DNA of 45,748 nucleotides from Bacillus sp. 123MFChir2 (GTDB lineage: Bacteria > Bacillota > Bacilli > Bacillales > Bacillaceae_G). Of this stretch, positions 1 through 45,748 are shown in pieces (within the stretch, counting starts at the first letter, position 1; every line of letters begins with the position of its first letter). The notes beneath the pieces were generated by a model, which was given only the letters and a program-made list of their open reading frames with translations, did not search any database and was not told where the DNA came from. Where the stretch lies: the NCBI RefSeq assembly GCF_000383235.1, contig NZ_KB910960.1, forward strand, positions 1-45,748. The letters run 5' to 3'. Made by a program: the position numbers and the translations under genes.

Positions 1-1199
1 GTTTGTTCCGCAATATTCGTAATCGCCTTTAAAGCTTTATCTATGTCTTGCGTACGCATAACAAGACGTTCTATCACCGTAGATGTTTCTTCAACAACTT
101 TATGAACATTATTCATTTGCGTAATAGATTGCTTAATTACTTTACTTCCACTATTCACACGATCTGTTGTGACAACAGCAACTTCAGCAACTGTTGATGC
201 TGATTCAGCTACTGTTTGAACCCCATCTGCTACGTTATTCATTGCTGTTGAACTCTCTTGAATACTCGTAACTTGTCCTACTATTTGTTTGTTCACCTCA
301 TGAATTATTTGAACTGCTTCATTAGAGATTTGAGATGCTTGATTTGTATTTTGCAACATGCTATCAGTTGAGGAAGTAACCTCGTGTGCCGTTACCTTTA
401 TTTTTCCCATTAGTTGTTGTAAGTTGTCTAACATATGATTAAAAGATGTAACGATACTTCCTAATTCATCATTTGCTTGATAAGACGTACGTATGACTAA
501 ATTCCCATCCGCTACTTCTTTCATATCGTGTTCTAATAAAGTAATTGGACGCTGAATAGCTGTTTTAATAATATATCCAATGAAGATAATAATTACAGTC
601 GATATAACTGAAATAATAATAAACGTCGTTATTGTGGTTTCCGCACTGCTGGCATTGCTTTTCTGTAATTTTTCTGCATTATTACTATTATACTTAATAA
701 GCTCGTCAATACTATTACTTGCTTTTTCCATGTCGGGCTCGACTTCTTTTAAATAATAAGTATACGCCTCTTCGTTTTTATTTTGCATTGCCAAATTTTT
801 TGCTTCATTTATGTGCCTTCTTAATTCTTTAAGGTTTTTTTGGAGATTTTCATATAATTGCTTTTCTTCTTGTTCATCTATCTTAGATTCATATTCTTTT
901 AATAATTGATTGTCAGCGCTCTGCAATTGATCCATTCTATCTATTAATTCTTTATTTCTGTTTTCATCAGTTGTGACCATAAGTTCCACAAGGTTCTTAA
1001 TAGTATAATTAAAATTAGATTCCACAGACTCTATCCAGTAAATTGGAAGTAGTCTTTCTTCATACATGCTTGCAGAAGCTTCTCCTGTTTTTACTAATCC
1101 CTTATATCCTATAAACGATAAGAGAATACATGCAATACTAGCTATAATCATTAGTGCATTTAATTTCGTGCCGATTTTACTATTTTTCAACAATGACAT
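1..1199 (-). CDS. methyl-accepting chemotaxis protein, 4HB type (3' end outside window)
   Basis: Membrane chemoreceptor that would signal to CheA/CheW. The gene begins at ATG 1199 (MSLLKNSKIGTKLNALM...) behind AAAGAGGTG and runs off the window, so about 399 codons are present. Visible parts are a first membrane segment (about residues 10-32), a periplasm-side helical sensor of roughly 150 residues typical of 4HB_MCP, a second membrane segment (about 190-212), a HAMP region, and the start of the cytoplasmic signalling helix ending near AITNIAEQ, just before the conserved hairpin tip. It is the same class as the tandem receptors at 32.5-41.2 kb but clearly more diverged and on the opposite strand. 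The ligand cannot be inferred. Confidence 0.93.
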   Translation of the reverse strand, partial: MSLLKNSKIGTKLNALMIIASIACILLSFIGYKGLVKTGEASASMYEERLLPIYWIESVESNFNYTIKNLVELMVTTDENRNKELIDRMDQLQSADNQLLKEYESKIDEQEEKQLYENLQKNLKELRRHINEAKNLAMQNKNEEAYTYYLKEVEPDMEKASNSIDELIKYNSNNAEKLQKSNASSAETTITTFIIISVISTVIIIFIGYIIKTAIQRPITLLEHDMKEVADGNLVIRTSYQANDELGSIVTSFNHMLDNLQQLMGKIKVTAHEVTSSTDSMLQNTNQASQISNEAVQIIHEVNKQIVGQVTSIQESSTAMNNVADGVQTVAESASTVAEVAVVTTDRVNSGSKVIKQSITQMNNVHKVVEETSTVIERLVMRTQDIDKALKAITNIAEQ

Positions 1200-1630
1200 T
1201 ACTCTACACCTCTTTCTATCTTTATATTACGTTTTATAGTTTATAACAAAAAATTACAAAACACGATATATTATTTAAAAACTACCGTTTTTTTGTCATT
1301 TTTATTCCAAATTAATAACTCCTGTATTTAAACAAACGTTTGATTAATGCTGCCAAAGCGGAACGAACATGTTAATCAAACGTTTGTTTAAAAATTGTTT
1401 CACCCCTATCGACACCTTAAAATATGATATATATGAACCACTCCTACGCACAGCCGCCTATCTTAAAAAGAAAGGTTTTCAATTTTTCAGTTTTTCAATT
1501 TGCATTCATACAGTGACAAAACTGTAAGGTTATTTGCAAAAAATGTTAGAAAAATCGATGGTTCAGTTCCATTTTTTATATTATAATTTTTCAAGTTCCA
1601 AGTTATTACATTACAAACAGGAGAATTACT
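1200..1630. other. intergenic region with palindrome and repeat fragment
   Basis: No gene is seen. The stretch separates divergent genes. It holds the 21-bp inverted repeat at 1327-1392 and, at about 1436-1512, a piece resembling the 3' end of the bcr1-like repeat (CTTAAAAAGAAAGGTTTTC followed by a TTTTTCAATTTGCAT-type end). The ribosome binding site of the 1631 gene (CAGGAGAATTACT) lies at its right end. Confidence 0.6.
1327..1392. promoter_or_regulatory. perfect 21-bp inverted repeat, probable paired operators
   Basis: The left arm is 1327-1347 and the right arm 1372-1392, exact reverse complements separated by 24 bp. Each arm contains the self-palindromic core CAAACGTTTG, so two identical operator-like sites face each other. 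Sites of this look are typical of TetR-family repressors, but no regulator gene is adjacent. The arms are AT-rich and no run of T follows either one, so a terminator is less likely. Confidence 0.6.
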
Positions 1631-2272
1631 ATGAAAAATAATAAGTTTTCAGCCTTTATCCCATTATCTTATCTACTCCTACTTATACCTGTAAGTGCTC
1701 TTTACGACGTACTAAATCACTCAACAGTAGGCGCTGTAAATGTAACAACAAAAATAGATGAATGGATTCCATTTACAAAAGAATTTATCGTTCCCTATTT
1801 ACTTTGGTTTCCTTATTTGTATGGTACTCTTATTTATTACTGTTTTGCTGATCGAAAGCTCTATTATGTTACATTAAGTAGTATCTTATTTGGGAAACTC
1901 ACTTCCTTTAGCGTCTATTATATGTGGCAAACAACGGTAACACGCCCTGAAGTAATCGGCAATGATATATTTGCTAATTTAGTGCGCTATATTTATAGTA
2001 TCGATCAGCCCGTGAATTGTTTTCCTAGCATTCATGTACTTACAACATTTGTCATTATGATTACAGCCTATAAACGGAAAGAACAAAATAAATGGGTGTA
2101 CGGCCTGCTAACATTTGTTGGTATACTCATTATTTTATCTACCTTATTTACAAAGCAGCACGCCTTTGTAGATGCGGTAGCAGGCGCTGTACTAGGAAGC
2201 TTCCTCTATGCCGCTATACACTATGTATTTGAATTACGCGAACAAAAGGTTACTGTGCAAGCCGGAGTATAA
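1631..2272 (+). CDS. PAP2 / inositolphosphotransferase-like membrane protein
   Basis: Integral membrane protein of 213 residues with about five or six hydrophobic segments. It keeps the phosphatase motifs of the PAP2 superfamily in the PSIH variant: CFPSIHV near residue 135, then KQHAFVDAVAG near 180, where the second His and an Asp would complete the active site. This PSxH form is found in the AUR1-type and related lipid phosphatase or phosphotransferase branch. The likely substrate is a membrane lipid phosphate. The start is ATG 1631 behind CAGGAGAATTACT. It stands alone, with a strong terminator right after it. Confidence 0.82.
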   Translation: MKNNKFSAFIPLSYLLLLIPVSALYDVLNHSTVGAVNVTTKIDEWIPFTKEFIVPYLLWFPYLYGTLIYYCFADRKLYYVTLSSILFGKLTSFSVYYMWQTTVTRPEVIGNDIFANLVRYIYSIDQPVNCFPSIHVLTTFVIMITAYKRKEQNKWVYGLLTFVGILIILSTLFTKQHAFVDAVAGAVLGSFLYAAIHYVFELREQKVTVQAGV

Positions 2273-2283
2273 TCTATAACAAA

Positions 2284-2318
2284 AAAAGCAGACTGCGGCT
2301 TCTTCAGTCTGCTTTTCT
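2284..2318. terminator. bidirectional intrinsic terminator
   Basis: AGCAGACTG (2287-2295) and CAGTCTGCT (2305-2313) form a 9-bp stem with a T run on one side and an A run on the other. It serves the PAP2-like gene and probably also the convergent permease gene. Confidence 0.85.
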
Positions 2319-2371
2319 CTATGTAAGAGGAGATTTTCAAATTGGCATATTTTTAACGCTCTTACTAGTCT

Positions 2372-3385
2372 TTAAGATTGTGGCACAGTCATATCACCTG
2401 GTTTAATGCGACCGGCCTTTTTCAACATGATATACAGTATATAAGAAACAGCTACTGGAATTACGATATAAGTAATCACGATCGCTGGAACTACGCTAAG
2501 TCCTTGATTAGAAATTAAATTAATTGGTGCGATAAGGGAACTAAGCCCAAGACCGGCAATTTCTTTCCCTGCTGTAAGGTGGAATCCAAGTGCCGATACA
2601 GGCCCTACAATTGCACTCGCAACAACAGTTGGTACAAGAATCATTGGATTTTTAGTAATATTAGGGAGCTGCACTTTCGGTGTACAAAGAGCCTGGGCTA
2701 ATATACCACCTAAATTATTTTCCTTCGCAGAGATAACAGCGAATCCAATAAATTGAGCAACGCATCCTGCTAGTGCAGCACCACCTGCCACGCCGTCTAA
2801 GCTAAGTGCAATTGCTAAAGCTGCTGATGACGCTGGAGAAATTAATAACAATCCCCAAACAACTGCAAGTACAATAGAAGCGATAAATGGACTACCAGCT
2901 GAGCTATCTTTAATAAATGCGCCAACTGCATTTAAGACCGGGTTAATATTTTGAGATAGCCAAATACCAACTAAACCTGAACCTAATATTGCCGCAAACG
3001 GAACGAGCATCATATCTAAAGCTGTTTTTCCGCTTAATCGTTTACCGATATAAACCGCTAAAGTCGCTGTTAATAACGCACCGATTGGTTCACCAGTTTT
3101 AATCATCAAACCAGCTGCAGTAATCGAAATCGATCCAGCTCCAATCGCTCCGGCAACCATCGCTGAGAAAATGACAAGTCCATTTGCTCCGAGCATAAAA
3201 GCAATTCCTGCTCCAATTGCCGGTGCCATAAGTGATTTCGCAACAACTCCTATTGTAATTAACATCGGAATATCAGCAATTCTTCCTATATTCTCAATAA
3301 GTAGGCCAATTCCAAGAGATACGAAAATACCTTGTGCAATTCCTGCAGACCCTTTAAATATACGAGGCATGATATATTTCTTCAT
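2372..3385 (-). CDS. PTS EIIC-like (PTS_EIIC_2 type) membrane protein
   Basis: A 337-residue, very hydrophobic protein with about ten membrane segments and the Gly/Ala-rich repeats of the stand-alone EIIC family PF13303 (as I recall the family). No EIIA or EIIB domain is fused or nearby, so sugar phosphorylation by the PTS is not supported; transport of a small carboxylate or similar solute is equally possible. It starts at ATG 3385 behind GAGGAAGG. It is the second gene of an operon with ldh3: only 20 bp separate the two genes, and no terminator lies between them. The pairing suggests uptake or export of the dehydrogenase substrate, which is inference. Confidence 0.8.
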   Translation of the reverse strand: MKKYIMPRIFKGSAGIAQGIFVSLGIGLLIENIGRIADIPMLITIGVVAKSLMAPAIGAGIAFMLGANGLVIFSAMVAGAIGAGSISITAAGLMIKTGEPIGALLTATLAVYIGKRLSGKTALDMMLVPFAAILGSGLVGIWLSQNINPVLNAVGAFIKDSSAGSPFIASIVLAVVWGLLLISPASSAALAIALSLDGVAGGAALAGCVAQFIGFAVISAKENNLGGILAQALCTPKVQLPNITKNPMILVPTVVASAIVGPVSALGFHLTAGKEIAGLGLSSLIAPINLISNQGLSVVPAIVITYIVIPVAVSYILYIMLKKAGRIKPGDMTVPQS

Positions 3386-3405
3386 CTGTTTTACCTTCCT
3401 CTAAT

Positions 3406-4356
3406 CTAGCAACCAATTATTTTCATATAGTCCCGTAAAATATCATTTGATTGTGCAAATTGGCTTTCTTCAGCTTCTGTTAAGCTCAGCTCAACAATCT
3501 CTTTTACACCATCTCTTGTTATGATAGCTGGGACACCTGTACAAATTTCATATTCACCATATTCACCATCTAGAATTGTTGATACAGCCATAACACGATA
3601 ATCATCATTAAAAATAGAACGTGCAATATAAGCTAAGGAATTCCCGGTACCGTAATAAGTTGTTCCTTTTCGTTTAGAAATTTCTAAACCCGCTTTTGCA
3701 GTTTGTTCGACAATTGCATCTAAATCAATATCTGCAAACCGTTCTTTTTGCTCTTCTAAAATTTGGAGAATTGGTTTTCCGCCAACTGTTACGTGAGACC
3801 AAGCAACCATTTGTGAATCGCCATGTTGTCCTAATGAGTAACCGTGAATGCTACGCGGATCTACCTCAAATATTTCAGACAAAATTGTTCGTAAGCGCGA
3901 AGAATCTAAAGATGTTCCAGTACCAATTACGCGGTTTCTCGGAAAACCGGATAACTTCCAAACCTGGTAAGTCATAATATCAACTGGATTAGAGGCAATT
4001 AAGAAAATACCTTGAAATCCGCTTTCCATAACCCCCGATACAACACTTTCCATAATTTTTGCACCTGCTCTTAAAGTATCAAGACGACTTTGTCCTGGTT
4101 TTGGAGTAGGTCCTGCTGTAATAATAACAATATCCATATCCTTACAATTTTCATAAGTTCCTGCATATACTTTTGTTCTTGTATTTATAAAATTCATGCT
4201 GTGTGACAAATCCATCGCTTCGCCAACTGCTCGTTCATGATTAATATCAATTAACACTAATTCTTCACAGATTCCTTGATTCACAATAGAATACGCACAG
4301 CTAGATCCAACTAACCCAGTACCTATAATTGCAACTTTTCTTGTACTTCTATTCAT
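3406..4356 (-). CDS. ldh3: L-lactate / 2-hydroxyacid dehydrogenase, LDH3 type
   Basis: NAD-dependent cytosolic dehydrogenase of 316 residues, full length. The Rossmann motif GTGLVGS is at 12-18, catalytic H178 is in GQHGDS, and D151 and R154 sit in TSLDSSR. The active-site loop reads [11 protein letters not shown] (81-91): R91 is the conserved loop arginine, but the usual lactate-specifying Gln before KPG is Pro85, and the usual Glu is Gln89. The B. anthracis LDH3 sequence as I remember it has a similar loop, so this is a subfamily trait and may mean wider 2-oxoacid specificity. A Rex operator lies upstream at 4451-4468 and a permease gene follows in the same operon. Confidence 0.93.
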
Positions 4357-4450
4357 GATGATCTCCCCTGCTTCCTAATATAGCCTTCTTTGTTTTATAT
4401 ACCTAACACGTTTTATTATAGAAGCTTTTTCCATAGAAACCATGTACAAC

Positions 4451-4468
4451 TTGTGAAAAGTATCACAA
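4451..4468. promoter_or_regulatory. Rex operator upstream of ldh3
   Basis: TTGTGA (4451-4456), six bases, then TCACAA (4463-4468) form a perfect inverted repeat that matches the known Rex (NADH/NAD sensing repressor) box. It is about 95 bp upstream of the ldh3 start. A TATAAT is found nearer the gene (about 4417-4422 on the minus strand) with no convincing -35. Confidence 0.82.
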
Positions 4469-4537
4469 ATAATATAGACATTTTATGTCCCTTTGCACAT
4501 AATTCCGACAAAGTTCCGAATGTTTTATTTTCACAAA

Positions 4538-4574
4538 AAAGCGAATAACGTCTCGATTACGCTATCCGCTTTGA
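4538..4574 (-). terminator. intrinsic terminator downstream of the CotF-like genes
   Basis: On the minus strand AAAGCGGATAGCGT pairs imperfectly with ACGTTATTCGCTTT around a short loop and is followed by a T run. It stops transcription from the small spore-protein genes before ldh3. Confidence 0.7.
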
Positions 4575-4588
4575 AATATTTCTGTTTT

Positions 4589-4743
4589 TATCCCGCTATT
4601 TGCAGGCAGTAATACTCCCACCTCAAAGTTCAGTGAAAGCAGAGAAGCTAAGTGGGGGATACACTGCCCGTAAAAGCCCGATTGGTGAGGGATGATAATC
4701 AGCGGGGATGAAGAAAACCCCCACTGATTAAAGTTGCACTTTA
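4589..4743 (-). repeat. hairpin repeat (ATAAAGTG-headed family), copy 1
   Basis: Read on the minus strand it begins ATAAAGTGCAACTTTAATC, then has a GGGGGTTTTCTTCATCCCC-type hairpin and the block CCCTCACCAATCGGGC, and ends at a GCGGGATA tail. The copy at 41722-41845 shares head, hairpin and CCCTCACC block. The TAA of its first bases is the stop codon of the gene at 4741-4989. Confidence 0.75.
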
Positions 4744-4989
4744 TTGTGCATTCAATTGACTTTTTAACTGCTGTACAACCATTGGATTAGCCGGTGCTGC
4801 TGGTTGATAATAGCCCTTTTGCATCGCATATTCATATAGATTGCGCTGTCTTACTTCATCTTGATTACGAATTTGAATTAATGTTTGATGTAATTGTTCA
4901 TTATTCGCTTGCGCAATATAGTTTGCATAACCCGTTAAACTTGCATTTAACCCAGCTAAATAATCATTCACCATATCTTTTTCATTCAT
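4741..4989 (-). CDS. CotF-like small spore coat protein
   Basis: 82 residues, mostly helical, Gln- and Asn-rich, resembling part of the CotF spore-coat domain (ferritin-like fold). Residues 1-60 would form two helices, followed by a Pro-rich PAAPANPMV segment. It starts at ATG 4989 behind GGAG. It sits 13 bp downstream of a second CotF-like gene, so the two probably make complementary halves of the domain. Its stop codon is contributed by an interspersed repeat. Coat location is inferred from the family only. Confidence 0.75.
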   Translation of the reverse strand: MNEKDMVNDYLAGLNASLTGYANYIAQANNEQLHQTLIQIRNQDEVRQRNLYEYAMQKGYYQPAAPANPMVVQQLKSQLNAQ

Positions 4990-5002
4990 ATTCTCTGCAC
5001 TC

Positions 5003-5188
5003 CTATCCTAGAAACAACATTAATTGTTGTTTCGTATTTTGTGCATCTTGCACATCTTTTTGCAACATCTGTTTCAGCTGCGGATCGGTACATGTCTGTG
5101 CATACTCTTGTAGTTTGTTAATAACTGTTGCATGCCCGCCAATCAGATGACGCAAATTTTCTACTTCAAGTTCCGTTAAATTTTGCAT
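5003..5188 (-). CDS. CotF-like small spore coat protein, N-terminal type
   Basis: 61 residues starting MQNLTELEVENLRHLIGG. I chose ATG 5188 because AAAGGAAGG lies nine bases before it, whereas the in-frame ATG at 5215 has no ribosome binding site. The pattern (LTELEVENLRHLIGGH then a Gln-rich helix) is that of the first helix pair of CotF/YhcQ-type coat proteins. It is the first gene of a two-gene operon with the gene ending at 4741. Confidence 0.75.
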   Translation of the reverse strand: MQNLTELEVENLRHLIGGHATVINKLQEYAQTCTDPQLKQMLQKDVQDAQNTKQQLMLFLG

Positions 5189-5255
5189 TGTGACGACCTT
5201 CCTTTCTTTGTTCATTCACGATTTAGTATTTATTTCTTTTGAAATTGTATGCACG

Positions 5256-5286
5256 AAAAAACCTTAGAATCGCTTCTAAGGTTTTA
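5256..5286. terminator. terminator overlapping the tetR stop
   Basis: AAAACCTTAGAA (5258-5269) and TTCTAAGGTTTT (5274-5285) form a perfect 12-bp stem with a four-base loop, flanked by A and T runs. The tetR TAA (5284-5286) is part of it. Confidence 0.88.
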
Positions 5287-5841
5287 TCCTTTCATCACAT
5301 GCAGTCCTTTAATAAATGTTTCCAATAATAAATGTAAACTCACATCTAAATCCAGCGGCAACCCAAATCCGCCTTGCTGTTCGATCGACGCAAATCCGTG
5401 ACAAATACTTCTTAGTCCGCGCGTCGCATGAAGTACATTCTCTCCTTCTAAGCCGTATTGCTGTAAAACCCGAAGACAAAGCTCTACAATTCCGTCTCCT
5501 GCTTGTTGCACTTCTTCATCTCGTAAAAAAGTTGCTTCATACAATCCAGGATGTTTTCGGACAAACGCCACGTACGCTTCTCCTAATGCATGAATTGCTT
5601 CGTCCATACTTTTATCCTCTACCGCCTCTTTCAGCGCCCCATGTAGCTGGTCTACTCCGTAAACACCAAGGTTTTTTCGTACGTCCTGTAAACTTTTCAC
5701 ATGATTATATAAAGAGGGAGAACGTACCCCCAGCCTTTGCGATAATGACGCTAATGTTACTTCTTGTATGCCATTTGTATCTGCGATTTCTGCCGCTGTG
5801 ACTACGATTTTCTGTAATGTAAGTCCGATTCTCGGTGACAT
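5284..5841 (-). CDS. TetR/AcrR-family repressor (WHG C-terminal domain)
   Basis: 185-residue DNA-binding repressor. The N-terminal helix-turn-helix is residues 10-55 (ITAAEIAD-type helix then LASLSQRLGVRSPSLYNHVKS). The C-terminal half, with MDEAIHALGEAYVAFVRKHPGLYEATF, matches the TetR WHG domain class. It starts at ATG 5841 behind GAGGG, three bases after the stop of the MBL-hydrolase gene, so the two are translationally coupled. It most likely represses its own operon through the twin ACTAATGNNATTAGT-type sites at 6590-6627. The inducer is unknown. Confidence 0.9.
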   Translation of the reverse strand: MSPRIGLTLQKIVVTAAEIADTNGIQEVTLASLSQRLGVRSPSLYNHVKSLQDVRKNLGVYGVDQLHGALKEAVEDKSMDEAIHALGEAYVAFVRKHPGLYEATFLRDEEVQQAGDGIVELCLRVLQQYGLEGENVLHATRGLRSICHGFASIEQQGGFGLPLDLDVSLHLLLETFIKGLHVMKG

Positions 5842-5844
5842 AAA

Positions 5845-6567
5845 TTAACCCTCTTTCATACTTTCTATATTTCGCTTTGCTTCCTGAATAGCACGGTCTA
5901 TTGCAGCACCTGGATTATTTATCATTTTTCCATGCCCTGCCGCAAGTAAGGACGGTTCATATTCTCTTAGCTTTTCTGCACTCTGTAATGCTACTTCTTT
6001 ACTCCACGTTGCCATCGCAGGAAACGGGAACCAAAATTTCATTTGTCCCGAAACAGCTATGCCCCCTCTTGTTTGCAATGCATCCCCGGCAATAAGAGCT
6101 TTATTTCGCGTATCAAGAAATGACATGGAGCCTGGTGTATGTCCCGGCGCTGCTATCGCAAGAAGCGATCCAATTCGGTCTCCATCCTCTAATAAAACAT
6201 CTGGCCCTGTCTTCACTTTTTTTGGTACACCGCCTTTTATCGGTGTATTTGGTTCATCTCTTTGTAATGTCGTATCTCCTTCTAACAAACGTGCATCCCG
6301 CTTAGAAATATAAACTGGAACATCAGGAAGTACTTCCTTTAATGCGTCTAGCGCACCGATGTGATCATCATGTGCATGTGTTAATACAATATTAATAATT
6401 GGTTTCCCTATTTTCTCAGCCGCTTGTAAAATATCTTTTGCGCTATATGGAAGTGCCGCATCAATTAAAGTTAACCCCTCTTCTTCCTCCACAAAGTAAC
6501 AATTCACAGGAAACACTCTTGGTAAAAATGACAATTGATATACTGTTTTTTCGTGCATCATTCTCAT
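5845..6567 (-). CDS. MBL-fold metallo-hydrolase
   Basis: 240-residue cytosolic metallo-beta-lactamase-fold hydrolase. The zinc motif THAHDDH is at 63-69 (H64, H66, D68, H69), followed by AAPGHTPGS with the third His cluster and LIAGDAL with the bridging Asp, and a C-terminal AGHGK. Substrate unknown; glyoxalase II-like or quorum-lactonase-like activities are both possible. I placed the start at ATG 6567 (MRMMHEK), with GGGAG eight bases upstream. Longer in-frame ATGs up to 6648 would lie upstream of the predicted promoter and so cannot be used. First gene of an operon with the TetR repressor. Confidence 0.88.
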   Translation of the reverse strand: MRMMHEKTVYQLSFLPRVFPVNCYFVEEEEGLTLIDAALPYSAKDILQAAEKIGKPIINIVLTHAHDDHIGALDALKEVLPDVPVYISKRDARLLEGDTTLQRDEPNTPIKGGVPKKVKTGPDVLLEDGDRIGSLLAIAAPGHTPGSMSFLDTRNKALIAGDALQTRGGIAVSGQMKFWFPFPAMATWSKEVALQSAEKLREYEPSLLAAGHGKMINNPGAAIDRAIQEAKRNIESMKEG

Positions 6568-6589
6568 ATTTCCAGCTCCCTTTCCAAAA

Positions 6590-6636
6590 ACTAATGTCAT
6601 TAGTTTCATTATACTAATACCATTAGTTTTTGTCAC
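6590..6636 (-). promoter_or_regulatory. MBL-tetR promoter with two operators
   Basis: On the minus strand: -35 GTGACA (6631-6636), 17-bp spacer, -10 TATAAT (6608-6613). Palindrome ACTAATGGTATTAGT (6613-6627) fills the spacer, and ACTAATGACATTAGT (6590-6604) covers the expected start point near 6601. The two palindromes are 23 bp apart centre to centre, about two helical turns, which is a classical repressor arrangement. Confidence 0.87.
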
Positions 6637-6654
6637 CATAAATTCCATTTTCGG

Positions 6655-6693
6655 GCAAAAAAAGAAGAAGTAGTCGTTTTATATGACTACTTC
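6655..6693 (-). terminator. terminator after the deaminase gene
   Basis: GAAGTAGTC (6667-6675) and GACTACTTC (6685-6693) form a 9-bp stem; the minus strand continues with a TTCTTTTTTT tract. Confidence 0.85.
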
Positions 6694-6709
6694 CTTTCCC
6701 CTAATTAAA

Positions 6710-7120
6710 TTACTCTTGGCAATCTTTGTATGCCTCATACCAATGATACGGCTGTATTTCTTGTAACGTCTTGAAAATAAGTTTTCCCTCTCGAGAATAA
6801 ATTGCCGCTTTCACATCCGAGCCCCAATAAAATAAACGCTCTTGGCAAACGCCGCATGGGGTCAATACTTTGAATTCATCATGTTCGTCATCTCTTGTCA
6901 CACAAATACTATGTGTGATCCTCTTATTTAACTTATGCGCCTCACATATCGCCCCAGTTTCCATACATAATTCGGTTGAAGCATTAATAACTTCAGGAGC
7001 AACACTAATCAATATATCGCCGTCTTCCGTACACATTGCCGCAGCTCCTCCCCATCCTACGGGATAGCGCTTCTTAATAAACTGAGTAGCTGCTTCATAT
7101 AGTTCTTGTTCAATTGACAT
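6710..7120 (-). CDS. cytidine / blasticidin-S deaminase-family protein
   Basis: 136-residue zinc-dependent deaminase of the CDA fold. The zinc and catalytic residues are C52 and E54 in CMETGAI (usually CAE) and C89/C92 in PCGVC. The length and single compact domain fit the homotetrameric cytidine deaminase or blasticidin-S deaminase branch. Met53 replaces the usual Ala, so the substrate is not certain. Starts at ATG 7120 behind AAGGG, only 15 bp after an MFS remnant, and has its own terminator downstream. Confidence 0.85.
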   Translation of the reverse strand: MSIEQELYEAATQFIKKRYPVGWGGAAAMCTEDGDILISVAPEVINASTELCMETGAICEAHKLNKRITHSICVTRDDEHDEFKVLTPCGVCQERLFYWGSDVKAAIYSREGKLIFKTLQEIQPYHWYEAYKDCQE

Positions 7121-7135
7121 GACATCAATACCCTT

Positions 7136-7429
7136 CTACATTGTCTCTTTCTCTAAAAGCTGCTTCTTCATCGAGCTATATAAAAATAAACTTTGTGTAA
7201 AGTACATTCCCGCTAACAATAAAGTAATTGACCCGATTAAATACAATTGAGATGACGGTACATAATCAGCTAATACTCCGCCAAGTAAGTATCCTACAGA
7301 AGCCAGTGCACCTTGAATCGCATACACAACTGTTAATGCTCTCCCTAAATACTCCCCATCAATACTTGTTTGCAGTATAGTGGTACATACCTCCAACCTT
7401 TCTTTTCCATTTTTTATAGAATAACACAA
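7136..7429 (-). pseudogene. C-terminal remnant of an MFS efflux transporter
   Basis: 97 codons. From about residue 16 on, TTILQTSIDGEYLGRALTVVYAIQGALASVGYLLGGVLADYV is the region of the last three or four membrane helices of a DHA3-type MFS permease. Ten or so membrane segments that should precede it are absent from the sequence on either frame upstream. The first 15 residues are unrelated junk. This is a decayed gene, not a functional small transporter. It may still read through into the deaminase gene. Confidence 0.75.
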
Positions 7430-7484
7430 ATACGAGGGTTGTTCACTTAATTTTCAGACATTTTTCTTATGTCGAATATCGTCG

Positions 7485-7550
7485 AAGGGTCTTTATTTCA
7501 TGTCGAAGCGCCGATATATCCCAAAAAGCGTTGATAAATCAGCAGCGGAC
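7485..7550. repeat. fragment related to the ATAAAGTG-headed repeat
   Basis: The reverse complement begins ATATATCGGCGCTTCGACA followed by TGAAATAAAG; the same 19 bases followed by CGATATAAAG occur at 16930-16955. It looks like the leading flank of the repeat without its hairpin body. Confidence 0.5.
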
Positions 7551-7551
7551 A

Positions 7552-7583
7552 CAAAAAGGAGCTGCCCTCCATGGCAGCTCCTT
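7552..7583 (-). terminator. terminator of the fad operon
   Basis: GGAGCTGCC (7558-7566) and GGCAGCTCC (7573-7581) form a strong stem, and the minus strand continues with TTTTT, 9-40 bp after the fadE stop. Confidence 0.9.
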
Positions 7584-7591
7584 CATATTTA

Positions 7592-9376
7592 TTAAACTGT
7601 ATAACGCTCATCCTCTAATACTTTCGCTGCAATTTCACGCTTCTTCGGAATAACGTTAATTGGTGTGTGACGTGTTAGCTTACGAAGTGCAGATAACATC
7701 ATGCGTAGCATGTCACCATTTTCAACTGCGATAACTGTTTCTTTTGCGTCTGCTTCGATTTGGTTGAACGCTTCTTGGCAGAATACTTCTGTATAAAGAA
7801 CTTTTTGTTTGTTCTTCTCAAGGCCAGTTACTTTGATTGCTTTTTCTGTACGAAGAACAGCTGATTCCATTGCGTATAAGTTATTTACGATATCTGCAAT
7901 GTTCACAAGAACTTCTTGTTCTTTGTCTAAGGCTTTACCGTATTTTTGAGCAGCTAAACCAGCAATCATTAAGCCGATTTTCTTCGCATTTTTTACTAAA
8001 TGTTTTTGAGCTGCTAATGGCTCATCGCCTACTTCTTCTGGCATCATCATCATTAACTCTTCTTGTAATTTTTGTGCTTCTTGTAGAAGTGGTAATTCAC
8101 CTTTCATTGCTTTACGCAAGAATGTTCCTGGTACGATTAAGCGGTTAATTTCATTCGTACCTTCGAAAATACGGTTAATACGAGAGTCGCGGTACATTCT
8201 TTCAATCTCGTACTCTGCCATAAATCCGTAACCACCATGGATTTGGACACCTTCATCTACTACGTAGTCTAGTACTTCAGAGCCGAATACTTTGTTTAAA
8301 GAACACTCAATTGCATATTCAGCGATAGAAGCTGCAACAGCTTTTCCGTCTTTTACTTCTTCTTCAGACAATGTGCTCATACGACTTTCAAATAAACCAA
8401 CTGTACGATATACAGAGCTTTCTGCTGCATAAATTTTCGCTGCCATATTTGCAAGTTTCTCTTGAATTAATGGGAAGCGAGAAATTGGTTGTTTAAATTG
8501 TTGACGTTGATTTGCATATTGCGCTGAAATTTCTAACGCGCGTTTTGAAGAGCCAACTGTACCAACACCTAATTTATAGCGACCGATATTTAAAATGTTA
8601 AAGGCAATAACATGACCTTTACCAATTTCACCAAGTACATTTTCTTTCGGTACTAATGCATCTTCTAAAATTAATGTACGAGTAGAAGAACATTTAATAC
8701 CCATTTTCTTTTCTTCTGGGCCCGTAGATACACCAGGGTATTCTTTTTCTACGATAAATGCTGTGAAATGTTCGCCGTCTACTTTCGCATATACAACGAA
8801 TACATCAGCGAAAGCAGAGTTTGTAATCCATTGTTTTTCACCGTTTAATACGTAGTGTGTGCCTTCCGCATTTAAGCGAGCCGTTGTTTTTGCGCCTAAC
8901 GCATCAGATCCAGAACCTGGCTCTGTTAATGCGTATGCAGCTAACTTTTCGCCTGTTGCTAACGCAGGTAAATATGTTTTCTTTTGCTCTTCGTTCCCGA
9001 ATAATACGATTGGTAACGATCCAATCCCAACGTGAGCACCGTGCGTAATTGCAAAGCCGCCTGCAAGAGAAAACTTCTCTGAGATTAATGCCGAACTAAT
9101 TTTATCAAGACCAATACCGCCGTATTCTTCTGGTACATCCGCACCTAATAAACCAAGCTCTCCGGCTTCTTTTAATAAGCGAACAGAGCGATCAAACTCA
9201 TGTTTCTCTAAATATTCAAGCTCTGGTAATACTTCATTTACGATAAAATCTTCTGTCGTTTTCGCAATTAATTTATGCTCATCGCTATAATCTTCCGGCG
9301 TAAATACTTGCTCGATTGTAATATCATCAATTAAAAAGCTACCGCCTTTTACTGCACTTCCTACTGTTTTTTCCAT
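7592..9376 (-). CDS. fadE: acyl-CoA dehydrogenase
   Basis: FAD enzyme for the first oxidation step of fatty-acid beta-oxidation (acyl-CoA to trans-2-enoyl-CoA). 594 residues, the long form with an extra C-terminal helical domain of about 180 residues, as in B. subtilis FadE. Seen: YALTEPGSGSDA (flavin and substrate binding), WITNSAFAD, and VQIHGGYGFMAEYEIERMYRDSRI...FEGTNEINR near 385-430. Start chosen at ATG 9376 (MEKTVG), since GGAGG lies eight bases before it; the ATG at 9394 lies upstream of that site. Third gene of the fadN-fadA-fadE operon, separated from fadA by a repeat-bearing gap of 360 bp. Confidence 0.96.
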   Translation of the reverse strand: MEKTVGSAVKGGSFLIDDITIEQVFTPEDYSDEHKLIAKTTEDFIVNEVLPELEYLEKHEFDRSVRLLKEAGELGLLGADVPEEYGGIGLDKISSALISEKFSLAGGFAITHGAHVGIGSLPIVLFGNEEQKKTYLPALATGEKLAAYALTEPGSGSDALGAKTTARLNAEGTHYVLNGEKQWITNSAFADVFVVYAKVDGEHFTAFIVEKEYPGVSTGPEEKKMGIKCSSTRTLILEDALVPKENVLGEIGKGHVIAFNILNIGRYKLGVGTVGSSKRALEISAQYANQRQQFKQPISRFPLIQEKLANMAAKIYAAESSVYRTVGLFESRMSTLSEEEVKDGKAVAASIAEYAIECSLNKVFGSEVLDYVVDEGVQIHGGYGFMAEYEIERMYRDSRINRIFEGTNEINRLIVPGTFLRKAMKGELPLLQEAQKLQEELMMMMPEEVGDEPLAAQKHLVKNAKKIGLMIAGLAAQKYGKALDKEQEVLVNIADIVNNLYAMESAVLRTEKAIKVTGLEKNKQKVLYTEVFCQEAFNQIEADAKETVIAVENGDMLRMMLSALRKLTRHTPINVIPKKREIAAKVLEDERYTV

Positions 9377-9479
9377 GAAAAATTCCTCCTTCATATTTTC
9401 ATAGGCTGCTTCTCTTGTTCTAAGAAAAGCTAGCCTTCTTTTTTCCTACCCTCTTGTTTCATCTGCTTTTTATCTATTA

Positions 9480-9590
9480 AATCTGTTTTGTTTATTCACC
9501 GTATAATGTGAAACAAAAGATGACCGCACCTTGCTTTCTCCCTTTGTTTTAAAACTCTTGCACGTGACAGAAAAGGGCCCTAACCGCTCC
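9480..9590 (+). repeat. partial bcr1-like repeat fused to a second repeat
   Basis: TGCTTTCTCCCTTTGTTTTA, then GCACGTGACAGAAAAGGGCC and CTAACCGCTCCT match the middle of the bcr1-like family. The 3' third is missing: the sequence passes directly into the GCTCGCTCAGAA-type repeat at about 9580. Confidence 0.6.
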
Positions 9591-9736
9591 TGTTCTGAGC
9601 GAGCCGGCTCCGCTTTTATAATATCCAGTTCCAGCGGCTAGAACAGTCGGTGGCTTCGCGTCTTCCGCCGAGGCAAAAAGCGCCTCTATGTCAGAAGCTC
9701 CATCCCCCTCTTGTTCTGAGCGAGCCGCTTCCACTT
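9575..9736 (-). repeat. GGAAGCGGCTCGCTCAGAA-family interspersed repeat, copy 1
   Basis: On the minus strand it starts right after the fadA stop: AAAGTGGAAGCGGCTCGC, then GGGGGATGGAGCTTCTGAC and GAAGACGCGAAGCCACCGA, and ends with a second GGAGCCGGCTCGCTCAGAA. The same blocks recur at 45649-45748. A 61-codon open frame inside it is a by-product of the repeat and not a gene. Confidence 0.75.
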
Positions 9737-10912
9737 TTAAAGTAATTCAAACACTCCAGCAGCACCCATTCCTCCGCCGATACACATTGTTACAATACCG
9801 AATTGCTCATTGCGGCGTTTCATCTCATGAATAAGAGATAATGTTAATTTCGATCCTGTACAGCCAAGTGGATGTCCAAGGGCAATCGCTCCGCCGTTTA
9901 CGTTTACTTTTTCTTCATCTAGTCCAAGTTCACGAATAACTTGGATGGATTGCGATGCAAATGCCTCATTTAGTTCAAATAAGCCAATATCAGATAACTC
10001 TAAGCCCGCTAATTTTAATGCTTTTGGAATCGCTGCAATTGGACCAATTCCCATTACTTCTGGCGGTACACCAGCTACTGCGAAGGAGCGGAATTTCGCC
10101 AGCGGCTGTAATCCGTCGCTTACTGCTTTTTCACGATCCATCAGTAGTACTGCTGCTGCGCCGTCACTCATTTGTGATGAGTTACCAGCAGTTACAGTTC
10201 CGCGCACATTAAATGCTGGGCGCAGTTTCCCAAGTACATCTAACGTCGTATCTGCTCTTACGCCTTCATCTTGTGAGAACAAAATAGTCTCTTCTTGCAA
10301 CTTGTTATTTGCTCCAACAGTGCGAAGCGTTACATCAACAGACACAGTTTCATCTGCAAACTTTCCTTCTGCTAATGCTTTTGCTGCACGCTGATGGCTT
10401 CTTACCGCAAATGCATCTTGCTCTTCGCGGGAAATACCATACTTTACAGCAACTTGTTCTGCAGTATGTCCCATGCCCATATAATATTCCGGAGCCGCTT
10501 CAACTAGGCGGCTATTCGGACGAACAACGTGCCCCATCATTGGCACTAAACTCATTGATTCAGCGCCGCCTGATAATACCGCCTCTGAATGACCAAGCAT
10601 AATACGCTCTGCACCGTAAGCGATACTTTGCAGACCTGAAGAACAGTAGCGGTTAATCGTAATAGCTGGAACGTCATAAGAAAGTCCTGCTAGCCCGCCA
10701 ATATTACGTGCCATATTTAAACCTTGCTCTGCTTCTGGCATCGCACAGCCAAAAATTAAATCGTCAATTGGACCGTCATAGTTATTTGCACGTTTTAGCG
10801 TTTCTTTTACAACTAATGCTCCTAAGTCATCAGGACGCACTGTATTTAATGATCCTCTCTTCGCTTTCCCGATAGGCGTTCTTGCCCCTGCAACAATAAC
10901 AGCTTCTCTCAT
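9737..10912 (-). CDS. fadA: acetyl-CoA acyltransferase (3-ketoacyl-CoA thiolase)
   Basis: Catalyses thiolytic cleavage of 3-ketoacyl-CoA, the last step of beta-oxidation. 391 residues, the normal thiolase length. C90 in RYCSSGLQS is the nucleophile; H347 in GHPLGCTG and C377 in CIGGGMG are the other active-site residues; NEAFA is also present. The start is ATG 10912 with GGAGG ten bases upstream; a TTG at 10918 is too close to that site. It begins 15 bp after fadN, so it is co-transcribed. Confidence 0.96.
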   Translation of the reverse strand: MREAVIVAGARTPIGKAKRGSLNTVRPDDLGALVVKETLKRANNYDGPIDDLIFGCAMPEAEQGLNMARNIGGLAGLSYDVPAITINRYCSSGLQSIAYGAERIMLGHSEAVLSGGAESMSLVPMMGHVVRPNSRLVEAAPEYYMGMGHTAEQVAVKYGISREEQDAFAVRSHQRAAKALAEGKFADETVSVDVTLRTVGANNKLQEETILFSQDEGVRADTTLDVLGKLRPAFNVRGTVTAGNSSQMSDGAAAVLLMDREKAVSDGLQPLAKFRSFAVAGVPPEVMGIGPIAAIPKALKLAGLELSDIGLFELNEAFASQSIQVIRELGLDEEKVNVNGGAIALGHPLGCTGSKLTLSLIHEMKRRNEQFGIVTMCIGGGMGAAGVFELL

Positions 10913-10927
10913 GAACAATCTTCCTCC

Positions 10928-13309
10928 TTAGTTACGTAATGGTTTTCCTTTTACAAGCATGTGCTGCATTCTTGCTTGTGATTTCATTTCGCTCACTAAA
11001 CTAATAAACGCCTCGCGTTCAATATCTAATAAATATTGCTCATCCACTTCTGTTCCGTATGGGACTTTTCCGCCAGCAATGACATATGCGAGTTTTTTCG
11101 CAATGTGCAGATCATACTCGGAAATATAGCCAGATAAATGCATTGCTTCTGCTCCAAGCGCAAGCGTTGCATATCCTGTTTCCCCAACAACTGGAATCTT
11201 TTTACGAATTGGTGCTTTATAGCCTGCTTCATATAAAGTAAGTGCTTTTTGTTTTGCATCGTATAGTAAGTGATCACCATTGACACTAATGCCATCTTTA
11301 TCACCTAAGAAGTTATGAGAGACTGCTTCTTGCGCAGATGTTGAAACTTTCGCCATCGCTACTGATTCAAACACTTTGTTTGCAACTTTTTGCAGATCAA
11401 ACTCAACACCATTTGCCATTTTGTTCAGGTGTTTAATGTATAGCTCTTTGTTACCGCCTCCGCCAGGGATTAAACCAACACCAACTTCTACTAATCCCAT
11501 ATACGTTTCACTAGAAGCTTGAATGCTAGCTGCCGGTAAGCAAACTTCTGTACCGCCGCCAAGTGTCATACCGTAAGGCGCTGCCACAACTGGCTTTGAG
11601 CAGTACTTAATTTTCATCATTGCATCTTGGAAGCTTTTCACAACCCACTCAATTTCAAAGTAGTTGTCATCTTGTGCTTCCATTAAAATCATCGCAAGGT
11701 TTGCACCTACGCAGAAGTTTTTCGATTGGTTCCCGATTACAAGCCCTTTATAATTCTTTTCTACCTCATCAACAGCGTAGTTAATCATTTGCGTAATATC
11801 CATGCCAATTGCATTGCTCTTAGAATGGAACTCTAAGCAAAGAACGCCGTCCCCTAAGTCAATTAAGCTTGCACCGCTATTTTTCTTTAATACGCCATTT
11901 TTCTCTTTCAATTGTTTTAGAGAAATTGCTTTTTTATTACGAACGATTTGTTTGTATTCACCGTTATCATAGTAGTAGCTTTCGCCATTATCATGTTTAT
12001 AGAATGATGTAACACCGTTCTCAATCATTTCTTTTACCCAATTTGGAACAACTCCGCCGTTCTCTTCCATCTTCTGAACGGACTTCTCAACGCCGATTGC
12101 ATCCCAAATTTCAAACGGACCTTGCTCCCAGCCGAAGCCCCACTTCATCGCATTATCAATCGCAACAATATCATCAGCAATTTTTTTCGTAAGCTTTGCT
12201 GCATATAAAAGAGTTGGTGTAATAATGTTCCATAGCAATTCACCAGCGCGGTCTTTTGTATATACAAGCGCTTTCAATTTATTTGCTAATCCTTTTTCTT
12301 GTTTACTTATTTCAACAGAAGCTGCTTTTAATTTTCTGCGCGCTTCGTATTCCATCGTTTCAGGATTTAACTCTAAAATCTCTTTTCCTTGTTTTAAGAA
12401 GAAGCCTTGACCTGTTTTACTTCCAAGCCATTTTCTTTCTAACATGTCATGCATGAAAGCTGGCACTTTAAAGACTTCGCGCTCTTCTTCTTGTACATTT
12501 TCATATACGTTATTTGCAACGTGAACGAATGTATCTAATCCGACAACATCTAATGTGCGGAACGTTGCGCTTTTTGGACGGCCAATTAATGGACCTGTTA
12601 CAGAATCTACTTCTCCAACGCTGTAGCCGCGTTTTACCATTTCTTGCAGCGTCACAAGCAGTCCGTACGTACCAATGCGGTTTCCAATAAAGTTTGGTGT
12701 GTCTTTTGCAACAACAACACCTTTACCAAGTACATCTTCGCCAAATAATTTCATGAAGTCTAACACATGTGGATCTGTATCTTTTGTTGGTATAATCTCA
12801 AGAAGTTTTAAATATCGTGGTGGATTAAAAAAGTGCGTTCCTAGGAAATGTTTTTTGAAGTCATCTGAACGCCCTTCAATCATCTTTTCAACGGAAATAC
12901 CCGATGTATTTGAGCTAACAATAGAGCCTGGTTTACGAACAGCTTCTATCTTTTCAAATACTTTCTTTTTAATATCTAAATTTTCAACAACTACTTCAAT
13001 AATCCAATCAACATCAGCAAGGCGTTCCATATCATCTTCCATATTGCCCGCCTCAATTAATGCTAAGTTTCCTTTTACAGTAAGAGGAGCGGGTTTTTGC
13101 TTTAACAACTTTTGCAGTGCTCCGTTACTGAAACGATTTCGTACACTTTTATGTTCTAATGTAAGTCCCTTCGCTTCTTCCTCTTTCGTAAGCGATGGTG
13201 GTACAATATCAAGCAATAATGTCGGTATACCGATGTTAGCTAAATGTGCAGCAATTCCAGAACCCATTACACCAGAACCAAGAACTGCAGCCTTTTTAAT
13301 TTGGAACAT
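10928..13309 (-). CDS. fadN: 3-hydroxyacyl-CoA dehydrogenase / enoyl-CoA hydratase
   Basis: Bifunctional beta-oxidation enzyme of 793 residues. The NAD-binding domain is N-terminal (VLGSGVMGSGIAAHLA near 9-24; SNTSGIS and HFFNPP further on), followed by the dehydrogenase helical domain to about residue 450. A crotonase (enoyl-CoA hydratase) domain is C-terminal, with GMTLGGGTEVCL and GLIPGGGG as oxyanion-hole and active-site segments. The domain order is opposite to E. coli FadB and typical of Bacillus FadN. Start ATG 13309 (MFQIKK) behind GGGGGAG. First gene of the operon, with a FadR box in the leader. Confidence 0.96.
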   Translation of the reverse strand: MFQIKKAAVLGSGVMGSGIAAHLANIGIPTLLLDIVPPSLTKEEEAKGLTLEHKSVRNRFSNGALQKLLKQKPAPLTVKGNLALIEAGNMEDDMERLADVDWIIEVVVENLDIKKKVFEKIEAVRKPGSIVSSNTSGISVEKMIEGRSDDFKKHFLGTHFFNPPRYLKLLEIIPTKDTDPHVLDFMKLFGEDVLGKGVVVAKDTPNFIGNRIGTYGLLVTLQEMVKRGYSVGEVDSVTGPLIGRPKSATFRTLDVVGLDTFVHVANNVYENVQEEEREVFKVPAFMHDMLERKWLGSKTGQGFFLKQGKEILELNPETMEYEARRKLKAASVEISKQEKGLANKLKALVYTKDRAGELLWNIITPTLLYAAKLTKKIADDIVAIDNAMKWGFGWEQGPFEIWDAIGVEKSVQKMEENGGVVPNWVKEMIENGVTSFYKHDNGESYYYDNGEYKQIVRNKKAISLKQLKEKNGVLKKNSGASLIDLGDGVLCLEFHSKSNAIGMDITQMINYAVDEVEKNYKGLVIGNQSKNFCVGANLAMILMEAQDDNYFEIEWVVKSFQDAMMKIKYCSKPVVAAPYGMTLGGGTEVCLPAASIQASSETYMGLVEVGVGLIPGGGGNKELYIKHLNKMANGVEFDLQKVANKVFESVAMAKVSTSAQEAVSHNFLGDKDGISVNGDHLLYDAKQKALTLYEAGYKAPIRKKIPVVGETGYATLALGAEAMHLSGYISEYDLHIAKKLAYVIAGGKVPYGTEVDEQYLLDIEREAFISLVSEMKSQARMQHMLVKGKPLRN

Positions 13310-13329
13310 CCAATTCTCCCCCTTATTCT

Positions 13330-13347
13330 TGAATGAATGCTCATTCA
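13330..13347. promoter_or_regulatory. FadR operator of the fad operon
   Basis: TGAATGAATGCTCATTCA matches the Bacillus FadR consensus (TGAATGANTANTCATTCA) in both arms. It lies 20 bp upstream of the fadN start. FadR is released by long-chain acyl-CoA, so this operon should be induced by fatty acids. Confidence 0.9.
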
Positions 13348-13392
13348 ATTTTTCGACAAACGTCGCAATCAATGAGTGAGCCTCTACTAATA

Positions 13393-13421
13393 AATATATG
13401 CTAACATCGAAATTTTCGCAA
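13393..13421 (-). promoter_or_regulatory. candidate SigA promoter of fadN
   Basis: On the minus strand: -35 TTGCGA (13416-13421), 17-bp spacer, -10 TATATT (13393-13398). The start point would be near 13386, which puts the FadR box about 40-55 bp downstream as a roadblock site. Another promoter closer to the box is possible. Confidence 0.5.
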
Positions 13422-13529
13422 TATATTTAAAAATAAAATTTTCTGAACTTATTTCTTTTTTCATATTTTGGACATGATATGTAGTGAACTTCCTTTCTTA
13501 AAACACTTGTTCAAACGGAGGCATAACTT

Positions 13530-13676
13530 ATGGCTAAAATGAAGAGAAATCCATCAAAAGCAGGTATTAGCTCAACAAGCGTAACAGGAAATGCCGGCCC
13601 AGTTGATCGCGGCATCGAAAAAGGACGCCAAGGAAATAATCAGCAATATAAGAAACAAAACATGGGTGAAAAATAA
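13530..13676 (+). CDS. yuzL: YuzL-family small protein
   Basis: 48-residue very polar, basic, probably unstructured protein beginning MAKMKRNPSKAGISSTSV and ending KKQNMGEK. Composition and position, next to fadN and close to proline dehydrogenase, match YuzL of B. subtilis as I recall it. Its function is unknown. Start ATG 13530 behind ACGGAGG. It is divergent from the fad operon. Confidence 0.82.
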   Translation: MAKMKRNPSKAGISSTSVTGNAGPVDRGIEKGRQGNNQQYKKQNMGEK

Positions 13677-13759
13677 TAGTACAAATATAGACAGCGAACA
13701 TGGCATAATGAAAAATGGGCTATATCGCTGTCTATTTCATACATAAAAGAGGGTACATA

Positions 13760-14596
13760 ATGAAACGAACCATTACACTACTTGTTATTTCAGCTACTTT
13801 ATTTATTGCAATGATTTTTTCTTTATATTCGCATAGACAAATAGTTAAGGCCGACCAGCCTGATATATCTGGAAGATATGGCGTGACGATTGATGCGAAA
13901 ACAGGAGATATTTTATACGGAAAACGTGAACATGAACGTTCCTATCCGGCAAGTGTAACGAAAATGATGACCACACTTCTTTTGCTGGAAAATGTAAAAG
14001 AAGATGAAGAAATTACGGTGACAGAACATGCGGTAAAAACAGAAAGCCAAAGCAAAAAAATTACATTACATGCTGGTGAAAAATTAAAGCGCGATGAAGC
14101 ATTAAAACTCATGCTTGTCATTAGCGCCGATCCAATTGCCGAATCAATCGCAGAGCATATCGCCGGTTCCAAAGAAAAGTTTACAAAAATGATGAATGAA
14201 CGTGCAAAACAACTCGGAGCAACACATACAACATTTAAAAACGCTAGCGGAGCTGATGCACTTGGAAATAAACTTTCACCATATGATCTAGCACTTATTA
14301 CAAAAGAAGCATTAAAATACCCAATAGTGTTGCAAGATATGAATACCATTCATACAACGGTGCACACATCTATGCAAACGAAAAAGGTTGCAAACTATGG
14401 ACGGGAAGAATTGTACGCTGATCCACATGCAATTGGAAGTAAGAGTGGCCTTTCAGCATTAGCAGAATACACAGTCGTTACAATAGATGAAAAAGACGGG
14501 AAAAGAGTGATTAACGTTGTCCTCTCTACTGGCCGCAAAACAGTGTATCCCGATACCAAAAAGATGGCAGAATATGCTTTTGAACAATTAAAATAA
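13760..14596 (+). CDS. D-alanyl-D-alanine carboxypeptidase-family protein (PBP5/DacF-like)
   Basis: 278-residue exported serine peptidase of the S11 family. N-terminal hydrophobic segment 5-22 (signal peptide or anchor, Lys-Ala-Asp near 30). The catalytic SxxK is SVTK at 65-68. The SxN triad is SAD at 122-124, an Asn to Asp change, and KTG is KSG at 228-230. There is no extended C-terminal domain, unlike the usual approximately 390-residue enzymes. The Asp may lower or alter peptidoglycan carboxypeptidase activity. Start ATG 13760 behind AGAGGG; an ATG at 13715 has no ribosome binding site. Confidence 0.88.
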   Translation: MKRTITLLVISATLFIAMIFSLYSHRQIVKADQPDISGRYGVTIDAKTGDILYGKREHERSYPASVTKMMTTLLLLENVKEDEEITVTEHAVKTESQSKKITLHAGEKLKRDEALKLMLVISADPIAESIAEHIAGSKEKFTKMMNERAKQLGATHTTFKNASGADALGNKLSPYDLALITKEALKYPIVLQDMNTIHTTVHTSMQTKKVANYGREELYADPHAIGSKSGLSALAEYTVVTIDEKDGKRVINVVLSTGRKTVYPDTKKMAEYAFEQLK

Positions 14597-14630
14597 CCAA
14601 GGAAGTTTATACTTCCTTGGTTATTTTTTA
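14592..14630. terminator. bidirectional terminator between carboxypeptidase and proline dehydrogenase
   Basis: AATAACCAAGGAAG (14592-14605) and CTTCCTTGGTTATT (14612-14625), a perfect 14-bp stem that includes both convergent stop codons. Confidence 0.93.
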
Positions 14631-15538
14631 ACCATTCCTTTTAATACGAACGCTACGTTAGCTGGACGTTCTGCTAAGCGGCGCATGAAATAACCGTACC
14701 AGTCGTTTCCATATGGTACATACACGCGCATTTTATATCCTTCTTTCACAAGCTCAAGTTGACGCTCTGTGCGAATACCGTATAACATTTGAAATTCAAA
14801 CTGATCACGCGAAATGTTGTATTCTTCAGCAAGTTTTTTTGTATATTCAATAATTGCATCATCATGTGAAGCGACTGCTGTATAATTGCCATTTAATAAG
14901 TGCGTTTTAATAATCTTTTTATAATTTTCATCTACATCTTTCTTTTCTGGGAATGCAACTTCCTCGGGCTCTTTATATGCCCCTTTTACAAGACGTAAAT
15001 TTGGTGTATACGCATTCAAATCATCTATATCTTTCTCTGTACGATATAAATACGCTTGAATTACTGTACCAACATTGTCATATTCTTCTTTTAACTTCTT
15101 GAAGATATCAATTGTTTTCCCACAACGTGAATAGTCTTCCATATCAATTGTTACAAACACACCGTTTTCTTTCGCTGCTTCTAAAATACGGCGCATATTA
15201 TTCATAACTAAATTTTGTGAAATATCCAGACCCATAGATGTCATTTTTAATGAAAGCTGAGAATCTAGCTTTTCACGACCGATTGCACGAATTGCTTCAA
15301 TCGATTCATCTGCCATCTCATTTGCCTCTGCTTCATTATCAACAAATTCCCCCAAATAGTCGATCGTAACACAAAGGTTTTGTCTGTTTAAATCTTTAAT
15401 AGCCGCTACTGCTAAGTCGATTGTTTCTCCCGCAACAAAGCGCCCCGCTCCAAAGCGTAAGCCGTACTTTTTCGCTAGTTTTGTTAGCGCTTTATTTTTT
15501 GATAAAAACAGGAAAGAATTACGCATTAATTGTTCCAT
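14621..15538 (-). CDS. proline dehydrogenase
   Basis: FAD-linked oxidation of proline to pyrroline-5-carboxylate. 305 residues, the single-domain Gram-positive PRODH (YusM/FadM type). Seen: FVTIDMEDYSRCGKT, IQAYLYRT, LRLVKGAYKEPEEVAF, YTAVASHDD and the C-terminal VYVPYGNDWYGYFMRRLAERPAN that binds the substrate carboxylate. Start chosen at ATG 15538 (MEQLMRN) behind AGGGGTG; the GTG at 15547 is inside that site. It is monocistronic. Neighbourhood with fadN is conserved in Bacillus. Confidence 0.95.
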   Translation of the reverse strand: MEQLMRNSFLFLSKNKALTKLAKKYGLRFGAGRFVAGETIDLAVAAIKDLNRQNLCVTIDYLGEFVDNEAEANEMADESIEAIRAIGREKLDSQLSLKMTSMGLDISQNLVMNNMRRILEAAKENGVFVTIDMEDYSRCGKTIDIFKKLKEEYDNVGTVIQAYLYRTEKDIDDLNAYTPNLRLVKGAYKEPEEVAFPEKKDVDENYKKIIKTHLLNGNYTAVASHDDAIIEYTKKLAEEYNISRDQFEFQMLYGIRTERQLELVKEGYKMRVYVPYGNDWYGYFMRRLAERPANVAFVLKGMVKK

Positions 15539-15547
15539 GTCTTTCAC

Positions 15548-16075
15548 CCCTATGACTGTACTTTGTCTGTTTTTTGCCCCTCCTCTAAATTATATCACTG
15601 TTTAAAATTATTTGATACAAATAATTATTTAGATAATTAACACAATAATAGGGGAATGTTTACAACTCCAAATTTTAAAAGGAGAAATCATATAAAAAAA
15701 TTTTCGACATCTAGAAATATTAAGAGATGAATAGCCTATTACATCTCTCAGCAGTAAATTCGACAAATGGTTTTCATATCCCATCCTATAGTCAAAACGA
15801 AGATACCCATTTGATTCCATACGACAAATGAACATTATATAAAAATAATTCGTAACTACTCAGTCGCTCTCTCCTCTCTAAAAAGAAAAGTGGTTTTCTG
15901 TTGCTTTTCAACTTATACATATTCATTTCGATTTACTAACAAACAAATCTCTGCTATAGAGGATACAACTGGCTCGCTCGGGGCAAAAAAAGGAACTGAC
16001 CGCTACTATGCACGGCCAGTCCCTCTCGACCTCCCCTAAAAAGAAAAGCGTTCTTATGCTTGTTTTCTTTCCTTC
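15548..16075. other. intergenic region with repeat fragments
   Basis: No credible gene. 15548-15860 is AT-rich and I recognise nothing in it; AAAAGGAGAA at about 15677 resembles a ribosome binding site but no start codon follows. From about 15862 on it is bcr1-like repeat material. Confidence 0.5.
15862..16066 (+). repeat. bcr1-like repeat: one 3' fragment plus one nearly complete copy
   Basis: A 3' fragment (TCTCTCCTCTCTAAAAAGAA, then TTTTCAACTTATACAT) lies at 15862-15930. A longer copy follows at about 15950-16066 with GGAACTGACCGCTACTATGC, CGGCCAG and CCCTAAAAAGAAAAGCG. Confidence 0.6.
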
Positions 16076-16321
16076 TTACTTCTTTTGTCTATGCTCGTCA
16101 TTCAGCTTCTTAATTTCTGCAATTAACTGGATCATCTCTTCTTTCGCATCTGGATACGTTTCATTCCAATGCTTGACAAGAGCTGGCATCGTTTTAGCGA
16201 CATACGAATATAACGCCCATTTCTCAACCTTTTGCTTATATTCCTCATTGCTCTCTCCTAATAAGAGCTCTGTATACTTCTCTAACAAACCATCAAACTG
16301 TTCTTGAAATTTTTCGCTCAT
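16076..16321 (-). CDS. YusU/DUF2573-family protein
   Basis: 81 residues, acidic and all-helical: FDGLLEKYTELLLGESNEEY, VEKWALYSYVAKTMPALVKHW, then KEEMIQLIAEIKKLNDEHRQKK. It fits the small Bacillus DUF2573 family (YusU in B. subtilis), whose role is unknown. The yus-region neighbours (fadN, proline dehydrogenase) support the assignment. Start ATG 16321 behind GGGGAG. Confidence 0.75.
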   Translation of the reverse strand: MSEKFQEQFDGLLEKYTELLLGESNEEYKQKVEKWALYSYVAKTMPALVKHWNETYPDAKEEMIQLIAEIKKLNDEHRQKK

Positions 16322-16384
16322 TCCGTTGATCTCCCCTTCACACTTCTTTTATGTTTAATATTAAAGAAATTACAAGATAGAAAC

Positions 16385-16545
16385 AAATTTCCTATGCTAC
16401 TTGTTTCCTCCCTTTATTTTCACATCGCCCGTGGCAGAAAAAAGGCACTAACCGCTCCAAGCATGACCAGACACTCTCGCCCATCTAAAAAAATCGGGTT
16501 TTATGTTGGTTTTCAAGTTACATTTATATATGAAAGGAAGCAGAC
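16385..16545 (+). repeat. bcr1-like repeat
   Basis: Includes CTCCCTTTATTTTCACATCG, CCGTGGCAGAAAAAAGGCAC, TAACCGCTCC and the 3' end CGGGTTTTATGTTGGTTTTC. The first 20-30 bases are degenerate. Confidence 0.65.
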
Positions 16546-16569
16546 TACTATAGCTGCTTCCCTTACACC

Positions 16570-16872
16570 TTATAACTTTGATTGTACAGATTGTAACTTC
16601 TTCTCCATTGAGCTAACCTTATCACGGCGATCATCAACGCGAATATTTGTTGCTACGCGGCCTGCACCTTTAGAAAACGGAACTTCATGCATTTGTTGAA
16701 TCACTTCAAATAATACTGAGAGTTCTCCTTCAATAATTGTATTCATTGGTGTTAATTGATACTTCACACGATCTGCATTTTTCTCAAGTACTTTTTGTAT
16801 TTCTGCTACATACTCACTTACACTTGTAGTACCTGTTCCAACTGGAATAATGGTAACATCAACAATTGCCAT
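16570..16872 (-). CDS. MTH1187/YqgV-type thiamine-binding protein
   Basis: 100-residue cytosolic protein of the DUF77/Thiamine_BP family: MAIVDVTIIPVGTGTTSVSEYVAEIQKVL, then YQLTPMNTIIEG, an EVIQQMHEVPFSKGAGRVATNIRVDDRRDK core and a short coiled end. Family members form tetramers and bind thiamine-like ligands. The enzymatic role is unknown. Start ATG 16872 behind GAGGTG. It stands alone between the DUF2573 gene and a chemoreceptor. Confidence 0.87.
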   Translation of the reverse strand: MAIVDVTIIPVGTGTTSVSEYVAEIQKVLEKNADRVKYQLTPMNTIIEGELSVLFEVIQQMHEVPFSKGAGRVATNIRVDDRRDKVSSMEKKLQSVQSKL

Positions 16873-16929
16873 TTCTGTTCACCTCTTCTATAGATTCTTT
16901 ACTATTGTACAAAATTTTCTTCCTCTTTA

Positions 16930-17005
16930 AAAATATATCGGCGCTTCGACACGATATAAAGTGAAACCTCCATCAGCGACGCTTTTCTCGCTGATGGAAA
17001 GCCCT
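16930..17005 (+). repeat. ATAAAGTG-headed hairpin repeat, short copy
   Basis: ATATATCGGCGCTTCGACAC, then GATATAAAGTGAAACCT and a hairpin CCATCAGCGA (16971-16980) with TCGCTGATGG (16988-16997). It lacks the CCCTCACCAATCGGGC block of the longer copies. Confidence 0.65.
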
Positions 17006-17009
17006 ACCC

Positions 17010-17041
17010 AAAAAAACAGCTGCCGAGAAACCTCGACAGCC
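17010..17041 (-). terminator. terminator of the dCACHE chemoreceptor gene
   Basis: GCTGCCGAG (17019-17027) and CTCGACAGC (17032-17040) form a stem; on the minus strand it is followed by seven T. Confidence 0.88.
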
Positions 17042-17048
17042 TAACTCT

Positions 17049-19049
17049 CTATTTGTCTATTTTAAATTGTTCTACTACCTTTTCCAGATCGTTCATTTCC
17101 ACTGTTAATTGCTTCATCGTTCCTGATACTTTTTCTAGATGAGTTACTTGCATTTCTGTTGCTGCATTCACTTCTTCTGATACAGCTGCACTCTCCTGAC
17201 TCGTTTCAGCGATGGTTTGCATAACTTGTGTAATGTCTTTCTGTTCATGTCCAATCTTTTGTACTTCTGTCGAAATTCTTTCAACGGAAGTAATAATTGT
17301 ATTTACAACAGAAATAACAATTTGGAATGATTGTTCCGCATCTTTCGTTACATGATCTTGCACATTAGCAATGTCTTTTAAACTTCCAATCACTTCTACA
17401 ACGCGAGTTACTTCTTGTTGCACTTCTGCAATAATAGAAGCGATATCTCCAGTCGCTGCTTTTGATTGTTCTGCTAATTTTCGTACCTCTTCTGCGACAA
17501 CAGCAAAACCTTTTCCTTGTTCTCCTGCGCGCGCTGCTTCAATGGAAGCATTTAATGCTAATAAGTTTGTTTGATCAGAAATTCCTTTAATGAGCTCAAC
17601 AACATTTTGAATCGATTGTACACTATGCTCAAGTTTCTCAGCTGCACTTTCTGTTTCCAGCACAATGGAAGCAGACTCATCCCTTGTGTCCACTAAACGT
17701 TGCATCGTCTGTAATCCGCTTTGTGATGCTTGTTCTGCTTGACTTGTTACATCTTTAATGGAAGTTACTGAGCCATTTACTTGTCCCACGGACTGTTTCA
17801 TATTGTCTAGCTGCGCTGAAATTTCCTCCACACTATTGGCTAATGTTGATGCACCGCCCGTCACATCATCCATCGCACTGGAAACTTCCCTACTCGAAGC
17901 AACCGTCTCATTTGTTAAATAATGCAAGTTATCTGCTGATTGTTGCACTGATGATACGTTATTTTTAATATGACTAACCATTTCATTCATTTGTCCGACC
18001 ATATCGTTAAAGTGCTTTGTAAGTACCCCCACTTCATCGTTCGTTTGCACTTTCATCTGTAGCGTTAAATCTCCTTCTGCTACTTTTTGTACTTGTTGTG
18101 TTAACGATTGAAGTGGTTTTGTTAATCTTCTTGCAAAGAAATAAGATACAACAATTGCCGCAATTACACCTGCACACGCTAATCCTATAAACATATTTCT
18201 TAACGTTGTTAATAAACCATCAACTTCTTTTTTCGGATAAACAATTCCGATCTTCCAATTCATAGATTTTATCGGCTGACTATATGCAACGACATCTTGT
18301 CCTTTTAACTTCGTAACAACAAAATCATTTCGATCTTGTTTTAAACTTTGAATCAGTGGTTCTTTTGAGACATCTTTTCCAACTTTATCTGGATACACGA
18401 TTCCCATGTTTTTATCATTAACAATAAACATTTCTCCACCATAGTTATACTGAATGTTATGAAGTAACTTTTGAATGGTGCCTAATGACACATCCATCGC
18501 TACAACACCAAGTACTTCTGAACCATCTGGAGATAAAAGGGCTTTCGAAACACCTACACTTAATTTTCCTGTTGCAATTTCATATTGTGGCTGTCCCCAA
18601 TGTACATTTTTCGTATCGCTTAACGCAGCCTTATACCATGGCCTTGTTGTTGGGTCATATCCTTCTGGCACTTTTCCACCATCCGCAAGATTTGCACTTA
18701 ATGTCTTTTTATCTTTCGTTCCGATATAAAGGTCTAAAATATCAGGGTGATTATTTTTAAACTCTAAAAACCCCTTCATTATTACCATTTCTTCTTCTGG
18801 TGTAACCCCGTCTTGGAACATTCCAACAATGGTTCCACTACTAGAATAGTACTTCATATCCTCCCCAATACCAATAATAAATCCATTCATTTGTTCCGTT
18901 AACAATTCCATCGTGTTATGAGAATATTGCTCAAGAACACGGGACTCTTTTTCTTTTTCTAACTGATACACAGTTGTCCCTAAAATAGCAAACATCATGG
19001 AAATAAGTACTGAAAATACGACTGTTACTTTCCAACGTAAACTTTTCAT
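17049..19049 (-). CDS. methyl-accepting chemotaxis protein with dCACHE sensor
   Basis: 666-residue membrane chemoreceptor. Membrane segments are about 9-31 and 283-305. The extracellular double CACHE domain between them contains [23 protein letters not shown] and [11 protein letters not shown]: the Arg, Trp-Tyr, Tyr and Asp set is that of amino-acid-binding dCACHE receptors, so an amino-acid ligand is likely (inference). HAMP covers about 306-358, and the signalling domain has the conserved tip [20 protein letters not shown]. Start ATG 19049. Monocistronic. Confidence 0.95.
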
Positions 19050-19258
19050 AGTTCCTGCTCATCCAACTCCTTCTTCTTTAATTTCATACACTTATATATA
19101 TTATTATATTAATAATAAATGATATTTGTAAAACCTTAATCTTCCTTTTTATTAAAGTTTTCATAAAAACATTTAGACCCTCTTGAATAACTGTACTTGT
19201 ATTCCGAAGAAGAGTTATTTATTCTTAAGACACAAGAATTTTTCGCCCGGGAGGAATT

Positions 19259-20017
19259 ATGTTACAAAGATTCGGTTTCTCACAATATGAAAGTCAAGCA
19301 TACGAAGTTCTCGTTTCAAGCGAAGATCCACTTGATGCAACGAGCATCGTAAAGTATTCTGGTGTTCCAAAGGCAAAGATATACGAAATATTAGTACGCC
19401 TTGTCGATAAAGGTATGGTGATGGATTCTGTTTCAGAAAAGAAAAAGCTATATACAGCTCTGCCGCTGCAGCTTGCTATTGAAAAATTAACAGCAGAATT
19501 TCAAGCAAATATTGAAGAGTTACAAAACAACGTATCAAAGAAAATATTTACAGATGACCGTGTCTGGAGTTTAAAAGTACAATCTTCTATTCACGCGCAA
19601 AGTAAACAACTTGTGCAAGGCGCAAAGAAATCTATTCGTATGTCTGCATGGAATGATACATTCCTAGAGTATATGCCGCTTCTAGAAGAAAAGAAAAAGC
19701 AAGGCGTCGAGATAGAAGCGCTTATTGTAGGAAGTGTGGATACGACATTAGAAAACATCCATCTCCTCATCCCAACAGAAGAGCACCATGCGCTTGAGCG
19801 CTTTTTACTCATCATTATTGATGATCGTGAAATTTTATTTGCGGGCGCCGAGCAAAACTCATGGCAAGCAATGAAAACAATGTCCCAGCCATTCGTTAAA
19901 TTTTTCATAGAGTTTTTCTATCATGACGTTGCCCTTGCGAAAATTACCGAGAAACATCATGATTTATTTATGGATGATGAAGAAATCCGAAGCCTCTTAA
20001 TGAAACTGCGTTATTAA
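19259..20017 (+). CDS. TrmB-family transcriptional regulator
   Basis: 252 residues. N-terminal winged helix of the TrmB family: LQRFGFSQYESQAYEVLVSS, VKYSGVPKAKIYEILVRLVDKGMV (5-65), then a coiled linker (LAIEKLTAEFQANIEELQN). The C-terminal half (about 110-250) is a PLD-like effector fold, with SIRMSAWNDTFLEYMPLLEEKKKQGVEIEALIVGS and LLIIIDDREILFAG, as in TrmB sugar-sensing regulators. Starts at ATG 19259 right behind GGGAGGAATT. It is divergent from a chemoreceptor; no transporter is adjacent, so the target is unknown. Confidence 0.88.
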   Translation: MLQRFGFSQYESQAYEVLVSSEDPLDATSIVKYSGVPKAKIYEILVRLVDKGMVMDSVSEKKKLYTALPLQLAIEKLTAEFQANIEELQNNVSKKIFTDDRVWSLKVQSSIHAQSKQLVQGAKKSIRMSAWNDTFLEYMPLLEEKKKQGVEIEALIVGSVDTTLENIHLLIPTEEHHALERFLLIIIDDREILFAGAEQNSWQAMKTMSQPFVKFFIEFFYHDVALAKITEKHHDLFMDDEEIRSLLMKLRY

Positions 20018-20018
20018 A

Positions 20019-20046
20019 AAACGGACATGTATTCTATTCATGTCCG
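20019..20046. terminator. terminator between trmB-like gene and small ORF
   Basis: ACGGACATG and CATGTCCGT form a 9-bp stem around a nine-base loop, flanked by an A run on one side and TTCTTC on the other. Confidence 0.8.
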
Positions 20047-20214
20047 TTCTTCATTTTGCTTCTTAATATCCGATAATAATGAGATAATTTTTTCATTTTG
20101 TTTGATTTGTTCCTCTGAGTTTATATAGATAAATCGAATCCAGCGAAATACAAAGCAAAGTATCAAAATAGGAAGTATACTAAATAGAAAACCAATTATA
20201 GATCCTGTCATCAT
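20038..20214 (-). CDS. small membrane protein
   Basis: 58-residue protein: MMTGSIIGFLFSILPILILCFVFRWIRFIY forms one membrane helix, followed by a polar helix NSEEQIKQNEKIISLLSDIK. Start chosen at ATG 20214, six bases after GAGGTG; a GTG at 20223 lies inside that site. I do not recognise a named family; such one-helix proteins with a coiled tail are common in Bacillus. Confidence 0.65.
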   Translation of the reverse strand: MMTGSIIGFLFSILPILILCFVFRWIRFIYINSEEQIKQNEKIISLLSDIKKQNEERT

Positions 20215-20231
20215 AACTAGCACCTCTTCTG

Positions 20232-20400
20232 TTTATATAAATTTATTTTAATGTTCCGACACATAGTCCCTGCTATGAAAAAACAACATATCCTTCACTC
20301 GCACGTGGCAGGAAAAGGCCCTGACCGTTGCTACAAACATCCAGATTCTCTCACCCCTCCCTAAAAAAGGGGGGTCTATCTTTTTTTACTTATATATAAC
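20232..20400 (+). repeat. bcr1-like repeat
   Basis: TTCCGACACATAGTCCCTGC, CACTCGCACGTGGCAGGAAA, AGGCCCTGACCG and TTTTTTTACTTATATATA at the end. The flanks on both sides are A/T stretches like the other copies. Confidence 0.7.
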
Positions 20401-20437
20401 GAACATATTCCACACTCTCTTCCCATATCCTTGCACA

Positions 20438-20470
20438 AAAAAATAGACATCTTCAAAAGATGCCTATTTT
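20438..20470 (-). terminator. terminator of the permease gene
   Basis: AAATAGACATCTT and AGATGCCTATTTT form a stem with one mismatch and a CAAA loop; on the minus strand a T run follows. Confidence 0.82.
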
Positions 20471-20478
20471 CAAAATCT

Positions 20479-21789
20479 CTATTTATTTACTTGCTTCTTA
20501 TTTAAATACCAATACACTGGTAATCCTGTTAACACGATAGCAATTGACAAAAAACATCTAGTTGGCTCATTAATAATCGCACTTCCGATTACAAATAGTG
20601 ATCCTAAAATTGCTAATGCTGGTACGATTGGATATAAAGGTACACTATATTCACGTTTTTGTCCTGCATTACGCTTTCTTAAAATGAACACCCCGATAAA
20701 TGTCATAACATAGAAAATATAAATAATAAATACGGAAATCTCAGACAGTTCATTCGGATCACTGATCAACATTAAAATAATACCAAGTAGAATTTCAACA
20801 AAGATTGCGTTTGCTGGCGTTTGAAACTTATCATTAATTTTTGAAATAAATTTTGAGAACGGAAGTTGACCACGCTCCGCCATTGATACTGGAATACGAG
20901 GGAACGTTAAAATTTTTCCATTCAAACATCCGAATATCGAAACGATAACACCTATACTAATCAATTTCCCACCATATTGGCCTAATAACATATCAGCTGC
21001 TGTCGCTGTTGCATTCTCACTAAGAGCAACAATTTGCGGTGCTGGTAAAACATTTAATAATGCCATATTAATTAACACATATGCTGCTGTTACAATAAGA
21101 ATCCCAACTGTCAATGCTTTTGGTAATAACTTTGTTGGATTTTTCATTTCACCGCCGATAGACGCGAGTAGAATCCAGCCATCATATGCAAATAATGTTG
21201 CTAAAATTGCCATCCCCATACTTTGATTTGCAGAATCTGGTACAACAACGTTAAATACATCGCTATTCCCTTTCCAAAATCCCATCACAATAATAAGCAC
21301 AATTGGGATCATTTTCCCGATTGTTGTTATTGTTTGAACAATGCCCCCATATTTTGTTCCTACACTATTTATAACCCCAAGAAATACAACTGTTCCAATC
21401 GCAATTGGTAAATTCCACACTTTATCAATATGGAAAAAGTTTAAAACTAATGAGCTAAAATACAATCCTAATGTTCCAATAATTGCTGGTCCATATACAA
21501 GTGTTTGCATCCATCCAGATAAATAACCCCAAAACTTACCATAAATCTCCTCTAGATACGTATACAAACCACCATTTTTCGGAATTTGCGCTCCGATTTC
21601 TGCAACCGTTAAACCACTTGCTAAGGTTAAAATACCCCCTACTACCCAAGCAAAGATTGCCATGTTAGAACTACCGGCGTAATCCAATACCTTACCTGGT
21701 TTCATAAATACGCCAGACCCGATAATTGTTCCAACAACAATTGATAATGCGACCGTTAGGCCAATTTTGTTTTTGTCATCGTGATGCAT
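20479..21789 (-). CDS. APC-family amino-acid permease (SteT-like), T-box controlled
   Basis: 436-residue cytoplasmic-membrane transporter with about twelve helices. GLTVALSIVVGTIIGSGVFMKPG at 10-32 is the conserved first helix of LAT/APC permeases. Other hallmarks are the IGAQIPKNGGLYTYLEEIYG loop and FPRIPVSMAERGQLP. The closest family I recognise is the SteT serine/threonine exchanger type. Start ATG 21789, ten bases after GGGAGG. The T-box leader just upstream has ACC at the specifier position, which predicts induction when threonyl-tRNA is uncharged, so threonine uptake is the best guess. Confidence 0.88.
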   Translation of the reverse strand: MHHDDKNKIGLTVALSIVVGTIIGSGVFMKPGKVLDYAGSSNMAIFAWVVGGILTLASGLTVAEIGAQIPKNGGLYTYLEEIYGKFWGYLSGWMQTLVYGPAIIGTLGLYFSSLVLNFFHIDKVWNLPIAIGTVVFLGVINSVGTKYGGIVQTITTIGKMIPIVLIIVMGFWKGNSDVFNVVVPDSANQSMGMAILATLFAYDGWILLASIGGEMKNPTKLLPKALTVGILIVTAAYVLINMALLNVLPAPQIVALSENATATAADMLLGQYGGKLISIGVIVSIFGCLNGKILTFPRIPVSMAERGQLPFSKFISKINDKFQTPANAIFVEILLGIILMLISDPNELSEISVFIIYIFYVMTFIGVFILRKRNAGQKREYSVPLYPIVPALAILGSLFVIGSAIINEPTRCFLSIAIVLTGLPVYWYLNKKQVNK

Positions 21790-21830
21790 AACTGTGTGTC
21801 CTCCCTCTAACCCTAGTATGATTTAAATAA

Positions 21831-22100
21831 AAAAAACACTCATCCCTAATAAAAGGGACGAGTGTTATATTCGTGGTTCCACCCTTGTTCCAATTGGCAT
21901 GAAGACACAAATCACCAATTGCTCAAGTTTCAGATAACGGCGATTGCCGGCAAACAATTACTAGATATCCGTTCACTGCTGCAGTTCAAAGGTGGTAAAC
22001 TATTCTTTCGTATTAGGAAACTCACAGCCTAAGGCTTCCCTCTCTGAAAATCGTAAAAAATAGATCATGTCCTTATCAGTACTTTTATAATGTCGAATTT
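21831..22100 (-). promoter_or_regulatory. T-box riboswitch leader, predicted threonine specifier
   Basis: On the minus strand: an AAGG/CCTT and a CTATT/AATAG helix enclose an internal loop whose 3' side reads TTTACCA. The trinucleotide before the conserved purine is ACC (21994-21996), a Thr codon. Further along come AGAGA and GGCTG apical motifs, the T-box GGGTGGAACCACG (about 21872-21884), and a terminator with ACACTC...GAGTGT arms (21831-21866) ending in a T run. The T-box itself is certain; the specifier is my reading of the fold. Confidence 0.9.
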
Positions 22101-22209
22101 TATTATTAATATTCATTATATTGAATTTTTTTAAAAAAGCAAGTGTGTTTTATAGTACATAGTAGAATTATTTCAGTATAGTATAACAGTTATATCAAAC
22201 AAAGCTAAT

Positions 22210-22327
22210 ATTAGTGGCGCTTTTTCAACATGTAAATCGTTGTTACGCAGAATAAAACATACCCTCCCACGCATCGCCAGTTCCTCTCGCCCATCTAAAA
22301 AAATGGTTTTTCATTTTGTATTTATAA
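22210..22327 (+). repeat. bcr1-like repeat, internally deleted
   Basis: Begins GCTTTTTCAACATGTAAATC; the middle block with GTGGCAGGAAA is missing; ends CATCTAAAAAAATGG and TTTTCATTTTGTATTTAT. Confidence 0.6.
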
Positions 22328-22378
22328 AAAAAGAGTTAACCAAAATCCTGCTAAAGCAGTATTTTAGGTTAACTCCTT
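22326..22378 (-). terminator. terminator of yidC2
   Basis: GAGTTAACC (22333-22341) pairs with GGTTAACTC (22367-22375), with an inner CTGCT/AGCAG stem; the minus strand ends in a T run. Confidence 0.85.
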
Positions 22379-22404
22379 CTTTATATCATAACAACGATCT
22401 TCTC

Positions 22405-23208
22405 TTATGCCTCTTGCAGTTGTCCATCTTCACGGTCCATTACTTTCTTTAATAACACAGTTTGAATGACAGTAAATAAGTTACTTGTAATCCAGTACAA
22501 GACGAGTCCTGACGGTGCAGCAAATCCCATAAATAAAATCATTGCCGGCATCATAAACTGCTGAACTTTTAATACTTGGCTTTGTTCTCCTGTCATATTA
22601 GATTGAAATACTTTCATCTGCAGGAATGTTGACAGAGCAGCAAGGACAGGTAAAATGTGATACGGATCTGGATGCCCTAAATTTACCCATAAGAAAGAAG
22701 CTGTACGAATCTCTTCCGTATGACTAATGGCATAGTACAATGCTGAGAAAACCGGCATTTGCAACAAGAGTGGTAAACATCCCATCATTGGGTTCACACC
22801 GTTCGTTCTCATTAAAATCATCGTTTCTTGTTGATATTGCTTTTGCTTCTCTGGATTTTTCGTCATATCGCCGTACTTCTCCTTCAATTTCTGAAGTTCC
22901 GGCTGTATTTTCTTTGTTTTTAATTGACTACGATATTGCGTAATCGTCAGTGGCAGTAAGATCGTACGAACTACAATCGTAATAATGATAATGGCGATTC
23001 CAAAGCTATGATTCGGCAAATGGTGTGCCACAAACTGCAACATAACAGAAATTGGATATAAAATATAGTGATTCCAAAATCCAGGACTACTCGCATCAAT
23101 TGGTGCTGCACTTGCACTTGCATTCGCATTTGCATTACCACATCCCGATAAAACAACAACAAGTAATAATGATAAACTTACGAGCCAAGCTCGGTATGAT
23201 TTAAACAT
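22405..23208 (-). CDS. yidC2: membrane protein insertase, YidC2/OxaA2 type
   Basis: 267-residue lipoprotein insertase. Signal peptide with lipobox LSGCG (Cys 23). The YidC core follows: IVVRTILLPLTITQYRSQLKTKKIQPELQKLKEKYGD (with the conserved positive Arg in the groove), NPMMGCLPLLLQMPVFSALYYAI, and the last helices LVLYWITSNLFTVIQT. It inserts small membrane proteins alone or with SecYEG. The SD GGAGG (23216-23220) is partly locked in a perfect hairpin with the end of the upstream 94-codon ORF, so expression is probably controlled by translation of that ORF, as for B. subtilis YidC2 and MifM. Which of the two Bacillus YidC proteins it equals is inferred from that leader. Confidence 0.93.
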   Translation of the reverse strand: MFKSYRAWLVSLSLLLVVVLSGCGNANANASASAAPIDASSPGFWNHYILYPISVMLQFVAHHLPNHSFGIAIIIITIVVRTILLPLTITQYRSQLKTKKIQPELQKLKEKYGDMTKNPEKQKQYQQETMILMRTNGVNPMMGCLPLLLQMPVFSALYYAISHTEEIRTASFLWVNLGHPDPYHILPVLAALSTFLQMKVFQSNMTGEQSQVLKVQQFMMPAMILFMGFAAPSGLVLYWITSNLFTVIQTVLLKKVMDREDGQLQEA

Positions 23209-23215
23209 ATATATT

Positions 23216-23251
23216 CCTCCAATGTTTCATAATTCGTTAGCGAAACATTGG
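23216..23251 (-). promoter_or_regulatory. translational-control hairpin masking the yidC2 SD
   Basis: On the minus strand CCAATGTTTC (23242-23251) and GAAACATTGG (23219-23228) are perfectly complementary with a 13-base loop. The left arm lies within the last four sense codons (P M F R) of the upstream ORF; its stop codon is in the loop. The right arm supplies the first two bases of GGAGG. A ribosome halted near the end of the ORF would break the stem and free the SD. Confidence 0.85.
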
Positions 23252-23521
23252 TATATACGGACCTACATCATCACTCTCTCCGCTTGCTTCTTGCCTGCGG
23301 ACTGAGCGGGCCATTCCATGTTTATAAAAGACAGAGAAAAACGAAGTATTCCCTATATGCTTCTCGCACGTTTCAACACATGCAAAAGCCTTCTGTCTCC
23401 CTCTATATGTTTGTTGGCGTACAAAACGCGAAACATTAGTGAGAAACAAAACTTCTAATAAACAAAGTGCCGTTGTTACAACAGATATATATAACATTGC
23501 ATCTTGCAACAGAAATTCCAT
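23237..23521 (-). CDS. putative MifM-like leader peptide / translational sensor for yidC2
   Basis: 94-residue protein, 28 bp upstream of yidC2. One membrane segment at about 8-29 (AMLYISVVTTALCLLEVLFLTN region), then a very basic tail (RFVRQQTYRGRQK, KHGMARSVRRQ) and an acidic-plus-proline end: GESDDVGPYIPMFR. ATG 23521 follows AAGGATG at nine bases. The last codons make the left arm of the SD-masking hairpin. This is the gene order and hairpin logic of B. subtilis mifM-yidC2, where stalling of MifM reports lack of insertase. I see no convincing similarity to the MifM arrest sequence as I remember it, so the arrest itself is unproven. It could instead be simple translational coupling. Confidence 0.65.
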   Translation of the reverse strand: MEFLLQDAMLYISVVTTALCLLEVLFLTNVSRFVRQQTYRGRQKAFACVETCEKHIGNTSFFSVFYKHGMARSVRRQEASGESDDVGPYIPMFR

Positions 23522-23707
23522 CTCTTCACATCCTTATGACAGGATTATATCACACCACTTCAACATGTAAATTCCTTATATTTGACATATTCATGTTTTT
23601 CTACATACGCTTAAATTGTAAAAATTTTATAAAATTTTTGCAATTTAATAAAACTATTGTCAGTTGGTGAAAAAAGCATTATTCTCTTCTTGTAAACAAA
23701 AAAGAAT

Positions 23708-24619
23708 ATGGAGATGAAAACAGACATGGGCCAACTAGGAGACGCCGATTACGTTCCCGATACCGCCTTTTTATCATTCCCAGCTGCAAAAACATGGCAT
23801 TTAGAATTCATCATTCAACTGATTGTTATTTTAGTTGCTTCAACTTTTTATGCGGTTTCAATGAATATGTTTTTTATTCCACATCACATGATTAGTGGCG
23901 GCTTTACTGGTGTTGGGATGATTATCGGTTATTTAATGCACTACAACATTGGTGCGCTCATCTTTTTATTAAACATTCCACTTCTCTTTCTTAGCTATTT
24001 TTACTTAGGAAAGAAAACAACTTTTTTAACAGCATATTTCGTTACGATATCGACGCTTACGATGAATATTATTCCCGTTCATCAAATCTCAGATGATATT
24101 TTATTATCTTCTGTCTTTGGCGGCGTGCTGTGTGGGGCTGCCACAGGAATCATTTTCCGATTTGCTTCTTCGACGGGCGGATTCGATATTATTGGGTTAA
24201 TTGTTGCAAAACATAGAGATATTTCAATTGGTTCTATTATTTTTGTCTTTAACCTTATTCTACTTGTAATCGCTGGTTTTATTTTCGGATGGGATATTAC
24301 ACTTTACACACTGATCAGCCGATTTGTAGCAAGTAAAGTAATCGATTCCATTCATACAAAGCACATTAAATTAACAGTGATGACTGTTACAGAAAAAGGG
24401 GATATCGTGAAAAGAGCTTTGCTCCAAAACGGAATTCGCGGTGTAACAATGGTCGATGCTGTCGGCGGATATACAAATCATAAGAAAAAAATGATTTACA
24501 CAGTTGTTACGCGCTATGAACTAGGAGAAATTAAACGTCTAATAAGGCACGTTGATTGTCATGCTTTTATTAACATTACAGAAACCGTAGAAGTAGTCGG
24601 ACGCTTTAAACGTATATAA
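23708..24619 (+). CDS. YitT-family membrane protein
   Basis: 303-residue protein with five or six membrane segments (about 33-190; DUF161: FFIPHHMISGGFTGVGMIIGYL and ASSTGGFDIIGLIVAKH) and a C-terminal cytosolic DUF2179 domain (TVMTVTEKGDIVKRALLQNGIRGVTMVDAVGGYTNHKKKMIYTVV). The family is widespread in Firmicutes; its role is unclear. The start is uncertain: ATG 23708 has no clear SD, while ATG 23726 has GGAG twelve bases upstream. Confidence 0.85.
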   Translation: MEMKTDMGQLGDADYVPDTAFLSFPAAKTWHLEFIIQLIVILVASTFYAVSMNMFFIPHHMISGGFTGVGMIIGYLMHYNIGALIFLLNIPLLFLSYFYLGKKTTFLTAYFVTISTLTMNIIPVHQISDDILLSSVFGGVLCGAATGIIFRFASSTGGFDIIGLIVAKHRDISIGSIIFVFNLILLVIAGFIFGWDITLYTLISRFVASKVIDSIHTKHIKLTVMTVTEKGDIVKRALLQNGIRGVTMVDAVGGYTNHKKKMIYTVVTRYELGEIKRLIRHVDCHAFINITETVEVVGRFKRI

Positions 24620-24652
24620 CAAAACGCAAGGATGATGTCCTTGCGTTTTCAT
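24620..24652. terminator. terminator after yitT-like gene
   Basis: AAAACGCAAGGA and TCCTTGCGTTTT, perfect 12-bp stem with a TGATG loop. Confidence 0.9.
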
Positions 24653-25055
24653 TTTCACTTTATGCTATCGTTGGATAACGTACGCCAAAATTCAAAATAT
24701 CTGATAATTATTTTTATTCGAATCTGAAACATGTTATACTATGTGTATATCATAAAAGTAAGTAATACACATATATAAATCCATTTTAATTTTTCGACAT
24801 ATAAGTAGCTGTTATGCAGAGTGCAACACGACCTGTACTCGCTTGCTCCCTTTGTTTTAAAACATCGCATCTGGCAGAAATAGGCACTGACCGCTTCTAT
24901 GCATGGCCAGTTGCTCTCTCCCACCGAAAAAGAAGGGGTTTTATGTTAATTTTTCAATTTGCATCTATATATAGTATCTTATTTCATTCTTATATAAATC
25001 TAGATTTTGATTTATATATTGGTTCTCCTATTCAAATGATAAAGGAGTAAAACGT
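24653..25055. other. intergenic region dominated by a bcr1-like repeat
   Basis: No gene. A full-length bcr1-like repeat occupies 24775-24973. AAAGGAG at about 25043 is the ribosome binding site of the next gene. Confidence 0.6.
24775..24973 (+). repeat. bcr1-like repeat, full length
   Basis: Starts after TATATAAATCC with TTTTTCGACATATAAGTAGC; then TGCTCCCTTTGTTTTAAAAC, GGCACTGACCGCTTCTATGC, ATGGCCAGTTGCTCTC and GGGGTTTTATGTTAATTTTT; ends near CAATTTGCATCTATATATA. The size and distribution fit bcr1 of the B. cereus group as I remember it. Confidence 0.8.
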
Positions 25056-25433
25056 ATGAACAAAAAAATTAAACTTATGATCGCAACATTATTTTCCATA
25101 GCAGGCGGTCTCTTATGCTTTTGGACAAATATTCATATTGGTGAAAATGTATATATTAATGGAATTGATTCAATTGTAAGCGCTTCCGTTCTTGGTTCGT
25201 TTATTTTCTTCCTTTTTAGTTCAGCAGAAAATGCTAGAAAAACGAAGCTTTTAATAATGATCGGTATCGTTGGCGCTTGCATCTCATTTTCAACAACGAA
25301 TTATGACTTACCATTGCAGCTTAGCACAGCTTTCTTCCATGGTCTATGGACGTGGTTTATTGCATTTTGCATAGCCGATATCTTTGATTTGCTGCAAGAT
25401 GACAGTCCTGTTCAGGCGGAAAGCAATTCATAA
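25056..25433 (+). CDS. small integral membrane protein, unknown
   Basis: 125 residues with four membrane segments: LMIATLFSIAGGLLCFWT (6-23), SIVSASVLGSFIFFLFSS (40-57), LLIMIGIVGACISFS (66-80) and FFHGLWTWFIAFCIADIF (92-110). The polar C-terminus QDDSPVQAESNS faces the cytosol. Start ATG 25056 behind AAAGGAG. I do not recognise a family. It stands alone between two bcr1-like repeats and has its own terminator. Confidence 0.7.
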   Translation: MNKKIKLMIATLFSIAGGLLCFWTNIHIGENVYINGIDSIVSASVLGSFIFFLFSSAENARKTKLLIMIGIVGACISFSTTNYDLPLQLSTAFFHGLWTWFIAFCIADIFDLLQDDSPVQAESNS

Positions 25434-25455
25434 TCATTTCTTGCTATATCAAATA

Positions 25456-25502
25456 AAAGATCATCCTTATTCAGTTCACTTTGAAAAAGGATGGTCTTTT
25501 TA
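25456..25502 (+). terminator. terminator after small membrane gene
   Basis: AAAAGATCATCCTT pairs with AAGGATGGTCTTTT, followed by TTT. Confidence 0.83.
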
Positions 25503-25507
25503 TATCA

Positions 25508-25690
25508 TATATATCCATCTTAATTTCCCAGCGTATAGATTGCGGCTATACAAAAGAACCTGCACTTGCTTTTTCACTTTGTTTTACCTCGCATGTGGCA
25601 GGAAAGGGCACTGACCGCTTCTATGCATGGTCAGATGCTCTCTCCCCTCTAAAAAAAGGGGTTTTATGTCGTTTTTTTACTTATATATTT
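25508..25690 (+). repeat. bcr1-like repeat, full length
   Basis: CTCGCATGTGGCAGGAAAGG, GCACTGACCGCTTCTATGCA, TGGTCAGATGCTCTCTCCCC and AAAGGGGTTTTATGTCG. The 5' third is more diverged than in the 24775-24973 copy. Confidence 0.78.
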
Positions 25691-25728
25691 AGTTTCTCAA
25701 CTGAACCACTATAAATACAGGTTTCACT

Positions 25729-27441
25729 TTATGACAGTGTAAAGCGCTTCGTTTGTTCACTCAATTCGTGAATTTGCGCTGCCATTTCTTGCACTTCTTG
25801 TGTAAACACATTCATATGTTTTGCCACTTCTTCTATTGTAACACTTACTTCTTCGGTAGCTTCAGCAGTTTCTTCACTTGCAGCCGTAACAGACAATACT
25901 TCTGTATGAATCACGCCCTGTTGCTGTTTCATCGTTTCCATTTTTTCAATCACATGCTGCAGTGACTCATTTAATTCGTTTGAAATATATTGCAATGCCT
26001 TCATTTGCTCTGCTACAACACTTACTTGATTGAACTGCGCATCATATTGCTGCAACGCTTGTGACAGTTGCTCTGTCGTACCAGACGCTTCTTGCTGCAT
26101 CTTATAAATTAATTGACGAATATTCCCTGTTTGCTCCGCAGTACGATCCGCTAATAATTTCACTTCTTCTGCCACAACCGCAAATCCTCTTCCCGAATCT
26201 CCCGCTCTAGCTGCTTCAATAGCTGCATTTAAGGAAAGCATATTCGTTTGCGCCGCAATATCTTCAATTGTATATAAAATTTCTCCCGTATGGCTTACTT
26301 GTGATAATAAAGAATTGACTGTATCTTCAAATTGATAGAACGTCTCTTTCATTTCTTTTCCTTGCATAACTGTATTATGTAACATTCCCTGGCCTTCTTC
26401 GCCAGCCTGTGCCATCGCCTGAGAAATACTTTTCATATCTCCTACCGCATGCTCAACGCCGCGTATTTCTTCTTCAAAAGAATGCATCGCACTCGAAACT
26501 TGTTCCATCGAAGAAACAGTTTGTGCATTACTATTCGTAATTTCTTGACTCGATAATAAAATGGTCTGGTTCTGTTCTTTCATCTCATGTGTAGAAGAAA
26601 GTAACATTTCCGATGTTTGCGTTACAGAGTGTGTCGCCTTCTGTACACCTTGCAATATTCCTCTTAAATTCTCCACCATATATCCGAAAGAACGAATCAT
26701 ATGTCCAATCTCATCTTTTTTACGAGATGAAATACGAAGTTCTCTTAAATCCCCTTCTGCAATTCGTTTCGTTTCTTCTTTCAACGTATGAAGCGGCTTT
26801 AACCCTCGATAAATAAAATAGAACAAACATACAAAGGCAGCGGCCACAATTCCTATATTAATAAGAGCCATTTTTACCATTCGATCTGACAACAAGTTAT
26901 GCATAATCGTGTCGACAACAGAAGCTTTTATATCCATTCCTAGTGCTCCATAAACTTGGCCCTTTTTATCTTGCAACGGCACAAGAACGGACATGTATTT
27001 CCCGTAGTTTTCATCATTTATAATGGGACTGTATACCCATTCACCTTGTTGCAGCTTTTTGATTTCTGCCTGACTACTATCAGACTTCTCCCCAATCGGT
27101 GAAGCTTCTTCTGAACTTGGCTGCCCATCAATCATAATAACCGCTTCATCCTTCTTAAAATTCAGCGTATATACATATAATGTACCGTTATATTCACGCA
27201 TTTCATTTAATGCAGTTCGCAGCTTTTCATATGCATCATTTTTTTGGGGATCTTTTAACCACAATTCATATGTGTCTTTATCAAATTGCTTTTTCATTGC
27301 CTCAACTTGAACCTTCCCTAACTCACCAATTGTTTGTTCGCCAGTGCCTTTCGCAGTAAAGTATAAAAATATAAAATTCATACTCGCCAGCCCTAGGATG
27401 ACTACAAATACAATTCCTAAAATTCGTGTTCGTAAGCTCAT
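25729..27441 (-). CDS. methyl-accepting chemotaxis protein, single-CACHE type
   Basis: 570-residue membrane chemoreceptor. Membrane segments about 9-30 and 190-212. The extracellular part (about 35-185), with [51 protein letters not shown], fits a single PAS-like CACHE domain. HAMP is about 213-265, and the signalling domain carries [34 protein letters not shown]. Ligand unknown. Start ATG 27441 behind AAAGGAG. Distinct from the 4HB receptors in this window. Confidence 0.93.
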
Positions 27442-27761
27442 AGTAGTTCTCCTTTTATCATTAAATTAAAACATAAAGAATATTAGATACATAAAACTTT
27501 AAAGGGCCCTCGCATCTTTAAATTGTACATATAAAAAACTTAAAATACCCGATTATCTTACTAATTAACATTTAAAATACGTTATATTATGTATATAACA
27601 TAAAAGCACATACTATATAAGTATAAATTGAAAAAACGCCTAAAAATCCCTACTTTTTAGATGACCAACAATTCATAATACAAAATATTTACAGCTTCCA
27701 TGTTATACCTTATAACTAAAGTGTAATATTACACTTTAGTTATAAGGAAGGAGTACATATT
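27442..27761. other. AT-rich intergenic region ending in a 40-bp palindrome
   Basis: No gene is seen in 320 bp between divergent genes. It carries the palindrome at 27708-27747 and the SD AAGGAAGGAG of the 27762 gene. Confidence 0.6.
27708..27747. promoter_or_regulatory. perfect 40-bp palindrome before small membrane gene
   Basis: CCTTATAACTAAAGTGTAAT (27708-27727) is followed at once by its exact reverse complement (27728-27747), with no loop. It ends three bases before the SD of the next gene. GntR-type (YtrA-like) regulators use AT-rich palindromes with AGTGTA/TACACT arms, so it may be an operator; as RNA it would be an extreme hairpin next to the SD. Confidence 0.65.
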
Positions 27762-28115
27762 ATGGTACTATTACTTTTGTCGATTATATTGTTTGCACTT
27801 CTACTAATAATTCAAGGTATTCGTGATAAAAATGTATTATTTACTTCGCTAGCCTGTATTCCCTTTCTCATGATTTTCATGACTATTCTATTCTTCATTC
27901 TTGGAATACCTGAAAATTCGCTGCCTATTACAAATTCTATCAATGTATTTTGGAGTATTCTTACCATCCTTTACAGCTTACTTTTCGTTATAAGTGTATT
28001 AAAAAAGAATGTAGTAGCACTCATAATAAGCTTTATACAAATATGTACTACTGCTTTTTGGTTCTCTGTTATCTCTGGTTTTTGGGCCTCTCCTACCTTT
28101 GTTTTTATATTATAA
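27762..28115 (+). CDS. small integral membrane protein under a palindrome
   Basis: 117 residues, four predicted membrane segments (3-19, 28-50, 63-82, 85-108) and almost no soluble part. Start ATG 27762 behind AAGGAAGGAG. I do not recognise a family. The perfect 40-bp palindrome immediately upstream suggests tight control. Confidence 0.68.
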   Translation: MVLLLLSIILFALLLIIQGIRDKNVLFTSLACIPFLMIFMTILFFILGIPENSLPITNSINVFWSILTILYSLLFVISVLKKNVVALIISFIQICTTAFWFSVISGFWASPTFVFIL

Positions 28116-28167
28116 CTACGTATATTTCTGTTCTTACCGATAATGAACAACACACTAGCTTACCTAT

Positions 28168-28208
28168 ACAAAAAGGCAGCGCTTCTCTCAACAGAAGCAC
28201 TGCCTTCC
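28168..28208. terminator. terminator between small gene and dedA
   Basis: GGCAGCGCTTCT pairs with AGAAGCACTGCC (one mismatch) around CTCAAC; A and T runs flank it. Confidence 0.85.
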
Positions 28209-28228
28209 TCAACATGAAATGGATTATT

Positions 28229-28843
28229 TTAATTTACTGTGTGTGCAAACACACGTTTAATTTCTTTACGAAATCGTATAGCTACACTTACCGCCACAAT
28301 CACCACAACACCGATAATAATCTTTCCGATATGATTCTCAAGCAATCCAAAAATAGCATCTATGTTGCCGCCTAACCAATAACCGCCTACTAAGAAGAAC
28401 AATACCCAAAACAATGCTCCGCAATAAACTGTTATCGCAAAGCGGCGAAATGGTAAATTAATAATTCCTGCAAAATATCCTGTAAAATGGCGCACACCAG
28501 GAATAAAGAATGCAACAAATATTAAGGAATGCCCATATTTATCGAACCACTTCCTCGTTAAATCAATTTTACGCTGCGTTAAAAAGACATATTTTCCGTA
28601 CTTTTGAATAAATGGCATACCGAGCTTGTTCCCTACAAAATATTGAATTGTCATCCCAACACTTGTCCCTAAGAAAGAGAAAACGATTAATAATGGTAAG
28701 TGTAACTCACCTGTATGCGCTAAATATCCTGCGTAAGCTAATGTTGGCTCTCCCGGAAACGGAAGTGCAATATATTCTAACAGTAACCCAACAAGTACAA
28801 CGTAGTATCCATACTGTTGAAATAATTCATGAACCCATTCCAT
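28229..28843 (-). CDS. DedA-family membrane protein
   Basis: 204-residue cytoplasmic-membrane protein with the DedA/SNARE-associated signature: ALPFPGEPTLAYAGYLAHTG (about 27-46) and FIPGVRHFTGYFAGIINLPFRRF (115-137). DedA proteins such as B. subtilis UptA recycle undecaprenyl phosphate, which makes a cell-envelope stress operator upstream sensible (see 28934-28968). Start ATG 28843 behind AAAGGAGAGG. Downstream of metG in the same direction but with a 169-bp gap. Confidence 0.9.
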   Translation of the reverse strand: MEWVHELFQQYGYYVVLVGLLLEYIALPFPGEPTLAYAGYLAHTGELHLPLLIVFSFLGTSVGMTIQYFVGNKLGMPFIQKYGKYVFLTQRKIDLTRKWFDKYGHSLIFVAFFIPGVRHFTGYFAGIINLPFRRFAITVYCGALFWVLFFLVGGYWLGGNIDAIFGLLENHIGKIIIGVVVIVAVSVAIRFRKEIKRVFAHTVN

Positions 28844-28933
28844 GTTGACCTCTCCTTTTCTTTCTAATACGCAATCTTCTATAACGTTCTTATTTCATAT
28901 TTTTATTGTATAAAAACTCCTAGAAACCTGCTA

Positions 28934-28968
28934 TTGTAATAACTTACAATAAGCTTACATTTTTGTAA
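28934..28968. promoter_or_regulatory. Bce-type response-regulator site upstream of dedA
   Basis: TTACA-TTTT-TGTAA (28955-28968) fits the TNACA-N4-TGTAA box of BceR-like response regulators. A second inverted repeat, TTGTAA-TAAC-TTACAA (28934-28949), lies next to it toward dedA. Assignment is from consensus only. Confidence 0.5.
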
Positions 28969-29012
28969 GGAGAGGGAGGCTATATATCATCAACCGAGAC
29001 GTATCCCACTTC

Positions 29013-30653
29013 TCATATACCATTGAAAGACTCATTCAGTTTTTCAACTTCTTCCGCAATTTTCTTCACATCAATCCGTTCAAATAACGGCGATACATTT
29101 AAAATACGAACTGGATTCTCACTCGTATAGTTCCATCCATTCTTTGAAACTCCTAACATTTGCTGCACTTGCTCGGACGAAAATGGAAGAAACGGTGCTA
29201 ATACTTGCGCAAAATTCACGATGAAGTGAATACAGTTTCTCATCGTGTCATCACACGCCGTCTTGTCTTCTTTTATTTGTTTCCATGGCTGCCTTTCATC
29301 GAAATATTTATTTGCATAGCGAACTTGCTCAAAAATCGTCTCCAACGCTTGTTTAAAATGCGCTTTTTCAATGAATTCTCCTATTTCAACGTATAATCCC
29401 TCTAGCTTTTCTTCAATCTCCTCATTCATTTGGCCAGTCGGTACAGTGTTCTCATAATATTTTTCAAGAAATTTTAGCGTTCTATTTACAAAATTCCCAT
29501 ATGCCCCTAACAATTCGCTATTATGACTATAAATAAATTCCCGCCATGAAAAATCCGTATCCCGATTTTCAGGTGCATTTACAGTTAAAAAATAGCGGAT
29601 CGAATCAGGGTGATATTCCTTCAAAATTTCAGGAACCCAAACAGCCCAGTTTTTACTTGTCGATAACTTTCTTTTTTCGATCGTTAAATATTCATTCGAA
29701 ACAATATATTTAGGCAATGCTTCTACTTGTATCCCCTGCAAAATAGCTGGCCAAATGATTGTATGAAACGGAATATTATCTTTGCCATGCACATAATACG
29801 TCCGTGTCTCTTCTTGCCAAAATGGTGAATCATCACTGTTTGTTTCTTGCGCCCATTGCTTACTTGCTGAATAATACCCAGACACAGCCTCAATCCACAC
29901 GTACACCTTCTTATCTTCGTATCCAGAAACAGGAACGCTCACGCCAATTGATAAATCTCTTGAAACAGCACGGTCTTGTAAACCCTCTTGTAAATAACGT
30001 AGCGTTAATTGCACAGCGTTCTCGCGCCACGTACCGCTTTGCTTTACTGTTTCTACATATTCTTCTAGCTTCTGCTGTAATGACTTTATTGCAAAATAAA
30101 AATGCTCTGTCTCCTTAATTGTTGGTGCAGTGCCGCACAGTTTACATGTTTTCTCCAATAAATCTAGCGGATCTAAAATAGCAGAACACGCATCGCACTG
30201 ATCACCACGTGCACCCGCACCGCAGTGCGGACAAACGCCTTCCACATACCGATCCGGTAAAAATTGGACACAAGTCTCGCAGTATGTTTGCTCTGCTGTC
30301 TTTTTATAAATAAATCCATTTTCTAAAAGCTCTAAGAAAATCTTCTGAACGACTTGATGGTGAGCAACAGAGTCAGTACGAGCATAATAATCATATGAAA
30401 ACCCAAGCGCCTGAAAACATCGTTCAAATTCTTCGTGATAGCGATCCGCAATTGCTTTAACACTTACCCCTTCCTGCTTAGCCCGAATCGTAATCGGTGT
30501 ACCGTTACAATCACTTCCTGATACATATAACACATTGTTCCCTTTTAACCGAGAATAACGTGCTAAAATATCTCCTGGCAGTAAACTAGCGATATGCCCA
30601 AGATGCAACGATCCATTTGCATATGGCCAAGCGCCTCCAATAAAAATATTCAT
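29013..30653 (-). CDS. metG: methionyl-tRNA synthetase, second (metG1/MRS2-like) type
   Basis: Charges tRNA-Met. 546 residues, shorter than the main Bacillus MetRS because the C-terminal tRNA-binding dimerisation domain is missing. HLGH (17-20) is the HIGH motif. Two zinc knuckles: C125/C128 with C141/C144, and C153/C156 with C170/C173. The KMSKS loop reads KLSTS (329-333), so the second Lys is Thr. This fits the duplicate, antibiotic-tolerant MetRS type described in B. anthracis. Start ATG 30653 behind AAAGGAGGA. It has its own T-box leader, so it is made when Met-tRNA is low. Confidence 0.93.
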
Positions 30654-30675
30654 CCTACATTCCTCCTTTAAAAAT

Positions 30676-31000
30676 ATAAAAGCCCCGCCCTTATCTTTTA
30701 AAAAGATAAGGACGAGGCTGTATATACAGTCGTGGTACCACCTTATTTCATCAATTGCTCACACAATTGACCTTTGCAAATACGGAGCAATCATTACTCG
30801 TATACTGTGACTTTGATAACGAGAGTCAAGGCTCGCCGCCGCCTACTATTATCAAGTGATAAGTTCAGGACGAAGCTCAGAGGCCATTGTTCAAATGATC
30901 ATTCTTGCTTCTTTTCAGCTCCCGAAGCTCTCTGGAAAGAATGGGGGCATTCTACTTTTCCTCTTCAATGCTTTTCGTATGTAATTTAAATTGTATATAT
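30676..31000 (-). promoter_or_regulatory. T-box riboswitch leader of metG, predicted Met specifier
   Basis: On the minus strand: AGAGAGCTTCGG and GGGAGCTG apical motifs, then GAATGATCATTTGAAC with ATG (30900-30902) at the expected specifier position. The T-box TAAGGTGGTACCACG (about 30731-30745) is followed by a terminator with AGCCTCGTCCTTATC and GATAAGGGCGGGGCT arms (30681-30719) and a T run. An overlapping ATC is also possible from the fold; the downstream gene favours ATG. Confidence 0.88.
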
Positions 31001-31095
31001 ATTATGCAGAAAAATCAAACTTTTTTATAAATACGCAGAAGGATTTTTTATTTTCGCAAGGAAACTATATACCTTTACGGAAAGGAGAGATTGTT

Positions 31096-31896
31096 TTGAA
31101 TCAAGAGCAATTAAGCGCAACGAATAAAACTGGCTGGAGTAAATCAGCTTATGAAGCTTGGACAAATCGCCACGGAACACCGCAGTCTTACGGCAAGCGA
31201 ATACAAGAAAATCCAGCTGTCGAGGTCACACATTATGTACCTTATATCGGTGAAGTGCACGGGAAACGAATTATAAATCTAATGGGATCAAAAGGAAGTA
31301 AAGCAGTTGCTCTTTCACTGCTCGGAGCAGATGTAACCGTTGTTGATATTTCGGAAGGCAACGCAAAATATGCAAGGGAACTTGCCGCATCCGCTGAAAC
31401 ACATATTGAATACATCGTGTCCGATGTGCTCAATATACAAGAAACAATCGGCTCATTTGACGTAGTATTACTTGAGCTTGGCGTGCTTCACTATTTTGTA
31501 GATTTAAAGCCGTTATTTACTATCATTTCTCAATTACTAAAACACAGGGGCATATTTATTTTACGAGACTACCACCCTATGTATACAAAACTGTTGCAAG
31601 TAGAAGATGACAAAATAATTGCAAGCGGGAATTACTTTCAAAAAGATATAATCGAGGTAGATGTAGCCTACAGTACACTCTTATCAGAAGCAGAGCGTAT
31701 CGCTTTACCAAAAAACATGATCCGCAGATGGACATTAGGAGAAATCGTAACAAGCATTTCCCAGGCAGACCTTCATATTGAGGAGCTCATAGAAGAATGT
31801 GGCACACAGCAAAAATGGGTCTTTCCTCCTCATGCTCCGAAAGGAACGGAAGACCGTATTCCTGGACTATATACACTCATCGCCAAAAATATATAG
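31096..31896 (+). CDS. class I SAM-dependent methyltransferase
   Basis: 266-residue cytosolic methyltransferase. AdoMet-binding motif I is unusual: GKRIINLMGSKGSKAVALSLLGADVTVVDIS (about 60-90) has NLMGSKGSK in place of DLGCGTG. Then come IEYIVSDVLN and FDVVLLELGVLHYF. Substrate unknown. I chose the TTG at 31096 because AAAGGAGAG lies six bases before it and the protein then begins MNQEQLSATNKTGW; in-frame upstream ATG has no SD. Monocistronic with its own terminator. Confidence 0.85.
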   Translation: MNQEQLSATNKTGWSKSAYEAWTNRHGTPQSYGKRIQENPAVEVTHYVPYIGEVHGKRIINLMGSKGSKAVALSLLGADVTVVDISEGNAKYARELAASAETHIEYIVSDVLNIQETIGSFDVVLLELGVLHYFVDLKPLFTIISQLLKHRGIFILRDYHPMYTKLLQVEDDKIIASGNYFQKDIIEVDVAYSTLLSEAERIALPKNMIRRWTLGEIVTSISQADLHIEELIEECGTQQKWVFPPHAPKGTEDRIPGLYTLIAKNI

Positions 31897-31932
31897 AAAA
31901 GCTCTCTTCCAAAATGAAGAGAGCTTTTCTTC
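31897..31932 (+). terminator. terminator of methyltransferase gene
   Basis: AAAAGCTCTCTTC and GAAGAGAGCTTTT, perfect 13-bp stem with a six-base loop and T run. Confidence 0.93.
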
Positions 31933-32039
31933 TGTGTATAGTAAGTATAAGTTGAGATAAGAGATTACCAATTGTTAGATAGGACAATTAGTTTTTGGGA
32001 CTACACAACCCAAAAAGGTATAACAACACACATGACGAT

Positions 32040-32058
32040 AATAATGATAATCATTATC
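32040..32058. promoter_or_regulatory. Fur box without an adjacent gene
   Basis: AATAATGATAATCATTATC matches the 19-bp Fur consensus GATAATGATAATCATTATC in 18 positions. The nearest genes end at 31896 (upstream) and start at 32517, so the target may be an untranslated RNA or a lost gene. Confidence 0.75.
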
Positions 32059-32227
32059 GATTTATTAGGATTATACAGCATCTACTTTAGAAATACAATA
32101 CATATTTTTATATTTATAAACTTCTAAAACTCCTATATATAAATGTATACATTTTCCGAACAAAAGCCTATCTCTATATTTCTCTTTTATACTATTTGTT
32201 ATAATTTTCACATATCTACTTTATCTC

Positions 32228-32345
32228 ATGACAATGCCCTCCCAGCAGTATGAGATAAAGTGAAACTTCACCCCCACCAATCCTCTTCAGAAAAGTGTAA
32301 GTGGATTGGTGGGGGTTTACTTCCCGTCAACGCGGGATAAAGCGC
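32228..32345 (+). repeat. ATAAAGTG-headed hairpin repeat
   Basis: GAGATAAAGTGAAACTTCAC, a hairpin of CCCCCACCAATCC with GGATTGGTGGGGG, and the tail TTCCCGTCAACGCGGGATA. Same head and tail as the copies at 4589-4743 and 41722-41845, but in the opposite orientation. Confidence 0.7.
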
Positions 32346-32360
32346 TTTCCTTTTGAAAAT

Positions 32361-32480
32361 TATATATAAATACAAGTTGATTTTTCAACATATAAGTCGC
32401 TTCTATGCATGGCCAGTTGCTCTGGTCTCCTTCCCTAAAAAAGTGGTTTTTATGTCATTTTTTCAATTTGTATTTATATA
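32361..32480 (+). repeat. bcr1-like repeat with internal deletion
   Basis: The 5' end TTTTTCAACATATAAGTCGC is joined directly to TTCTATGCATGGCCAGTTGC and the normal 3' end. The full copies contain similar CGCTNCTATGCA sequence at both ends of the missing block, so the deletion probably arose between those short direct repeats. Confidence 0.75.
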
Positions 32481-32516
32481 AAAATCCTAATAAAAAGATA
32501 AAGGACGGGATTATAA

Positions 32517-34211
32517 ATGAAGTACGTTAGCATTCGTAAGAAACTCATCTTTATGCTACTAAGCGTTTGCTTATTATTTAGCATTGCTTTAGCAGTTATT
32601 TTATTTTTCTCTACTAGTCAAGCACACCAAGCGGAAATATTACAATCTGATGTTTCGCGCAAAGCAACTATCTTAAAAGAACGCGGGGATTTATTCCAAG
32701 CTCAAGTCTCTGGCTTACATGACTATTTATTGGCGCACAATGAAAAAGATCTAGCAAAGTTTAATAAGGCAGGAAAACAATTAGCCGATACACGCGAAAA
32801 AATAACAAGCGATACAAGTCTCCCACAAGAAATGAAAGATACCATTAACATGGGAGGAAAATGGCGTAGTGTAATGGATGACCAAGTTCTTCCTCTTACA
32901 AGAGAAGGAAAATGGGAGGAAGCAAGCAAAATTTCCTTGCAGCAAAACGAAATTGGCGATACCATTTTAGCTAATTTCAAAAAATATACAGATCAAGAAA
33001 ACGCAAAGCGGGATGAGTTAATAAATCAGATAAAGCACTCATCAACCGTTATGCAGTTTACTATTTTCTTGTCCCTTATCCTATGTACAATAATAGCTCT
33101 TATACTAGCATGGTGGTTATCTGGTAAACTTGTAAAACCTATTCGAGAGATTGATTCTAAATTAAAAGAACTAGCATCTCAAGACGGTGACTTAACAGTT
33201 CGCCTTCCTATACGTAGTAATGATGAGATTGGCGACATTGCCGTATCATTTAATCAAATGCTTTCCAATTTACAAACTATTATTAACCAGGTGAAAAAAA
33301 CATCTTCGGACGTGAAAACAGCTTCTGAAAGAATGTTAACAGAAACGAAACATTCGATAGGCGCAACAACTCAAATTCAAACAACAATGCGGGCGTTAGA
33401 TCATAGCATTCACTCTCAAGTTTCTAGTATTGAAGAGGGCTCTACCGCAATGGATGATATGACCGTTAGTGTACAACGCATTGCTGAATCCGCTTCTACT
33501 GTTGCAGAACTTGCTGTGACAACTTCAGAACAAGCTGATGTTGGTAGTCACGTAATCGAACAATCTATTACACAAATGAGTGCGATCCACAAAGCTGTTC
33601 ACGCAACATCGGAAGTTGTTGAGCACCTGATTTCTCATACAAAGTCGATTGATTACGCTGTCCAAGCAATCTCTAATATTGCAGAACAAACGAACCTTCT
33701 TGCATTAAATGCTTCCATTGAGGCCGCCCGCGCTGGGGAACATGGAAAAGGATTTGCGGTTGTCGCAGATGAAGTGCGAAAACTTGCCGAACAATCAAAA
33801 ACAGCTGCAACAAATATTAATCAGTTGCTTCATCATATTCAAAATGATACGAGTGCTGCAAATACGATGATGCTGCAAGGTCAAATAGAAGCTGCTGAAG
33901 GAATTGCAATTATGCAAAAAGCTGGTTCTTCTTTTACAACCATTGTCAAACAAATTAATGAGGTATCCTCACAAATGCAGGAAGTTTCAGCAACTGCTGA
34001 GGAAATGGCTGCGAGTGCAGAAGAAATGAATACCTCTCTGGGCAATATCGCTTCTATCTCTCATGAAGTAGCAGCAGAAACTACCCAAACCGCAAGCTCT
34101 GCCGGTAAGCAAGTAAACGTAATAAACGGCATGTCTATTATGTCTGAACAGATGAAACACGTTGTAGAAGAACTTGAGTCGCTCGTTTCTCGTTTTAAAA
34201 CTGAGTCTTAA
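32517..34211 (+). CDS. methyl-accepting chemotaxis protein, 4HB type (array copy 1)
   Basis: 564-residue chemoreceptor. Membrane segment 1 about 10-31, four-helix-bundle sensor 35-180, membrane segment 2 about 184-206, HAMP 207-260, signalling domain with [35 protein letters not shown]. No periplasmic cofactor or CACHE motif is visible. Most diverged of the four paralogues in its sensor. Start ATG 32517; the ribosome binding site (AAAGGACGG) is weaker than in the others, and its upstream region is a bcr1-like repeat. Confidence 0.93.
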
Positions 34212-34285
34212 ACAAGATTGTATAAAAGCGACTTATACACAGTGGAGGAAAGTAAATTCTTATAAACGAATAATAAAATATTTTC

Positions 34286-34314
34286 TCACTTTCTATACTA
34301 TAGTCTGCTATAAT
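34286..34314 (+). promoter_or_regulatory. promoter of array copy 2
   Basis: TCACTT (34286-34291), 17-bp spacer, TATAAT (34309-34314). Copies 3 and 4 have TTACTT-17-TATAAT at 37299-37327 and 39433-39461, so the element has been duplicated along with the genes. Experimental start points are unknown. Confidence 0.65.
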
Positions 34315-34326
34315 TTCTATAGGAAC

Positions 34327-34370
34327 AAAAAGTGCTTTATTTCGATGTCACTCGAAATAAAGCACTTTTT
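34327..34370 (+). terminator. strong hairpin with T run in the leader of array copy 2
   Basis: AAAAAGTGCTTTATTTCGA (34327-34345) and its exact complement (34352-34370) with a six-base loop, ending TTTTT. It lies between the promoter above and the gene start at 34426, and copies 3 and 4 lack it. It is either an attenuator or the terminator of the preceding gene placed in the wrong spot. Confidence 0.8.
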
Positions 34371-34425
34371 AATCATAATATTAATTAATCTTTATAAACA
34401 AATTACAAAAGGAGGATTTATCATT

Positions 34426-36120
34426 ATGAAATACGTGAGCATTCGTAAAAAAATGATGTTTATGATGGGAACAATTTGTGCTTTATTTGGTATTGCATTA
34501 GCTTTTATCTTTTTCTTTGCAAAAAGTGAAAACAATGTAGCAATAACATTACAAAAAGATGTTGCACCAAGAACAACGCTTTTAATAGAACGTAATAAGG
34601 CGTATCAAGTACAACTTTCGGCTTTTCGAGGTTATCTATTAACACATGATTCTGCCGAATTAGATAAATTTTATGAGATGGATAAACAATTAGAAGATAC
34701 AAAAGGACAGCTATTAAACGCCCCAAGTATTTCGCAGGATCTCAAAAATACAATGGAGTCGGGAGCACAATGGCGTCATTTTGTTATTGAAAAGGTACTT
34801 CCTCTTACTAAAGAAGACAAATGGGACGAAGCAGCAAAAATTACCGCTGAACAAAATGGAACTATTTTTAAAGTAATCGGGGATTTCGAAAAATATAGCA
34901 ATGCCGAAAATAAAAAGTGTGATCAACTTATTGAGCAAGTAAAAAATTCATCCTCACTTGTTAAATCTATTGTTCTTCTCTCTCTTATCCTTTGTACAAT
35001 TATTGGCATTATGGTAGCCTGGTGGTTCTCTAGTAAACTTGTGAAACCAATTCAGGAAATTGATACAAAGCTCAAAGAACTCGCTTCTCAAGATGGGGAT
35101 TTAACAGCACGTTTATCTGTAGAAAGCAATGATGAAATTGGTGCCATTGCCGCTTCCTTTAATCAAATGTTAGAAAACCTCCAATATATCATTGGACAAG
35201 TACAAAAAACATCGTTAAATGTACGAAGTGCTTCTGACAACATACTAAAAGAAACAAAGATTTCCATGAACGCAACAACTGATATCCAAATGACAATGTC
35301 TGAATTAGAACATAATATTCAATCACAAGTTTCTAGTATCGAAGAAAGTTCTACTGCAATGGATGACATGGCAATCGGTGTACAACGTATCGCCCAATCT
35401 GCTTCCGCCATTGCGGAACTGACTGTAACGACTTCTGACCGTGCAAGTGAGGGTAGTCAAGTAATCGAAAAATCAATTACGCAGATGACAACCATTCATA
35501 ACGCAGTGGATGCTACATCTCAAGTTGTCGAACGTCTTATCACTCATACAGAGCATATCGATACAGCTGTTCAATCGATCTCTAATATCGCGGAACAAAC
35601 AAATCTTCTTGCGTTAAATGCTTCTATTGAAGCAGCACGTGCCGGGGAACAAGGCAAAGGGTTTGCCGTTGTTGCAGATGAAGTGCGAAAGCTTGCAGAA
35701 CAATCAAAAGCTGCTGCAACAAGCATTAACCAATTACTTCACCATATTCAGACTGATACGAAGACTGCAAATTCGATGATGGAACAAGGTCAAGTAGAAG
35801 CTGCTCAAGGAATTACAGTGATTCGCGAGGCTGGTTCTTCCTTCGCAACCATTGTCGAACAAATCAATGAAGTATCTTCACAAATGCAAGAAGTTTCAGC
35901 AACTGCGGAAGAGATGGCTGCAAGTGCAGAAGAAATGAATGCTTCTCTTAATAATATTGCTTCTATCTCAGGTGAAGTAGCAGCAGAAACAACACAAACT
36001 GCAAACTCTGCTGGAGAGCAAGTAAACATCATGAAAGACATGTCTGTTAAATCTGAGGAAATGAAACATGTTGTAGAAGAACTCGACACACTCGTTTCTC
36101 GTTTTAAAACAGAATCTTAA
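34426..36120 (+). CDS. methyl-accepting chemotaxis protein, 4HB type (array copy 2)
   Basis: 564 residues starting [20 protein letters not shown]. Architecture as for copy 1: membrane helices about 10-31 and 184-206, HAMP with [15 protein letters not shown], and signalling tip [20 protein letters not shown]. Start ATG 34426 behind AAAGGAGGA; an in-frame ATG 252 bp upstream overlaps copy 1 and has no SD. The cytoplasmic half is nearly identical to copies 3 and 4, while the sensor halves differ, so the proteins probably share kinase partners and differ in ligand. Confidence 0.94.
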
Positions 36121-36165
36121 ACAGGTTTATCAGAATCGAAAATCAAATGTTTGATCTTCACATGA

Positions 36166-36504
36166 TTACGAAGGTATTGAAACAATCTCATAATCGTAAG
36201 ATAGGTTATGTGCGATAAGATGAAATGCCACTTTCGATAACTTATTCACACATGCAACGGATGCAACTTTATGACATTTGTTATAAGGTTGCATTTTTAA
36301 TTTATCGTAGTATTCCACGAAATGATTGTTCCTAAAGAAGCTTTGGTGAATCATACCTTGCATCATAAAATACAACATTTGTCGTAAATGTCTATTGCCA
36401 CACTTAGTAATTTTATTCTTGTAAAACAATATGCTAAATTGAAAACATTTTATATCGAAGAGTGATTTCCACGTTTTAAAGATGATCTCTATTTGCCAAC
36501 GCAA
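36166..36504 (-). pseudogene. chimeric remnant of two transposase genes
   Basis: 112-codon frame. Residues 1-20, [18 protein letters not shown] plus two, are the (L)[13 protein letters not shown] motif near the C-terminus of IS4/IS231-type transposases. From about residue 34 the protein switches to the C-terminal part of IS110-type transposases: [51 protein letters not shown]. Neither has its catalytic domain. The two fragments are joined in frame by chance after successive deletions. Confidence 0.8.
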
Positions 36505-36588
36505 AGTGTATAATTGATGTATCTGGTACTAAGAATAAATCTATACTTTATACAAATATCGTAGATGTAATTTTTAATATTTCGTTTC

Positions 36589-36610
36589 TTAAAGCTATAT
36601 ATAGCTTTAA
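36589..36610. repeat. 22-bp perfect palindrome
   Basis: TTAAAGCTATA followed directly by TATAGCTTTAA. It lies about 85 bp from the transposase remnant; no gene is next to it. It might be an insertion-sequence scar or an orphan operator. Confidence 0.5.
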
Positions 36611-36684
36611 ACGTGACTACTCAGCTATACCTTTTAGAAATTTAGAAAAGGGTATGATTCTAGTGAAGATGTGTCTCTCTATTA

Positions 36685-36880
36685 CTTATAAATTCATTTT
36701 TTGGCATATAGACTGCTGTCATGCAAACAGGGCAGGGGCCTGCACTGTTTGGCTACTTTTGTTTTCAAACCTTGTACGTGGCAGGAAAGGCCCTAACCCC
36801 TTTTCCATGCACAACTAGATGCTCTCCCCTCCTCTAAAAGAAAGGGGTTTTTATGTCGTTTTTTAACTTGGATATATATA
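36685..36880 (+). repeat. bcr1-like repeat, full length
   Basis: TTTTTTGGCATATAGACTGC, CCTTGTACGTGGCAGGAAAG, GCCCTAACCCC and AAGAAAGGGGTTTTTATGTC. Confidence 0.78.
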
Positions 36881-37159
36881 AGAATGTAAAAAACTCATAT
36901 CGTTATTAAAACATTATCTTTTTGGTATGTAAATCCCAAATTCTTATTATAAGTATATAAAAATTTCCATAGTAATATTTTACAAACAAGAAATAATTAT
37001 ATTAAAAAAACAATAAACATTTTCTTTTCATAAATTCTAATCATTTTAACCTAATATCCCCACAAGAAATAGCATAATTTTAATTTAATGCGAAAAAATA
37101 GCGCACAAAAAATGTTTATAGTATAACAAAACAACATTTTACATGCCATTCACCTATAT

Positions 37160-37185
37160 TTTCGTATGCAAAATTGCATACGAAA
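37160..37185. promoter_or_regulatory. 26-bp palindrome in gene-free DNA
   Basis: TTTCGTATGCAA, AA, TTGCATACGAAA: perfect 12-bp arms. It resembles an operator of a GntR- or TetR-class protein. No gene starts within 200 bp; the next is array copy 3 at 37409. Confidence 0.55.
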
Positions 37186-37298
37186 CAAAGAAAAATTACA
37201 GTAAAATAAGAATATCTTTAAACGATTTACTATAAACTAACTTTCGATATTAATATATGAAAATAAAAATTTTATTTTTTATAAATAATATTATCTCC

Positions 37299-37327
37299 TT
37301 ACTTTACATACCAAACTTTTCTATAAT
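37299..37327 (+). promoter_or_regulatory. promoter of array copy 3
   Basis: TTACTT (37299-37304), 17-bp spacer, TATAAT (37322-37327), aligned with those of copies 2 and 4. Confidence 0.62.
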
Positions 37328-37408
37328 TTTTAATGTCAGGTAATAATACCAAATCATTAAATATTAATTAATCCTAATAAATTAATGTTAAAAGGAGGAT
37401 TTATCATT

Positions 37409-39103
37409 ATGAAATACGTAAGCATTCGTAAAAAAATGATGTTCATGATAGGTACAATTTGTGCTTTATTTGGCATCGCATTAGCTTTTATTATTTTCTT
37501 TGCCAAACTCGAAAATAATATAGCCGTAACATTACAAAAAGATGTTGCACCAAAAACAAACCTTTTAATAGAACGCAATGAGGCATATCAAGTGCAACTT
37601 TCAGCCTTTCGAGCTTATCTATTACAACGTGATCCTGCCGAATTAGATAAGTTTTACGAGTTAGATAAACACTTAGAAGATACAAAAGGAAAACTATTAA
37701 ACGACCCAAATATTTCACAAGATATCAAAAATACAATGGAGTTAGGAGGACAGTGGCGTAAGTTTATTAATGAAAAGATAATTCCTCTTACTAAAGAAGG
37801 AAAATGGGACGAGGCAATACAACTTACCGCTGAACAAAACAAAACTGTTTATACAGTAAGCCGTGATTTCACCAAATATAGCAATGACGAAAATACGAAG
37901 TGTGATCAGCTTATCAAACAAGTAAAAGACTCATCCTCACTCGTTAAATCTATTGTCCTTATTTCTCTTATCCTTTGTACAATTATTGGTATTATCTTAG
38001 CCTGGTGGTTCTCTGGCAAAATCGTGAAACCAATTCAGGAAATTGATATAAAGCTAAAAGAACTTGCTTCTCAAGACGGCGATTTAACAGCAAGATTAGA
38101 TGTAAAAAGTAATGACGAAATTGGCAGAATTGCCGCTTCCTTTAATAAAATGCTAGAAAATCTACAATATATCATTGGGCAAGTGCAAAAAACATCGTTA
38201 AATGTACGAAGTGCTTCTGACAATATACTAATAGAAACGAATATCTCTATGGATGCAACAACCGCTATCCAAACGACGATGTCCGAATTAGAACATCATA
38301 TTCAATCACAAGTTTCTAGTATCGAAGAAAGCTCTACTGCAATGGATGATATGGCAGTTAGTGTACAGCGTATTGCCCAGTCTGCTTCCGCCGTTGCTGA
38401 ACTGACTGTAACGACTTCTGATCGAGCAAACGAAGGTAGTCGAGTAATCGAAGAATCCATTACACAGATGACAACCATTCATAACGCAGTGAATGCTACA
38501 TCTCAAGTTGTCGAACGTCTAATCACTCATACAGAGTATATCGATACAGCTGTCCAATCTATCTCTAATATTGCGGAACAAACAAATCTTCTTGCATTAA
38601 ATGCTTCCATTGAAGCGGCACGTGCCGGAGAACAAGGAAAAGGATTTGCCGTTGTTGCAGATGAAGTACGAAAACTCGCCGAACAATCCAAAGCTGCTGC
38701 AACAGGCATTAATCAATTACTTCACCATATTCAGGCTGATACGAAAGCTGCAAATTCGATGATGGAACAAGGTCAAGTAGAAGCTGCTCAAGGAATTACA
38801 GTCATTCGTGAAGCTGGTTCTTCCTTCACAACCATTGTCGAACAAATCAGTGAAGTATCTTCACAAATGCAAGAAGTTTCAGCGACTGCTGAAGAGATGG
38901 CTGCAAGTGCAGAAGAAATGAATGCTTCTCTTAATAATATTGCTTCTATCTCAGGTGAAGTAGCAGCAAAAACAACACAAACTGCAAACTCTGCTGGAGA
39001 ACAAGTAAACATCATGAAAGACATGTCTAGTAAATCTGAGGAAATGAAACATGTTGTAGAAGAACTCGACACACTCGTTTCTCGTTTTAAAACAGACTCT
39101 TAA
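37409..39103 (+). CDS. methyl-accepting chemotaxis protein, 4HB type (array copy 3)
   Basis: 564 residues, same architecture as copies 2 and 4; ATG 37409 behind AAAAGGAGGA (an ATG at 37385 lies before the SD). Its sensor is like copy 4's in several stretches ([33 protein letters not shown]) and like copy 2's in others ([17 protein letters not shown]), and its C-terminus ([19 protein letters not shown]) follows copy 2. Its transcript must cross an inverted bcr1-like repeat before reaching the terminator at 39317-39354. Confidence 0.94.
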
Positions 39104-39108
39104 ACATA

Positions 39109-39308
39109 GGTTTATATATAGATGCAAATTGGAAAACTAACATAAAAACCCTTTTCTTTTTCGATGGGCGAGAGCAACTGGCCATATATAGAGGCGGTCA
39201 GTTCCTTTTCCTGCCACGTGCAAAGTTTAAAACAAAGATAGACAGCAAGTAGCGTCCATGTTTTGTTCTGCATAGCAGCGACTTATATGTATTGATTTAT
39301 ATAAATTA
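39109..39308 (-). repeat. bcr1-like repeat, inverted
   Basis: Read on the minus strand: ACATATAAGTCGCTGCTATG, CTTTGTTTTAAACTTTGCAC, GTGGCAGGAAAAGGAACTGA, CCGCCTCTATATATGGCCAG, GGGTTTTTATGTTAGTTTTC. It is the only clear copy in this orientation in the window. Confidence 0.8.
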
Positions 39309-39316
39309 AAACTCAA

Positions 39317-39354
39317 AAAACGAACTGCCCCTAAATTATTTTGGGCAGTTTTTT
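39317..39354 (+). terminator. terminator of array copy 3
   Basis: AACTGCCC (39323-39330) and GGGCAGTT (39343-39350) with an A-rich 5' flank and a T run after. Confidence 0.85.
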
Positions 39355-39432
39355 ATATTCTCAAAACCCTTGGTATCTCTAGGCTGAAGGTTATACAATT
39401 CCTTCGTAATAAATCAACGAAAAAATTTCCCC

Positions 39433-39461
39433 TTACTTTCCATGATACAGTCTGCTATAAT
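39433..39461 (+). promoter_or_regulatory. promoter of array copy 4
   Basis: TTACTT (39433-39438), 17-bp spacer ending TCTGC, TATAAT (39456-39461). The same TCTGCTATAAT occurs before copy 2. Confidence 0.65.
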
Positions 39462-39542
39462 CCCTAATATCAGGTCATAATATCAAATCATAATATTAAT
39501 TAATTTGTATAAATTAATTAATAAAAGGAGGATTTTATACTT

Positions 39543-41234
39543 ATGAAATACATGAGCATTCGTAAAAAAATGATGTTTATGGTAGGTACAATTTGCGCTT
39601 TATTTGGCATCGCATTAGCTTTTATTTTTTTCTTTGCCAAACTCGAAAATAATATAGCCGTGACATTACAAAAAGATGTTGCACCAAGAGCAACACTTTT
39701 ACTAGAACACGGTAATACATATCAAATACAACTTTTAGCCTTTCAAGATTATTTATTAACACATGACCCTGCCGAACTAGATGAATTTTATGAAATGGAC
39801 AAACAATTAGAAGATACAAAAGGAAAACTACTAAACGATCCAAAGACTCCTCAAAATATAAAAAATACAACGGAGTTAGGAGCACAGTGGCGTCAGTTTA
39901 TTAATGAAAGAATAATTCCTCTTACTAAAGAAGGAAAATGGGACGAGGCAATAAAAGTTGCCGCTGAACAAAATAAAACTGTTCATACATTAGTCCATGA
40001 TTTCACCAAATATAGCAATAATGAAAATGCGAGGTGTGATCAGCTCGTCCAACAAATAAAAGATTCATCCTCACTCGTTAAATCTATTATCTTTATTTCT
40101 CTTATCCTTTGTACAATTATTGCCATCATCACGGCTTGGTGGTTCTCTGGTAAACTTGTGAAACCAATTCAAGAAATTAATACAAAGCTCAAAGAACTTG
40201 CTTCTCAAAATGGGGACTTAACAGTACGATTAGATGTAAACAGTAATGATGAAATTGGTGCCATTGCTGCTTCCTTTAATCAAATGTTAAAGAACCTCCA
40301 ATATATCATTGGACAAGTACAGCAAACATCGTTAAATGTACGTAATGCTTCTGACAATATACTAACAGAAACGAATATCTCTATGGATGCAACAACCGCT
40401 ATCCAAACGAAGATGTCCGAATTAGAACATCATATTCAATCACAAGTTTCTAGTATCGAAGAGAGTTCTACTGCAATGGACGATATGGCAGTTAGTGTAC
40501 AGCGTATTGCCCAATCTGCTTCCGCCATTGCTGAACTGACGGTAACGACTTCTGACCGTGCAAGTGAAGGTAGTCAAGTAATCAAAAAATCAATTACACA
40601 GATGACAACAATTCATGATGCAGTGAATGCTACATCTCAAGTTGTCGAACGTCTAATCACTCATACGAAACATATTGATACCGCTGTCCAATCGATCTCT
40701 AATATTGCAGAACAAACGAATCTTCTTGCATTAAATGCTTCCATTGAAGCAGCGCGAGCTGGAGAGCAAGGAAAAGGATTTGCCGTTGTTGCAGATGAAG
40801 TGCGAAAGCTTGCAGAACAATCAAAAGCTGCTGCAACAGGCATTAATCAGTTGCTTCATCATATTCAGGATGATACGAAAACTGCAAATTCGATGATGGA
40901 ACAAGGTCAAGTAGAAGCTGCTCAAGGAATTACAGTGATTCGCGAGGCTGGTTCTTCTTTCGCAACCATTGTCGAACAAATTAATGCAGTATCTTCACAA
41001 ATGCAAGAAGTTTCAGCGACTGCTGAAGAGATGGCTGCAAGTGCCGAACAAATGAACGCTTCTCTTAATAATATTTCTTCTATCTCAGGTGAAGTAGCAG
41101 CAGAAACAACACAAACTGCAAACTCTGCTGGAGAACAAGTAAATATCATAAAAAACGTGTCTGTGACATCTGAGCAGATGAAACACGTTGTAGAAGAACT
41201 TGACACACTCGTTTCTCGTTTTAAAACAAAGTAG
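39543..41234 (+). CDS. methyl-accepting chemotaxis protein, 4HB type (array copy 4)
   Basis: 563 residues, [20 protein letters not shown] at the start; ATG 39543 behind AAAAGGAGGA. Membrane helices, HAMP (here [10 protein letters not shown]) and signalling domain as in its siblings. The last part, [23 protein letters not shown], matches copy 1 at [11 protein letters not shown] and copies 2-3 at DTLVSRFKT, which hints at recombination. Own terminator follows. Confidence 0.94.
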
Positions 41235-41237
41235 TAA

Positions 41238-41272
41238 CAAAAGCATTCCTTGTTATGTGGAATGCTTTTTTC
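41238..41272 (+). terminator. terminator of array copy 4
   Basis: AAAAGCATTCC (41239-41249) and GGAATGCTTTTT (41259-41270), then T run. Confidence 0.92.
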
Positions 41273-41364
41273 CTATATGAAAATACTGTGAGCCAGATCA
41301 CTGCATCTTCATTGCAAACCCGCTATAATGAGAATAAATATCATTCATTAAAAGAGGTGCTACT

Positions 41365-41679
41365 ATGTCTCAAACTTTAGAAGATAAAGTATATGCCAAC
41401 TTGGAAGCTGTTATTGATCCTGAACTTGGCGTCGATATTATAAATCTTGGATTAGTATATGATGTTACAACGGACGAACAACAGAATGCCGTTATTACAA
41501 TGACAATGACTTCAATTGGTTGTCCGATGGCTGGACAAATCGTATTTGATGTCAAAAAAGTATTAGCAACAAATGTTCCTGAATTAAATGAAATTGAAGT
41601 AAATGTTGTTTGGAATCCACCATGGACAAAAGATCGCATGTCACGGCTTGCTAAAATCGCATTAGGCATTCGTGATTAA
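41365..41679 (+). CDS. DUF59/MIP18-family protein (SufT-like iron-sulfur assembly factor)
   Basis: 104-residue cytosolic protein: YANLEAVIDPELGVDIINLGLVYDV (9-33) and MTMTSIGCPMAGQI (about 49-62) carry the family's DPELGVDI motif and the conserved Cys in TSIGCP. Members help deliver Fe-S clusters or sit in PaaD-like roles; here no suf or paa gene is adjacent. Start ATG 41365 behind AAGAGGTG. Monocistronic with a terminator. Confidence 0.9.
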   Translation: MSQTLEDKVYANLEAVIDPELGVDIINLGLVYDVTTDEQQNAVITMTMTSIGCPMAGQIVFDVKKVLATNVPELNEIEVNVVWNPPWTKDRMSRLAKIALGIRD

Positions 41680-41685
41680 ACGAGA

Positions 41686-41716
41686 AAAAAGACCTGATAT
41701 GAGTCAGGTCTTTTCG
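41686..41716. terminator. terminator after DUF59 gene
   Basis: AAAAGACCTGA and GTCAGGTCTTTT, 10-bp stem with a short loop, flanked by A and T runs. Confidence 0.9.
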
Positions 41717-41721
41717 TTTCT

Positions 41722-41845
41722 TATCCCGCATTAACGGGTAGTAAAACGTGGAAAAACAAGAAAAAAACTGCTCGTAAAAGCCCGATTGGTGAGGGCTTTC
41801 TATCAGTGGGGATGAAGAATCCCCACTGATAGAAATTCCACTTTA
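41722..41845 (-). repeat. ATAAAGTG-headed hairpin repeat, copy at npr stop
   Basis: On the minus strand: ATAAAGTGGAATTTCTATCA, hairpin GTGGGGATTC/GAATCCCCAC region, CCCTCACCAATCGGGC, then GCGGGATAAG at its end. The first TAA is the stop of the protease gene at 41843. Confidence 0.78.
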
Positions 41846-43492
41846 TTTTACTCCTACTGCATCATATGCTTTCTTTACGGCTTGTACTTCTTTAGAATTT
41901 TGGCCGTATAAATCTGTAGCTGCTTGAATTGCAGCTTGGCGCATCATCTTAAAGTTTGAGTTTGCAGTTAAATATTTTGAAAGAGCGCGGTAATAAATTT
42001 TTTCTGTTGCTTCGCGGCCTACGCCATTTACAGTAACGTCGTAATGCTTGCCACCTTCAGAAATTAAGTATGCCGCTTTATTATTAATGCTGCTGTTAAT
42101 ATGAACACCGCCATTATCATACTTTCCTGTGTAACGCTTACTATAATGATCTGGGTAGCCTTCACCTGGCTTTAATGGATTTGGAATAGAAGCTGGATTA
42201 CTTAAAGAACGCAATGCATCACCTTGTTCATTTGGCGTATAAATATCTTCTCCAAGCTCCCAATCATCACGGTCTACCATTGCCCCCATAATATCAGATA
42301 ACGATTCATTTAATGCTCCAGATTCATTTTTATACTCTAGATTTGCAGTGTACTCTGTTACTGCATGAGTGAGCTCATGTGCAATAACATCAAGTCCTGC
42401 TGATAATGGAATGAATTCTGTCCCATCACCGTCTCCGTACATCATTTGGACACCGTTCCACGCTGCGTTATTCCACCCTTCCCCCACATGAACAGTAGAA
42501 ATCAACTTCGCTCCCTCGTTATCAAATGAATTACGGTTGAATGTTTTCTTGTAATAATCGTATACTTTCTCAGCATTAGCGTGCGCATCAACAGCTGCTT
42601 TATCCTCAAAGAATTTATTTTTACTTTCTATTTCTTCACCAGTATATCCAAGCCATTGCGAGAATAAGTTGAACCAATTTTCATCCATATTTTTTGCATC
42701 AAATGTATGAACACCTTTTCCACGTTTTCCATCGAATAAATGAAAAGCCCCAGTTTTTGAATCCTGTGCAATTTCAAAACTTGTTCGATTCCCTAACACA
42801 CCGTATCCAAACCCTGTGATATGATCAATCGCATTATATTTCTCAATTACATTTCCGTTTGTTGCATCAATAAAGTAATGCCAGTATCCTGGTGCTGGTT
42901 TTGAAACTGATGCTTTTACAAGATATGAAAGATAATACTTCCCATCTTTTTCATATACATATAAATCTTTTTTAATGCCATCATAGTTATCTACTTTGCC
43001 GATTTCTTTCTCAATATCAGCCTTCGCAGCATTTACAGCCTCATCTTCTGAAATGCTCGCATTCGATGGAATATTTTTATCTTCTAAATTCGGGATAACT
43101 TGCCCGAAAAACGCTTTTACATTATTATCTTTATCCAACGCTACTGTTTGATCAGATCCATAAACAGGAACACCATTATGTTTTTCAATAAGCTTCACAT
43201 GTGTCGTTTCTGCCTGTGCATCTTTTTCTTCACCAACGACTTCAAAATGTTTCTCAATATTTCCTGCTAACTTAAACATGTCTTTTTTACTCTTTAAATA
43301 CTCAAACACCGTTTCTTTTTTATCTAATCCTTCCGGTGCTTTCCACTCTTCCCCAATAAAAGATGGTGTTTGAAACTCTTGGTTGTATTGAATCTTTTGC
43401 TCATCTGCATATGTACTTGACGTACCTAATGTCGCAAATGCTCCTAAAGCCATAGACAAAGCTACCGTTGAAGATAGAACTTTCTTTTTCAA
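41843..43492 (-). CDS. M4 neutral metalloprotease (bacillolysin family)
   Basis: 549-residue secreted zinc protease with signal peptide (1-29: KKK, hydrophobic core, STYA-D), FTP and PepSY propeptide (about 45-220), and a thermolysin-like catalytic domain. Zinc ligands H372 and H376 in HELTH and E396 in NESLSD; VHINSSINNKA is the second active-site segment. It degrades extracellular protein. I placed the start at TTG 43492 with GGGGAG ten bases before it; the ATG at 43510 (MGSVV) and the one at 43555 would give an unnatural signal peptide. The stop codon belongs to an interspersed repeat. Confidence 0.93.
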   Translation of the reverse strand: MKKKVLSSTVALSMALGAFATLGTSSTYADEQKIQYNQEFQTPSFIGEEWKAPEGLDKKETVFEYLKSKKDMFKLAGNIEKHFEVVGEEKDAQAETTHVKLIEKHNGVPVYGSDQTVALDKDNNVKAFFGQVIPNLEDKNIPSNASISEDEAVNAAKADIEKEIGKVDNYDGIKKDLYVYEKDGKYYLSYLVKASVSKPAPGYWHYFIDATNGNVIEKYNAIDHITGFGYGVLGNRTSFEIAQDSKTGAFHLFDGKRGKGVHTFDAKNMDENWFNLFSQWLGYTGEEIESKNKFFEDKAAVDAHANAEKVYDYYKKTFNRNSFDNEGAKLISTVHVGEGWNNAAWNGVQMMYGDGDGTEFIPLSAGLDVIAHELTHAVTEYTANLEYKNESGALNESLSDIMGAMVDRDDWELGEDIYTPNEQGDALRSLSNPASIPNPLKPGEGYPDHYSKRYTGKYDNGGVHINSSINNKAAYLISEGGKHYDVTVNGVGREATEKIYYRALSKYLTANSNFKMMRQAAIQAATDLYGQNSKEVQAVKKAYDAVGVK

Positions 43493-43595
43493 AAAAACAA
43501 CACTCCCCATCCCTATTTTTTTGACACTTTTATACAATTCTAGAGGAGTTAGCAATACCCTTCATTTAATTTTTAGAAAATTTCGACAAAATATT

Positions 43596-43634
43596 CAAAA
43601 AAATTAGTAGCGCCCTATTTAAACGCTACCATTG
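43596..43634 (-). terminator. terminator after the pirin gene
   Basis: GTAGCG and CGCTAC arms around a TTTAAATAGGG loop on the minus strand, followed by TAATTTTTTTG. Confidence 0.75.
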
Positions 43635-43642
43635 GAATACAC

Positions 43643-44350
43643 TTATTGTTTCTTCATCTCAATTACTAAATAATGGGCTGTTTCCGCTGCTTGAATGCGA
43701 ATATCCTCTTCAATTGCTTCTGCTGCATCTCTCATTACTAGCGTTTCACCGTTCACAACACCGCTTCCTTCAATTTGAACTAAATAAGCTTGGCGTCCTT
43801 CACCAACTGAGAATGTAAGCTCTTTTCCTTTTTCTAAAGCAAGCGAGTACAAGTTTGCATCTTGATGAATTTCAACCTTTGCACCGCCATCAATTGGCGA
43901 AACCATGTGGAACCATGTATTCTCACGTTTATTCCAATCAAATTTAAATTCACCGTAATTTGGTGTATGACCAGAACGGTCTGGTAAAATCCAAATTTGC
44001 AGAAGACGCAATGTTTCATCACCTAAGTTATGCTCGCTATGGAAGACACCTGTTCCAGCACTCATATATTGCACATGTCCACGTTCAATTGTTCCACGGT
44101 TTCCCATACTATCTTGGTGTGTTAACGCTCCGTCCACTACGTAAGAAATAATCTCCATATCACGGTGCGGATGCATCTCAAATCCTGTTTGTTCTGCTAC
44201 CAAATCATCATTAATAACACGAAGTGCACCGAATCTCATATTATTTGGATTATAATAATCTGCAAATGAAAAATGGAAATGTGTATTTAACCAACCGTGA
44301 TTTGCTCTTCCCATTTTTTTATGATCAACTTTTTTAAACATATTTTTCAC
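43643..44350 (-). CDS. pirin-family protein (quercetin dioxygenase-like)
   Basis: 235-residue bicupin of the YhhW/pirin family. N-terminal cupin metal site: MHPHRDMEIISYVVDG (about 58-73) and GVFHSEHN (about 101-108), with the His/Glu set (HPHRDME, SEHN) that binds Fe or Cu. E. coli YhhW is a quercetin 2,3-dioxygenase. Start ATG 44350 behind GGGGTG. The MhqR-like operator just upstream suggests induction by quinones or catechols, which fits an enzyme acting on aromatic diols. Confidence 0.9.
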   Translation of the reverse strand: MKNMFKKVDHKKMGRANHGWLNTHFHFSFADYYNPNNMRFGALRVINDDLVAEQTGFEMHPHRDMEIISYVVDGALTHQDSMGNRGTIERGHVQYMSAGTGVFHSEHNLGDETLRLLQIWILPDRSGHTPNYGEFKFDWNKRENTWFHMVSPIDGGAKVEIHQDANLYSLALEKGKELTFSVGEGRQAYLVQIEGSGVVNGETLVMRDAAEAIEEDIRIQAAETAHYLVIEMKKQ

Positions 44351-44355
44351 CCCAC

Positions 44356-44377
44356 ATTATCTCGAATTCGAGATAAT
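44356..44377. promoter_or_regulatory. MhqR-like operator
   Basis: ATTATCTCGAATTCGAGATA plus AT is a perfect 22-bp palindrome ending six bases before the pirin start. Its core TATCTCGAATTCGAGATA is the MhqR (MarR family) site as I remember it from B. subtilis quinone-stress genes. Confidence 0.75.
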
Positions 44378-44481
44378 TATTTAAAATTTTTTCGAACTGT
44401 ACTTAAAAAAATTGTGTTACCTACAAGCGGAACTACTACTGTATGCTTCCCTAACTGATTTGTACTAATTCACTTAATTAT

Positions 44482-44518
44482 GTTACTTAGCTTTGTAACT
44501 ACAGTTTAGAACTAAACT
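44482..44518. promoter_or_regulatory. two further inverted repeats upstream of pirin
   Basis: GTTAC (44482-44486) with GTAAC (44495-44499), an HxlR-like arrangement, and AGTTTAG-AA-CTAAACT (44503-44518). Both are 105-140 bp upstream of the MhqR-like site; they may be a second regulator's boxes or chance. Confidence 0.35.
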
Positions 44519-44580
44519 TAATAATTGTCAATTACTATATTTTTGTAAGTTAATAACAAAAGAATATTATACACCATATT

Positions 44581-45021
44581 TTAGTTCACATACCTTCTTC
44601 TATATTCTCTCAGCTTTCTCTTCGCAAACACCCTTGCATCTTTTTCAATCCACCGCTCTTCATACATTTCATCTCCAACGTACAATAACTTATATTCATG
44701 CTGCATGTCGTGCCGAAACTCATGCAACAATGTTTCTAGAACGCTCTCATACTTCTCCCACATACAAACAAAAATGAGCCGCTTTTCTTTATGGTAAAAT
44801 CCACTCAAAGGAAATAAAAATTCTTCTTCCTCTTCTCCTAATCGTATTAACACATCATTCGTTTCGCACGTATCACAAAAAATAACAGGTACCTCACGCC
44901 GTTCAATTAATGAGAAAATATCCTTCTTTACTTGATTTACATCCCACGGAAAATCATCATCCAGTACATACCAGTTCCCAGCTTGTTGATATATCCGTTC
45001 AAATGGGAGCTGCATTTTCAT
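44581..45021 (-). CDS. HExxH putative metallopeptidase (DUF3920-like)
   Basis: 146-residue cytosolic protein. H100-E101-x-x-H104 in LLHEFRHDMQHEY is a zinc-protease signature, and E126 in ERWIEKDARVFA is placed where the third ligand of ImmA/IrrE-like or gluzincin proteases would be. Two Cys pairs near 49-52 (CDTC) may bind a metal. The N-terminus (MKMQLPFERIYQQAGNWYV) has no signal peptide. The match to DUF3920 is from memory. No antitoxin or regulator is adjacent. Start ATG 45021 behind AAGGAGAATG. Confidence 0.72.
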   Translation of the reverse strand: MKMQLPFERIYQQAGNWYVLDDDFPWDVNQVKKDIFSLIERREVPVIFCDTCETNDVLIRLGEEEEEFLFPLSGFYHKEKRLIFVCMWEKYESVLETLLHEFRHDMQHEYKLLYVGDEMYEERWIEKDARVFAKRKLREYRRRYVN

Positions 45022-45124
45022 TCTCCTTTCTCTTTACTCGCTGTTATTTATATGTCACATTGGCGCTTATTTTAAACGTACATGTGTGTCACAAAAATAT
45101 TTTAAATTATATATGCAGAAAGGG

Positions 45125-45162
45125 TTGATTTCATACCAATTATTAGATTATAATAATTATAA
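45125..45162 (+). promoter_or_regulatory. dps promoter with PerR box
   Basis: TTGATT (45125-45130), then TATAAT (45149-45154) inside TTATAATAATTATAA (45148-45162). The latter is an ideal PerR operator, a perfect 15-bp palindrome, so peroxide should induce dps. Confidence 0.88.
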
Positions 45163-45207
45163 ATTAACAAACGTTATAAAAATAACATTTTAAAGGGGAT
45201 TGATCAT

Positions 45208-45648
45208 ATGAACACGCAAGTAATTGAAGCATTAAACAAACAAGTAGCAAACTGGAACGTTTTATTCACAAAATTACACAATTTCCATTGGTACGTTACA
45301 GGACCTCAATTCTTTACACTTCATGAGAAATTCGAACAATTTTATACAGAAGCAGCTACGAACATTGATGAAATTGCGGAGCGTATTTTAGCAATTGGCG
45401 GCAAACCAGTAGCGACAATGAAAGAATATTTAACATTATCTTCTGTTCAAGAAGCAAGCTACGGAGAAACTGCAGAAGAGATGGTCGCAGCAATTATGAA
45501 AGACTACGAAATGATGCTTGGCGAACTGAAAAAAGGTATGGAAATCGCACAAGATACAGACGACGAAATGACATCTGACCTACTACTTGGCATCTACACA
45601 GAACTTGAAAAACACGCATGGATGTTACGTGCATTCTTGAATCAATAA
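45208..45648 (+). CDS. Dps-family ferroxidase (DNA protection / iron storage)
   Basis: 146-residue subunit of a 12-mer mini-ferritin that oxidises Fe(II) with peroxide and stores it. The ferroxidase ligands are in [39 protein letters not shown] (His near 24-27 and 39, Asp/Glu in NIDEIAE), the typical Dps inter-subunit site. It resembles the Dlp-2 type of B. anthracis. Start ATG 45208 behind AAAGGGGATT; PerR box upstream. An interspersed repeat starts right after the stop codon. Confidence 0.95.
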
Positions 45649-45748
45649 GAAAAGCGGAAGCGGCTCGCTCAGAATGTGAGGGGGATGGAGCTTCTGACGT
45701 AGAGGTGCTTTCTACCTCGCAGGAAGAAGCGAAGCCACCGAACATTCT
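45649..45748 (+). repeat. GGAAGCGGCTCGCTCAGAA-family repeat, copy 2 (cut by window end)
   Basis: GAAAAGCGGAAGCGGCTCGC, TCAGAATGTGAGGGGGATGG, AGCTTCTGACG and GAAGAAGCGAAGCCACCGAA. It begins on the base after the dps TAA, like copy 1 after fadA. Confidence 0.78.

What the first reader, a model, noticed from the sequence alone, without database searches (positions are those of the whole stretch)
23216..23521. Candidate force-sensing arrest peptide controlling yidC2 (MifM-like system in a B. cereus-group genome)
Seen: a 94-codon ORF with one N-terminal membrane segment ends 28 bp before yidC2. Its final codons (CCA ATG TTT CGC) are the left arm of a perfect 10-bp stem whose right arm runs into the yidC2 SD GGAGG, and the stop codon lies in the loop. 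Known: in B. subtilis, MifM is a YidC substrate whose C-terminal arrest opens a hairpin that hides the yidC2 SD. Inference: the same circuit with an unrelated tail (ESDDVGPYIPMFR), i.e. a possibly new arrest sequence.
Basis: partly seen in the sequence, partly recalled or inferred. Interest (0 to 1): 0.92.

Follow-up and report, generated by a model that had tools for sequence, protein, structure and literature searches.

The report
MifM-like leader peptide controlling yidC
A small membrane-anchored peptide gene sits just before a membrane-protein insertase gene, and its conserved tail plus an RNA hairpin over the insertase's start signal look like a sensor that raises insertase production when membrane insertion falters; the design is known, but the tail and the insertase branch differ from the known example.

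Summary
A 94-codon ORF ends 28 nt before a yidC gene, and its last codons form a 10-bp stem whose other arm runs into the yidC Shine-Dalgarno. Seven relatives of the peptide were aligned with it (one Priestia plasmid, five genomes of the Priestia aryabhattai family, one other genome of the order). In these eight the stem is kept while its letters change (5 of 12 pairs compensated). The tail just before the stem, R-[QK]-E-[AS]-x-G-E-x-D-D-x-G-P, is conserved as protein, and the membrane segment ends 58-59 residues before its Gly in 8 of 8. A force-released arrest peptide would need this; arrest itself is inferred. It works like MifM, but profile comparison with Bacillus MifM finds nothing, and the six MifM tunnel-contact residues are absent in my register. 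The YidC is not the usual YidC2: it joins a separate branch (100/99), and three related genomes checked also carry a DEED-type leader before another yidC. One relative precedes a MutS-domain protein near Tn7-like genes. Verdict: new variant of a known kind, perhaps a further class of YidC-linked leader.

The parts
23544..23571 (-). Promoter-like site TTTACA-16-TGnTATAAT for the leader-yidC operon (prediction)
   Evidence: 11 of 12 consensus; the scan as a whole is not far above chance; a TGnTAnnAT element sits upstream of the leader start in 8 of 8 members
23531..23535 (-). SD (AAGGA) of the leader ORF
   Evidence: sequence
23237..23521 (-). Leader peptide ORF, 94 codons
   Evidence: relatives; alignment A3
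23441..23497 (-). Hydrophobic core, residues 9-27; acidic N-flank, basic C-flank (predicted N-out/C-in membrane segment)
23258..23302 (-). Conserved tail, codons 74-88 (V-R-R-Q-E-A-S-G-E-S-D-D-V-G-P): candidate arrest sequence
23242..23251 (-). Left arm of the SD-sequestering stem (codons 91-94)
23219..23228 (-). Right arm of the stem, running into the SD
23216..23220 (-). SD (GGAGG) of yidC
   Evidence: sequence
22405..23208 (-). YidC/Oxa1-family insertase, 267 aa, in a separate YidC branch with the relatives' YidCs
   Evidence: Pfam PF02096 E 2.3e-53; trees

Best explanation
The ORF is a leader peptide that works like MifM. It is translated from a transcript that also carries yidC. Left alone, the mRNA folds so that the last codons of the leader pair with the stretch running into the yidC SD, and yidC is poorly translated. 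The peptide starts with a predicted N-out/C-in membrane segment, a type of substrate that YidC inserts. When the ribosome reaches the tail RQEAxGExDDxGP (codons 76-88), the nascent tail holds it; from there the ribosome covers part of the left arm and exposes the SD. If insertion works, the membrane segment is pulled into the membrane and the pull over the fixed distance frees the ribosome; if insertion is short, the stall lasts and more YidC is made. Shown here: ORF, stem and its covariation, protein-level conservation of the tail, fixed spacing, one common branch of the YidCs that bear this leader. Inferred: co-transcription, stalling, its site, release by insertion, and the effect on yidC.
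For: Stem kept with compensatory changes in the 8 members. Tail codons 74-88: 68 of 90 codon pairs among four lineages give the same residue, against 80 of 180 (residues 1-30) and 70 of 222 (31-72); 31 of the 68 differ synonymously, so the constraint is on the protein and lies outside the stem. The distance from the hydrophobic core to Gly87 is 59 in 7 and 58 in 1 of 8 although the stretch between is the least conserved part; the published MifM median is 54, narrow (PMC10987492, section 12). A ribosome with codon 87 or 88 in the P site would cover 4 or 7 of the 10 left-arm bases (the +15 edge is recalled). Other leader-yidC pairs of the order often have stems onto the SD: 19 of 29 beat 95% of shuffles. 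Window YidC and five relatives' YidCs form one branch, 100/99, also with either Priestia-family subgroup left out.
Against: No stalling, expression or YidC-dependence data were found for any member. The 8 sequences are at most four independent lineages. The mid-tunnel residues that B. subtilis MifM needs are absent in register. A stall at codon 85 or 86, the places that correspond to the first two MifM stall sites in my register, would leave all 10 or 9 of the left-arm bases free, and at codon 87 six. In G014 the leader is intact although yidC is lost after about 24 codons, and in G179 it precedes a MutS-domain protein, so its tie to yidC is not absolute. The number of further pair types was not above shuffles (299 of 500). 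Window YidC is barely more like its branch mates (47%) than like other YidCs (48%), so the branch rests on the tree.
Confidence: 0.73

Rival explanations
1. Plain translational coupling: any ribosome finishing the leader melts the hairpin, and yidC output simply follows leader translation. The peptide sequence does not matter and nothing is sensed.
For: The stop codon lies in the loop, so a terminating ribosome should cover the left arm (inference).
Against: The tail is conserved as protein with free synonymous change, outside the stem; the hydrophobic segment and a 58-59-residue spacing are kept.
Confidence: 0.14
2. The leader is a functional small membrane protein, a partner or regulator of this YidC, and the hairpin only sets the ratio.
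For: It goes with one YidC branch and parts of its length are conserved.
Against: The most conserved part is a short tail right next to the stem; residues 1-30 and 31-72 diverge to 44% and 32% identity. The leader persists without a full yidC in G014 and with a non-YidC gene in G179.
Confidence: 0.07
3. It is simply MifM: an ordinary, diverged member of the MifM family, perhaps already inside the published cluster of 631 sequences. (This overlaps with the best explanation; the odds are not exclusive.)
For: Same size and layout, an acidic pair before a Gly; weak above-chance profile likeness to other yidC leaders of the order. The published cluster was filtered on an acidic stretch at residues 70-100 (PMC10987492 section 19), which this tail should pass.
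Against: No profile likeness to Bacillus MifM; the six MifM contact residues are missing in register; three related genomes checked carry, besides this leader, a DEED-type leader before another yidC.
Confidence: 0.3

Closest known systems
MifM-yidC2 (yqjG) of Bacillus subtilis
   Same: Leader ORF of about 95 codons before a yidC; N-terminal membrane segment; acidic residues near codons 85-89. In the 10 MifM genes recovered by motif the longest stem onto the SD starts in the last codons in 7, and beyond the stop in 3.
   Different: No R-I-xx-W-I...M-N contacts in register; RQEAxGExDDxGP is conserved instead; the stem takes in only the first two SD bases plus bases upstream; YidC from another branch; no profile likeness.
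DEED- and RKxP-type leaders before yidC in other genomes of the order
   Same: Similar layout; weak tail likeness above column shuffles; many with stems onto the SD.
   Different: Tails such as QRKIPxxER...DEEG or YRKxP...DEED rather than RQEAxGExDDxGP; a DEED-type leader coexists with this one in the three related genomes checked.
CliM (Clostridia) and ApcA (actinobacteria)
   Same: Arrest peptides before yidC; CliM also uses a stem over the downstream start (PMC13183943, passages).
   Different: Neither KYxIW nor RAPG is in the tail (read from the sequence).
SecM/VemP/RAPP-type secretion monitors
   Same: Leader arrest opening an SD hairpin (SecM, VemP; PMC10987492, passages).
   Different: No RAPP/RAGP-like motif; a membrane segment with short fixed spacing; target is yidC.

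Membership tests
MifM family | Short ORF immediately upstream of a yidC gene, same strand | tested here: met
   28-nt gap
MifM family | N-terminal membrane segment about 54 residues before the arrest site | tested here: met
   58-59 to the candidate site in 8 of 8; published median 54. The site itself is assumed
MifM family | Stem that hides the downstream SD | tested here: met
   (two SD bases in the stem)
MifM family | Acidic cluster at the arrest site (DEED 86-89 in B. subtilis) | tested here: inconclusive
   ExDD at 82-85, its E and DD invariant in 8 of 8, but only three acidic residues
MifM family | Contact residues R69, I70, W73, I74, M80, N81 (PMC4423224, passages) | tested here: not met
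   with D84-D85 set against E88-D89 these places hold F65, Y66, G69, M70, R76, Q77; the register is my choice
MifM family | Sequence homology to MifM | tested here: not met
   hhalign A3 vs A6 E 0.39, 58 of 150 column shuffles as high
Regulatory arrest peptides of the Sec/YidC pathway | C-terminal sequence conserved among homologues (published search criterion) | tested here: met
Regulatory arrest peptides of the Sec/YidC pathway | Translation arrest in vitro or in vivo | not testable with these tools
   needs toeprinting or a reporter
Regulatory arrest peptides of the Sec/YidC pathway | Release on membrane insertion and control of the target gene | not testable with these tools
   needs reporter strains
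RAPP/RAGP-type, ApcA, CliM | RAPP-like or KYxIW motif near the C-terminus | tested here: not met
   tail read and in the 8 members

The most novel reading that the evidence does not exclude
This is a separate, mobile class of YidC-linked arrest peptide with its own arrest sequence (RQEAxGExDDxGP), inherited as a cassette with a distinct YidC branch and running beside a DEED-type leader circuit in the same cell. The leader-plus-hairpin part can move to other genes: in genome G179 it stands before a MutS-domain protein with a hydrophobic N-terminus, next to Tn7-like tns genes, which would put a non-YidC gene under an insertion sensor.
Probability: 0.33. Interest if true: 0.7.

Novelty: new variant of a known kind. 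Interest (0 to 1): 0.52.

Why it matters
A 2026 paper counts three arrest peptides found upstream of yidC (MifM, ApcA, CliM; PMC13183943, passages). A further class with another tail, a constant 58-59-residue distance and a rebuilt stem would give a clean test of which parts of a force-sensing arrest peptide are fixed (spacing, hairpin) and which can be swapped (arrest sequence). Two different leader-yidC pairs in one genome also ask what a third YidC is for.

Tried and rejected
Chance hairpin: rejected. Intrinsic terminator: the right arm is followed by AGGAATATAT, not a T-run, and the scan lists none at this hairpin. Known families: no hit for the window peptide in Pfam, NCBIfam, PADLOC or PHROGs, none for its stretch in Rfam that is not chance-like, and none in the PDB better than E 0.45; among the other members one matched an NCBIfam model at E 0.062, taken as chance. 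A profile of other yidC leaders found no MifM chain in the PDB.

Searches that gave little: YidC as query in genome contigs found no relative; viral contigs, 18 stretches matched a pattern and none was confirmed; phages none; class sample 1 of 299, only G001 again. In the family of G179, 3 of 193 had a match at E 0.001 or better; two of these (G497, G518; E 6e-4 and 9e-4, two stops inside) were dropped without further reading. The profile of other yidC leaders did not pick out the window ORF (9th of 242 window ORFs, E 1.4), and the profile of this family placed only 2 of 18 other leaders (E 0.003, 0.02) above the best of 360 shuffled sequences (E 0.057). My first structure string was three columns off and was replaced. 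A first tree kept 12 of the sequences and missed the window because of a strict filter; it was replaced. In that tree L020, whose leader is like that of L019, was labelled as having none and was left out of alignment A4; the labels 'mifM' for L005, L073 and L074 rest on their DEED tail and place, not on a homology test. Attempts to place the organism led nowhere.

Members: A3 holds 8 sequences; the N-terminal remnant in G012 (L012) and the duplicate L007 were left out. The 30 yidC loci fetched are the best matches to the window YidC out of 397 genomes, not a random sample.

Full report
1. The observation. On the minus strand the 94-codon ORF 23237-23521 ends 28 nt before a 267-codon gene 22405-23208 that is a YidC/Oxa1 insertase (Pfam PF02096, E 2.3e-53). 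Its last codons form the left arm (23251-23242) of a perfect 10-bp stem; the right arm (23228-23219) runs into the SD GGAGG (23220-23216), and the stop codon lies in the loop. The region folds with z -3.5, 0 of 200 shuffles as good. A Watson-Crick stem of at least 9 bp onto this SD appeared in 0 of 5000 shuffles, and 1 of 34 SD-like-plus-start sites in the window, this one, has a stem above 5 bp. An 11-of-12 promoter-like site lies just upstream of the ORF, in a scan that found 12 sites against 8.3 expected.

2. Relatives. No curated family matches the window peptide. One plasmid record of 72,556 encodes a relative over 99% of its length, 37% identical, E 2e-8, right before a yidC (Priestia aryabhattai pG5MAi6_1). 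A genome-contig scan gave one locus, again P. aryabhattai. Whole-genome searches gave 6 of 16 genomes in that family, one of them (G012) with only the N-terminal part; 7 of 397 in the order, the same six plus G179; 1 of 61 in the genus of G179; 3 of 193 in its family, two of them doubtful; and 1 of 299 in the class, G001 again. The B. cereus-group label stays untested.

3. The stem is under selection. In an alignment of eight hairpins (A5) the 12 pairs are formed in 99% of 96 cells; 5 pairs show changes on both sides (shuffled mean 2.0; 4 of 500 shuffles as high), in 10 cells (mean 2.2; 0 of 500), and the covariation score is above all 500 shuffles; slid versions reach at most 59% of cells. 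The number of further pair types was not above shuffles (299 of 500). The rows are at most four lineages (window; plasmid, G001, G014 and G016; G002 and G003; G179), so the events are few but clear.

4. The tail is under selection as protein. Among four representatives, codons 74-88 give the same residue in 68 of 90 codon pairs, against 80 of 180 for residues 1-30 and 70 of 222 for 31-72; 31 of the 68 differ synonymously. Between pG5MAi6 and G003 the tail shows 6 synonymous and 0 non-synonymous differences. V74, R76, E78, G81, E82, D84, D85, G87, P88 and F93 are invariant in the eight members. Codons 74-88 lie before the stem (codons 91-94), so the hairpin does not explain them.

5. Spacing and topology. 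The N-flank of the hydrophobic core carries charge -2 in 8 of 8, the C-flank 0 to +4, which fits N-out/C-in. From the end of the core to Gly87 there are 59 residues in 7 and 58 in 1 of 8, although this stretch is the least conserved and carries small insertions and deletions. For type-I membrane segments the distance is reported to be crucial for release, and MifM has a narrow distribution with median 54 (PMC10987492, section 12 read).

6. Mechanism. With codon 87 or 88 in the P site and about 15 nt covered downstream (recalled figure), 6 or 3 of the 10 left-arm bases remain outside the ribosome; at codon 85 or 86 the arm stays (almost) free. So a ribosome held at 87-88 or beyond should open the stem, and one held earlier should not. 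I conclude that a MifM-like feedback loop is most likely. Stalling, its site, release by insertion and the effect on yidC are inferred.

7. Is it MifM? A pattern built from published MifM residues (PMC4423224, passages) matched 11 of 397 genomes; 10 have a MifM-like ORF just before a downstream gene that falls among YidCs in the tree, and the match in G056 gave no such ORF. With the acidic pairs set in register, none of the six contact residues is present in the window peptide. Profile comparison with these MifMs is no better than column shuffles (58 of 150 as high). With 18 other yidC leaders it is weak (hhalign probability 5%, E 0.0077) but above all 150 shuffles; those leaders against MifM gave 1 of 150. 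Of 29 other leader-yidC pairs (19 others and the 10 MifMs) the longest stem onto the SD, G-U allowed, was 7 to 16 bp; it beat 95% of shuffles in 19 of 29 and started beyond the leader's stop in 3, all MifMs; of the 10 MifMs only 3 beat 95% of shuffles. So the layout is frequent in the order, while tails differ between lineages. It works like MifM; filing it as MifM fails on contact residues and on homology.

8. The YidC branch. In a tree of 46 YidCs the window protein and five relatives with this leader form one branch (100/99), apart from SpoIIIJ, from the YidCs behind MifM, and from the other YidCs. The result holds with either subgroup of relatives left out (100/98 and 100/99). Against this, the window sits on a long branch and its raw identity to branch mates (47%) is no higher than to some others (48%). 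In three genomes checked (G001, G016, G003) a DEED-type leader precedes another yidC, so two leader-yidC pairs coexist.

9. Departures. In G179 the same leader and a hairpin precede a 539-residue protein with a hydrophobic N-terminus (read from the sequence) and MutS domain V (E 6.6e-25), after genes that match TnsA, a Mu-type transposase, a TniB-like ATPase and TnsD. A 73%-identical protein in G406 has no such leader. The G179 contig ends soon after, so the context is incomplete. In G014 the leader is intact but the yidC reading stops matching after about 24 codons. In G012 only the first part of the leader remains, and two YidC matches were listed against three in G001 and G016.

10. Novelty. 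Searches for MifM with Bacillus cereus, and for MifM and YidC with Bacillus anthracis, found no paper; in two wider listings (30 of 77 and 10 of 51 papers shown) I saw no title on this leader. The 2024 survey names no such motif in the sections that I read (6, 12, 19), but its cluster of 631 MifM-like sequences may contain members, and its supplements could not be read. The 2026 CliM paper counts three yidC-linked arrest peptides (passages). The 2009 MifM paper was not held. Of the other papers cited or opened (PMC7897499, PMC6037786, PMC4423224) I saw passages only. I therefore rate this a new variant of a known kind.

Noticed in passing
L013/L058 (genome G179), leader at L058 7038-7325, MutS-domain gene 7352-8971: The leader and its hairpin precede a MutS-domain V protein with a hydrophobic N-terminus, downstream of Tn7-like genes (TnsA, Mu-type transposase, TniB-like ATPase, TnsD); the 73%-identical gene in G406 lacks the leader.
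   Followed up: partly
L009 (genome G014) and L012/L061 (genome G012): Leader intact but yidC lost after about 24 codons (G014); only the N-terminal part of the leader left (G012). The cassette seems to be lost easily.
   Followed up: partly
window 21851-22088 (-) and 30705-30977 (-): Two T-box leaders above the gathering score: one before a permease-like gene (20479-21789), one before a methionyl-tRNA synthetase-like gene (29013-30653). Gene names from reading; part of the second matches metG of a Lysinibacillus plasmid.
   Followed up: no
window 24824-24959 and 25551-25682: A repeat of about 135 nt in two copies, pieces 78-84% identical, with no Rfam match at the gathering score; nature unknown.
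   Followed up: no
window 32517-41234 (+): Four similar chemoreceptor-like ORFs in a row, an apparent local duplication; name from reading, no family search run.
   Followed up: no
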